A DNA stretch of 64,000 nucleotides from Buxus sempervirens. Lineage: Eukaryota; Streptophyta; Magnoliopsida; Buxales; Buxaceae. Shown here in pieces: positions 1 through 64,000 of the stretch; positions within the stretch are counted from its first letter, which is position 1; every line of letters begins with the position of its first letter. Below the pieces are notes generated by a model. The model did not search any database. It was not told the DNA's origin and worked only from the letters and a program-made list of their open reading frames with translations. The position numbers and the translations under genes were made by a program. The DNA lies in contig OX387187.1 in assembly GCA_947561395.2 (NCBI GenBank), positions 20,317,829 to 20,381,828 of the forward strand, in the 5' to 3' direction.

Positions 1-331
1 TTAATCCTTTTTCAAGGTTTTTAATGATTTTAGCAAGCTTTCTCATTTTTTTAGCATGAACAACACTTGGCAACCACCTTGTGTGGGTGAATGGGGGTGC
101 CTAACACCTTCCCCCGTTCATAATCTAATCCCTTTACCCATCTCTGGATTTGATTTTCAAGTAGAGTTATTTTTACTCTAGTATTTGCCTTTTAGCTCTG
201 TTTGCTTATTTTGAATCTTTTGGTGTCCATTCACACCCAAAAAATCTGAATGGTGGCGACTCTCCCATTTTTACGTTGAGCCTGTGTGTTGATGGAGGAG
301 AATCATCCCGGTGATTTTTCCATGTCTCACA
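1..331 (+). repeat. 3' end of the 5' LTR of element B
   Basis: This stretch aligns base for base, with about a dozen differences, to 41870-42200, the end of the 3' LTR. Both end in ATGTCTCACA. The PBS starts 2-3 bases later. The rest of this LTR lies left of the window. Confidence 0.9.
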
Positions 332-333
332 AC

Positions 334-351
334 TAGCGACTCTGCTGAGGA
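334..351 (+). other. Primer-binding site of element B
   Basis: AGCGACTCTGCTGAGGA matches the Ogre-type PBS (TGGCGACTCTGCTGGGGA in element A) with two or three differences. It lies immediately inside the LTR end, which fixes the + orientation of element B. Confidence 0.8.
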
Positions 352-2220
352 CTTGTGGATTTAAGCCATGATTGGTGTATTTTGTTCATGCTTGTTCTTG
401 ATTTTTGAATGCTTGCTGTTTTGCTTACTTTATTTGTGCATATTGTTGTACTTCAAATCTGATTGGAATACTTTGAAATTTACATAGATAAAAGCATGTA
501 TGTGTTGCTTGATGTTGTCTAGAAGAGTGTCTAGAAGAAGCCTATCTTGAAACATGACTTGGATATATTTTGTGATAACATGCTCTACTTTGAGTTTTTA
601 TGCCATGAGTTGAACCTAAAATTTAAAAGCATGAATTCTAGGACTTTAAGGGGTGTTTTTGGTGCCTTCAAGCATGTTTTCCCTAAATTAAAACTTTTTT
701 ATACCATGGGATTAGTTGCTGTATTTTTGGACTCCAATTTAGGTTTCAATACCATGTGGATCAAGAAAAGTGTGAGCATGAAATCTGGAAAATTAGTAGC
801 TATGTTGGGAGTTTCCGAACATGTTTTCCCCAATTCAAACCTTTCTTATACCATATTTTTAGCTATTGAATTTCTAGGCTTTGATTTGGGCATAAAACAA
901 TGTCACTTGAGTACAAAAATGAAGAATGCAAAATCTAGAAATTTAATGTAGTTTTGGGGGGTTTCAAGCATATCCCCCAACAAAACACTTTTTTGGACCA
1001 TATTGTTAGTTGCTGAATTTTTAGACATCAATTTGGGGTATAAACAATGCACTTTGAGCATGAAAATGAGACCATAAAACCCAGAATTCAGTAGAGGTTT
1101 TTAGGGGTTTTTCAAGCATGTTTCCCCGGTTAAAAGCTTCTTGTACAATGCATATAGGTGCTGTATTTTTAGGCCTTCAATTTGGATTGTAAATGATACA
1201 CTTTGAGCATGAAAAAAGAGCATGAAATCTGGAAATTTAGGGGATGTTTTGAATTTTACAAGCATGCTTTTCATGATCTAATGGTGATTTGTGTAATATA
1301 ATGCCATGTTTGTATGCTACTTTTTGGGCATGTAATATTTGTGTGCATATTTGGTTGCTTTGGCTCTCTTGCTTGCTTATGTTTTGCTTTCAATATAATG
1401 TCATATGCCTTGGCTTGGAATTGTATGCATGGCTACAAAAAAAGTGGCAAGGGGCTGGGACGTTGTGAATGTACCTCAATTTTAAATGCACTTGAGCACT
1501 TTAAACTATTTGCACAGCCTACCCATTACCTATAGGAAGTTGAACCTGAATGTGGGTAGCTTGGCGCACCGAGGTCGATTACTTCGGAAAGCGAAAGTGA
1601 AAACATTCACCTTAGAATTTGAGTCAATGATGTGATGACAATGGGATCTGTGATTCGATTTCGGGCATCACTAGACTTGAGTTCTAAGTTGCCAATTAAG
1701 CCAAAAATCAAAAACCATATGCTTGAAGGTGGAGAAACACGTTTTCAGCTAAAAGAACACAATTGCGTTTGGGGAATTGGGTGTAAATGTGGGAAGGCCG
1801 TTTGCATGTTCAAAGGCCAAGGTATAATATGAATACCATATTGAAGGTAACACAAGGTGGCAAGGTAAAGCCATGTATTCTTTTATCTTCATGTAAATTA
1901 AAAACCATGGTGTCCATATGCTTGGGATGAAATTTTTCCCAAAAATGTTTGTAGCCTAAAGTTCGTGTAACCCATAGGATGAGTTTCCAACTCAATAAAG
2001 GTCATCCTACCCAAAGTCCAAGCAAAAGGCAACCAAGTGTACAAAGTCCAACAATTGGTGTGTAACTTTAGAGGGTATAAGTACCCTCATGAATTTGTGA
2101 ATTTTAGTAAGAATGATATCAAAGCCCAATTTGGGGCAAGATTTAAAGGCCAAGTCAAGGTGAACATCAAGTGGGAATGAAAATAACATAATCTGGTGAA
2201 AAAATGAGTCAAAAAGGGCC

Positions 2221-2345
2221 ATTTCGGCCTTAACCGACAACTCAGATCGGATAAGAAGAGTCTTATTCGTATCCGGCATACTCTATCGATTACGAAGACC
2301 TATGCATGTATCCGATCATTCATATCGGATACAATGAGACATAGC
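2221..2345 (+). promoter_or_regulatory. Palindromic motif patch in the leader of element B
   Basis: Inverted pairs of TATCCGA and TCGGATA type half-sites are spaced 6-9 bases apart, for example GTATCCGATCATTCATATCGGATAC at the right end (2311-2335). The same motif fills 39789-39935 in the U3 of the 3' LTR. Confidence 0.55.
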
Positions 2346-2684
2346 TTTAGCAGATATTTCATGCCGAATACATGCAGAAAATGTCCAAATTGGTTTTTCA
2401 GCCCAAATTTTTAGAATAAAATGCCTAAAACACTATGGATAATCCTTGGGCACTCCAAAGAGAATATAAAAATGTTTCAAAAAAAATAAAATAAAAAAAA
2501 ACAAAAACAAAAAAATATTCTTTTAGGGTTTAACCTAATTTTGAAAATCAAAGAGGGAACCAAGGTGTCATATTTTTTTAAACCAATTCAATTCAAACAT
2601 GTTTTTATCAAGCTTTTGAACTTGAAACTGAGAAAATTCAATAAATAAAAAAAACAAAAAATAAAAAATAAAAAAACCTTTTGT

Positions 2685-2929
2685 TTGGTCACGAGAATTA
2701 ATCAAATCAAAAATCTGTGGGACACTTGGAAGCCCCAGAATATTCCAAAAAAAAACCTTTGGTTGGTTATTTTTTCCAATCAAATCAAAAATTTGCGGGA
2801 CATTTGGAAGCCCCAGAATATTCTAAAAAAAAAACCGTTGTTTGGTCACGAGAACCATTCAAAAATCAAAAAATTGTGGGACATTTGGAAGCCCTAGAAT
2901 ATTCCAAAAAAAAAAATACCTTTGTTTGG
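2685..2929 (+). repeat. Left part of the leader tandem array of element B (about 65-70-bp unit)
   Basis: Diverged copies of a unit contain GGTCACGAGAA, TGTGGGACATTTGGAAGCCC and AGAATATTCCAAAAA. The array continues at 31136-31800, on the far side of element A, which shows that A landed inside it. The TTTGG at 2925-2929 is the left target-site copy of element A. Confidence 0.85.
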
Positions 2930-4322
2930 TTGTGAGACATGGGAAAAATCAAATTTCCATTGACTTCCTCTATCATCACGCGGGATTAAATTAAACAAAG
3001 AGTCGCCACCATTCAATTTAGGTGTGAATGGACACCAAAATATCAAATAAGCTCAAAAGGCAATTTTTAGGGTAAAAATAACCCTCCTAAAAAAACAACC
3101 AGAGATGGGTAAGGGGATTAGGTTATGAACAGGGGAAGGTGTTAGGCACCCCTATTCATCCACACAAGGTGGTTGCCAGGTTTTGTTCATGTTTTACAAG
3201 GAAAAAAAGCTTGCTATAAAAATCACAAAAATCAAAAAAGACAAAATTGTATGGTTTTTTCATACGAATAGTCTGATTGATCCAGAACTCTCAAATATGA
3301 TCATACCATTCCTATGGTTTCATGATCAAAATAAAATTGAGATAAAATCAAATAAAATCAATTTAAAGTGAAAAATCCAAAAATCTGGCTTCAAGTTAAA
3401 TTCTAGAAATCTAGAAAAATATGATTTTTATAAAATATTTCTAAATTGAACTTGAATAGTCCAGGACATAGATAAAGCCCAAATTTCACGTTAAATCAAG
3501 AAATAAAAACCAAAAAATACCCACGTTGATGAAAAACACCAAAAGGGGAGAATTTAGACCGTAAGGTCTTCTCTCAATAATGAAAAACGATTCAAAAACC
3601 ACATCATGAAACCCTAGAATTTATTTTCAGGCTTCTGAATTCAGATCTACCATATTGATCATGATAGATCTAAGATCCTAGCCTAATATCATAAAAATCA
3701 CGAAAACAGTGCTGTAGGTGCAAAAGTGTGGAAAATCCAAATTTTGGCACAAAGTGGGGATCTCATGCTATAAACATCATGGATTCATGTTATTCATTCA
3801 GATTCGTCATAAAAAGCATTAAAACATGATCAAGATATTCAAAGCAGCCATATCTCACATATTAGAGCACATGGGGGTCTACCCTACGGATGCACCTGTT
3901 CTCTTTTCCCCTAGCTCTCTCTTCACGTTTTACGGCTAGAGAGGATTCTTGAGGTACTTGGAAATAGGTTTAGGAATACTAGCACAATCAAAGGCTTTAT
4001 TCTAGAAAAAAGGAGAAAAACAGATATGGGGTTCTATTCTAAGGATCCACCTGTTCTCTTTTCCCCTAGCTCTCTCTTCACGTTTTACGGCTGGAGAGAC
4101 TCTTGAGGTACTTAGAGACAAGTTTAGGAATACAAGATAAAGGATATGGCCTTATTCTACAGCAATAGAGATTATCCTATTACTTCTAGAATTGAAGACA
4201 TAAAATAAAAGGGAAAAGGGACTTACCTGGATTGAGCAGGCAAGGCAGCAGGGGTTCCTCTTCTTCTCTTGGAGCTTCTTGGACTTCAAATTTTCGTGGC
4301 CTTTTGCTTGAGGAAATGCCCT

Positions 4323-4331
4323 CTATTTATA
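4323..4331 (-). promoter_or_regulatory. TATA box in the 3' LTR of element A
   Basis: Read on the minus strand the sequence is TATAAATAG. The same box is at 30719-30727 in the 5' LTR, with one change just outside the core, and at 40098-40106 in element B, each about 400 bases from the LTR start. Confidence 0.7.
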
Positions 4332-4524
4332 AGCAAACACAGAGGCATGGTTGGTCCATGGTTTGGCAAGATAGAGTTTCAGTTTGAGTTAAACTCAAGA
4401 TAATGCCCATCCATAGCCAACCAAGGTGGCTTCAGCGAATAAAAGACGTAATTCGCTCATTTAGAGATATATTGGACTAAAGATAAAGCTCGGAAATTGA
4501 GAGAAGAATAAAACTCGCACGAGT

Positions 4525-4640
4525 CTTTAGTGACCGTAAATGAATTACGGTCCAACGGTGACCGTATTTTCACTACGGGCGCGTCTGACCGTAGAGCGAT
4601 CTCGGGCGCGATCAGCCTGTGAATGAAATACGGGCAAAGC
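4525..4640. promoter_or_regulatory. CCGTA/TACGG palindrome patch in the U3 of the 3' LTR of A
   Basis: Inverted half-sites CCGTA and TACGG recur with 6-8-base loops, linked by GGGCGCG-type spacers. Related patches lie at about 30920-31030, 28120-28255, 14757-14893 and 5097-5193, all within element A. Confidence 0.65.
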
Positions 4641-4739
4641 CTGCTTTGTCAGTTTTTATGCCTTTTTGACCTGTTTTAAGCTTTAATTACATGTTTTTAT
4701 TACTTTCTCATTCTGTAGTGCAATTTGGGGTGTCTACAG

Positions 4740-4753
4740 CTGCCCCCTCTTTG
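4740..4753 (-). other. Polypurine tract of element A
   Basis: On the minus strand AAAGAGGGGGCAG directly abuts the LTR start TGTAGACACC. Element B has a nearly identical tract at 39674-39685. Confidence 0.85.
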
Positions 4754-5096
4754 CTGGTAATTGGAACCAATTACAAGCAGAGAGCAAAAAGACCCACAAA
4801 TTGCACTTTCTAAGATTTTTTTGTCTAATCAATTGCACTTTGCAAGGATTAAATGGATGATTTTATAAAAGAAGAATTGATTGTGGAAGATTTGCTAGAA
4901 GTCCCTCAGCTTAAGGGCAAAATCCTCCTCTCTCCTCTCACTGAGCTCTCGTGGCTATAAAGTGAGATTTGAGACAAAATTTTTAAACAAAAGTGAGTAT
5001 GGTGGCAATCCTTGCAACTTACAACTAATATAAACACTAATCTTTTGAAAATTATGGAGAAAATAATAAAATATGCAATTTTTGGCTTCGCCTGTA
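4754..5096 (-). other. 3' untranslated tail of element A
   Basis: No gene is seen. Around 4941-4964 is a block that reads TATAGCCACGAGAGCTCAG on the minus strand. The same block occurs three times just upstream of the polypurine tract in element B (39094, 39345, 39485), so it is a conserved 3' feature of both elements. Confidence 0.6.
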
Positions 5097-6482
5097 TTTG
5101 AGTCACGGACCAATGTTACCCGTAGGTTGTTCATGGGCGAACGGGACCGTATTACTTTCACGGGCGTCTGATGCCCATACTGAGTTTACGGATTTTATTC
5201 TCTTCTTAAGACCGCGACTGCGACCTATTCTTCTTCTGCTCGCATTTTGCCCTAAATCCTCTGCGACCGCACTTTCTTCTCCGGTCATTCCTCTTCTTCT
5301 CCAAATCTCCGATGCCTCGCTCAGCTTCGCCGGCGACTACTATTCACTCCGGTGATTCGTATATTCTCCATTGAATCCGGCGACGACTGTTCTCCTCTAT
5401 TGACTCCGGCGACAACCGATTCGAACGTCCCTTGGAAACATTGAGTTTTTTTTCTGTTCACTGTATCTCATTCCGGTGAGGCACGTTTTGGTTTCTCTAT
5501 TTGAAATCCTCTACTTTCACCAGCAAGTAGGTATGTTCCCTATACCTCTCAATTGTCAAATGTATGATGCCATTAAAATCCTGATTGCATCCTTGTTGAT
5601 TGACATGAAATACTGATTTTGAACTCTGATTTTTAATTGACCGTATGATATTTGCAATACATCTCTTTTTCGGCCCTTCTCTGAATGTTTGAGTATTCCA
5701 ATAGTTAACCTTGGGATTCTCTGTTCTGATTGGTAGAAATTCTGACCTTTCTCATGATTCAATGCATGATCTTGGCTAATCTCCGATACATACTCCATGC
5801 TTGAGCTATTTGAATTTCTGACTTGCTGATTATTGGGAATCCTTGTTCTGATTAAAGAAACTCCTTGCATTGTTGTATTTGCTTCATATTTCAATACCTA
5901 ATTGCTCTGTTTCTGATTTACCTGAGGCTTGTTACCTGTATACTTGCATGACTTTGAATTTTCTGTTCTTGAGCTGACAACCAGCTTGCCTACTGCTCTT
6001 TGCATTGTTCTGAAATATTACTTGCAATTTTTCTGATTTTTTGAAAATTCGAGGTTCTTGTCCTTGAATGGCTAGTCCATTATCTTGATACGACCAATAG
6101 CTTTATGACTCTGTCCTTCCAGTAAGCTTGAACTTCTATCCTAAAACCAAGTAAATTTAAATGGTTAGGTCCTTTTTTAGAAAATCCAAAAGAGTAAGTT
6201 AAGATCCACTCTTAACATACATATATTTTTTCTTCTTTCATATAAAGAGAATATACAGGAAGCCTAAACTTCCTATATGTAAATTTTAGACAAATAACAA
6301 TAAAATTTTCAAAATTAAACTCCTTAGTTGACTTCTGATTTTGGTCGGGAGTTTCTAAAGCACTTTCTTCCATTCTCCAATTTTCCTCTTTCTGCAAATC
6401 AATTAATCTTGGTTAAAATAAAAATTAAGCAATTAAAAATTTTAACAAGAATAATTAACCAACTCCCTGGTTTGAACCGTAG
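5097..6482 (+). promoter_or_regulatory. Presumed promoter, leader exon and first intron of the antisense PMD gene
   Basis: A CCGTA/TACGG patch (5097-5193) ends in TTACGGATTTTA, the same closing sequence as the patch before the DUF7745 gene. It is followed by a CT-rich stretch typical of a plant 5' untranslated exon (about 5200-5525), then by an AT-rich, intron-like stretch up to the first coding exon at 6483. No clear TATA box is visible here. Exact transcript borders are inferred. Confidence 0.45.
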
Positions 6483-8731
6483 ATGGCCTGCCTTCGATCA
6501 GCTTCCAGGGATCCTGCAGATGAGCCTTCCTCTTCGAGGGTTAGGCGCGATCCTGCTGATGTGGCCTCGTCTTCGAGGGCCGAGAGGGATTCGGATTCTG
6601 ATATCCCAGATCTTCCTTCTGGGGATTCGCGTGAGGCGACCCCAGAGGTATGTTCTAACTCTTTTGAATTTAATATTCTTTTACAAAAACATCCCCTTGA
6701 TCCTTTCCTTCTTTCAATTATTTTCTTTAGCCGGCTGTTGAGGCTTCGGGCAGAGACAGGAGTCGTAGTAGGCGCTGAACTGGAGGCAGAGATGGAGGCC
6801 ATGATGAGGGCCGTAGAGGAGGCCGCAGAGGAGGCCGTGGCAGAGATGAGGCCAGGACCAGGGTTGAGGTCCCTGAGGCGATTGCTGCCCAGATCAGGGA
6901 TACTGATCTTTTGCATGGCTTGAGGACTCATCCCTCAGCGTGTATTAGGGCAGATATCCCTCTAGAGTATCCGATGTCCCATTATAGAGGGAGCTGGGCC
7001 AGCTTTATTAAGTTTATTGGAGCTTGCAGTTCAGCCTACCGTCGGGAGTTAGGCTTATATGGCTTTGGCCTATTTATCACCATTCCAGACGTTCGCCTGG
7101 ATCGGGCCCTTATTGCGGCGCTGCTGGAGAGATTCTTCCCGGAGACTTTGAGCTTTCACTTTCCGGATATTGAGATTGGGATCAGGCCGTCTGACTTCAT
7201 CCTTATCACCGGGATTAGGATGATTGGTGATATCATTCCTGAGATGGCGATGCCAGAGACTGATGAGGTCGTTGCTTATCTTGGATATATCGTGCTGCCT
7301 CCTGATGCATGGGATAGAGGGAGAGCGAGATTGTCTCTGACATGGTTGAGAGAGACCTTCAGGGTGAGGCAGTTTGGCCAGCTTGCCTCCGGTGACCATG
7401 TTTTCCCGTATGCCTTTCGATTCCTTTTTCTGTACATGATGGGATCTTGCTTCTTCCCAGAGGACACGACTTCGGTTAGTCCTTATTTTCTGAGCTTACT
7501 GGGAGATTTGCATCGAGTGAGGAGGTACGCCTGGGGCCCGCTCATTTTTGGTAATATTTTGGCCGGCCTTCGCCGATCAGTGAGTGGCCTTTCTACTTCC
7601 AGAGGAGCTGGAGTTGGGTGCAGGTTCTTCTGGCCCTTTTTGCAGGTAAATCATTCTTTCCTTTTCTTTTTCTTTCTCTCTTTCTCTCCCTTTTTTCTAC
7701 CTCTCCTTTTCTATTCCTCTGACTCTTTTTCTTCTTTCTGTAGTTTTTTGCTAGGGTTTATATACCCTATTTCCGTCCTACCTCTACGATGTCTGAGGAG
7801 ACGTATCCCATGGCACGTAGATGGTGTCATGTAGAGTACGACTCTGAAAAGAGTCGTCCTAGGTCCGCCCGTGCCCTCCTGGACAGGCTATACTGGTCTG
7901 AGGTAATCTTCATTAATTCCTCTTCTTTATTCTTTCTTTTTCTTCTTGAATCACATACCTAATATACCATTCTTTTTCTTCAGCTATTTGTCCCCAGGAT
8001 GGAGGACATTCATGAGGTGCTGGCCCTGCATGCAGCCAGAGATGATGCTTTTGTCCCTGACCAGAGACGACAGAGATACCAGTTCTTTATTGGTCAGATG
8101 GGCAGTATTTGGTACTGCGGCGAGCGCTTATTCTTTCAGCATGTAGGAGAGCCGCGGATTCCTGCCATTCCTCCAGATACTGCCCCCTCCTTTCCTCCTA
8201 TGCCTGTAGATCCTGCCCAGTTCCTAGATTGGACTGAGGCAGAGACTTTATTAGAGGAGGGTGACTATGATGCCTGGTTCAGGCGAGCTTCTGTTGGGTG
8301 CCTCATGCCACCCATGCCTGTCCGTGGTGGAGTCACGGAGATAAGAGGGGTAGTGATCCGGGCTTATGATACGACGGTATGCCTTCTCTCTTTGTGATCT
8401 TCTATTTCCATTTCATTTGAACTTAGTATTTTTCTGACTTCTTTCTTTTCTATTTCAGGAGGCTTAGTTGGCAGAGATCCGGTCTCGATATGCTGATCTA
8501 GAGCACCAGCGTGATGCTGCGATTGCCGAGCGGGACGCCCTCTATATCACGATCTCAGACCTCCAGGGGCAGCTAGCCAGAGCACAGGGCCAAGAGGGTC
8601 CATCTGATGCACAGGACCAGGCGGGTCCATCTCATACTCAGGTTATTTTCTTATTTTATTTCCATTCCTGCTATTATAACTGTTTATCTGGTTCTGACTG
8701 AAATTTCTTCTCTTATTTTCAGGAGGACACA
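6483..8731 (+). CDS. Antisense PMD (plant mobile domain) gene of element A, 5' part
   Basis: This gene is coded on the strand opposite to gag-pol, in the antisense-ORF position known from Tat/Ogre elements. Exon-like segments separated by short GT-AG introns are visible near 6483-6647, 6731-7646, 7753-7902, 7993-8375, 8460-8640 and 8722 onward. The first part is rich in Ser, Asp and Arg, followed by an RGG-like basic stretch. The long segment carries a PMD, with blocks such as YRGSWASFIKFIG, HFPDIEIGIRPSDFILITGI, SLLGDLHRVRRYAWG and the closing WPFLQ. The segment at 8460-8640 is probably coiled coil. PMD proteins (Arabidopsis MAIN and MAIL1, and transposon relatives) are linked to transposon silencing. 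The gene is cut by a solo LTR at 8732 and looks broken in about one other place. Confidence 0.7.
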
Positions 8732-9860
8732 TGTAACACCCCAGATCCGGGTCTGCCCTATCACAGCACCAACCCGTACCTGAGACCTACCTATGGGCCC
8801 AATAGAACCTGATAAACACAATTTCCTGGACAATTACAATGTAATTATGAGAGTGCATGACTAAAGAAGCATGGAATAAAAACTTTCCATATAATCAAAA
8901 GATCATCTGTACTATAATCTCCAAAACATGATATACATGTGAACAAAATACAACTAAGGCAACTAACCATTCACAATGATCTTCCCAAAATATACAGATA
9001 AGTACAAAAGATTCTCCCAAGAGTATAGGTCCAAAAATATTATTTACATCCCATATACAATCCCCAAGACAAAATACATCATCATAATAAGAACCCTACT
9101 ACGGGTAGAAATGGTAGCCCTCTAGCCTTTACTCAAGCTCACCCTCAATAACTGCCCCGGTACGCGGCTCACCAAGTGGATCTGAAAACAAATCCGGTAA
9201 AACAAAACACGCGTGAGACTTAAAGTCCCAGTAAGCAGCAAACATGCATGTAGAGAAACAGTTTATGCAGCTTTTATAAAATCATGATGATATTCACAAT
9301 TATATAGTACTAAATGTAAACCAAAACAGTTCAATCGGATATAAAAGAAATTCCAATTCAAATATCTCAATCAAGTAACTCAGGAAATCAAGTCAACAAA
9401 TGCGATCAAATACTGTAAACATGTCTTGTTAGGACTTGTGGTTAGCATGTCTGTAAATTAGATTAATGACCAGTATCCATTGCCACCTACACGACTTACA
9501 GAGAGAAGTCTAGCTAGGGACATCTCAGCAAGCGGAGTACCCACGTATGGGCTGGCAAGTAGTCAACCTAACCAAGGATCCAGACAAAGTGGGATTCCTC
9601 ACCCACTGCTCGATGAATTGCATGGACTCCCGCCGGTTCCCCGCGACGGGGGGTTGCCGCAGCCCTCTGTTCCCCGAGAAGGCCTCACTGATTCCCCACA
9701 GTGGAATGCTATATGGATAAGGCAATTAAAGCTAACAAGCCAGTACCAACACACTAATTAGACTCACTGTGGATCCACACTAAGAACAATGTCCAATTAG
9801 ACGACTCATAAATCAAAACAAACCATTCAATTCCAAGAGTAAAACCAGTGCTTAAACCAA

Positions 9861-10016
9861 AGCCAAGTGGAATTCCCCATCCACTATTAAATCAACCAAG
9901 GCCAAGTGGAATTCCCCATCCACTATTGAATCAACCGAGATCAAGTGGAATTCCCCATCCACTACCAATCCATACCAAGGGCAAGTGGAATTCCCCATCC
10001 ACTGCCAATAAAACCA
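9861..10016. repeat. Four copies of a 39-bp tandem repeat
   Basis: The unit is built around AAGTGGAATTCCCCATCCACT, itself partly palindromic (AGTGG...CCACT). A diverged copy lies upstream at about 9586 (AAGTGGGATTCCTCACCCACT). It lies within the solo LTR at 8732-13975. Confidence 0.85.
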
Positions 10017-10429
10017 TAGGCCAAAACCTTGCCAAATCGTATAAGGGTTTTTCAACATTGCTTTCATAAATCCAAGCCAAATCAAAACGAAGGTCATAAA
10101 ATCCTCAAAACACATTTTTGATAATTGGGTTGATCTTAAAAATCCCAAATAAGTCACCATACGAAAATTCAATGGATTCCGAGACAAAAAGTTTTGGACC
10201 TAAAAAATATTCCAAGTCTGGTTGAAAACGTTGACTTTTCGGTGTCGAATTTTTCTAGACAAATCTACAAGGATTTTGGGGCTCATTTTTTGGTTGTAGT
10301 CTATTGGAGGGTATACAAATCATCTAGAATTTTCTGGGCTTCTGAATCACACATTTGGATATCAAACTCAAAAAGTGGTCTTATTTGAAAATTGGGAAAA
10401 AGGGTGAAGAGTTCTCAAAAACAGGCTCC

Positions 10430-10700
10430 AACGTTCGGGCGTTGAAGGCACAGACAAGGCAACGTTCGGGCGTTGGGGTAAAGACTGGGGTTAACGTTCG
10501 CACATTGAAGTTTAGAGTTCGCGCGCTAAAGGGTAAATCAAGGCCAACGCGCACGCGGTAAGTTCAACGTTTGCGCGCTAAGGTCGCGATTAGCCCTGGG
10601 CGATTAATCCTGTTTTGCGATTTACTTTAACAGAATCTGATTTTTGGGGGTCTTGGCTCAGGATTAATCGCCAATCTACAGGATTAATCGCCGGCTCGGG
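10430..10700. repeat. CG-rich short-motif patch in the solo LTR
   Basis: Repeats of AACGTTCGGGCGTTG, AACGTTCGCAC and GTTCGCGCGC are followed by three GGATTAATCGCC-type motifs (about 10600-10695). This is the only markedly CpG-rich part of the insertion. Confidence 0.55.
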
Positions 10701-11468
10701 TTCTTACAAAATTTTGGCTATTTTCAACACACAACTCCTCGAAATCATTTTCAACCTTTCCAACATCAAAGTAGGTGATCACAAAACATCCCAACACACT
10801 TAAAACATCTTCTGAAACAAAGATTCATCTCAAATCTACATGAACACAAATCAAACGCATGAAACCTCATTCAAGACACAAATCTCAAACCCTAATATAA
10901 AATAGGATCAATAGAGTTGGAAGTCCATGGCAAATCAATAGAAAAATAACCAAGATCATCATACAATCAAAACCCTATGAATTTTAGAAATCAAATAAAC
11001 CAAAACCTAGAGAGAGAATACGAAAGTTGGTAATTCATTTTGTTTGGAAGGGTTTGCTACTTACTTGTTAATGGAGAAGCACAACTTCTCTTCAAGTTCT
11101 CCTCTCCTTCTTCTTCTTTTTCTTCTTGCTCAAGCTTTCAAGTGAGCTCACAATCTTCCTCTCTTGATCTATACGTCCAAGACAAGAGAAATGGGTTTTC
11201 AAACTCTTAATTAGAAATTAGGGCATCCTTTTATATGCCCAAGTTTTGAGTCTTTCAAATCTGCCCCTAAACAAAGCTTTTATTCAACTAAACCCTAGGG
11301 TGTACCTAAGGCATATCAAGGGTACCTTAGTGTCATTCGAGTGGGGTACCTTGGTATCAAGTGAGGGTACTTTAGTGTTAAGTGGGGTGTTTGCCTTAGC
11401 CACTTCAAAAGGCATGCTTTAGGAATGGTTGGGAGGTGTACCTCAGTTAACACAGAAGGGTACCTCAG

Positions 11469-12815
11469 TTTTTTTTTTTTGGTAAAAACCCACTAAGGCA
11501 GGAATAACCTTAGTGGCACTCCAACGGTGGGAGGAGGGCTGAGGCAAACCCTGACCTGTATATTAATAACAAAAGCCCAAGATACAACCAAAAATAGGGG
11601 GGACATAACACCTTACCCCTACAACAACCAAAAAATAGGGGGGACATAAAACCTTACCCCTACAAAGACAAAAAAATACACCACCAATAAAAAACACCAA
11701 AAAACAAACAAAGCAACAAAAAAGGAAAACTAGACTATTTCCGAAATTGAAAAAGTCTAGTTTTGTCATCAAATAGAGCATTCTTGACAGCATGAGGAAG
11801 GGTAGAAACAGAGGTAAAAGTAGAACAAGATTGTCTGGAACAACCCTCATTAGCCAATGCATCCGCGACGAAATTTCCTTCTCTATAGACATGAGTGAAA
11901 ATTCTGTTGAACTTTTTTATTCTTCCAAGAATTTCCTTCCAGCAGAGTTGATATTGCCAGGGAATACCCTTATTACTGTAGAAACTGTCGACTAACAACT
12001 TGGAATCACTTTCAATGCAAATGTCTTGAATACCCAAAGTGTCCACCAATTTGAGACCATCCCTTAAAGATAAAATTTCAGCCAATGTATTTGTTGCAAG
12101 GCCGTAAAAAGCAGAGTATGCAACAAAAAAAATCACCATTTGAAAATCTGATAACAACCCCTCCTCCACTAATACTCGGATTACCTTTGGAGGCACCATC
12201 AGTATTAAGAACATATGGATGCACACGAATTTTTTGCCATCTAACCAATTTGTAAACTCTTTCCTTAACAAAAGGCATATAAATTCTTAATTTTTCAAGC
12301 CAGAGAGCATTCTCCAAGGAACAAGGAATCAAAGGATTAGTGAAAAAAGAAACCTCCTGGAGCCATCTCATAATATTAAACACAATACTAGCAAGGACCC
12401 GTTTGTTCTCAAATCTGGATTTACATCTAGCAGTCCATAGTTCCCAAATAATAAGATGAGGAATCACCTGAATAAGAATGTTGAATTGATCTTTACGACT
12501 GACTTGATTAAACCAGAAGCTAACTCGAGATGAAAGAGTATGAAGAGGGTGATGTTGAATACGGAACCAGGTCCCAACCACTTTCCAAACCTCCTGAGCA
12601 ATCTCACCATAAGCAAAAAGATGGTTAAAAGACTCTTGAGAAGAGGATCTACAGCAATGACATTTGGAGCAAAGTTGAATTCCAAGTCTCATAATCAAAT
12701 CATCCGTAGGGACAGCACCCCTCAACGCTTTCCAGAGGAAAACACATATTTTTGAAGGAATAAAGTTTCTCCAACAGTTAGAATAGAGATCAGAAATATG
12801 ATCACAGTTATGTGA
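11469..12815 (-). mobile_element. 5'-truncated LINE (L1-type, zf-RVT plus RNase H)
   Basis: A poly-T run at 11469-11480 is the poly-A tail of a minus-strand LINE. The coding remnant begins with the zinc-binding zf-RVT region, seen as FLWKALRGAVPTDDLIMRLG followed by a CxxC...H pattern. It is followed by an RNase H domain with the acidic residues in NTDGASKGNP, AEILSLRDG and ESDSKLLVDS, and a closing HVYREGNFVADALAN. The endonuclease and polymerase parts are missing, as is usual for 5' truncation. The RNase H domain is split between two frames near 12110, so this copy is dead. The target duplication cannot be resolved because both flanks are the same minisatellite. Confidence 0.85.
11735..12815 (-). 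pseudogene. LINE ORF2 C-terminal remnant
   Basis: This is the coding part of the truncated LINE, covering the end of the reverse-transcriptase linker, the zf-RVT zinc region and RNase H. About 190 residues are read from the right end in one frame (to about 12110), then about 125 residues in a second frame down to 11735. A single frameshift separates the D-containing first strand of RNase H from the rest of the domain. No start codon belongs to it, because the 5' part of the LINE was never copied. Confidence 0.8.
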
Positions 12816-13975
12816 GGGGTACATTAGTTATTTGAGGAGGTACCTTGATGTTTCAAGAGATTTACCTTAGTCATTCTAAGTAGTAAACTTTGAATAAGCT
12901 TAGGAGGGTGTACCTCAGTTATATTGAGGAGGGGTACCTTGATTATTGAGGGCTGTACTTTAGTTATACAGGGGGTACCTTTAGGAAATACAAGGGGTGT
13001 ACCCTAGGTATGTTGGAGGTACTTTAGTTATATAAAGGGGGTACCTCTAGCTGTATAAGGGAATGTACCTTAGCTAAACAAGGGGTACTTCAAGTAAGAT
13101 AGTAGGGTACCTTAGTTAAAATAAAGAGGTACCTTAGGCAATACAAATGAGGTATCTTAGGTATAATTAGGGGTACTTTAGGTATACATGTGAGGTACCT
13201 TAGGCAATGCAAGGGGATACCTTAGGTAAACACAGGGATACCTATAGGCAAACACAATGGGATACCTTAGGCAAACACATGGGGATACCTTAGGCAAACA
13301 CAAGGGTACCTTAGGCAATTAAAGTAGGGTACCTTAGGTGAAATAGTGGAATACCTTGGGTAATACTTAGGTGTACTTGGGGCATACATTGGGGGTACCT
13401 TAGGCATACTTGGGTGATACCTTGGGCATACACTGGGGGTACCTTAAGTATAAAAGTGAGGTACCTTGAGTACACTTAAGAGGTTATTTGGGTATTCTTG
13501 GGAGACACTTAAAGTGCACTTGAGAGGTACCTTGGGTATTCTTAAGAGTTACTGTAGGTACTCTTAGGGGATAATTTGGGTACACTTGGGAGGTACCTTG
13601 GGTAATGTATAGGTGTACTTCTAGTGTTATTCGGGAGGGTTCCTGGGGTATATTTTGGGGTACCATGGGTATACTTGGGAATTACTCTAGGTACACTTGG
13701 GAATTACTCTAGGTACACATAAGTCTAAATTTTCAGAATTTGATTTCCAATTCATTAAAGCTAATTGGAGAGTATCTTAAACAATTGGAATTGAGAAATA
13801 GCATTAATTAAACTTACCTTAATAACTTTCATATCGTTCAATTGATTCCTCTAAATCCTCAAGAATAATCCACATCTACCTCATCTTCATAACACAATTA
13901 CTTAATTAGTCTACTAATCACACTTTAGATAATTAATCTTAATAATTAAGATATAATCCGGGTCGGGGTTTTACA

Positions 13976-14555
13976 ACACAGCCGGCCCTTCTTCACCTGC
14001 TTTACCTGTGCCCATGCATCTTCGGGATGAGGTATTTTCTGTGGCACGGGTGGAGTTCGTGACTTCTCCCAGTTCGGTAGAGGCACCTGTAGCAGAGCCT
14101 GAGATCGAGGCTGATATTGCACCTGCTGCTGAGGATGTGCCAGAGTCTGTCCCAGTAGCTGAGACTGCTCTTGTGGCATCTGTGGATGTGGATATGGAGT
14201 CGGCCATGGATGCCGCTGTGGTAGAGCCTGCTATGGAGGCCGTGGCGATGGAGGAGGCTACAGTTGATCCTGTGCCTGAGGTGGATGCTGATATACCTGG
14301 GACATCTACTCCTGCTGGTCCTGCCATGGAGGCTATAGAGGATACGCCTGCTGCCGCTGATCTTGAGTCTGCTAGGGACGTAGATCTCCTGGGGTCTGCC
14401 CCTGCTTCTTCAGCTGACTTGCATGACATCCAATCCATTTTGGGATGCAGGAGGGAGCGTATTTCTGCTCGTGATAAAGTGCCGATAGTCTTCGGGCGTC
14501 GACGATCTCGAGGCAGAGGATGTGGCAGAGGAGATGGATCTGCGGAGGCACAGTA
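13976..14555 (+). CDS. Antisense PMD gene of element A, 3' part
   Basis: The gene resumes directly after the solo LTR. The readable segment ending in a stop at about 14555 is dominated by Ala, Glu, Val, Asp and Pro (an acidic, low-complexity tail of roughly 140 residues). It ends in a basic stretch with GRRRSRGRGCGRG. Such a tail could be an activation or scaffold region with a nuclear signal, but it matches no domain I know. It is kept separate here from the 5' part. Confidence 0.55.
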
Positions 14556-14756
14556 GATTAGGATTTTGGATGTATATGTATTTTGACAAACAGATGTACA
14601 CATTCATATATATAAAAGAAGTTTGATTTTTATTCATTTCTGCTCTTTTCTTCTTTGTTTTCAGCTTTTATGGCATGATGAATGTTAAAGTAGGGACAGG
14701 TGAAGCTTAGGGAAACAAGGAAATTAAAAATTCCCATTTTTTTGCATTTTTTCGAA

Positions 14757-14920
14757 GGAACCGTACTTATACTACGAGCAAGCCGTGCCCGTAAAGTTAC
14801 TACGGGCGCACTCTGCCCGTGAAGTTTTCACGGTCAAGGGTGTCCGTATTTCTTATACGGGCGCGCTATGCCCATATTATAATTACGGATTTTACTGCCT
14901 TACGATTTTTTCTATATAAA
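14757..14920 (+). promoter_or_regulatory. Palindrome patch plus TATA box: presumed promoter of the antisense DUF7745 gene
   Basis: Tandem inverted half-sites are present, for example CCGTATTTCTTATACGGGCG and CCCGTGAAGTTTTCACGG, each palindrome 15-20 bases, repeating about every 27-30 bases. They end in TTACGGATTTTA. A TATA box, TATATAAA, sits at 14913-14920, 92 bases before the ATG at 15012. The patch belongs to the same motif family as the LTR U3 patch of element A. Confidence 0.65.
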
Positions 14921-15011
14921 CTCATGGGGAACGTCATTATGACACTTTTACTAGTTGGAAAACTCCCTGAGCACGTCTTTTCTCGCTTTCCTTGGCTTCT
15001 TTGGCGCTTCC

Positions 15012-16695
15012 ATGGCTTCCCCTGCACCGTTCTCTTCTGTCGTTGAATCTCCTCCTGTAAGACAACATGTTAGATCCAAACCTCCTAATCTCACCAGGTA
15101 TGACGTGGTAGATTCTTTCTATGACAGATGGGTTAACTCCATGACCCTTGATGAGGAGATTCGTTGGGATTCCATCCACTTAGGGCATATCCTACACATC
15201 CCTAAAATTCCCTTCAAGTGGGAAATCATTGAAGCTTTGATTAGACACTGGGTTCCTGAACTGAATCTCTTCCGTTTTGATGACAAAGAGATGACTCCTA
15301 CCATAGAAGAAATTGAAACCATCCTTGGCTTAAAATTTTCTGAAAAAGTTGTGAACCCGCCCCTAAAGCCTAGCTACAAAAAGGAGGCCTCTACATTCTT
15401 GGGTATAGGGAAGAAAGACTTAGGGAGTTCTGATACCCTATTGACCTTGTCCAAGACCTTTTTGACTGAAAAACTTCTAAGGAGTGGGGACAAGGATTCT
15501 AGGTTTAATGCTTTGACTTTGGTAGTGGTCAACCAGCTGCTTTTTCCATGGGGTAATGACCAGGTTGACTTGGCTCTCATCTCAGTTATCTGCCAGGTTA
15601 GAGAACGTGAGAGGTTGGCCCCTATGATCTTAGCAGAGATATACCAGGCCCTTACTGACTGTTATTTCAGAAAGAAGAAACGCTTCCTTGCCTGTGCCCC
15701 TATCCTACAGGTAAGAAAATAAATAAATAAATTTTTTTTTTTCTCTTTTTTTTCTTTTTTTTTCTTTTTGAAATAAGTTGAAATTCTCCCCTTTTTTGCA
15801 GCTTTGGTTGCTTGACCACCTGAGTCAAGTTGAAGAGATAACTCGCCGCTTCTTTCCAAGGTTGAAGGTTCCTGTTTTGATGAGCCACAGGGGTTGTCCT
15901 AATATCCAAGGCGGCAAGCAGGGATGGTTCACTTTCTTGGGTACTCTCCAGGATGATCAAGTGAGATGGCCTGGCACTTATCAACCCAATCCAGAGACAG
16001 TGATCAGCTTCAGAGATAGGAACTTTCTGGTCCTGGCAGGCTTGAAATCTGCTGTTCTCTATCTCCCTTTAAGGGTTCTTCGGCAGTTTGGAGCGACCCA
16101 GGGAATTATGATCCCAACTGGCTATGAGAGCCTTGTAGGGCCACTTACATCAGCCACCATGGGGCTAAATGCTCAATTAATGAATGAGTGGTCCTATGTT
16201 CGCTTTCTGCGGGGTCCAGTCTTTTCTGAGTCCCATGTGAAGGACTATCACTTCTGGATTAAAGAGCAGGTGCAGAGTCATGCCCCAGTACCAGAGGATC
16301 CTCCTGCAGTTCTTCCTCCTACCTATGAGGACATTCTGGAGTCTGAAAGGGCAACCCATAAGCGGCTTCAACAAATATGGGTACGAGAAGCACAAGAGCT
16401 TAGGATAAAAGTCATTGATCTGGAGAGGAAACTTGAAGAGCAAAAGTCTGGCCGTATTGCCATGGAGAAGAAACTTAAAGAACAAAGGCAAGCTCGTCGC
16501 TTTGAAGTCCGAGTGATGCGGAAGAAATATCAGGATTCCTTGGCCGACCTTAGGGCGTTGAAGATCAAGCATTCTTTTTCAGATGAGGTCATCTCCTTTT
16601 TGAGTGATCCTGATGCAGAGGGAGCTTCTGGAATCATTGCAACTCAGGCAGCTAGGATTAGGGAACTTGAGGAGCAGTTAGGGAGTAGGGATTAG
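15012..16695 (+). CDS. Antisense DUF7745-type gene of element A, two exons, apparently intact
   Basis: Exons 15012-15710 and 15802-16695 flank a 91-base T-rich GT-AG intron and keep phase, giving 530 residues. The protein begins MASPAPFSS and has the plant-transposon DUF7745/PMD-like layout. This includes WVPELNLFRFDDKEMTPTIE with an LG turn, LRSGD...LTLVVVNQLLFPW, LWLLDHLSQVEE, and a closing LPLRVLRQFG and WSYVRFLRGP. Residues of roughly 410-520 form a long coiled coil rich in Glu, Arg, Lys and Gln. Its function is unknown; such genes occur as extra ORFs in Tat/Ogre elements. The start at 15012 is preferred because no ATG lies upstream in frame and it is the first ATG after the TATA box apart from two short out-of-frame ones. 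It looks whole, unlike its PMD neighbour. Confidence 0.8.
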
Positions 16696-17597
16696 ATTCT
16701 TTTTATCTTTTTTTTTCATACTTTTTTACAAAAGCAAACTCCATTAGTGGAAAGATAATAGATTTAATTCAAAAATAGGTTTTATATTATTGGCCTCAGA
16801 ATTCTCAGATGCTTGTAAAAATAGAAGTTTTATGAAAAAGTATTTGATTTCTCATCATTGGCAAAAGTATAGTTTTTTTTTTGAAAGCTGATCCAAAACA
16901 CTTAATCACATATAATTAAAGGAATTAAAAACAGGTTGAATAATGAAAAGGGTAGTCCAAGCAATAGGGAGAGACCAAATCTGTCTACCCCGTGACCTTT
17001 AGAATCATCCCCTAATGGCTTTACCTTCATGATTGACCCTGCTAATCTGCTCATTTTCCAGTGCTCATGCTGATTACATTTGGACCACATGATCAACTCA
17101 ACCTTTGATTTTTTTTCTTTTTTTTTTCTTTTTTTTCTTTTTGCCCTTATTGCCCCTAGTGCCAATTACGATTTTCACTAGGGTCGGCTTCTGCATTCCG
17201 TCATCACCAATCTTACTCTGAAGGTTGAATGAATATACTAAAATCACCGAGGGCTTAATAATAGGACGAAACAAAGGCTAAGCTCAGTTTATGAAAGAAA
17301 ATGTATTAAAGGCTCAAAATTTTCTAAGTGTGAAAAATGGGTCAACCGGACTTACAGTCATGGTGAATTCAATCCCATTCCCGTTCTTTTGTATTTGGCT
17401 TTCATTTGCCCCTATTTTTTTCTTTTTTCTTTCTGCCCTTATTGGCTTCGCCCCTATGGGCCTTGCCCCAGTATAAGACTGTAAGTCCAGTTTAGGTTTA
17501 ACAAAAAAGACGAACAGGCTCAAATTGGCTTGACTAGGGATGCAAATTTTGGGATATAAGGAAAAATGGCCTCAGATCATTTCCTAGTAATATTCAT
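16696..17597. other. Gene-free gap between DUF7745 gene and integrase end of element A
   Basis: This is AT-rich DNA with several T-runs (about 17107-17145, 17417-17440) that probably contains the 3' ends of the two convergent transcription units. One perfect 12-base inverted repeat is present (GGACTTACAGTC at 17348-17359 and its complement at 17478-17489). No open frame looks real. Confidence 0.5.
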
Positions 17598-19004
17598 TCA
17601 TGGAAAATATCTCTTTACTGCATCAGAGTTAATTGGCTCAGGAAAATCCTTCCCATCCATTTCTATTAAGATGAGAGCACCCCCTGATAGGACCTTCTTG
17701 ACAACGTAAGGTCCTTCCCAATTTGGTTTGAATTTTCCATGAGGATCTTCCAAAAAGGGTAAAATTTTCTTCAATACTAAATTTCCTTCTTGGAAAGTTC
17801 TGGGCTTCACCTTCTTATTGTAAGCCCTGGCCATTCTCTTCTGATACAATTGGCCATGACAAAGCGCCTTTAATCGTTTTTCCTCTATTAGATTGAGTTG
17901 ATCATGTCTTGATTGTATCCATTCAGCTTTTTCTAATTCAGCTTCCATTAGCACTCTTAGTGAAGGTATTTCCACTTCCACTTGTAAAACTCCTTCCATT
18001 CCATATACTAAAGAGTACTAGGTTGCCCCTGTAGAAGTCCGGATTGAGGTTCTGTAAGCATGTAGAGCAAGTGGCAGCATTTCATGCCAATCTTTGAAAC
18101 TCACTACCATCTTCTGAATGATCTTCTTTATATTCTTATTTGCTGCTTCCACTGCCCCATTCATCTTTGGTCTATACGGAGCTGACTTATGGTGGGTGAT
18201 GTGAAATTGTTCACACATCTTTCTCATGTCCTTGTTCTTAAGGTTTGAAGCATTGTCTGATACTATGGCACTTGGCAAACCGTAGCGACAAATGATATTG
18301 TGCTTCAAGAATTTCAAAATGTGGCTGCTTGTGATGTTTGCATATGAAGCTGCCTCTACCCACTTGGTGAAGTAATCGATTGCTACAAGTATAAACTTGT
18401 GTCCATTTGATGCCTTTGGAGAGATCATCCCAATGACGTTTATACCCCAGATGGAGAAGGGCCACGGAGATGTCATGTTGTGTAATTCACTTGGGGGTGC
18501 ATTCTTGTTATCCGCATACACTTGGCATAAATGACACCTTTTGACATGTATATAGCAATCATGCTCCATTGTTGACCAATAATATCCCAATCGCAGAATC
18601 TTCTTGGCAAGCATATGCCCATTCATATGGGGTCCACACACTCCTCCATGTACCGTTTCAACTAACCTTTCTGACTCGGTCTTTGCAACACATCTAAGTA
18701 GTATATCATTGTGTGATCTTTTGTACAACTGACCACCACTTAGTAAGAACTGTCCTGCCAACCTCTGTATTGTTCTTTTCTCTGTAGAAGTGACATTTTC
18801 TGGCAAACTCCGATTATTTAAGAAGTTCTTAATATCTTGAAACCATGGTACTTCTTCTTCTGGGGTTTCTTCTAGAACAAGACAATAAGCTGGTTCATCT
18901 CTGACTTCAATTTCCAGTGGTCTAATATCAACACCTTCTGGTATACTGACCATTGAAGCCAATGTTGCTAGAGCATCTGCAAACTGATTTTTGGCCCTTG
19001 GCAT
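17598..19004 (-). CDS. Integrase region of element A
   Basis: Zinc-binding HHCC module: residues HxxxC are seen around GGVCGPHMNGHMLAKK and CHLCQ. The catalytic core has the expected acidic sites in IDYFTKWVEA and VSDNASNL and the glutamate in GAVEAANKN. The C-terminal part (17598-17999) has the GNLVLKK...KFKPNWEGPYVV block common to Ty3/Gypsy integrases. The family inserts element cDNA into host DNA. It lies directly downstream of RNase H, as expected for Ty3/Gypsy pol order. It is part of a fossil polyprotein with a few breaks overall. Confidence 0.88.
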
Positions 19005-19019
19005 ATAATTGAAGGAAAT

Positions 19020-21161
19020 TCAAGTAAATTTGGTGCTTATTTCTTCCAAATACTGGTGATAGGGGATCAATTTGTGATCCTTGGTTTTCCATTCACCAGT
19101 TGTTTGGAAGATGATAAGACTCGAATCCCCATATACGTCAAGTTCCTCTACTTCATGGTCTAAGGCAGTTTGCAACCCAATTATGCATGCTTCATACTCT
19201 GCTATATTGTTCGTGCATTGGAACCTTAACTTCACTGCGATCGGGATATATGCCCCATCTGGCTTGATCAACACAGCCTCTATTCCATTTCCATTCATAT
19301 TGGCGGCCCCATCAAAAAACATTTGCCAAGAGCTTTCACCTTCTTCTTCTTCAGTAAATAGGATTGCCTCATTAGGGAAATTAGTCTTCAAAGGTTGGTA
19401 TTCTGGTAAAGGGTGTGCGGCTAAGTGATCAGCTATGGCTTGACCTTTAATGGCTTTCTGCGTGATATAGGTGAGGTCAAATTCAGAGAGTAACAACGGC
19501 CACTTTGCTGTTCTTCCAGTTAAAGTTGGTTTCTCAAATAGATACTTTAAAGGGTCCGTTCGGGATATCAATAAGGTGGAATGACTAAGGAAATAATGCC
19601 TCAGCCTCTGAGTTGCCCACACTAAGGCACAACAAGTCTTTTCTAAAGGAGAGTACTTTGCTTCATAGTCTGTAAATTTCTTACTCAGGTAGTAAATCGC
19701 CCTTTCCTTTCTGCGTGTATCGTCATGCTGTTCCAAGACACACCCCATTGACATCTCCAAAACTGACAAGTATAAAATCAATGGTCTTCCTGGAGTTGGT
19801 GGAACTAGCACAAGTGGGTTCAACAAATATTCCTTTATTGTGTCAAAGGCTTCTTGGCAATCGTCATTCCAGACTGTCGGGTTATTCTTTCTTAGAAGCT
19901 TGAAAATTGGTTCATAGATAACGGTGAGCTGTGCTATGAACCGGCTTATGTACTGAATCCTTCCAAGAAAACCACGAACTTCCTTCTCCGTTCTAGGTGA
20001 TGGCATTTCAATGATTGCTCTGGCTTTAGCTGGGTCAATCTCAATTCCCTTCCTGCTTACTTTAAAGCCCAATAATTTTCCTGATGTAGCCCCAAAGACG
20101 CATTTCGCAGGGTTAAGCCTTAGACTATATTTCCTGAGCCGGTCAAACACCTTCTTCAAGTTGACCAAGTGGTCCTCTTCTTCACATGATTTGGCTATCA
20201 TATCATCCACATAAACCTCCATCTCCTTATGGATCATATCATGGAATAAGGCTGTCATGGCCCTTTGGTAGGTTGCCCCAGCGTTCTTAAGTCCAAATAG
20301 CATGACAGTGTAATGGAATGTACCCCACGGTGTGATGAAGGCCGTTTTTTCCTGGTCCTCCTTAGCCATCTTAATTTGATTGTACCCAGAAAACCCATCC
20401 ATGAATGAGAACAGACTTGCCTTATTCAAGTCTCTGTAGTCTACACACATCCTGACCTTTCCATCCTTCTTTGGTACTGGCACTATATTTGCAAGCCATT
20501 CAGGGTAAGTGGAGACCGCTAAGAACCCAGCTTGAAATTGCTTAACCACTTCATCTTTGACCTTCAATGTCCATTCAGGTTTTAACCTTCTCAGTTTCTG
20601 CTTAACTGGCTTGGCATCTGGTAGAATGGGTAGCCTGTGCACAACCATGTCCGTGTCTAAACCTGGCATATCCCGATACGACCATGCAAATACATCTTCA
20701 TAGTCAGCCAAGAACCGTATCATTTCATCTCGCTGTACCTCAGATAGGCATACCCCAATCTTTACTATTTTTGGGTCATCTTCGGTCCCTAGGTTTATTG
20801 ATATGGGCTCTTCAATATTGGGTTGGACCCCCTTTTCATGACGCTCCAATTGATATGTGATTTCTTTTGGGGGGTCGTCTTCTTCGTCCTCGGTCTCTTC
20901 CTCAACCCCCATTAGGTCAAAGTCGAGCTCGAGGTCAAAGTCATACTCAACCTGATCCAATTCCGTTTGCTTATATGGTTCATAAGTGGTTTGGACCTTT
21001 TTGAAAATTTTATCTTTTCTATAAAACATTGAAAAATATTTTTGTGTTTTTTGAGAGCCTTCTACAAAATCTTTCGCTGAAGACGAAGGCTCATTAAAAC
21101 CTTCAGGGAAAGGGCATTCCACTAATGGAGTTTTTTTTTGGAAGCCATGTCTGTTTGCCAA
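19020..21161 (-). CDS. Reverse transcriptase and RNase H region of element A
   Basis: An acidic spacer (around YDFDLELDFDL) is followed by RT blocks: VPKKDGKVRMCVDYRDLNKA, FMDGFSGYNQIKM, FHYTVMLFGLKNAGATYQ and the catalytic YVDDM. Then comes a Ty3-type RNase H (LSVLEMSMGCVLEQHD, YSPLEKTCCALVWA). A second RNase H-like module with FFDGAANMNGNG and YEACIIGL follows, which is the dual RNase H arrangement typical of the Tat clade. This supports the Ogre/Tat assignment. Confidence 0.9.
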   Translation of the reverse strand: MANRHGFQKKTPLVECPFPEGFNEPSSSAKDFVEGSQKTQKYFSMFYRKDKIFKKVQTTYEPYKQTELDQVEYDFDLELDFDLMGVEEETEDEEDDPPKEITYQLERHEKGVQPNIEEPISINLGTEDDPKIVKIGVCLSEVQRDEMIRFLADYEDVFAWSYRDMPGLDTDMVVHRLPILPDAKPVKQKLRRLKPEWTLKVKDEVVKQFQAGFLAVSTYPEWLANIVPVPKKDGKVRMCVDYRDLNKASLFSFMDGFSGYNQIKMAKEDQEKTAFITPWGTFHYTVMLFGLKNAGATYQRAMTALFHDMIHKEMEVYVDDMIAKSCEEEDHLVNLKKVFDRLRKYSLRLNPAKCVFGATSGKLLGFKVSRKGIEIDPAKARAIIEMPSPRTEKEVRGFLGRIQYISRFIAQLTVIYEPIFKLLRKNNPTVWNDDCQEAFDTIKEYLLNPLVLVPPTPGRPLILYLSVLEMSMGCVLEQHDDTRRKERAIYYLSKKFTDYEAKYSPLEKTCCALVWATQRLRHYFLSHSTLLISRTDPLKYLFEKPTLTGRTAKWPLLLSEFDLTYITQKAIKGQAIADHLAAHPLPEYQPLKTNFPNEAILFTEEEEGESSWQMFFDGAANMNGNGIEAVLIKPDGAYIPIAVKLRFQCTNNIAEYEACIIGLQTALDHEVEELDVYGDSSLIIFQTTGEWKTKDHKLIPYHQYLEEISTKFT

Positions 21162-22438
21162 ACAAACGCGGCTTCAAAAGTAAGGGGAGTTTCTTCCCAA
21201 TTGTTTAGAATAAAAGAATCTGGGGCAGGGATACAAGCCTGCTCCTCAAGCTCAAGGTCTGCATCTGAAATCACCAATATTGGGTGAGTTGCATCGCCTG
21301 CTTCTTTTGTAGGGCTAGTCCCAGATGGGACTTCTACTGCAGCCCAATCAATAAAAGGTAGCTCCTTTGCTCCTTCTTCTTTGTTGCCTTCTGTCATAGC
21401 AAAAAAGGCTCCCACGTCCTCAGAAAAGTCATGCTTCTTTTCTGTATGTGGCCCAGGCCCACCCAATGCTTGTGGGGGTGGAGGTGGAACATATGGTTGC
21501 ACGGTTGAGGACTTGGGTTTCTGGAATGGATTGATGTTATAGTATGGGGGTTTGGACTGATCCTCAAGAGGAGACAGTTGAATCATGTGAGAAAGCTTAG
21601 GGAAAGTTTCCCTGATGTGCGGGAATTTTATGTCTTCTATTTCCTTCTGACTTCTCCATTTCTTTGGCTTGGACCCCAATCCTGCTCTATGAACCATCTT
21701 CTTAACCTTTATCGGTTCTATCCTCCCTTGCAGGTTAACCCCCAGACCTTTTCCAGGGTGAAAGTTGTACTTTTCCAGCACATTCTTGACCATCTTCTTA
21801 GCACAAGTCAACTTTCCTTCTTTTTCCTGATACCCCCCAGGTATGAAATTAACAGTTTCAAATTGGAAAGAGTGAAATGCCATCTTATCAGCAGTCATTT
21901 CCATGTTTATATAGGGTACATCAGGGGACCACATGGGAGGAACCAAATTTTTGGCTAGGACAGTAATCACCTTTTGCCCTCTAATATATTTGACTCTTTG
22001 GTGGAGGGTAGATGGTATAGCCCTAGCCGTATGAATCCACGGCCTTCCTAGGAGTAGGTTGAAGGCTGTAGGTATATCCATCACTTCAAATGTGATGTTG
22101 AAAATATACGGTCCAATTGTGACCGGCAGTTCAACCTCCCCTAAGGAGTGTGTTTTAGAGCTGTCAAATGCTCTTATGATTCTTCCGTTCTGTTTGATTT
22201 TGTTTTGCTCCAAACCGAGCTTAACAAAGGTTATTAACGGGTAGACATTGAGAGCCGACCCATTATCAATCAAGACCCGGGCTATCATGCAACCCTTACT
22301 GAGTACAGCTATGTGCAATGGGTCAACATGATGGTACCCTGCTGGGCTGATCTCAATCTCTGAAAAAATTATGACATTGTGGGATAATATTTGCCCAACC
22401 ATCCGGCCTAGTTGGTCTGGTTCAATGTTTTTAGGCAC
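21122..22438 (-). CDS. Protease and G-patch-like region of element A
   Basis: An aspartic-protease active-site block LIDNGSALNVYPL is followed by LLLGRPWIHTARAIPSTLHQ, the Tat-type end of the protease domain. A glycine-rich G-patch-like stretch comes next (KYNFHPGKGLGVNLQG). A Pro-rich linker and the segment LPFIDWAAVEVPSG lead toward RT. A related IDWA segment survives in element B at about 36150. Confidence 0.85.
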   Translation of the reverse strand: MPKNIEPDQLGRMVGQILSHNVIIFSEIEISPAGYHHVDPLHIAVLSKGCMIARVLIDNGSALNVYPLITFVKLGLEQNKIKQNGRIIRAFDSSKTHSLGEVELPVTIGPYIFNITFEVMDIPTAFNLLLGRPWIHTARAIPSTLHQRVKYIRGQKVITVLAKNLVPPMWSPDVPYINMEMTADKMAFHSFQFETVNFIPGGYQEKEGKLTCAKKMVKNVLEKYNFHPGKGLGVNLQGRIEPIKVKKMVHRAGLGSKPKKWRSQKEIEDIKFPHIRETFPKLSHMIQLSPLEDQSKPPYYNINPFQKPKSSTVQPYVPPPPPQALGGPGPHTEKKHDFSEDVGAFFAMTEGNKEEGAKELPFIDWAAVEVPSGTSPTKEAGDATHPILVISDADLELEEQACIPAPDSFILNNWEETPLTFEAAFVWQTDMASKKKLH

Positions 22439-22447
22439 ATGGGCCCC

Positions 22448-24576
22448 CTAGAGTATCCTTAACAAGGAGTCTCTATGTTTTTCAGAATTTAACAATAGGC
22501 CCAGTATTGAGATTTGGGCAGGGACTTTGTTCAACTGTTCGACAACATTGAACTCACTCTTTTTTATTACCTTAATGAGGTCAGCAGCCTCGCTGTTAGT
22601 TACCTGAGGGGCGTCATCCCCTATCTTGGCCTTTCCTTTATTTTTTTCTTCTTCCTTCTCCTTCTCTGTTTCCTTTTGTTTCTCTTCCACCCCTACACAT
22701 TTTCCTGACCTCATCATGAGGTTCACTTCTTCCTTGCTTTCAGCTGCAGGGCATGTAGTGGTAAAAGCTTCATTGTAGTTCCATGGTACAGCCGATTTAG
22801 AGTAAGAAGGCTTGGGGACATTTATCACCAAGGGAGGAAGTTTAGACTTGGATGATGAAATTTGAGTGAGAGGGATATCAACGACCAATGGTGGAAGTTG
22901 TTTTGGTTGAGGGGTCACAGAAGTGACTGATGTATTAAGAGGGTCACAGTTTATGACCAATGGTGGTTTTGACTGAATGGGTGAAGTAAAGGTGGATGGA
23001 CTGCAATTGATGACCAATGGTGGTTTTGCAATGTTCATTTGGGCCATGAAGGACGAGACCCGGTCCAGAGATGAGCTAATGTTCTTTGCAGCACTATCAT
23101 TCCCCTTTGAAATTACATTTATTTCTTTTTCTTTGTTTATTCTGTTAAAATAAACCTTGACCGTTGTCCCTATTGGAGCAATTAACTGGGATGGGTCAAA
23201 GGTTATTTTATCAGAAGAGACAACACCTATAACATTAGATGGAGCTTCCCCATGATGCTGGGGCAGAGGGTTCTGTCCAATATCTGTTCTAGGAGGATTG
23301 GGAGCCCCTGTATTGAAAGACAGGGTATTCTGGTCCAGTAAATCTTGAATGGCATGTTTCAAAGGCTAGCACTTGTCAGTAGGGTGCCCAGGTGCACCCA
23401 TGTGGTATTCACAAGTGGTGGAGGGGTCAAAATTTCTCCCCTTGGGTGCATTCGGATTGGGTTCTCTTAAGGTGATATACCCTGCTTGCAATAAGGTGGG
23501 CAGCAACTGAGAAGGAGTCATTGGAATAGGGGTGAAAACCCTATTTCTCCTTGCTGCAAAATAAGCATCCTTTTCCTCCTTAGTAAACACCCTTTTTTGG
23601 TCTGAAGGTGCTGCTGGAACATTAACCCTCATAGGGGCCTGGGTAGATGGAGATGGAGTAGGTATGTTGATTTGTATGGGCTTGTTAGGGCTTGATGGTG
23701 GCTGCACCATGTTTGCCTCCCCTTCTTTCTTGTTCCCATTCTTCTTCATCCCGCTTCCTTTCTTCACCTTAGGGTCTTGCTGACTGACCATAGCAGAATG
23801 GTCAACTATCTTACTTGATCTGATCCCGTCTTCAATTCGGTCAGCCACTTGGACTAAGGTAGCAAAATTAGTGGTTGTCTGACCCACCAGATGGCTGTAG
23901 AATGGTTGACCCAATGTGCTGATGAAAGTGGAAATCATCTCCTGCTCTAGCATAGGTGGTTTGACCTGAGAGGCAGTCTCCCTCCATCTCTTGGCATACT
24001 GTCTCACAGATTCGTCCCTTCCCTTGCTCATTCTCATTACGTCGTACCTATCTGGCACGATCTCTGAATTGAACCGGTATTGAGCTAGGAAGGCATCTGC
24101 TAGGTCCTTCCATCTTTTAATCTTTCCATGGTCTAGAGTAGCGAACCACCTTAATGCGGTTCCAGTCAGGCTCCTTTGGATGAGCTGAATCAGAACACCC
24201 TCATCTTGACCGAACTGGCATAGGGTACCACAGTATAACTTCAGATGGCTCATGGGACAGCCCGTGCCATCATACTTGTCTAGGTCTGGGCACTTGAACT
24301 TAGCCGGCAGGTTAACATTGGGGTATAGGCATAAGTCCTCAAAGTTGGTGCCCCCGAAGTTGCTTACCCCTTTTACTTCTCTAAGTTCATCTTGGATCAT
24401 TTCCAGTTTGTGCAGGAACTTTCTTTCAACCTCTTCCCTTATCCTTTCCTTTTCCTTAGCCTTGTTTGACTCAGCTGTCTCATCCCTGGTCAGTATAGGT
24501 TCAGGGGTTGGTTCATAGACGGGTTCAGGAGTTAGTTGCACTGGAGGTGGAATATTGATTTGGGGTGGAGGTGCAG
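22448..24576 (-). CDS. Gag region of element A, main part
   Basis: The retrotransposon gag core is visible (ALRWFATLDHGKIKRWKDLA, QYRFNSEIVPDRYDVMRMSK, EMISTFISTLGQPFY). Toward the C-terminus is the CEYHMGAPGHPTDKC zinc-binding knuckle and a Pro/Lys-rich tail. It is closely similar in layout to the gag of element B at 34353-35786. A solo LTR interrupts the 5' part of the region at 24577. Confidence 0.87.
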
Positions 24577-25464
24577 TGTAAGACCCTGATTTTTTGGTGA
24601 GTTATCCATTATTTATTTATTCAGTTGATATACATAAACTGTGTTTATCAGGTGTTTAGTGTGGTTTGAGGGCTTAGCCCATGCTCGTATGTACAAGCGT
24701 TATATAGCCATTTTTCGGAAAAATGTTTAGTATTATTGTATAGTGTCTATGTATTAATTAATGTATGTCGATGCCGAATATGTAGGGTTCTAGTGGGCGA
24801 GCGCGCATCGGATCAAGGAAAAAAAAAAGAAAGGCATCAAGCGGCGTATGTCTCGCGAGGTAAAAATACCCAAGAGGGAAAGTAGGGTTTGGGTTGTAGG
24901 AATACGCGTAACTTGCGTAACTTACGGAGGTAATCTTCGTTAGACTTTGAGCTGGGCGATTTGGCGGCTGCGGCGGAAATGGCGATTGGGGTTATTCTCA
25001 GGAAGAGAAAGACTCGGAGGGACTACTAGAAGTTCATTCGAGTTGGATTTATGCGGGTTTTCTCTCTCGTGAGCAGCGAACAGTTCGGCTACCATTTCGG
25101 CTACCATTTCATCTTCGCGCATTCGAGATCGTGCTCGGCCGATTTTGGGAAAAGCTATCGTTCTGGGATTAAGCGCACACTGGTGAGTGGCATTGTTTTA
25201 CAACCGAGGTTTCGGATTTATTCGTGTATTGGTTGAATGATTTCATGGTGTTGATTTGCATTGATTGAGGTTTTCTGGGCAATAACGGTTACGGAGGGTT
25301 TTGTACAGTGAAATTGGGGATAACTGGGAAATCATGTAGATTAAATCCAAATTAGGTTTGGATGTATCCTGGGAGTATTAAGAGGCTATATAAGTGGTTA
25401 CAGACTGAAAAATTCCGGCCAGTGTTGGATTTCTGGGATTAACAGAGACCTGGAAATCGAGGTG

Positions 25465-25725
25465 GGCTACCGCCCACTTGGCGCTTACCTGGTGCCCACC
25501 TAGGAGGTGAGCGCCAAGAAAAGAAGACCTGGCGCCGAGCTAGCGCCCACCCCGCGCTCAGCTCGCGCCTACCTCAAATTCGAGCGCCTTTCTCCCGCTC
25601 TTCTCGCGCCCGTCTGGCGCCTAGCTCGCGCCCACTCGACCACGGGTGAGCGCCAGCTTCAGTTAAACGAAAGGACTTACCGCCCACCTGGCGCCTACCT
25701 GGCGCCCACCTCAGGGAAGTGAGCG
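25465..25725. repeat. GCGCCCACC short-motif patch in solo LTR
   Basis: Many copies of GCGCCCACC, GCGCCTACC and the inverse GGTGAGCGC occur within about 260 bases, ending with a tight group before the next AT-rich DNA. The matching copy at 56300-56545 has the same motif with different spacing. Confidence 0.6.
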
Positions 25726-26270
25726 CCCAGTTGTTTTCGTGCAGAATCCTATAATTCCGTAAAAGCAAGGGGTTCTAGATACTAGGGGTTCTTCAACCAC
25801 TTACCCAACTAATTGATTTCGACATTAGAGGTAACAAATTTTGCTGGTGAGAACAATTGAAATAGATACTAGTTTTAGTACAAGTTTATGAAGTAGGTGT
25901 GGAGAAATAATTCGAGGATGCTCGGGATGTTCACATACTAGGGCTTTATTTTAGTCCTCTTGAAATATGCATTGTTTGGTACCTGATTTGGTTTATTGAA
26001 CCCCGTTTTGATGGCAAGTTTTGAATGAGGTTGTAATTATAATTTATTTGATTTCTTGTGTGAGTTGATGTTCTGGTTGGAACACTTGTGTGAGTTGATG
26101 TTCTGGTTGGAACCACGGGTGACGTATACTAATGCAGAGTTTTAACAGTTAATTATCGGTTTGGGTTTAGCTTCCCATGGATCCTTGTTAAGCTTAGTAA
26201 TGTGATGGTATGTGTTTGTTGGTGTAATTGCATGGCCACGTGTGTTGCCACGACCAGTGTAGAGTAGCCA

Positions 26271-26385
26271 GATACCCTGAGTAGGCCTGGTTGTCAGTGC
26301 CGATACCCGGAGTAGGCCGGCATTGGATGACGATACCCTGAGTAGGCCGTCATTTCAGAGTTTCCGATACCCTGAGTAGGCCGGA
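26271..26385. repeat. Four GATACCCTGAGTAGGCC repeats in solo LTR
   Basis: The units are roughly 30-40 bases apart, each followed by a variable short palindromic tail such as GGCCGGCATTGGATGACG. The reverse-oriented copies are at 55586-55700. Confidence 0.7.
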
Positions 26386-26933
26386 ACTGTGTACATGGAG
26401 GTGTGGAGTGTCTACTTGGCATGTAAATTAATCAATGTAACCATATGCATGGCATTGACCTGGTTTGAGTTGTTATCGAAATTTACGTTGTTATTATCGT
26501 TGGTTATTTGTCGAAGCATGTCTTATAACCGTGTTAACTATTTTGTGCATGCATGTGTCACTCGCTGGGATATTCGTATCTCATTCCCTCGTTGTTACTT
26601 GTTTTTCAGATATTCGTGGTGAGGTGCCTACGGGGGTAGATCCGGCTGATACTTATAGGGAGGAGGATTATTACTACCGACCTTAGTCCAGCAGGTTGTT
26701 TGGTCTTAAACTGTTAAGTTGAATGTTGAGGATTGTAATAAGATAGTAAACTTGGGACTATTTGATGTATTTGATGATTCCATAACTTGCCTGGATAGAA
26801 ATGTTGAATTGTGCACTCTGATGCGATATAAAATGAGGGTGATTATCCAGCGATCACCAGTATTGAGATCCTTAACTAACCCCTAGGAGACGTGTTATAT
26901 CTTTAATGAAGAACACGGATCCGGGGCGTTACA

Positions 26934-27089
26934 TGCAGGGTTGGAAGTGGATGCTTGGTTCTGGGCCTGCATTTGTTGGGCCTGTACGGACAATACGTTC
27001 TCTACCATTCGGGCTAGTCCTGCTACTTGTTCTTGGAGTAGGACAACATTTGGATGAGGAGCATCAGCTTCGTCTTCAATGGGATTCAT
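26934..27089 (-). CDS. Gag start of element A
   Basis: An ATG at 27089 begins MNPIEDEADA and leads into LQEQVAGLARMVENVL, which matches the start of gag in element B (MNAKENQAQA...LQEQVAGLAKMLGDLL from 34353). The upstream bases TCAAGAGCTCGCGCC are also conserved between the two elements, supporting this start. The region stops at the solo LTR. Confidence 0.8.
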
Positions 27090-27294
27090 GGCGCGAGCTC
27101 TTGATCTGGTTACAGGAGCTATGATTGCAAGTGTATTAGTGCCTGGTCACAAAATAAAGGAAAAAATATCAGTGCCCAATTAATCTCATTCACATGCCTA
27201 GGAATGCCTATGTGCAAGCTGGGTGAACACGAGTTTGGATTTTTTCTTTATTTGCTTCTTTTTTTTTCTTTTTTTTCTTTTTTTCTTAGAATTG

Positions 27295-27999
27295 TTGGAA
27301 TATTCTAGGGCTTCCAACAGGTCCCACAATAGAGAGAAAAATCTGAAATTCAAAGGCTTTCAGAGGCCCGGGGGGGTTTTTGAAAAAGGTCTGAAATTCA
27401 GAGGATTTCAGAGGCCCAGGGATATTTTTGGAAAAGGTCTGAAATTCAAAGGCTTTCAAAGGCCCAGGGAGTTTTTGAGAAAAAGTCTGAAATTCAAAGG
27501 CTTTCCGAGGCCCAAAGATCTGAAATTCAAAGGCATTCAGAGGCCCAAAAAAAAAGGTCTGAAATTCAAAGGCTTTCAGAGGCCCAAAAGATCTGAAATT
27601 CAAAGGCTTTCAGAGGCCCAAAAGAAAAAGGTCTGAAATTCAAAGGCTTTCAGAGGCCCAAAAGATCTGAAATTCAAAGGCTTTCAGAGGCCCAAAAGAA
27701 AAAGGTCTGAAATTCAAAGGCTTTCAGAGGCCCAAAAGATCTGAAATTCAAAGGCTTTCAGAGGCCCAAAATAAAAAGGTCTGAAATTCAAAGGCTTTCA
27801 GAGGCCCCAAAAGATCTGAAATTCAAAGGCTTTCAGAGGCCCAAGGACATTTTGAGAAAAGGTCTGAAATTCAAAGGCTTTCAGAGGCCCGGGGTTTTTT
27901 GAGAAAAAGTCTGAAATTCAAAGGCTTTCAGAGGCCCGAGGATTTTTTTATAAAAGTCTGAAATTCAAATGCTTTCAGAGGCCCAAAGGATTTTCTCTT
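27295..27999 (-). repeat. Leader tandem array of element A (34/40-bp units)
   Basis: About eighteen copies of a unit read, on the + strand, CTGAAATTCAAAGGCTTTC then AGAGGCCC, with alternating short and long spacers that give a 74-bp dimer in the middle. On the minus strand the unit core (GGGCC...GAAAGCCT..GAATTTCA) matches the 42-bp unit in the leader of element B. The sequence at 27295-27330 matches B's other unit (GGAATATTCTAGGGCTTCC). Confidence 0.87.
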
Positions 28000-28119
28000 C
28001 ACACTTTTTATTTATTTATTTATTATTATTATTATTTTTTTTGAAGCATTTTATTCAAACCTATTTCCCTTTATAAGATTTAGTGGGAAAAATCTGATTA
28101 AAATTGAATTTTCCGCGAA

Positions 28120-28255
28120 AACCGTATACACAGTACGGTCTAGCCCTGCCCGTATTCAAATTACGAGCGAGCCGTGACCGTATGAAATTCACGGGCGAGC
28201 TTCGCCCGTATAACTAATACGGACGAGCCCAGCCCGTGTATTAAATACGGTTTTA
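28120..28255. promoter_or_regulatory. CCGTA/TACGG palindrome patch in the leader of element A
   Basis: Five to six inverted half-site pairs are present, for example CCCGTATAACTAATACGG and CCGTATGAAATTCACGGGCG. The patch lies between the LTR and the tandem array, the same relative place as B's own patch at 2221-2345. Confidence 0.6.
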
Positions 28256-29460
28256 CGGAACTCTTTTATATTTTCTCAGTTTTTACATGGTTTGATCACT
28301 TTGATTTCTCATCCAAACATACGGTTCACCCAGTGCAGGGCTTCTAAACTGTCCTAAAGTGGACTTTGACCTTTTTACTAAAACACATGTTTAGGAGGGC
28401 AGATGTACCCTCCAAATCGACACCATACTCAAGAATTTGGTACCCTTTTGTTGCCTCTTATATGAACATTGGGTAGGATTGATTCTAAATAGAGTTAGAA
28501 ACTCTTCCTATGGGCTGCACCAATTTTGGAAACATGCATATTTTGGGACCAATTTTATCCCAAACCAATGAGCACCATGACACCCCTATGACATGAAAAT
28601 TATGCAAAACAATAGGATTACCTTGTTACCTTGTTTACCTTCAATATGGCATCCGCATTATGCCCTGGTTTGTAAGCCATGCAAACGGCCTTCCCTCAAT
28701 CATACAAACCCGTATCCCCACGTAATTGTGTACTTTAGCCAAAAACGTGTAACTCCACCTTCAAGCGTAGGGGTTTTGGGTTTTGGCTTAATGGCGACTT
28801 AGCACTCAAGCCTAGTGATGACCAGAATCCCAGATCCACGTTATCATCACATCATTAGCTCAAAGTTCTAAGGTGAATGTTTTCACTTTCGCTTTCCGAA
28901 GTATCGACCTCGTTGCGCCAAGCTACACACATTCGGGTTCAACTTCCTATAGGTTAAGGGTAGGCTGTGTAAAAAAATAAAAGGTGCATAGTGCATTGTA
29001 AAAATAGGGTGCATTCACAACGTCCCAAACCCTTGCCACTCTTTTCGCAACCATGCATAAACAAACCAAGGCATAATAGGAAAGCATATTTAGAATAAAC
29101 AAGTAAATACAGCAATCCTATAGCACCTAAAACATGCTCATAAAAAAAATCATCTAATCATGCAAACATATGATCATGTTATACACCAAAAATCATCATG
29201 GAGATCATGCTGAAAATTAAAACATGCTATCATAAAAATATAGCAAGAAATAAACATGGTTCAGCAAAACGGACCTCCCCTACGCATGTTTGTAGAAACA
29301 ATCCTATAAATCAAAATTAAGCATGTTTCTACCCCCATGAATTCTTAAGCAATACTTCAGATTTAAAACATACCCAACATGCTTAAGAACACAAAATAGC
29401 AAGCAAATCCAAAAATATCAAAAACATGAACTAAAACACCAAAAGGCTCAAATCCTCACG
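28256..29460 (-). other. Leader of element A
   Basis: No gene is seen. The stretch 28800-29050 is conserved with B's leader at 1430-1680. It includes a minus-strand GAAGTTGAACCCGAATGTG and a TCGGAAAGCGAAAGTGAAAA block. The rest is AT-rich and repeats CATGCTT-type words. Confidence 0.6.
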
Positions 29461-29478
29461 TCCCCAGCAGAGTCGCCA
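29461..29478 (-). other. Primer-binding site of element A
   Basis: On the minus strand it reads TGGCGACTCTGCTGGGGA, the tRNA-Arg type site characteristic of Ogre elements, two bases inside the LTR. Confidence 0.9.
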
Positions 29479-29479
29479 G

Positions 29480-31135
29480 TTGTGAGACATGGGAAAAAAT
29501 CAAATTTCCATTGACTTCCTCTATCATCATGCGGGATTAAATTAAACAAAGAGTCGCCACCATTCAATTTAGGTGTGAATGGACACCAAAATATCAAATA
29601 AGCTCAAAAGGCAATTTTTAGGGTAAAAATAACCCTCCTAAAAAAACAACCAGAGATGGGTAAGGGGATTAGGTTATGAACAGGGGAAGGTGTTAGGCAC
29701 CCCTATTCATCCACACAAGGTGGTTGCCAGGTTTTGTTCATGTTTTACAAGGAAAAAAAGCTTGCTATAAAAATCACAAAAATCAAAAAAGACAAAATTG
29801 TATGGTTTTTTCATACGAATAGTCTGATTGATCCAGAACTCTCAAATATGATCATACCATTCCTAGGGTTTCATGATCAAAATAAAATTGAGATAAAATC
29901 AAATAAAATCAATTTAAAGTGAAAAATCCAAAAATCTGGCTTCAAGTTAAATTCTAGAACTCTAGAAAAATATGATTTTTATAAAATATTTCTAAATTGA
30001 ACTTGAATAGTCCAGGACATAGATAAAGCCCAAATTTCACGTTAAATCAAGAAATAAAAACCAAAAAATACCCACGTTGATGAAAAACACCAAAAGGGGA
30101 GAATTTAGACCGTAAGGTCTTCTCTCAATAATGAAAAACGATTCAAAAACCACATCATGAAACCCTAGAATTTATTTTCAGGCTTCTGAATTCAGATCTA
30201 CCATATTGATCATGATAGATCTAAGATCCTAGCCTAATATCATAAAAATCACGAAAATAGTGCTGTAGGTGCAAAAGTGTGGAAAATCCAAATTTTGGCA
30301 CAAAGTGGGGATCTCATGCTATAAACATCATGGATTCATGTTATTCATTCAGATTCGTCATAAAAAGCATTAAAACATGATCAAGATATTCAAAGCAGCC
30401 ATATCTCACATATTAGAGCACATGGGGGTCTACCCTACGGATCAACCTGTTCTCTTTTCCCCTAGCTCTCTCTTCACGTTTTACGGCTAGAGAGACTCTT
30501 GAGGTACTTAGAGACAAGTTTAGGAATACAAGATAAAGGATATGGCCTTACTCTACAGCAATAGAGATTATCCTATTACTTCTAGAATTGAAGACATAAA
30601 ATAAAAGGGAAAAGGGACTTACCTGGATTGAGCAGGCAAGGCAGCAGGGGTTCCTCTTCTTCTCTTGGAGCTTCTTGGGCTTCAAATTTTCGTGGCCTTT
30701 TGCTTGAGGAAAGGCCCTCTATTTATAGGCAAACACAGAGGCATGGTTGGTCCAAGGTTTGGCATGATAGAGTTTCAGTTTGAGTTAAACTCAAGATAAT
30801 GCCTATCCATAGCCAACAAAGGTGGCTTCAGCGAATAAAAGACGTAATTCGCTCATTTAGAGATATATTGGACCAAAGATAAAGCTCGAAAATCGAGAAA
30901 AGAATAAAACTCGCACGAGTCTTTAGTGACCGTAAATGAATTACGGTCCAATGGTGACCGTATTTTCACTACGGGCGCGCCTGACCGTAGAGCGATCTCG
31001 GGCGCGACCGTCCCGTGAATGAAATACGGGCAAAGCCTGCTTTGTCAGTTTTTATGCCTTTTTGACCTGTTTTAAGCTTTAATTACATGTTTTTATTACT
31101 TTCTCATTCTGTAGTGCAATTTGGGGTGTCTACAG
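29480..31135 (-). repeat. 5' LTR of element A
   Basis: It is 1656 bases long and pairs with 2930-4739. By eye the aligned bases differ at about 25 positions. A TATA box is at 30719-30727 (minus strand). The CCGTA/TACGG U3 patch is at about 30920-31030. Confidence 0.92.
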
Positions 31136-31800
31136 TTTGGTCACTAGAACCATTCAAAAATCGAAAATTTGTGGGACATTTGGAAGCCCCAGAATATTCC
31201 AAAAAACCTTTTTTTGGTCACGAGAACCAATCAAAATCAAAATTTGCGGGACATTTGGAAGCCCCAGAATATTCCAAACAAAAAAAAACCCCTTTGTTTG
31301 GTCACAAGAACCAATCAAATACAAAATTTGTGGGACATTTGGAAGCCCCAGAATATTCCAAAAAACCATTGATTGGTTATTTTTTCTAATCAAATCAAAA
31401 CATTTGTGGGAAACTTGGAAGCCCTAGAATATTCCAAGAAAACTTTGGTTGGATATTTTTTCCAATCAAATCAAAACATTTGTGGGACACTTGGAAGCCC
31501 TAGAATATTCCAAGAAACCTTTGGTTGGATATTTTTTCCAATCAAATCAAAATTTTGTGGTACACTTGGAAGCCCTAGAATATTCCAAGAAACCTTTTGT
31601 TGGTTATTTTTTCCAATCAAATCAAAAATTTGTGGGACACTTGGAAGCCCTAGAATATTCCAAAAACACCTTTGGTTGGTTATTTTTATCAATCAAATCA
31701 AAACATTTGTGGGACACTTGGAAGCCCTAGAATATTCCAAGAAACCTTTGGTTGGTTATTTTTTCCAATCAAATCAAAACATTTGTGGGCCATTTGAAAG
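31136..31800 (+). repeat. Right part of the leader tandem array of element B (about 65-70-bp unit)
   Basis: About ten copies of the unit continue the array left of element A: GTCACGAGAACCAATC or GGTTATTTTTTCC, then TTTGTGGGACA(C/T)TTGGAAGCCC, then AGAATATTCCAA. Several open frames cross it only because the unit lacks stops in some frames; it is not coding. Confidence 0.87.
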
Positions 31801-34150
31801 CCTCTGAATTTCAAACATCAACCTATTTTGGGCCGTCTATAAGCCTCTGAATTATGGACACATATCCTTTGGGCCGTCTAAAAGCCTCTGAATTTTAAAC
31901 ACAATCTTTTTGGGTCATTTGAAAGCCTCTGAATTTCAAACATCAACGTTTTTGGGCCGTCTAAAAGCCTCTGAATTTTAGATACAATCTTTTTGGGCCA
32001 TTTGAAAGCCTCTGAATTTCAAACATCCATCTCTTTGGGCCATCTAAAAGCCTCTGAATTTTAGACACAATCTTTATGGGTCATTTGAAAGCCTCTGAAT
32101 TTCAAACATCAACGTTTTTGGGCCTTCTAAAAGCCTCTGAATTTTAGACACAATCTTTTTGGGCAATTTGAAAGCCTCTGAATTTCAAACATCAACGTTT
32201 TTGGGCCTTCTAAAAGCCTCTGAATTTTAGACACAATCTTTTTGGGCCATTTGAAAGCCTCTGAATTTCAAACATCCATCTCTTTGGGCCGTCTAAAAGC
32301 CTCTGAATTTTAGACACAATCTTTTTGGGCCATTTGAAAGTCTCTGAATTTCAAACATCAACGTTTTTGGACCTTCTTAAAGCCTCTGAATTTTAGACAC
32401 AATCTTTTTGGGTCATTTGAAAGCCTCTGAATTTCAAACATCAACGTTTTTGGGCCTTCTAAAAGCCTCTGAATTTTAGACACAATCTTTTTGGGCCATT
32501 TGAAAGCCTCTGAATTTCAAACATCAACGTTTTTGGGCCTTCTAAAAGCCTCTGAATTTTAGACACAATCTTTTTGGGCCATTTGAAAGCCTCTGAATTT
32601 CAAACATCCATCTCTTTGGGCCGTCTAAAAGCCTCTGAATTTTAGACACAATCTTTTTGGGCCATTTGAAAGTCTCTGAATTTCAAACATCAACATTTTT
32701 GGGCCTTCTAAAAGCCTCTGAATTTTAGACACAATCTTTTTGGGCCATTTGAAAGCCTCTGAATTCCAAACATCCATCTCTTTGGGCCTTCTAAAAGCCT
32801 CTGAATTTTAGACACAATCTTTTTGGGCCATTTGAAAGCCTCTGAATTTCAAACATCAATTCCCTTAGACATAATCTTTTTTCAGCCATTTGTAAGCCTC
32901 TGAATTTTAAACATCAACATATTTTGGGCTATCTAAAAGCCTCTGAATTTTAGACACAACCTTTTTGGGCCATTTGAAAGCCTCTGAATTTCAAACATCA
33001 ACCTATTTTGGGCCGTCTATAAGCCTCTGAATTATAGACACATATCCTTTGGGCCATCTAAAAGCCTCTGAATTTTAGACACAATCTTTTTGGGCCATTT
33101 GAAAGCCTCTGAATTTCAAACATCAACCTATTTTGGGCCTTCTAAAAGCTCTGAATTTTAGACATAATCTTTTTGGGCCTTCTAAAAGCCTCTAAATTTT
33201 AGACACAACCTTTTTGGGCCATTTGAAAGCCTCTGAATTTCAAACATCGACCTATTTTGGGCTGTCTATAAGCCTCTGAATTATGGACACATATCCTTTG
33301 GGCCGTCTAAAAGCCTCTGAATTTTAGACACAACCTTTTTGGGCCATTTGAAAGCCTCTGAATTTCAAACATCAACCTATTTTGGACTATCTATAAGCCT
33401 CTGAATTTTAGACACAATCTTTTTGGGCCATTTGAAAGCCTCTGAATTTCAAACATCAACCTATTTTGGGCCTTCTAAAAGCTCTGAATTTTAGACATAA
33501 TCTTTTTGGGCCTTCTAAAAGCCTCTAAATTTTAGACACAACCTTTTTGGGCCATTTGAAAGCCTCTGAATTTCAAACATCGACCTATTTTGGGCTGTCT
33601 ATAAGCCTCTGAATTATGGATACATATCCTTTGGGCCGTCTAAAAGCCTCTGAATTTTAGACACAACCTTTTTGAGCCATTTGAAAGCCTCTGAATTTCA
33701 AACATCAACCTATTTTGGGCCGTCTATAAGCCTCTGAATTATAGACACATATCCTTTGGGCCGTCTAAAAGCCTCTGAATTTTAGACACAACCTTTTGGG
33801 CTATTTAAAAGTCTCTGAATTTTAGACAAATCATTTCTTTGGGTCGTCTATAAGCCTCTGAATTATAGACATATATCCTCTGGGCCATCTAAAAGCCTCT
33901 GAATTTTAGACAAATCATTTCCTTGGGCTGTCTAAAAGCCTCTGAATTTTGGACACAACTTTTTTGGGCCGTGTATAAGCCTCTGAATTATAAACACATA
34001 TCCTTTGGGCAGTTTAAAAGCCTCTGAATTTTAGACATTTCTCATTCTTTGGGACCTTTGGAAGCCCTAAAATATTCCAAAAACTCTTTGGTTGGTCTTT
34101 TTTGTATCAATCATTTTCATACCTTGTGGGACATGTTGGAAGCCCTAAAA
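31790..34150 (+). repeat. 83-bp dimeric tandem array in the leader of element B
   Basis: Two related monomers of 41-42 bases alternate: GGGCCATTTGAAAGCCTCTG then AATTTCAAACATCAAC, and GGGCC(G/T)TCTAAAAGCCTCTG then AATTTTAGACACAATC. About 27 dimers are present, with local higher-order blocks (for example, near-identical runs at 33120-33290 and 33460-33620). The array ends in two copies of the neighbouring 65-70-bp type unit (34045-34160). Confidence 0.9.
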
Positions 34151-34352
34151 TATTCTAACAATTCTTTTAGCTCAAGTGAAAAAAAAACCAAAACAAAAAA
34201 AAAATCATCAAAACTCATGTTCACCTAACTCACTTATCTACATTTATAGGTGTGTGACTAGGATTAAATTAGAGCTAACATGTTTCTTTTTCCTTCTCCT
34301 GGTACACTTACTTGCAATCATTGCTCCTGTGACCACATCCAAAGCTCGAGCA

Positions 34353-35786
34353 ATGAATGCTAAAGAGAACCAAGCTCAAGCCACTGTACCCGCTCAGGAC
34401 TTTGCTCAGCTGCAAGAGCAAGTGGCCGGACTGGCCAAGATGCTAGGAGATTTACTGGCAGCTCAGGCCCAGGCCCAGGCCCAAAACCAAGCCTCAACTT
34501 CCCATCAAACACCGCCACCTCAAGCCTACATTCCACCTCCCGCTCAACCCATGCCTGAGCCCATTTCTGAACCTATCCTTGAGCCTATTCTAATCAAGGA
34601 AAACACTGTGGAATATGAGAAAGAAATGGAAAAAGAAAAACCTAGGGAGGAAATGGAAAGGAAACTCCTACATAAGATAGAGAGGATTCAGGAAGAACTC
34701 AAGAAGGTAAAGGGGGGAAACAGCTATGGAGGTACCACCTTCGACGACCTGTGCATATACCCGGATGCATGCCTACCGGCGAAGTTTAATGCCCGGACTT
34801 CGATAAATATGATGGCACGGGCTGTCCAATGAGCCACTTGAAACTATACCACGGGGCCCTATGCCAATTTGGCCGGGATGACGGCATACTGATCCAACTT
34901 TTCCATAGGAGTTTGACAAGATCAGCTCTTAGGTGGTTTGCCATGGTAGACCATGGAAGGATCAAAAGATGGAAGGACTTGGTTGACGCTTTTCTGGATC
35001 AGTATAAATTCAACTCGGAGATCGTGCCAGATCGGTATGACATGATGAGGATGAGTAAGGGAAATGAGGAGTCTGTAAGGTAGTATGCTAAGAGATGGAG
35101 AGAGGCTGCCTCCCAGGTCAGGCCGCCAATGTTGGAACCCGAAATGATCTCAACGTTCGTGGGTACACTGGGGCAGCCCTTCTATAATCATCTGGTGGGT
35201 CAGATCACCACCAATTTTGCAGCCTTGGTACAGGTGGCCGACCGGATTGAGGATGGGATCAAATCTGGCAAGATAAATTGATTATTCCTCCTTGATCAGT
35301 CAACAAGACTCCACTCATAATAAGGGGAATGGTAATGGAAAGAAAAAATCTGAGGAAAGGAGAGAAGCAGAAGTGAATATGGTGCAGCTTCCCAAGGGAC
35401 CCTTTCAAGTCAATGCCCATCCAGTTCCTTTGCTGTCTATCCAAATCAATGTCCCTTCTGCACAACCTGTGAAGGAAGAAGAAGTAAGGAAGAGAAGGGA
35501 GTTTTCAAAACTTCCTATGAGACCATCTGAACTTTTACCTACCTTACTTCAAAAGGGTTATGTGACTTTGAGGTTGTCAAATCCTCATGCAAGCAAGGGG
35601 AAGGGTTATGATCCATCTGCAATCTGTGAGTATCATATGAGCACTCCAGGGCATACCACTGATCGTTGCTTAGCCCTAAAGCACACAATTCAGGATTTGC
35701 TGGATAATAACTCTTTATCATTTAATTCAGTCACACCACTCCTCCTCCCACCAGCAACAATGGGGCAGGCAGCTCAAATGCAATAG
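34353..35786 (+). CDS. Gag region of element B
   Basis: It begins MNAKENQAQA with an Ala/Gln-rich stretch, then a Pro-rich linker and a Glu/Lys coiled coil. The gag core follows (ALRWFAMVDHGRIKRWKDLV, KFNSEIVPDRYDMMRMSKGN), then the zinc-binding CEYHMSTPGHTTDRC. It matches gag of element A over its whole length. It looks broken, with about three breaks. Confidence 0.82.
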
Positions 35787-38700
35787 GGGCAATTTTCTCT
35801 GGAGAAAGAAGATTTGACCCTTCTCAACTTAATGCTCCTATAGGGTCAACTGTCTGGGTTTATTTTGAAAAAGAAGAAGAACAAGAAAATATGATGGGTG
35901 GGGAAGAAAAAAAGAATGAAGAAGAAAAAGGAAAAAAATAGCCAAAAGAAGAAAAAGTGGTGCAGATGACCATGACTACACTGCAAGAACGATCAAGACA
36001 AGGTGATGCAAAGATTGTTCTAGGGCAGGATATTCTACAAGAAGCCAGTACACAAAATGGGGCAGAGTCGATTGAGAAAGAAGGATGGCAGAGAAAGAAT
36101 GGGGGTGTTTTCAAAGAAAAGAATGAGGCAAAGGTTGAATCCATTTTGCCACACATTGATTGGGCAGTCATTCAAGTTCCAAATCAAGTAACGTCACTTC
36201 TTCCAAGGGCTGAGCATGATGTCCTAAATATGAAGGCAATGGCTGATCAAAGAAAGGAATTCTTGCCTCAACCAGCAGAAGATGAACATTTTTGCAAAAA
36301 TGGAAAAAAATCAACTTTTGTCTTTGAGAACAAGGGCAATTCTCAAATTCTATGTTCTCTGAAAAGAAACCCCCATAAAAAGAATGCACATTTCCCGAGG
36401 ACTCTAAGGAGCCTTGTTCTCAGGAAGTGATTTCAATAAAGGCTCTTTCAAAAGCAAAAAAAAAAAAAAAGGTTTTCCTTTAAGATTTTCGCAGAAAAAA
36501 AAAAGATTTTCCCCTTTTACATTTTTCTTTAAAAAAAAAAAAAGTTTTCAACAAGGTCCTGTTTTACTTATGAGTTATATCTCCCATTGAATTTCATCAA
36601 GTTGAATATGACTTCGACATTGGGCTCAATCTTGAGACCAAAATCGAAGAAAAGGACATTTTATATGAAAATTCAAATCCTTTTAAGTGTCATGAGAAGA
36701 ATATTTTGCAAAATTATGAAGTGACCAATTTTATGGCCTTTGGAACCAAAGATGACCCACAGTCTTCAACAGAAAAAATAGAAGAAGATTTGAAGTTTCT
36801 TCATTAGAATACAAAAAGGATCACATCACTTGTTGATTCATTCAAAGGGAAGTTGATAATATTGTTTGAAGAAATTTTGGGGCTTTGCACTTGAAAATAT
36901 GGGAGAAGATTTGACCTTTTTGTTGGAAATAGAATTGGGCATCATCTGATGGAAAGAATCCAAATTCATAAGATTGATCAAAAGGTGAAGAACTTGTTCA
37001 TAACAGAGGTTCTCTTTGAAGAGGCTTTTATCTTGACAGAAGTTGATTAAAAAAAAAAGAATAGGAAAAAAGGAAAAATCCTGAGCCAGTCATGAAGTGC
37101 AACTCTACTAAGTTTGAAAATTCAAACTTTTCTTAAAATGATAAGATGCCTTTCTTTCTTATATCCCTAAATTTTTTGAAATCCCTAGTTAGATCCTTTG
37201 AGCTTGATAAATTTTTCCAAGTAACCTAAACTGAGAATTGTAACCCCACACTGGGGCAAATTTATTAAGGCAAAAAAAAAAAAAAAAAAAGGAATGAAGG
37301 GGCATTATTGAAGTTCAAAAGGGATTTTGAAGATGGGGCAAAGAAATTAAAAAAAAAAAAGAAAAAAAAAGGAAGAAAGAAGAAAAAGGGATCATCAAAT
37401 GATATATCTTCAAAATTGTGAAGAGAAGAATGAAAAAAGAAGTTCAATATTGGGGAATAAGCTTCAAATGAAGAAATCAAAGTAGGGGAAGAAATTCATT
37501 ACTGGGGGCAATTTTGTATTCATTCCAAAAAAAAAAAATGCCTTAAGAATTACAATTTCAGTTAACCCATTTGATCATATGGTATTTGAGCCTTTTATTC
37601 CTTTTCTTTCTAAACAAACACCAGGCCTCCGTTTCGTCCCATTCATAAGTCCTCTTTGATTAAGAAATTTTGAATTAAGGCAGTTTTAACTACATAGTTG
37701 CTGGTGATGAAGGATAAAAAAAAAAAGAAAAGAAAAATGGAGAAAATGTAGTGAAAACCCAGAAGGGCGCTACGTGGAAAATAATCAGCTATCTACAAGA
37801 AGAAAATCGTCGAAGAGGAAAGTCCAGAATTGGCATAGATTCAGGTGAAGTCCTCATGTTGGTGGTTATTTTGAGATATAGTCACTTTTCGAGTGATTGA
37901 GGAAAATTCTCTTTTCAAGACTGAAGCAACATAATCAGAACTATGATATGAATCATCTATGAACAAGTTGATGGCCATCAAAATTGCCATTAGGAAATTA
38001 TGGCTGAAGTTGAAGTCATAAATTCTCATATCATGGATACAATGGAGAAACAATTGCTCTTCAATTGGATGAAGGAAAATGTCTTTCTAGACTGGGGCAA
38101 AATAGTCAAATTGAAAGAGTCGTCATATCTGAAGCATCAATTGACAAGCCGATGGTCATGGGGATGATTCTAAAGGTTCCTTATTTTGGTATTTCTTCAT
38201 TTTCCGAAATAATCTTCTCATTATTCAACTTGATTTTAATTCTTTTGGATTATATGCTAATAAGTGATTGGATCATTTTTCAAAAAAAAAAAAACTCAAA
38301 AAGCAAAAAACTATATTTTTGGCCTATGATGAACATCTATGTCTTTTCATAAAAACATTGGTTTTGCAAGCATTAGAGAATTCTGAGGCCACTAGTATAA
38401 AACTTATTTTTGTATTTGCATTCCTTTATAAGGGTTTCTTTTTGCAAAGGTTAAAAAAAGAAAAAAAGAAGAAAAAGAAGAAGAAGAAAAAAAAGAAAAG
38501 AAAAAAAAGGGAAAAAAGAGGATCATCTCTGCTGAGGGACAAATACTACTTCAAGAAATCAAAACCGGGGCATGCTCAGCGCCTTTCCCTCTGGGTTTTC
38601 ATTGAAATAAATTACAGTATCTGGAAGAAGCAGTCAGGCCTTAGTCTTCGGATTTGAAAAAAAAAAGGAGAAGCTTCGAAGCAATTGCATGTTTTTTCCT

Positions 38701-39673
38701 TTAAACAAAGGTTTCCAATTCTGAAGAAGGATTTTACTGAAGCAGTAAGAAGGCATGAATGAGAGGTCATGGGTTGTAAGGGCATCCATCAATCAAGAAG
38801 AGGCATTCACTTGGGCAGTTGAAAAGAATGAAGTCAGGCTATGGGCAACAATGGCACATACATCCTTATTGAGAGAGCAAGAAGATGAAGAAGCAAAAGC
38901 AAGTTGCAGAATATTCGATCACAGGTTTGGGCATCAAATGGCACCCAAGTAAATCAAATAATAAAATCAATTAGGAAAATTCAATAAAATATTTCCTTCC
39001 TTATTGTTGAAAAACATCAAAAGCAATTAAGTTTGCGGAGGTCAATTTTAAATCCACATTCTTTTCAAAATTTGCTTGTCTCAAATTTCTTTTCATAGCC
39101 ACGAGAGCTCAAAGAAATCTGAGATAAGGAAGAGACGCCATCCCGTCAGACTATAAACAGCAGGGGTTTTATTGGCTATCTTCAAATCCATGTTTTTAAT
39201 CACTCATTTGTTTGACCAAAGTAAGTTCAATTAATGAGGTGTCTTTCAAACGTGCAATTTTGAGTTGTGTCTATTCTTTGCTGTTCATTGTGCTACAAAG
39301 TCTGCTATTTTCACAAAAAACCCTATTTTGCCTTAAAATCCACTTCATAGCCACAAGAGCTCAGTGGAATTTGGGACAACTTGGGGAAATGTGCTGGTCA
39401 AAAGGAAAATATTCACTTAATTTTTAACTTGGTCTGATAAAAAATCAGTTTTCAAAAATCTTATTTTTGGGCTTGAAATCCACTTCATAGCCACGAGAGC
39501 TCAGTGGAATTTAAGACCTCTTGGAGAAATGCCCCCCTTCAAGTTAGGGCTTTTTGGCAAATCTTCACCCAAAAATTATTTTACAAAATTGAATTGAACC
39601 AAGCAAATCATGGTTAAGGGAGTGCAATTTGGGCTTGTCTAATCTTTGCAGCTCATTGCTTCGCAACTCCCGC
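35787..39673 (+). other. Pol-less 3' region of element B
   Basis: No RT, RNase H or integrase motif is seen on either strand. Two short remnants match the region between protease and RT of element A: an HIDWAVIQVP segment near 36155 and a stretch coding EYDFDIGLNLET near 36605. The rest is A-rich, with homopolymer runs (36455-36545, 37270-37380, 38450-38520). A CATAGCCACRAGAGCTC motif recurs at 39094, 39345 and 39485, shared with the 3' tail of element A. Confidence 0.65.
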
Positions 39674-39685
39674 AAAGAGGGGCAG
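39674..39685 (+). other. Polypurine tract of element B
   Basis: AAAGAGGGGCAG directly precedes the LTR start TGTAGACACC. It differs from the tract of element A by one G in length. Confidence 0.85.
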
Positions 39686-39788
39686 TTGTAGACACCCCAG
39701 ATTGCACAGTAAAAATGAAGAATAATTGGCAAAAATCATTATCTCCTTTGAAACCAGCACAAAATTTGAGAAAATAAGCATTTTTCCT

Positions 39789-39935
39789 TGTATCCAACAA
39801 CTCAGGCCGGATACAAGCATATCCCTTTGTATCCGACATAAGTTGTCGGATACAAACAGGTCTTAATGTATCCGACATCATATGTCAGATACATATAGAT
39901 GCTTGTGTATCCGACCTGATATGTCGGATACATGA
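39789..39935. promoter_or_regulatory. TATCCGAC/GTCGGATA palindrome patch in U3 of element B
   Basis: Four inverted pairs recur about every 38-42 bases, for example GTATCCGACATAAGTTGTCG followed by GATAC, and TGTATCCGACCTGATATGTC followed by GGATACA. The patch lies 100-250 bases into the LTR, the position that in element A is held by the CCGTA/TACGG patch. Confidence 0.7.
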
Positions 39936-40097
39936 TTTTTGCTCAAAATTAGGGTTTTCCGAGAGTTTTCACTTTTTACCATCATATCCTTCATTAAATG
40001 AGTGGAAATCTCGGAAATAGCCTTAGGGTTAAGGTTGGTGGGCTCTAGACATTAGTTTGTGTCTACCATCCCACCAACCCTAACCCTAGTCTTTGCC

Positions 40098-40106
40098 TAT
40101 AAATAG
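40098..40106 (+). promoter_or_regulatory. TATA box in the 3' LTR of element B
   Basis: TATAAATAG lies in the same relative position as in both LTRs of element A, about 410 bases from the LTR start and downstream of the palindrome patch. Confidence 0.7.
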
Positions 40107-42200
40107 GAGGCTCCTCCCTAAGCAAATGACCATTAACTCTTGCCAAGAACTTTTGCCAAGAAGTTGGAGATCAAAGAGCTCCGAGTGAAGAGAGGAACCG
40201 CTGCAATCTTGCTTCCAGAAGCCCAGGTAAGCCTCAAACTTCTCTTTATTTTTCTGTTTTTACATTCTATATCTAGATCTCTTCTTCTACCTTTCTGTAG
40301 AATAAGGCTTCTTCTATGTGTGTGAAAACCCTTCCCCTACTCAAAGTACCTCGAGACTCCCCCTAACTGTAAAACGTGAAGGCGGGATCTAGGGGAAACG
40401 AGACTGGGGATTGATCCTAGTGCTAGAACCTTGATTGGAATAAGCCTTTTGATTCTATGAAAACCGTTTCATATTCAAAGTACCCCAAGATTATCTTGAA
40501 GAACTGTGTTTAACGGGGAGAGAGAACTAAGGGAAACGATAACGGAACGGAACCCTAGGTTATTTTAGAACCCCATTTGATTGATTTGAATGCATGCTAT
40601 ATGTTATTTTGTTAAAGAATGGATTTTTACACATACACACATAGCACTTGTTTAGTCGGATTTGGCTTGTATTTTGGATCTATTACCGTCATTGTGGTGA
40701 ATCTAAAATAAATAGCCCCAAACAATTCTGGGATATTTCTTGTTGCTTTTAAACATGATTTCAAGCAAGTTTTGTTGAGTATTGAAGACCTCTAGGTCCA
40801 ACCTCTTGGTTTTGGGCATTTTTGCTCACTTTTTGGGGTTTTTTGGCATATCCTTTCCAATCGGAGAGGATGGTGAGCCAAACCTGTGCCCCATTTTTTC
40901 CTAGAAGTTCTTCAATATCTTTTGAAAATGGTTTTGATTTATCTTGCACGGATTCCACACACTTGGTCACTGTTTGAATTGATTTTATTCAAAAAGGGCT
41001 TAACTTGACAACAACTGTACCCCAACTTCGGACACTAGTAACTTTATCGTCCGGATGAATTTTGGAGTGATTCCAGAGCCATGGGAAATGTGAGGCTGTC
41101 TAGTTTATGCCTGTAAAATTTCATTAATTTCTATTAAGCGGATTTTTGACACCTCTCTGTCGAAGTTGATAGGTCATTTCAGGTGTGATTACAGAACCTG
41201 TCACTTCTACTGAGCGCCATGTGTTCGTTTTAAGTTCGATTCGAATGATTCTTGTTTCTGAGTTTTCCTTTGGAAGTCTAGTTTCAAATCCAGTTGGTTT
41301 CATAATTTTTTGACTCCATTTGTGTTGTTGGTAACAGATTTACTCAGAGCTGTTCAACAGCACTTTTCTGGGTAAATCTGTGATCTTCGGGGCCTGTTTG
41401 GGAGGTCACCCAAGACACATCCGAATGAACTTTTGTATGAGGCTAGTTTCATCTGAAAGATGGCCATACATACTTCATTCACACCAAATTTCATGAATTT
41501 ATATGAAGCCGATTTTTCTAGATACTTCTCCAAACTTGGGCACTTGCCACTTTTTACTAACTCCAACAGCACTTTAAAAAGAAGCATAACTCCTAGGATT
41601 TCAACCGGATTTAATTGGGATTTTGCATGAGTCTCTTATTTACCATAATCTTTCAAATGGATTTGGTTTGACTCCTTTTAAATTGGATTTAAATGATTTC
41701 AAGACAAATGGCATTATCTTTTACCGAATTTTTCGGATTTGACTCAACTTGGGTTTATGCAATTTTTGCTTTAATTTCCATCTATTGGTGATATCCCAGA
41801 AGTGATATTGACATAAAAGAGGATCTAGAATTCACTTGGATTTCTCATGTGAAGGTATCACACATTTGTTTAATCCATTTTCAAGGTTTTTAATGATTTT
41901 AGCAAGCTTTCTCAGTTTTTTAGCATGAACAACACTTGGCAACCACCTTGTGTGGGTGAATGGGGGTGCCTAACAACTTTCCCCGTTCATAATCTAATCC
42001 CCTTACCCATCTCTGGATTTGATTTTCAAGTAGAGTTATTTTTACTCTAGTATTTGCCTTTTTGCTCTGTTTTCTTATTTTGAATCTTTTGGTGTCCATT
42101 CACACCCCAAAAATCTGAATGGTAGCGACTCTCCCATTTTTACGTTGAGCCCGTGTGTTGACGGAGGGGAATCATCCCGGTGATTTTTCTATGTCTCACA

Positions 42201-42923
42201 CTAACCAAAAAAAAAAAAAAAATACCTTAGGTAGCTCCTGGAGATAAATCAATACTCTATCAACTTGGGGAGTGACCTACATCAACAAAAAGATAGGACA
42301 AACATTAAATTTTACATAGCAAAATAAAATTGAATCTTGAAACCATAATCTTAGGTGAGTGGGGGTGGAAAAAGAATAATAATAGAAACCTATCTTTAGA
42401 TTAAACTGAATTCGGATGGCAGCCCATTCTAGCCTGATCACCCTGAAATCTTTAGATGAATCCCGAACCACAGCAGCAATCTTTGAGCTAAACGCATAAT
42501 GAAGAAGAATCAGAGCTCCGTCCTCTTTTAGAACCTTCGAAAGAGATCTTGATAAACTCCACCAAATGGTAGCAGACGAAAATGATAAACTCGAAGATGG
42601 AGAAAGTAGAAGAGGAAATTCTCACAAACCCTCGAGTTATATATATATTCCACAACAACAAACCTGAAAAACAAACTTTGCAATAGCTGAACTTCAAGTT
42701 CCCAAAGAAATGCCCAAGTAAAAAGGAGAAAAAAATAAGGGTGAAAAGAAATAAACAACTGCAATCCCTATAACGGTGCATAAAACTATCGATCTCAACC
42801 ATGTTCAATCCATGATCAATAATCTTTCCTCGAACTACCGGAGCTTAGTCCAATAGCCACATAGCAGAAAATTTCTCTAATCGAAGAAGAATTACAAAAG
42901 CTCAAGATTTCAACGTCTAAAAG
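42201..42923. other. Low-copy flank, no clear gene
   Basis: This is DNA immediately right of element B. Short minus-strand open frames (for example 42488-42808) are not convincing on their own. They may be intron or 3' untranslated sequence of a gene reading leftward from 43238. Confidence 0.3.
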
Positions 42924-43238
42924 TCACTGAAGAAATTCAAACACAAAGACTGAATACGGATCAACAATCAGAAAATTACAGTTATAACCCTCTCCTTGCT
43001 TCTGGTTTGGTTGTCTCTCTACATTCTCCGGTGGCAGTTCCTTCTTCACCGCGCTCTGAGTAGAGAAACTGTTTGACACTGACGCAAATGACTGTTTAAG
43101 AGGAAGCCGGGGATGATGCCAATTCAAATGCTGTCCTCGATGAAAAAGTAGCAACGACCTCACAAAAATACCTACGGCACGGCCATCGTAGGATGAGACG
43201 AAGAAGAAACTAAAAGCAGGTAGTCTCAGAGCCCCCAT
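42924..43238 (-). CDS. Possible first exon with mitochondrial-type N-terminus; unrecognised
   Basis: An open frame of 104 residues starts at an ATG (43238). Its N-terminal 60-70 residues are rich in Arg, Ser, Leu and Phe and poor in acidic residues, with SLLLFHRGQH and SFASVSNSFSTQSAV, which resembles a plant mitochondrial or plastid targeting peptide. The tail after about residue 80 (GEGYNCNFLIVDPYSV) changes character and may be intron read-through. I do not recognise the protein. If it is a real first exon, the rest of the gene would lie to the left, where element B inserted, so the gene could have been disrupted. It could also be a chance frame. Confidence 0.3.
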   Translation of the reverse strand: MGALRLPAFSFFFVSSYDGRAVGIFVRSLLLFHRGQHLNWHHPRLPLKQSFASVSNSFSTQSAVKKELPPENVERQPNQKQGEGYNCNFLIVDPYSVFVFEFLQ

Positions 43239-43714
43239 TCCAAGCTCGAGTATTTCCGCGGTTGAATTACTTCGGCCTCCACAAAAGATGAGCTATTAGG
43301 ACTGTAAAGCTGCCGTTGCAAGATCGGCTCCTGCAGGCTTTTCTTGTATTTCCAAAACCATTTATAACTAACAAACCCATCTTGAGAAAGAGATTTTTAT
43401 TTATGTGTAAAAAGTGGCCATGTGGCACATGCCTTTGCGCACACACGGCACCTAATGTGGCATTGTGAAATTCCAAAATTATCCTTAAGATTCTATTGTC
43501 CGTATCTTCTTTGTTTCTCATCCAATTTGGGTACGGTTTGTTTCATTTTGCTAGCCTCAGCACAGCTATTAAATAAGCCCGATTTTGTCAGACATTTGGG
43601 CTTTTGATGTGACCTCGATTTTCGTGTCCAATCCAAGATGCGAAATTAGGGTGCTTACACATGAGATCGTGGCTAACTTTTAATAGGGTTTTAAGGCATT
43701 GCTCGGACGTGCAT

Positions 43715-43968
43715 GTGTTCAAGGGAATCTCTTTTAGAGTTCTGCATAAGATGGAAACTTCTAATCTGGGAAGATCTATTATTTTGGCATCTGTATAAGT
43801 AACTAGAGAGTTTCCAAAACTTCTAAAATATTCTATTGCTTGTGTTCAAGGGAATCTCTTTTAGAGTTCTGCATAAGTTGGAAACTTCTAATTTGGGAAG
43901 ATCTATTATTTTGGCATCTGCATAAGTAACTAGAGAGTTTCTAAAACTTCTAAAATATTCTATTGCTT
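43715..43968. repeat. Tandem duplication of a 127-bp segment
   Basis: Copies at 43715-43841 and 43842-43968 start GTGTTCAAGGGAATCTC and end ATTCTATTGCTT. They differ at only a few positions, so the duplication is recent. Confidence 0.9.
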
Positions 43969-44430
43969 GGATGGATGAAGGATAAGAAGGAAGGAAAAAA
44001 GAACCCCTTCATTTGAACCTTTGACTTTAGATTTCTCTGAGTTTTGTTTGGTGGTGTTGAGAGATTATCAAGATTGCTGTTGTGAACGATTGGGAAAGGA
44101 CTTGTTGAAGTTTTAGTAAGTAACAACCCTTCAAACTGGAAAAAGTTGCATGCTTTTGTGATTAATTGCAAAACCTGATCATTGGTGATGCCCATTTGTC
44201 CATCTGGAAAATTATTTGGTCTCTTCCTCTCAATCTGAGTCTTTTTTAGCAAAATCGGGTTTCTACCAAATTGTTAGGTGTTTATTTTTGCCAAAGCTAA
44301 CTTAGAAGTTTTTTTGGTCCTTATTTAGTTATTTTTAGGACTATAACACTAAAATAGTCATCTACCTAGTCTAACATTCAAAACTTTTGATTTTTATCGA
44401 AGTCCAAGCACTAAAATTTGTTTAGACTAA

Positions 44431-44736
44431 GGCTATGTTTGGAGCCTTGGATTTGGGGAGAAAAGAAAAGAAACCTCAAAAAGAAAAGAAGACAAGAGAA
44501 AAGAAAAGAAAATTATTGACTTTATTTTCTTTCCAGTGTTTGGATGAGATGAGAAATGATTAACATTTCTTTCAAAATCTCTTCCTTTTTGGAGATATAA
44601 TTACTTAAATTGGAGAGAAAAAGGGGAAGAAAATTTAAGAAAATCTAATTTTCCTTCATTCAAACCAAACAAGGGAAAAGAAAATATTGCGATTTTATTT
44701 TCTTTTATCCACAAATCCAAGGTTCCAAACACAGCC
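44431..44736. mobile_element. Tourist-like MITE (PIF/Harbinger type)
   Basis: The 306-bp element has terminal inverted repeats of about 25 bases: GGCTATGTTTGGAGCCTTGG at the left, and a right end that on the other strand reads GGCTGTGTTTGGAACCTTGG. TAA duplications flank both ends (44428-44430 and 44737-44739). The interior is rich in AAAAGAAAAG and its complement and has no coding capacity. The 3-bp TAA target and GG..TGTTTGG ends fit PIF/Harbinger MITEs. Confidence 0.82.
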
Positions 44737-45196
44737 TAAAAGAAATTAGCATGAAGAATATAATCGAAAGCTTGAATGATCCCCAAAGAACATTAATATT
44801 TGAAAAGCAATGGCTAGAGGTAATCTTAAACTTATACTACAGAACATTGTTCTATTAAATTATCTTATGTTATTTGTTAATTAGGGGAATCAAGCGCACA
44901 GCGCATAACAAATTTGAAAGAGAATTGAGGGCATTTTAAGTATTAAAATGTTAGGCTATTAATTATTGATACATGTGTCATTAATAAATTGATGTAAAAG
45001 TTAATTTGATGAGAAGTAGAGGGCATTTTAGGTAGCCCCAAATAGCATATGATTTGATGGGCGAGTGTCAAATAAAAAAGAAAGAGGCTATAAAACTGTA
45101 AAATTGGGATTACTTGGAGGGCATTTTCAATACAAAATGTGAGTTAGAAAACCCCTCTTCCTTTAATAATAGTGTAGATACAAAAGGCAATATCTG

Positions 45197-46738
45197 TCAT
45201 TTCTTCTCATATTTTCGCTTGATAAGATCTCCCAACTCGTCAAGAGACGCAATAGAACTAGCCGGAAATCCATGACAGAAACTGGCTTTAACCACATCTC
45301 CACGCTTTCGGATCTCATCGTCGGCGCTCAGTTTCTTGATCCCTCGTAGGACATCATCTTTTGTAGTATTTCCACTTCGATCCTCGCTTTGAACCATGAA
45401 GCCAATCTTTAGAACGTCCACCACAAGCTTAGCATTATAGTGCTGGTCGCCGCGTATCGGCCATGCAAGTATCGGCACGCGGCGTCCGATCGCTTCAAGA
45501 GTTGAGTTCCAGCCACAGTGCGATACGAATCCGGCCGTTGATGGATGGCTCAGTATCAAAAGCTGTGGTGCCCAGCCGCGTATTATCAAACCCCTCTCTT
45601 TTACTCGGCTAGCTAAACCCTCAGGAAAGAAATCTCGAGATCCCATTGGACCATGCGGATCGTGGGGACCACTGGCCATTGGAAGACTGCCACGTGGATC
45701 GGCTGGTGGTGGTGGTGGCCCACGCATGCCTGATTGTAGGGCCCAGATAAAAGGCCGGTTTGACTCTTCCAACGCGTCTGCCAGCTCAGCCATCGCCTCG
45801 GCGGTGGGGGCCACCTCGGTGCCAAAAGCCACGTAGATTACAGATCCACGTGACTTCGAATCTAACCATTCACCAATTTCTTCTTCCGTGATGGTCGAAC
45901 TCCGACTGGTACGGACGTCGTGATCGTGAACTAACGAATCTGTAGACTTCCAGAATTGCTCCGGCAAGAGGGGGCCCACACCCAGGACCGGCTTCCCAGT
46001 CTCTTTGGCAACGTAATCGATGAACGGACGCTCCAGATCATCACAAGTGTTAATCAACAACGCGACTGAGCCGTCCGTTTCAGAAACCCAAGGTGGTTTC
46101 TGACCGATTCCGGGTGGTTGGCCCCGCGGTGGCGGTTTTGTGTCCCCGCAGACGTTGTCACCGCCGTGGCGTTGTGGCGGAGGAGCAGGAGGAGGAGGAG
46201 GGGATGGGTCCCGGTGGGTGAGATCGGAACCTTTCAGACGCATGTCTTCCGGCAAACCAGGAAGAGTAAAAGTATCATCGGGATTTATATTTTTTGGCTG
46301 CAGTTTCCACAGAGCATACTCGACGGCGGCGGAGCATGCCCCGGACGTGAAGAAACTGAGGACGGGGATGTTAAATCTCCGGCACGGTTCACGTGCCCAG
46401 CTCATCATCACGTCGACAATGGCACAAAGAGGTGATTCACGATCTGGTACGTTGGATCGCCGGGAGAGGAGATCGAGAAGGGGCTGGGAGCCGGCGTCGT
46501 CGTGCTGGTGGGGGTGTGGGTCAGATCCCGGCGGTGGAGGACGATGAGGAGAAATGGGGAGTTCTGCGATGTGGACGAAAGGGTGCTGGAGGAGAGATGA
46601 AGAGATGGAGGAGGTGAGAGAGGTGGAAATCACGAGGGTAACTTCGTAATTTCGTTCCAAGAGGTGTTTGCAGAGTTCAGAGAAGGGGAAGAGGTGGCCA
46701 TGACCGTGGAAAGGAATCAATAGAATCTCACCTGACAT
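45197..46738 (-). CDS. Family-1 UDP-glycosyltransferase (UGT), single exon, intact
   Basis: The 513-residue protein is of normal UGT length (450-520). It transfers a sugar, usually glucose from UDP-glucose, to small plant metabolites in the cytosol. The N-terminal catalytic-His block is PFHGHGHLFPF (His15 is the likely base), and the partner aspartate is probably Asp109 in AIVDVMM. The C-terminal PSPG box spans residues 389-432, from WAPQLLILSHP through HCGWNSTLE to the final DQ. The last Gln suggests glucose as donor. Two unusual Pro/Gly-rich insertions lie at about 178-217 and 338-368. The start at 46738 is chosen because homology begins there, although the frame stays open a further 109 codons upstream. 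The subfamily and acceptor cannot be told from sequence alone. Confidence 0.93.
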   Translation of the reverse strand: MSGEILLIPFHGHGHLFPFSELCKHLLERNYEVTLVISTSLTSSISSSLLQHPFVHIAELPISPHRPPPPGSDPHPHQHDDAGSQPLLDLLSRRSNVPDRESPLCAIVDVMMSWAREPCRRFNIPVLSFFTSGACSAAVEYALWKLQPKNINPDDTFTLPGLPEDMRLKGSDLTHRDPSPPPPPAPPPQRHGGDNVCGDTKPPPRGQPPGIGQKPPWVSETDGSVALLINTCDDLERPFIDYVAKETGKPVLGVGPLLPEQFWKSTDSLVHDHDVRTSRSSTITEEEIGEWLDSKSRGSVIYVAFGTEVAPTAEAMAELADALEESNRPFIWALQSGMRGPPPPPADPRGSLPMASGPHDPHGPMGSRDFFPEGLASRVKERGLIIRGWAPQLLILSHPSTAGFVSHCGWNSTLEAIGRRVPILAWPIRGDQHYNAKLVVDVLKIGFMVQSEDRSGNTTKDDVLRGIKKLSADDEIRKRGDVVKASFCHGFPASSIASLDELGDLIKRKYEKK

Positions 46739-46784
46739 GTTTGTTAATGGTGTCCTTACCTTGCTCTCTCCTGTTTGAATAAGA

Positions 46785-46795
46785 CGTTTATAAAG
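46785..46795 (-). promoter_or_regulatory. Possible TATA box of the UGT gene
   Basis: On the minus strand it reads CTTTATAAACG, about 50 bases upstream of the chosen ATG. If used, the 5' untranslated leader would be only about 20-25 bases. Confidence 0.4.
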
Positions 46796-49700
46796 AAGTA
46801 GATAACTTCGGTTGTAAGGAAGTTGCTTGAAGATAAATTGACTGTAAGAGAAAATTTTTGGTTTGACTCTTTGGTGAAGAAACAATGTGAGGTCTTGCTT
46901 TCTTTGACCTAAACCGCCTTGTACATGATTCATGAGCAGCGGGATCGAGCAATAGCTTTGCATGCTCCTCGTGGGTACTCCTTTTTTTTCTGCTAAGTTA
47001 TGTCCACGTACTCGGAGTCTCTGTACCAACTTCGAGGATTTCATATTTTCATGAAACAAACCCATTAGGATGAGACTTGCTTAGGTCTCTTTTGGTGTTG
47101 TTACAAGGCCTTGAATGATTTTTAATGGATGCATGAATGATTGGTAGCTCTGCCAAAACCGTTCTCACAAAACGAGAATGAGAAAAACCATAATTTTGTA
47201 GGATTGCCCTTGACCCATTTGTCTATTTCTAGATTTTAGGAATGATTTCTAAGTTTTTTGCAGTGGTAAACTGGTAAAATTAGATGAAATTTTATCAGTG
47301 ACATATATGAAACGTAAACATGTCAGTCCACCTTCGTTTTCAATGAATAGAAGTCGACCCTTCCTCTTCAATGCACAGTTGATGCAAGTCTCCATTGCTC
47401 TGGATATTGAATGATAAAAGCTTGTCTAAATGGGATTTGGCGACCATTCTAAACGATATTCCATTGTGGCTAGAGGTGATCGAGAGATCTTTTCTTTATT
47501 GTATATTTATAATTTTTTTTTTCCTTTCATTTGTCTTTATTTCTAGCTTTGAATTGCTTGCGTTTACATCCTTATTGTTAAATAATGAAATGTTGACTGC
47601 TATTGCTATTCGATTGGATGGTCTTTTTTTAATGTATCGAGGTCCTTGTCTCTCATAATGGCATGCATCCTTCTATAATCTTATATACATTTGATTTATT
47701 TCTCAATAATGTGATGTGGCATGAGAAAGATAAGCATCACTTTTGTTTTATGGATTTTATGTTGTGTTGCTAAATCTCCAAATTTGCTCTAAACCTATCA
47801 ATTGCAACTTGCAAGATGAGAATCATGTTCAAACATTTTATAATAGCTATATTTCTCTGGTAGGATCTACCAGCTATAGAACCAAAGTGTGTTCCTGTAA
47901 TGCCGCTAGCTCCTCTTTAGTAATGGAGAATGATGGAAATAACTTTCTTCAGAACCACCTCAAACGTACTGGTAATGCTTTGGGAGAATAAAATTCATTA
48001 GGAGCTACTATTTTCAAATAGATAAGAGGTGTTGGACCAAATTTTTTTTTTCCTCCAGCCTTTTCATTTATGTGATGTCTAATTAATTATTCACGGCCAT
48101 AAGAAATTTAATTTGATTAAGAGAACAATCAGAGTCTCAGTTGTGTGTCATTCTTTAGCTTTATATTAGTTGCACATGGAGTCAACCATTATGAGTCATC
48201 AAAGCTCGTGAAACTTTAGAACCATAATTCCGATACATATAGCTCTTCTACTATTTTTTTTTTTAATTTTGTTTGGAATAACATTGTGGTGGCTATTCAT
48301 GAATCATATGATAGAATTTGGCACAAAATATCCCTTAGGGAGGGTTGGAGGGAAGAGAAACATTGGTAGGTAAATAGGAGTGTGGAAGTTCCAATCCTCC
48401 AAATGATGAAGGAAACCTGCCAACATTTCAAATGTTGTTTGGATATTGGCATTACATTTGGAGTATAAATATAAGTGTAAATAAGGAATTCAATATAAGG
48501 ACCCACCTACAATATTATAGAGTCCAATTAAAAAATCTTTACAATTCACCGAGACGAGCTTGGAGTGCATTGAAGAAGTTAATGGAACGGTATTATAAAG
48601 GTATATTAGTTTAGCATCCATTGGAAAATGGAACAATTTCATAAAGTTATATTAATTTATAAATAGATTCGCGATTTTCGTCATTATGATCCATTGTAAC
48701 AAATTATTAGTAGCTGGCAAACCCAGATGCAACTCAATTTCACAAGAAGCAGTTATTATGGGGATGTCTTAGAAATGCCAAAAATGCATTCTAATTTCAT
48801 TTTGATTTGATTCAAGTTTGTTTTAAAGGAATTTGGGTCTGCTTGGACCTATTCTGAATTTTTTTGGGCATGTACCGTTAGTTTAGAATGGTACAAAGAA
48901 TTTCTTCTTTGAATCATTTTTGGTTAATTTGCCTTCTATACTGCTATTCATGACCAGTACAGAAGGTCTTTCATCTCTGTACCGATTTGAGTTGAATAAT
49001 AACATTGTTTTGAATTTCTGAGGGTTTTTGCTTGGATGGTTTGAATAGAGGCTTGCAGGGCCTGAGGTGACCCTGTTGTGGATAAGAAGATGGCTATATA
49101 AGCCTATTTTGGGATGGTTTTTGGAGACAAAACACACCTTCCTCATTCTCAAGACATCCACACGCTTATGCGTACAACAATAAATAGGAAAGAAAACATG
49201 TATATCATCCAAAGAACACCAAAAAAAATAGATGAAGCTCAAGCTTTTGTGCTTTTATTCAAGTAAAATTGATTTTAACAAATGAGGTTTATGTTCTATA
49301 ATCTTACCTTTGCAAGGAGAAGGGTTTTAATGAGTCTTGAGGTAATTTGGTGGTCCCACAAAGGATTTGCAGCAGCTGGATGTCTTTTTTGTGCTTCACA
49401 AGTGAGTATCTTCACTTGTTTAGGGGTCTTGGTTGAAGATCCTTGGCTTCGGAAGAGTTTGATGTGTTTTAGGGGTATTTTTGAAGGATTCTGGGTGGTT
49501 TTGGAGGGCTGGGAAGTTTTCTCGGAGTAAAACGAAGCCGAAAGGTCCATGATCCTTTGAACAGTGCTCTGTTTTGGCTTTTTATAGCCAGAACTTGTTA
49601 AACCTCTTTGGAATCGTTCAATAAGAACAGTTCTACATGTTCTTTTGAATCATTTTCTTAGCACGGTTCAGAACATTTCATTTCAACCGTCAGAAATACC

Positions 49701-50830
49701 AGAGTTGGATCTATCGATAGCTGGTAAGGGAGTTGTTGGGTTGAACCGTTTGTCGAAAAAGGTTCAACACTGTTTCAAAAACGGTTCAAACCAAATCTTT
49801 CCAATTTTGCTCGTCCCATTTTTTTTGGTGCGCTGAAGATTATGTTTGATTTTTCTAATTTTTCAAAATTTTTTTGTAGATATTTTCAATCTTTAATAAT
49901 TTTTTATTATTTTTATGAAAATATCTTGCATATTTATTATTTTTGTCTTTCATCTTTTTTTCTCATTTTGTCTTTTTTGTATTTTATTTTAACTTGAAGT
50001 GGCAAATGCATATAACACATTCTTGCCACTTGGTGCATTTTCTTCAAGTTTTTACAAAAATGCCCTTGAAACTCTTTTGATCATAACTCTTTTCATTCGA
50101 ACTCAGATTCCTGTAAATTCTGTTGTATTGTAACTGTACCTAGGTCATTTTTTCAATGGCGTAGGAGTTAGTAACCAACTCAGCTTCCAAAAAAAGTCAA
50201 AAAAAATTTTGGATCTTGCTTTCAACCAACTTTAGGGTTTTACTATATTTAGCACTTTAATTTTAAACAAAATTTAGATGCTTACAGCAGGCATGTGTCC
50301 CACGAGCCCCACATGAAGAAACAAATTCGTCAAAATGTTAACGATCTCCTGTTAACAATAACAAGTTCAAGCGTTTTGGGGTTTGAATAAAAAATCAAAC
50401 TCAGCCCAAACTTTGCAAGGCGAAGAACTCCCATTACACTGTTGATCATATCATTTCTAACTAAATTAAAATTTGAAATCGTGAACTGATTTACGAATCT
50501 AGGAGTCATTCAGTTTAATGGGAGTCCACTTGATGATTCATTACACGATATGATTGATAATTGGAGTAGTAAGGCTAAAGGGTTCATGCTTTAATAGCTA
50601 TTCGCTCAAGCCCTGTTTCGTTGTAAACGCAAGAATACTTTCCAAGTTTTTCGAAAAGGGGAAGAGATTACTTGCATGAACAGGTGAAAGGAGAAGGGGT
50701 TCATGAAATTTTTTGTTTTTTGGTGAATAGGATGTAATATTAATTAGCTTGCCAGGCAGTGACGAGTGGTCGTCCTACTAGCAACATCTGCAAATAGAAG
50801 TTCAATACAAATACTAGGGGATCATTAAAG
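46796..50830. other. Intergenic DNA without a recognisable gene
   Basis: This is AT-rich DNA; short open frames on both strands show no motif. The stretch 48765-50286 has LTR-like ends and a minus-strand TATA-like motif but no target duplication (see rejected items). Confidence 0.5.
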
Positions 50831-50833
50831 TAT

Positions 50834-53092
50834 GGGAAAATTTCGAATACACCCGTCTTTTGAAAAGTAATTACAAAAACAGCCGTTGAAAAGTCTTACC
50901 TACCGATTCATGCCATTTTTCAAAAATATTTACCAAGTGGTCCGAAAACACTGTAGCACATTTTGAAGATCCGATTTTGCCCTTCCCTCTTCGTTCGAAA
51001 AAAGCCCTGTCGTTCTCAAAGAACGATTAAGCGCGAAACATTTGGAAGTTTGAAGGCTTCCCTGAGCGACGGCGACCCATCATCCCGGCGTGAGAATCGA
51101 CCATTGGTGCTTGCGATTGAGAAGGTTTGAAAGCCATTGTAACCCCTCTCATCTCTACCATCTCACGGTTTCATCTGGTTCGTTTGGGGCTTGTTTTTGT
51201 CGAGCGAAGAAGAAAACGGCCGTGGAGGGTTTCGATCTGGAGGTTTGTCGCAGCACATTTATTTCGTGGAGGAATCAGTGCAAGGTATGAACCGAACCGA
51301 TTTTCCCTAAGCATAATTTTTTGTGAAACGTTTTTCTCCTAATCCGTGAGTGATGGATGTATTTGGGTTTCCTACACCATGTGAAAGTGACGAAGAACAT
51401 TTGGATTACATTCATTGGAATCGCCTGAAGCTCATCGCTTTATTGATCGATGTGTTCGGGTAGAAGGCGATGAATCGAACAATGAACACATTGTTAATCC
51501 AATAAATTGAGTACAAGTCGATTAATCGATTGATGAACATATTTGGTGTGTTTTTCGTAATGCTGTGTTTAGTATAAAGATGTTTGTGGGTAGCATTTGG
51601 ATTACATTCGTTTTAGTCTCTGAATCGATGCCTTCGAAATGGGGGTTGCTCAATAGTTCGATTAATTGAAATATGAGCAATCATCTCAATTTTCAATATG
51701 CTGTTTGTATTGCTCTTGAAATTTAAAAAATTTGAGTCCCTTGAATGTATCAAACTTATCGAATTTAAAAATTGGAAAATAGGCTTCATTTTTTTTTCTC
51801 CTTTTCAATGTGTTCCAAAAGACATCTACTTTCTTATCTGGTCTGTTAAGCAGGAAAATGTAAACCAGTGAACTCTAGCTTGAAACTTGGCAGCCATATA
51901 GACTTCATCTACCAAGTAGTTCTTCTTGTATATGGCCTTTTAAAATTCTGGGGATGTGGAATCCCAACCTTTAGGATATCAAAAATTCTTTAATAGCATG
52001 ACAATAGAACAGGGCTAACATCCACAAACTTGCACTCCAATACAGCATGATTTTCAACTTTCAATCTTGTCTATCACATCTCCTATGGTGTTTACCCATT
52101 TAAGTATAAGCACTGGAAAGATTTTTTATTTGCCTTTTAAATCACTATCAGGCACCACAAATCATGCGATTACCTGGTGTGAGTTGCAGTACCATTTTGT
52201 ATGGTCTGCAAGTGTTTTTGCCATCTGCAGGGCATAAATAACCAAAGTGTACCACATCCTTACATCCTCACGAGATGAACAAAACACCATACACAAAACC
52301 ATTTTTTGTTCTGTTATTTTATTTTTCCATTTGGGTTGGTTCCTGGACACTGAAATTGCTTCTGTGCATCAAGTCCCAACCCAAAGTGGGTTTCCATCAG
52401 GGTATTTACATAATAACATTCTATCCTCTGGAAATAACATTTCTTCAAAAAAGAGAAAGACTCAAGGAAATTATGTCGTAGCATAAGAATTTGAACGCAA
52501 TTTGATCAAATGGAAAATATCTCTAGGTGTAAAATTCCAATGCAAGTTATGCATTAAGAATTAAAAAAATGCAGGAAAACAATTGTAGAGCTTAGAGTTT
52601 GACGACATTTCCAAAGATCTTGGGTATAGGGAAGATCATGAAATTGTGGTGAAATTTCCTAAATTCATGGAAGCTACTACCTATGTGTTGATGAATTTTT
52701 GAGAATGTTCTGTGTTTTGGCAATATACATCATTGTCAAATATGAAGGACTAGAGTTCTTCTTGAATCATTGTTTAGAAAAAAATTAGAAAAATCATTGT
52801 TTCTTCTCATTTTGTCAAACTTTTGCATTCCTCTGTTTCCTCATTGTCACCCTAGCAAAATAAGGTGTTTTATTTTGTTGCATTTGCCATTATATTTATT
52901 ACTCTGGAAATAACACATTTCCAGAGCTTCATGAAATTGGGTTTACATGTTCACCGCCTTATCGAAGTTGATTAAGGTGCGCATGATATAGGTTTATATG
53001 GGTAGATAATTGATAGCCTAAGTTGTTATTTTGAGTAGTTTATATTAATCATGCATTCGTTCACCTTGTTAACATGTTGTCTGGAGTGCAGT
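50834..53092 (+). other. Possible 5' terminal region and leader of a MULE; leader exon and long intron
   Basis: GGGAAAATTTCGAATACACC at 50834 has the look of a MULE terminus. No inverted partner is found in the window, so the border is tentative. About 51000-51283 resembles a 5' untranslated exon with a donor CAAG|GTATGA near 51286. The next acceptor, GAGTGCAG at 53084-53091, lies one base before the transposase ATG. This would make a 1.8-kb leader intron. Confidence 0.35.
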
Positions 53093-55585
53093 ATGGCTCA
53101 ACCACCCCCGGAGAAGTCGTTGTTTTGCTACTTGCATGTAGGTGGAGAGATAGTTATAGAACAAGATAAGTCTGTATCATATCAGGGGGGTCGTTTAGAT
53201 GGTTTGAATATAAGTGGTAATACACAGTACGATGAATTTGTAAGTGATGTCTGTAGTAAATTTGGGATATCTTCAGTGGGTTTGTCTATGAAGTACTCTC
53301 TTACGTACGATAAGAATGCTTTACTTCCACTTACTGATCAAGCGGGGTTACTTAACATTATCACCCACAACGAACGTTCTGCGAATGTGTACTTATTTAA
53401 CGGCGAAGGGCAATTGCAAAGCGTTCAGTCTTCCAGAAGGTGATTATCACATATTTTGACTTACAAAGTCATAGTGTTTGTTATCATACTAGTGTTTTAA
53501 TACTTAAACTATTTTATTTTCTAGGACGACTAATTTAAGAAGTAGTGAACCGTTGGTTGAACCAATTGTGATCACATTTGTTGATCGGGGGAGTACAATT
53601 GTTGGGAGTTGTATTGAACATAATAGGGCACCACTTGTGTCTAGCATGTGGCAATCAGAAATTATTGGTGATGGTCAGGTTTTTAGGAGTGGTGATGAAT
53701 TTAGGCAAGCTGTCTACAAGTATGCCATTGGCAATAGATTCCGTTATGTGTTCAAGAAAAATAGTCGAGAATATATCTCTGCCAGATGTTCTGTCGAAGA
53801 TTGTCCTTGGAAAGTTAACGTAGGTCGTGTGAAACATACGGACTGCATGATGGTACACAAGTTTGTGAATACACACAAACACTCGGCACAAGATGAAGTC
53901 TCAGTAAAGCCGATTGTGCGATCGAAGTGGATTGCTGGTGTTATTGAGAAAACAGTAAGAGAGACACCGAATTACTTGCCACGACAAATTTCCAAGGACT
54001 TTCATAATAATCATGCGATGAATTTAACATACCAGCAATGTTGGAGGAGCAAGGAGAAAGTGAAGAGGAAGATGGATGGAAATGTGGAGGACTCATACAA
54101 ACTTATTCCATGGATGTGTCAACGCTTAATGGAGTCCAATCCAGGGATGGTGGCTTGGTGTACATCGAGTGATGAGGGGAAGTTTAAACAGTTGTTCATT
54201 GCATACTCTTGTTCGTTGAGAGGATTTGCAGTGGGATGTAGACCTTTACTTTTCATCGACGGGACCCACCTTAGAGGACCATATCAAGGAACGTTATTGT
54301 CTGCTACAGCTCTCGATGCTGATGATGGTATGTACCCGATAGCTTATGCAATTGTGACTGCTGAGAATAACGAGGATTGGCTATGGTTCCTCGAACGGGT
54401 CAAGTATGCAATTGGAGGTCGAGCCGATGTTGTGATTGTGAGTGATAGGCATCAGAGTATTATCAATGCTGTGGGTAGCACATTTGGGTTTCAAAATCAT
54501 GCTCATTGCTATCGGCATGTGAAAGAAAATTTCAGCAAATTCATTAATCAATTTCATCTAGGCAAAGCGAAGAAGGTGGCTTTGGGATTATTGGATGATA
54601 TAGCTTATGCTCGGCTTCCAGAGGATTTTGATATGGCAATGGATGTATTGAAATCATATCCACCTGAAATGTTTGGTTGGGTGGAGCAAAATGGTCCTCA
54701 ACATTGGGCAAATTCCTTGTTTCCTAAGAAGCGTTGGGATAAGCTATATTCAAATGTAGCCGAGTCGTTTAATTCTTGGATGTTGGAGGAGAGGAAATAT
54801 CCTATCTTAAGATTCATTGATGCACATAGGGTTAAGTTAACTAAGATGTTGGTAAGGAAGAAGAACGAGATCAGCACATGGGAGACACCTATCTGTGGTC
54901 GCATTGCGAAGAAAATTGAAGACAATATAGCACGAGGAGTGGGGTTGTCTGTAATGCAATGTGGTGAACATGAATATGAAGTCAGGCCATGTGTAACGCC
55001 CCGGATCCGTGTTTTTCATTAAAGATATAACACGTCTCACGGAGGTTAGGCAAGGATCGTTAATCAATTTATGATCGCTGGATAATCATACATCTATAAC
55101 CTGACAGAGTGCACATTTCCATTTATGCAAAATTGTAACATTTAAACTGAATTGGAATCATATGGTTCATCCCCAATTAACTTTAATACATCTCAATTAA
55201 TTCAAGTTCTCAAATTCAGAACAGATAACCTACAAGTCTAAGGAAGGTAATAGTAGTCTTCCTCCCTATATGCCTCAGCAGGATCTACCCCAGTAATCGT
55301 CTCACCACGAGTATCTGAAAAACAGAACAACAACAGAGTGAGATACGAATATCTCAGCGAGTAGCACATGCATGCAGAAATAGTTGATCACATTTTAAAA
55401 CTATGCATCGACAACACTACAATACGTTTAAACAATCAACATCAATTTCCCAAGTTCAAATCAAACAAATCACATCTCAGTTAAGTACAATAACACATCG
55501 ATTGGTCAATGTCATGACTATCGTTTAGTTGATAAATTAAGCATGCCAAGTAGACACTCCACACCTCCATGTACACAATTCCGGC

Positions 55586-55700
55586 CTACTCAGGGTTTCG
55601 GATACTCTGAAATGACGGCCTACTCAGGGTTTCGTCATCCAATGCAGGCCTACTCCCCGGGTTTTTGCATTGACAACCAGGCCTACTCAGGGTTTCTGGC
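55586..55700. repeat. GGCCTACTCAGGGTTTC repeats in solo LTR
   Basis: Four diverged units lie 30-40 bases apart. They are the counterpart of 26271-26385 in the other family-S copy. Confidence 0.7.
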
Positions 55701-56299
55701 TGCTCTACACCGGTCGTGGCAACACACAAGGCCATGCAATTCCAACAACCAACAATAACATCACATTACTAAGCTTAAACATCTGGATCCAGGACAAGCT
55801 AGACCAAAACAGTAAACATCGTATAATCTCAATTTCAATATCAAAATAAAACCCATTCATTCCACATCATGTAAAACTCATCACAATTCATCACCTGTCC
55901 CTCTGGACCAAGCAGTACTTCAGTATTTTTCTCATTTCCGTAACACATGCCATTTGGAAATAAAACTCAAGTATTCATACCAAAGAATTCCTTTCAATAC
56001 ATTTAAAGTTTCCAACAAGTGAAACCAGAAATACAATAACTTCTCAATCAAAACAGTGTATAGAACAAGGAAAAATAACTGGTAACTCTTACTAGTTTGG
56101 TGTCCGGCACAATACTCATAAGTAACCTAAACTCAACTTAAAAACTCCTACGAGGTTCACTAATTTTTCCTCTAATAATTTCATAGGCAAAATGGTTTCC
56201 CAGGTTCCTAACCAAGTGAATAGTGAAGTGGTTTAACCCCTAAGTAATGCAAATACTCTTGGTCAAATCAGAAATTCCATTTCAGTAAGCAAAATAGGG

Positions 56300-56545
56300 T
56301 GTGCGCTCACTTCCTGAGGTGGGCGCGAGGTGAGCACCGGTCGGCGGTGAAGAAACAGTCAAAAATGGACCTACCGCTCACTCGACGATAGGTGAGCGTG
56401 AGGTGAGCGCGAGATTCGCGCGAGATGGGCGCAAGGTTTTCTACTTCGCACGAGATGAGCGCCAGCCGGGCGTGAGCTCGGCGGTAGGTAGTGTTTAACA
56501 GGGCACCTACCTCTGAGGTGAGCGCCGGTGAGCGCGAGGTGAGCG
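56300..56545. repeat. GGTGAGCGC short-motif patch in solo LTR
   Basis: About ten copies of GGTGAGCGC, GGTGGGCGC and relatives occur. They are the counterpart of 25465-25725. Confidence 0.6.
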
Positions 56546-57857
56546 GATACCCCATGTGATTTTCATTTCTCTGTTATTTCGAGATCTACATGACTGGCCG
56601 GTTTGTGTACCTCTGTAATTGTTCTACTACCCTCCAAATACTCCCAGAAGACTTCCCAACCATATTTGGAATTAATCTAAACACTTTCATTTTTAAATAT
56701 AAAACTCAATCCGGAGACTCTGTTCAATTAATTTCCCGAAACCCAGAAAAACCAGCAAACTCATACCATCACTTAATGTATAAACCATGCATCAGAATAA
56801 GCTCGAGAGAAACATAAAACACAAAACCCAGTTGTAAAACCGTGCTACTCACTTGAAATCGCTTATTCCGAAATACCCAGAACCTCGGCCGATCACCACT
56901 TCGGCCACGCACGCGAAGGAAAATCTCTCCAAACCAAACTTCTCAAGCAGTGAGAGTTAACCCACTGAACTTCAACTCCGAACTCCTTCTTTTAGCCCTT
57001 GCGATTTCTGGTCCTTCACGAACAGAAACCCTAGTCGCCACTCCAGCCGAAATCGCTAGTTCTCCTGATATCCAGACTAACGAAAATGTTTCCGAAATTA
57101 TGATAAGCGTATTCTCTTAACCCCAACCCTACTTTCCATTTTTAGTACACTTACTTGATACATACGCTGCTCGAATACCCTCCCATTTCCTTGATCCTAT
57201 GCATGCTCGCCCACCGGAGATACTACATGTTCCGCATCCATTTACATTAATAATCACATAACTATACTTTAATAGTAACAATGATAATACTACGATTTTT
57301 CGGAAAAATGGCTATATAACGCCTGTACATACGAGTATGGGCTAAGCCCTCAAACCACAAAATAACCTGATAAACACAGTTTATACATCAGAATAAATAA
57401 CTAAATAAATAAATAAATAACTCACAAAAATCAGGGTCTTACATCATGTGATAGAAACATTGCTGTGGATATCTTGAGACGGGAATGTACATGCAAGCGA
57501 TGGCAAATGTCCGGCATACCTTGTGAACATGCATGTGATGTTTTGCAGAAGAAATCACTAAATTTATATGAGTATGTGGAGCAGTGTTATCACAAGTGTA
57601 CTCAAGAGCTGATATATGCAGAGTTGATGCATAGTGTACCAACACATGACATACCTAATGTTGTGGATATTGATGCGATATCTCTTACTGACTCATCTGA
57701 AACACCAACAAGCATGCTGCCCCCTAAAACAAAGCGACGACCTGGGCGTCCTCGGCAGAAGCGCATAGAGTCTCAATTCCAAAACAAGTGGCCGGTCCAC
57801 TGTTCCCATTGCAATGAGGCAGGACACAACCGAGCTACATGCAGGGCCTCAATTTAG

Positions 57858-58290
57858 AGGTTGGTCTTGGATGTAGTTATCATAGAGGTAGCCACTGTTA
57901 TTTTGTATGATGTAAATCTAATTCCGTCTAGCCAAGTTACTTGTGGTAAGTAAGCTTTGTTATTAATAACAATTCTTGTAGGTTCAAGCTGTGTGTGGAT
58001 GCGTTCCAACCCTCTAAAGTAAGCAAAGCGGAAAGCAAACAAATGGTGTATCGTTGAAAACGGCGGATCAATGAATGTTGGTTTGGAGACAGTAGGGAGG
58101 ATTTGTTGTAGTTAATTGATATTTGGTTGGAGGACAATGTTAATTTTTATTTATTATTACTTCTTTATCATTGTTTTATTTGACGATGTGTTGTTGTAAT
58201 ATTAGAACCTTCTTGTGAAATGCGGTTAATTGATTACTATGTGTGTTCTTGCACATGCTTTAGCATACAGTTGTTTTATCTTTGTTAGTC
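57858..58290. other. Gap between the two MULE-region genes
   Basis: This is AT-rich, probably the 3' end of the transposase transcript and the promoter of the next gene. No clear TATA box stands out and no gene is seen. Confidence 0.4.
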
Positions 58291-60275
58291 ATGGACGAAA
58301 ATGCACGTAGTCATGATGTTGGAGAAGCTTCTACCTCGGTGGCGAAGGCAAAACGACCTCCAAATCCTTGGGTTCTATTCAAGTAAGGAAACGTGATATT
58401 TGTTTCATGTGTTTGATAGACTTATCATAAATAGTTAGTGTAATAATGCTTGTATTTGATGGATTTATTTTCTTGTATCCCATGTAGGTCTGAGTACATT
58501 AAAGAATGCGCAAGGGGCGGAGAACAAATAATGTTAAAGAAGGTATTTTTCCCGATTAGTTGCAAACAGATTTGACACGCGGTTCATGCCATTGTATAAT
58601 TTCTTTGTAGGCTAATGACGGTGCCGCAGCAGTGTGGTGGGATATGGATGCAGAAGCGAGGCAGCCATATCATGAGCGAGCTGCCCAATGCGCAGCTGAA
58701 TGGAAAACATCTCGGTCTAAAGCAGCGAAAAAGAAACCTAATCAGGTATGTTTTGCCACTTTACCATGCTTCCAATTTACGATTGATCATACAACGAAGC
58801 ATATATAGTTTATTGTTTTTTTTTTGGTACGTCATTAGTACACGTGATATTGCAGACATGTATGTTCACTCGATGCTCTCCACTGCGATTTGTGGAGTGT
58901 TGCAACCGGTTTACGCCAGAACAGCGTTCAGTGGTAGAAGCCATTGGTTTTGGGTCCCTCCTCCATCTTCACAGCAGGTCCCTTAAGAGAGATTTATGTA
59001 TTTGGCTTGTTAATCAAGTCGATGTACACAATTGTTGTCTAAAAATCAGAGAGTACTCCATTCCTATTTCTAGTTTAGATGTCAGTGCCATATTGGGGAT
59101 TAGTCATGTAGGAGAGCCAGTCAGCACTTCTGGACCAGATGATAGAGTGGAGGAGGTCCGTAGTATGTTTAAGATTGAGAAGCATGGTATTCCCCTTGCA
59201 GAGTTGCAGTCTAGGTTAGCTACCCCTGAGTGTGGCCCTGATTTTATAAGAGCGTTTGTTTTATTCGCACTGGGTTGTCTTTTGTGCCCAAATGCGAACC
59301 TTTGTGCTAGTAGGAGTTTCTTACACACGGTGGTAGATGTAAATAGCTTGCCTTCCCTAAATTGGGCAGAGTTTGTTCTTCACCGCCTTATCGAAGAAAT
59401 CAAAGTAGTTCAGTTGAAGAAAAAGCAATGCATAGGTGGTTGCATTTTGTTCTTGCAGATGAGAACTGTTAATTCGAAGTATTCACATTACTTTTGCATT
59501 TTGTATATTTTCTGAATATACAAACACATATCCATGACGATGGTTCCATTGTTTGGCTTCTCTTTTCCAGTTGTTCTATTATGAGCGTGTTCTTCATGGC
59601 CCGCCGAACCCAGATAGACGATTGCCACGTTTGTTGTTTTGGACAAAAGAGCGTTTGAAGGCACGGGAAACCGCAGAGAGGAAAGCCGGTGGATTCGGCC
59701 TCGGACAGGTTTACTTTACTTTAAATTGTATATGCTGGCTCAGGTTGATGCATTATACAACAAGGTGAATTAATTGTGAGCATGTGTTTTGCAGGTAAAT
59801 TTGGAGGCATTGATGTCTGACACCGGTTTTGGAAGTTCCGCATGCAGAAGCGAATTTCCATCAAAAGCACAAGTATGGATCCGCTCCCCTCTTCACAATT
59901 TTTGACTTATAACGACATTGGAATGTTGTGTTTACTTATTTTCTATTGTGTAGTCCACATCGGAACGGTTAAAAGAGGATGTTCCAGTTACCCCTGAAGA
60001 TATGAACTCTGAATTTCCTATTATTGACCCTGTAAGATATAGTTCATACCTCGTCTAACCGTTAATCGCCAATTTCCATTAATTACAGTCCTATTATTGA
60101 CCCTCTAATGCAACCAACTCTATCATTCTCCTATTTTCAGGATGTGGCTGGTCGGCTGGTGCACATGTGGAAAGAGTTACAGATAATGAATGATGCATAT
60201 CGGACAGCCATCAGTGCTGTACGAGATGCATATGGAAGCCGCGATAGTATAGCTGATAAAGATATAGGTGACTGA
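58291..60275 (+). CDS. Spliced gene joining an HMG box to a plant mobile-element domain
   Basis: Eight phase-consistent coding exons are visible: 58291-58382, 58488-58542, 58611-58745, 58856-59458, 59571-59708, 59795-59872, 59954-60031 and 60141-60275, 437 residues. Residues about 26-94 look like an HMG box (NPWVLFKSEYIKE, then WWDMDAEARQPYHERAAQ), followed by a basic run. Exon 4 carries a domain known from MULE-borne Ulp1-type genes and PMD-like proteins: CSPLRFVECCNRFTPEQRSV, FGSLLHL, LCIWLVNQVD and ISSLDVSAILGI. No protease domain follows. The C-terminus is short and helical. The donor of intron 4 reads CAG|ATGAGA rather than CAG|GTGAGA, so this copy may retain intron 4 and end early. It lies on the same strand, 433 bases after the transposase gene, which suggests a second gene of the same transposon. 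Confidence 0.62.
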
Positions 60276-60640
60276 GATGTTATTACATTGGTGAGAGTCT
60301 GTAATTGATAAAAGGAGAGGCTAACATGGAAAAGTAAGAGATGTATGGATGGTTAACAATGTGTTTTGCCAGGTTGTACATTGAAAACAATTAATAAATT
60401 GATATTATTTTTTCTCATTCTAACACTCAAATACCTGAATCATTGTTTTATGAACTCAAAATTCATAGACCTCTGACAAAGGGACTAAACATTTGCGATC
60501 ATTAATTACTAAATTGCTCATCAAAATACTGGTTACTCTAACATTTTGTTATGATTAACCCAAAGTTATCTTATGCAATTGATGATGTGGTGCACCACAG
60601 CAAAAAAACCAACTCTGGAGCTCATCGACAAAATCTAGAT
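60276..60640. other. Gap after the HMG-box gene
   Basis: This is AT-rich DNA without a gene or a recognised element border. It runs into the motif arrays. Confidence 0.4.
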
Positions 60641-60676
60641 GCATCGTAAAATAAATGATTAATCGTTATTAATAAA

Positions 60677-61520
60677 CGATTAATCGGTTACCATCAGCCG
60701 CTATGAGCCCAGTTGTGCGTCGGCAATTATCGATTAATCGGAAGTTCATCCTGAAATTAGTTGGACATTAAAACGTCACGCTGGAATTTGAATCGGAACG
60801 TGTCCGATGAATCAAAAATTCATGATTCGTCGGTCATTCGTTACGATTAATCGGTTACCATCGGTTGCTATGCGCCCAGTTGTGCGTCGGCAATTATCGA
60901 TTAATCGGAAGTTCATCCTGAAATTAGTTGGACATTAAAACGTCACGCTGGAATTTGAATAGGAACGTGTCCGATGAATCAAAAATTCATGATTCGTCGG
61001 TCATTCGTTACGATTAATCGGTTACCATCGGTTGCTATGCGCCCAGTTGTGCGTCGGCAATTATCGATTAATCGGAAGTTCATCCTGAAATTAGTTGGAC
61101 ATTAAAACGTCACGCTGGAATTTGAATCGGAACGTGTCCGATGAATCAAAAATTCATGATTCGTCGGTCATTCGTTACGATTAATCGGTTACCATCGGTT
61201 GCTATGTGCCCAGTTGTGCGTCGGCAATTATCGATTAATCGGACCTTAGTCCTGAAATTTGTCTTACAAAAACGACACTCTGTACCTTGAGTCGGCACTT
61301 CGTCGATGCATCAAACATTAATTGTTAGTCGGGCATCCGTTACGATTAATCGGTTAGCATGGATAGCTAATAGCCCAGTTTTTCATCGGCAATTTCGATT
61401 AATCGAATATTAATCCTGCAATTTTGCCTCAGAAAACGACAGTCTGTAATTTGAATCGCCAATTATCGATGAATGTATATATAATGGTTAGTCGGATATT
61501 ACTTATGATTAGTCGGTAAT
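60677..61520. repeat. 167-bp tandem array with CGATTAATCG palindromes (about five copies)
   Basis: Unit starts fall near 60677, 60844, 61011, 61178, 61343 and 61507. Copies 2 and 3 are almost identical and the later ones are diverged. Each unit carries CGATTAATCGG twice and a longer imperfect palindrome, CCGATGAATCA...TGATTCGTCGG. Confidence 0.9.
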
Positions 61521-61629
61521 CATCGATTGGTACCCAGCATTGGCGTTTGTTGTGGACACTTCCGATTAATCGACGAATTTTATTCGAATCGAATTGGGAT
61601 CTTCATCGAAGATTTAAAAAACGATTAAC

Positions 61630-62800
61630 CGTTCATGGGATACAATTTCATTATTCGGTGGATACACTTTTGATTCGTGGGATACAATTTCATTATTCGG
61701 TGGATACACTTTTTATTCATGGGATACAATTTCATTATTAAGTGGATACGTATTTCTAATCGTTGCCAATTCGCGAAGTTCAGATGGTATCCCACGATTA
61801 CTACACTTATATCCGACGCGTACTTGGGAGAAACTTTCGATTAATCGATAGAATAAATTTCGATTACTGCCCTTCGTGGGATACAATTTCATTATTCGGG
61901 GGATACACTTTTTATTCGAGGGATACAATTTTATTATTCAGTGGATAAGTATTTTTAATCGGTGCCAATTAGCGAAGTTCAGATGGTATCCCACGATTAC
62001 TACACTTATATCCGACGCGTACTTGGGAGAAACTTTCGATTAATCGATATAGTAAATGTCGATTACTGCCCTTCGTGGGATACAATTTCAGTATTCGGTG
62101 GATACACTTTTTATTCGTGGGATACAAATTCATTATTCGGTGGATACACTTTTGATTCGTGGGATACAATTTCATTATTCGGTGGATACATTTTTAATTC
62201 GTGGGATACAATGTCATTATTCAGTGGATACGTATTTCTAATCGTTGCCAATTCGCGAAGTTCAGATGGTATCCCACGATTACTACACTTATATCCGACG
62301 CGGCTTTCGATTAATCGATAGAATAAATGTCGATTACTGCCCTTCGTGGGATACAACTTCGTTATTCGGTGGATACACCTTTTATTCGAGGGATACAATT
62401 TCATTATTCAGTGGCTACGTATTTTTAATCGTTGCCAATTCGCGAAGTTCAGATGGTATCCCACGATTACTACACTTATATCCGACGCGTACTTGGGAGA
62501 AACTTTCGATTAATCGATATAGTAAATGTCGATTACTGCCCTTCATGGGATACAATTTCAGTATTCGGTGGATACACTTTGTATTCGTGGGATACAAATT
62601 CATTATTCGGTGGATACACTTTTGATTCGTGGGATACAATTTCATTATTCGGTGGATACATTTTTAATTCGTGGGATACAATTTCATTATTCAGTGGATA
62701 CGTATTGTCTAATCGTTGCCAATTCGCGAAGTTCAGATGGTATCCCACGATTACTACACTTATATCCGGGCCGTTATTGGGGGATATCTTATTAGCATCG
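61630..62800. repeat. Higher-order array of about 42-bp GTGGGATACAATTTCATTATTCGG units
   Basis: Short units (GGGATACAATTTCATTATTC, then GGTGGATACACTTTTTATTC) alternate with a longer segment that begins GCCAATTCGCGAAGTTCAG. That segment recurs at 61764, 61964, 62247, 62434 and 62718, giving alternating steps of about 200, 283, 187 and 284 bases. The step changes by two short units. The longer segment also contains TTCGATTAATCGAT. Confidence 0.88.
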
Positions 62801-63280
62801 AGGATATAAATATTTCTTCGTAGGACACTCTTTAAGCAATCGAAGGATACTTATAGAGGTTCGTGGGAACAACCCGAAGAAATGGATGGTATCCTACGAT
62901 TAATCAAGAAGGATATAATTCCATCATCGTGGGATACATTTCCGATACGATTGATCGCAAAATGTTCGATAAATCGGAGAAGAGAGAATGACCCATGAAC
63001 GTGATCGATCATATATTGATTAATCGTAACGATGACGATTAACTACGTCGGGCGTTTGAAATTCAATGATCGGCAACTTATCGACTAATCGTTTATTACG
63101 ACGTTGATCGTAAGATAGTCGATTATACCCGTACAATTATCGTTTTGTCACTTAAACAACCGATGAATCATGGGTTTTTGTCGATTAATCGAAATTGACG
63201 AAACCAAGCGACGCTTCGTTTTGCGCGCATATCTTCCAGGGGATCCCATCTTCCAACTGACGTGACCCTTGCGATTAACT
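62801..63280 (+). promoter_or_regulatory. CGAT/ATCG-rich upstream region of the gene at 63666
   Basis: Single and overlapping CGATTAATCG, CGATTAAC and CGACTAATCG motifs continue at lower density, the last perfect one near 63181-63190. A leader-like CT-rich stretch (about 63310-63375) and a CCCTAGGGTTTT motif follow. The promoter assignment is inferred from position. Confidence 0.4.
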
Positions 63281-63665
63281 CTCTTACATATTTTCAATGC
63301 GCGTACCAGTCTCATCATCTTCTCATTTGTCATTCCTCATTTCTCATCCTCTTCTCCACCGTCCCTAGGGTTTTTTGCGTCGACTTCTTCTTGGGAGATA
63401 GCGTCAATCGTGGAAGTTCTTCTTCTGGTAAGTGATGCTAAGATTTTACAACTTCTTTGCTCCATTCCATTTCCAATGAACTAACCATTCGTGTACATTG
63501 TTTGTTGTTTGTTTCGTTTGTTTTTTGGGGTTTTGATCTTCTTTCGTGCGCCTCTCTCATTTGTGTTGCGCGTTCTTGAATGCTTGGATGATTTTGTCTG
63601 TAATGGCCTTGTGTCTTCCATTGTTGTTCTCGTCTGTGCCTTGACGTCTTTGCTTTAAAGGCATC

Positions 63666-64000
63666 ATGCCCAAACGAAAAACCTTAGGTCGTAAGGCTAA
63701 GAAGGCAAGGACGCCTACCCATCTCCTCCCCCTCATGATCTCCCTCCGTCCGGGTCAGACTATGACCCAGACGATACTGAGCAGGCTGTAGCCGGGGCTA
63801 CGAGTTCGCCTTCATTGTCTCCAGAACACGCACCATCCGCTGCCCTTGGGGGGCATGGGGTACGCGTCCAAAGGTCATTGGTCGTTGAGAAAGCCGTGCT
63901 CAAAGACCAAATTTCGAAATATGGTTTGGAACCACTTCTTAAGCAAATAGGATGGGAGGGTATTTTGGACTGGAGTGGTGATGCAAACATGTCGGTCGTG
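63666..64000 (+). CDS. Start of a mobile-element-type gene, cut by the window end
   Basis: An ATG at 63666 opens a frame with no stop to the window end (at least 111 residues). The N-terminus MPKRKTLGRKAKKARTPTPS is strongly basic, a likely nuclear localisation signal. A Pro/Ser/Asp-rich stretch follows, and then a segment (SLVVEKAVLKDQISKYGLEP, GWEGILDWSGDANMSVV). That segment resembles the start of plant transposon proteins of the Athila ORF1/Transposase_32 or PMD-like group. An untranslated leader exon with donor TTCTG|GTAAGT near 63427 and an acceptor TTTAAAG just before 63661 fit a leader intron, the same layout as the MULE transposase gene. The family call is tentative. Confidence 0.5.

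Follow-up and report, generated by a model that had tools for sequence, protein, structure and literature searches.

As listed in Table 1, the window (a stretch of 64,000 nucleotides from Buxus sempervirens, positions 20,317,829 to 20,381,828 of contig OX387187.1) was found to enter, at position 50834, a Mutator-like element of about 18.5 kb, which ends at position 69333 when the window is extended with the sequence L005. The element is called family A here. From left to right, it carries a gene for a PB1-like and MURA transposase, a gene with an HMG box and a PMD-like domain (HMG-PMD), tandem arrays, a Transposase_32 gene (gene 3), and a separate Ulp1-like gene on the minus strand. An earlier note on this DNA had described 2.5 kb of arrays (60640 to 63200) rich in the word CGATTAATCG, a palindrome. 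The unit that carries the word is instead the whole 18.5-kb element. The gene starting at 63666, which the note had called nuclear-type, is gene 3. The MULE transposase that it named as a neighbour is present as MURA, but it lies 3-8 kb upstream and is interrupted in this copy. The HMG-box neighbour is also present, with HMG matches that lie below the Pfam cutoffs.

Table 1. Features of the family A element in window coordinates ("exact" and "one-mismatch" refer to the word CGATTAATCG).
Feature	Position	Strand	Remarks
Left terminal inverted repeat	50834-50998	+	Starts GGGAAAATTTCG; partner at 69333-69169 of the extended window (L005)
Left subterminal block	51406-51700	+	Exact site at 51519; one-mismatch sites at 51468 and 51659
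PB1-like N-terminus and MURA transposase, 5′ part	53093-55001	+	Pfam MULE 2.3e-18, DBD_Tnp_Mut 2.9e-14
Insertion of about 2.4 kb interrupting the transposase in this copy	55002-57440		Transposase frame resumes at 57417-57854
Transposase 3′ part with SWIM zinc finger	57441-57857	+	Pfam SWIM 9.2e-8, zf-C2H2_10 3.2e-6
HMG-box and PMD-like gene, candidate word reader	58291-60272	+	Exons 58291-58382, 58488-58542, 58611-58745, 58856-59458
Array 1	60676-61423		TRF; 167-bp unit with two words per unit, 54 and 113 bp apart
Word between the arrays	61563-61572		Strongly diverged relic unit (18/20 word positions and 68/133 other positions match unit 3)
Array 2	61632-62768		199/470-bp unit with one word each, at 61838, 62037, 62308, and 62507
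Non-tandem stretch	62897-63191		One-mismatch sites at 62897, 62948, 62967, 63017, and 63082; exact site at 63182
Gene 3, start of Transposase_32 (PF20167) gene	63666-64000, continuing to 64969 in L005	+	Pfam 6.3e-19

The terminal inverted repeats (TIRs) extend over 168 bp at 97.6% identity in blastn, and their first 130 bp are identical in the alignment. TIR Mutator-like elements are marked by long TIRs and a target-site duplication of 8-11 bp. The TIRs are seen here, and the flanks TTAAAGTAT and TTAAAGGAA of this one copy match at 7 of 9 positions, a candidate target-site duplication. The left subterminal block has an inverted partner at 68603-68790 (89% inverted match), and two exact word sites lie near the right end (68671 and 68722). 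Part of the block (query 573-720), which is single here, is tandem in another subfamily, for example at C12:34203555-34204718.

The PB1 match of the transposase N-terminus (Pfam, 5.8e-4) is below its cutoff. Other copies have uninterrupted, longer transposase frames. When 86 of 953 candidates were scored, the transposase was matched at 86-100% in at least 45 loci and at 64-66% in 41 further matches. The insertion in the present copy begins with TGTAACGCCCC, ends with TTACA, and has CATG on both sides; by eye, it resembles an insertion of the solo-LTR type. The four joined exons of the HMG-PMD gene are likely followed by further exons up to 60272. Its product matched High mobility group protein 2 (1j3c) in phmmer with an E-value of 0.0016, and its Pfam matches to HMG_box_2 (0.0026), HMG_box (0.0046), and PMD (3.5e-4, and 7.9e-5 in another search) are all below the cutoffs. 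DUF1985 was not listed among the Pfam matches of family A. The Ulp1-like gene has two exons, whose Peptidase_C48 matches are 3.1e-4 (above the cutoff) and 0.046 (below the cutoff).

The region downstream of gene 3 is matched in about 40 places in the genome. A derivative of family A, L073 (C1:8574000-8578000), has 1.23-kb inverted arms at 99% and 14 exact words. It contains a diverged array 1 and array 2, while only fragments of genes remain, namely of PB1 and of the last exon of the PMD gene. Array 2 of the 87% type seen in this derivative also occurs in about ten other places. Outside the element, the window has an 83-bp tandem unit repeated 27 times (TTTTTGGGCCAT...GCCTCTGAATTT, 31778-34038) that is unrelated to the element, a 34/74-bp array related to this 83-bp array (27334-27994), and a 622-aa open reading frame on the minus strand (45197-47065). 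From its HCGWNS stretch, this frame presumably encodes a plant UDP-glycosyltransferase.

Placement of the word in the element and the genome

The word CGATTAATCG has a CpG at each end (two CpG) and an AT-rich core with TAAT. As the earlier note had stated, it is repeated through two tandem arrays of different unit and the DNA up to the next gene; I counted 16 exact and 7 one-mismatch sites between 60640 and 63200. The whole window has 30 sites with at most one mismatch against 1.02 expected (sd 1.03), and none of 100 shuffles reached 30. In the 676.5-Mb genome, there are 2484 exact words versus 238 for CGAATATTCG, a palindrome with exactly identical dinucleotides, and two more controls (reversed patterns) gave 238 and 513. 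Pairs of the word with a gap of 80-110 bp occur 272 times genome-wide versus 0 for the reversed control. Among the 50 pairs listed, 34 fall where other family A queries match too, and 16 had no such match among the matches listed.

Within the element, array 1 has 10 exact sites (11 with at most one mismatch), array 2 has 4 (4), and the spacer between them, 61426-61630, has 1 (1). The non-tandem DNA at 62769-63300 has 1 exact site and 6 with at most one mismatch, against 0.15 expected. Beyond the window edge, 4 exact sites and 12 with at most one mismatch follow gene 3 (64973-66000, in L005; 0.08 expected), and the flanks of these 12 sites, which lie at 65237-65827, are unrelated. The left end (50834-53050) has 1 exact site and 4 with at most one mismatch, and the right end (67991-69333) has 2 and 2. 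No exact or one-mismatch site was found in the transposase, HMG-PMD, gene 3, and Ulp1-like compartments including introns (7657 bp together), nor in the 2.4-kb insertion and three short spacers of the element. Since non-repeated DNA, the stretch past gene 3, and the two end regions also contain the word, the objection that the two tandem units alone explain the count fails. With array 1, array 2, and the subterminal block that is tandem in another subfamily, at least three distinct units that contain the word have undergone multiplication.

A second objection considered in the earlier note was that the word might be just as frequent in unrelated repeats. There is no exact site at positions 1-50800 of the window, which include other tandem arrays, and no CGATTAATCG in the fetched stretches of the families B, D, C, E, and H. 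Of the first 50 sites in the genome listing, which reach 8.83 Mb on C1, 34 were classified; the other 16 include 6 in a single 0.8-kb cluster. The classified sites comprise 31 in places matched by the element or its derivative and 3 (L001, L002, and L004) with no similarity to the element. These stretches and sites answer the objection in part.

Different words in related families

A copy of family B (C1:5633562-5652561), whose MURA is 64% and PMD 46% identical to those of family A, has no CGATTAATCG and 32 GGGACTCGAG, mostly every 21-22 bp. A copy of family D (C14:1443881-1462880, L069/L070), whose PMD is 65.5% identical to that of family A, has no CGATTAATCG and 54 CATAGGGGGATACA, every 22 bp, in a word array of more than 4 kb. 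The exact counts of CGATTAATCG, GGGACTCGAG, and CATAGGGGGATACA are 23/0/0 in A, 0/32/0 in B, and 0/0/54 in D. Genome-wide, the 11-mer GGGACTCGAGC of the B word was found 2615 times versus 73 for the reversed word, and the D word, which has no CpG, 275 times versus 5. A short family-specific word dense in non-coding DNA is present in A, B, and D, and the word-bearing tandem repeats differ between the three. Since GGGATACAA is common to A (16, in array 2) and D (71), the family words are not wholly exclusive; GGGATACAA may perhaps be an older word. The heptamer GGATACA recurs every 20 or 22 bp in array 2 of family A.

Clusters of the B word lie within 10 kb of 3 of the 4 B-type transposases on C1 up to 44.4 Mb, and clusters of the D word within 6 kb of 5 of the 8 D-type PMD exons, in both cases among the matches listed; some word clusters have no partner gene among these matches. 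The PMD match is above the Pfam cutoff in B (8.9e-11) and below it in D (5.9e-8), and DUF1985 in B has an E-value of 0.2. No transposase match was found in the 19 kb of the family D copy. A, B, and D all have separate Ulp1-like matches, on the opposite strand. Downstream of the PMD exon, 8 kb of the family C copy (L072) and 8.5 kb of the family E copy (L071) contained no dense word. In family E (C9:20611500-20619999), the Ulp1-like exons are on the same strand and directly follow the PMD exon, which is the more usual order.

Does the transposase itself read the word? In other DNA transposons, subterminal repeats bind the transposase, as with Spm TnpA and MuDR MURA. Similarly, MURA might bind CGATTAATCG to assemble a transposition complex, and the internal arrays would be surplus or titrating sites. 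The exact sites near both ends (51519, 68671, and 68722) lie in the inverted block and the derivative L073 retains word-bearing inverted arms, both of which are consistent with such binding. However, 19 of the 23 exact family A sites lie between 60.6 and 65.8 kb, at least 3.5 kb from either element end, and no CGATTAATCG site lies in the first 130 bp of the TIR. The word arrays of B and D are also concentrated: all 47 GGACTCGA matches in B lie at 12.5-14 kb, and 154 of the 155 GGATACA matches in D at 8.5-13.5 kb, of 19-kb stretches in which the element ends were not located. Moreover, MURA is still 64% identical between A and B, yet the word is wholly different. I consider this explanation unlikely. 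Slightly less credible is the view that the sites serve a host transcription factor, the palindrome being a homeodomain-like or other host motif that acts as an enhancer or promoter for the element genes. The location of the arrays upstream of gene 3, the AT-rich core with TAAT, and the sites flanking genes would suit such a factor, but three families of one host (A, B, and D) have different words, and there are sites past gene 3 and at the element ends too.

Retention of the word and possible self-recognition

Is the word kept as the array units diverge? The sample consisted of 22 copies built from 60 search loci, with 87 units of array 1 and 72 units of array 2. The words were set inside the query unit; placing them at the unit edge favours them (100% instead of 92% intact in array 2). 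In the 58 of 87 array-1 units that are 60-90% identical to the reference, identity reaches 97.7% at the word positions versus 80.4% elsewhere. Ranked by intactness among 145, the two word 10-mers come 6th and 3rd. Each of the four word CpGs is retained in 93-97% of these diverged units, and nine other CpGs in 24-97% with a mean of 58%. The words do not stand out in the 27 array-1 units at 90-99.9% identity (rank 61 of 156). Of the 72 units of array 2, 92% have an intact word, versus 75% for the median 10-mer (rank 22 of 190), and the word is not favoured in the 5 diverged units (rank 92 of 179). The spelling of the words at 62897-63191 was compared in 20 of the 22 copies.

Six further units were compared with unit 3. 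Units 4, 5, and 6 of the window match it at 20, 20, and 18 of the 20 word positions and at 126/145, 102/144, and 68/133 positions elsewhere; units 1, 2, and 0 of L073 match at 20, 20, and 15 of the 20 and at 91/144, 79/144, and 83/144 elsewhere. Thus, 4 of the 6 units keep all 20 word positions, with the rest at 87, 71, 63, and 55%. Since the word itself guided the placement of these units, a choice in its favour, and the units are related, the comparison is supportive rather than a strict test. The relatedness of array units by descent also reduces the effective sample to a few unit classes. The word is kept better than its surroundings in diverged array-1 units, and weakly so in array 2.

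Passive satellite growth, in which unequal crossing-over amplified DNA that happened to contain CGATTAATCG without any recognition, would account for both main arrays being tandem repeats of variable copy number and for the weak conservation of array 2. It is improbable in view of the 12 non-tandem sites with unrelated flanks, the presence of the word in three different tandem units, and its retention in units matching at 55-71% elsewhere. Most improbable is that the word serves silencing, as a small-RNA source or for methylation nucleation, rather than escape: VANC1 and VANC6 targets overlap RdDM targets (PMC10398659) and CGATTAATCG contains two CpG, but its retention suggests a benefit to the element, in diverged array-1 units its CpGs survive more often than other CpGs do on average, and the D word has none.

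On balance, it is somewhat probable that family A has a VANC-like, family-specific self-recognition system in a long-TIR MULE, in which the HMG-PMD protein is the likeliest reader and would bind the word and relieve silencing. In Arabidopsis, VANC21 binds YAGTATTAY, a word that is dense in VANDAL21 non-coding DNA and has been arranged in tandem repeats; the words for VANC6 and VANDAL6 are AGTTGTCC/AGTTGTAC, and VANC alone is reported to be sufficient for methylation loss (PMC5735166). Family A resembles this system in its MULE transposase, in a short word that is dense mainly in non-coding DNA, in word-bearing tandem repeats that differ between related elements, and in an additional variable element protein (PMC5735166, PMC10398659). 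In contrast to VANDALs, its word is palindromic and has CpG at both ends, its candidate reader is an HMG-box and PMD-like protein and no clear DUF1985/DUF287 protein, it has an extra Transposase_32 gene, and its anti-silencing is putative. In addition, family A has long TIRs and the inner inverted block, whereas VANDALs are defined by TIRs that are absent or short and degenerate, related elements with TIRs being also mentioned (PMC6446971). The pattern of the word agrees with VANC-VANDAL in all sequence features that could be compared, so the best reading is that family A works like that system; that it is a VANDAL fails because of the long TIRs. The VANDAL-like self-recognition proposed in the earlier note is thus partly supported. 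The dense non-coding word, its unrelated contexts, its retention in array 1, and the other words of two families speak for it, while membership of family A in VANDAL is unsupported, given its long TIRs, the HMG-PMD gene, and the separate opposite-strand Ulp1-like gene.

In En/Spm, a CACTA element, the TnpA protein binds a short repeated subterminal word, and this is tied to transposition and demethylation. Family A would be similar in that an element protein is proposed to bind the repeated word of its own element; it differs from the CACTA superfamily, with its subterminal words and unrelated proteins. Like the KIU VANDALs, family A is a MULE encoding an Ulp1-like peptidase. Unlike KIU VANDALs, A, B, and D have Ulp1 as a separate, opposite-strand gene rather than inside a VANC gene, and family A has long TIRs. 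Family-specific word recognition by the Ulp1-carrying (KIU, Kaonashi) VANDALs of eudicots is reported in a review (PMC13317346).

In the system that I infer, the region from 60640 to 63200 would be part of the self-recognition DNA of the 18.5-kb element. An element-encoded DNA-binding protein, most likely HMG-PMD, would bind the palindrome CGATTAATCG as a dimer wherever it occurs in the non-coding DNA of the element (subterminal blocks, intergenic arrays, and dispersed sites), and specificity would come from the high local density of the word. By analogy with VANC, the binding would counter the host silencing of family A only and make the element genes expressible, perhaps with help from the Ulp1-like protein. 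Tandem amplification of word-bearing DNA may have been favoured by selection for word density, giving unrelated arrays with the same word. As the reader diverges between families, the word would change too, to GGGACTCGAG in B and CATAGGGGGATACA in D. A more specific version of this reading is tentative: long-TIR MULEs may have a sequence-specific self-recognition and anti-silencing system with an HMG-box-PMD reader that is not a classical VANC, and at least three related families (A, B, and D) may each have switched their word. In B, D, and array 2 of A, the words recur at intervals of 20-22 bp, close to two turns of the helix.

Besides the Ulp1-like gene, HMG-PMD is the gene that A, B, and D have in common. 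Reading by eye placed its HMG exons before the PMD exon in both B and D; tblastn at E 0.01 gave no match for the HMG box in B and D. The HMG box is identical at 27/64 positions (42%) between A and D, whose PMD exons are 65.5% identical, and at 11/27 in one exon between A and B, whose PMD exons are 46% identical. The scores of these HMG alignments were reached by 0/1000 shuffles for A-D, 0/1000 for A-B, and 40/1000 for D-B. A faster-changing DNA-binding part, as this one comparison suggests, is what word switching would need. From a 3-row alignment, AlphaFold gave a poor model of the family A PMD exon (mean pLDDT 61.5), for which no PDB fold match was found at E 0.001. Since the D word holds no CpG, methylation-sensitive reading via CpG is unsupported as a general rule.

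If the reading is true, A, B, and D would form a natural series of matched reader-word pairs, and three related families with three words in one genome would be a ready set for studying the co-change of protein and word. Self-recognition by short words would then reach beyond non-TIR VANDALs with a DUF1985-type VANC to long-TIR MULEs with an HMG-box protein. It would also bear on how motif density gives specificity and on the sequence-targeted use of such proteins on chromatin. In the titles and abstract beginnings of the literature searched, no HMG-box MULE with words of this kind was reported, and no paper whose text contains CGATTAATCG had a transposon title.

Gene 3 was also considered as a general reader. 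This is less likely, as the fetched B and D stretches have arrays but gave no gene 3 match. Distant relatives of gene 3 (46-49%) account for 57 of the 112 matches listed, many with a 508-aa frame and near-equal scores. The common frame and scores point to a recently spread family. Upstream of one such relative (family H, L074), other words are frequent, namely TGTACACA (19) and GGGGTACC (14).
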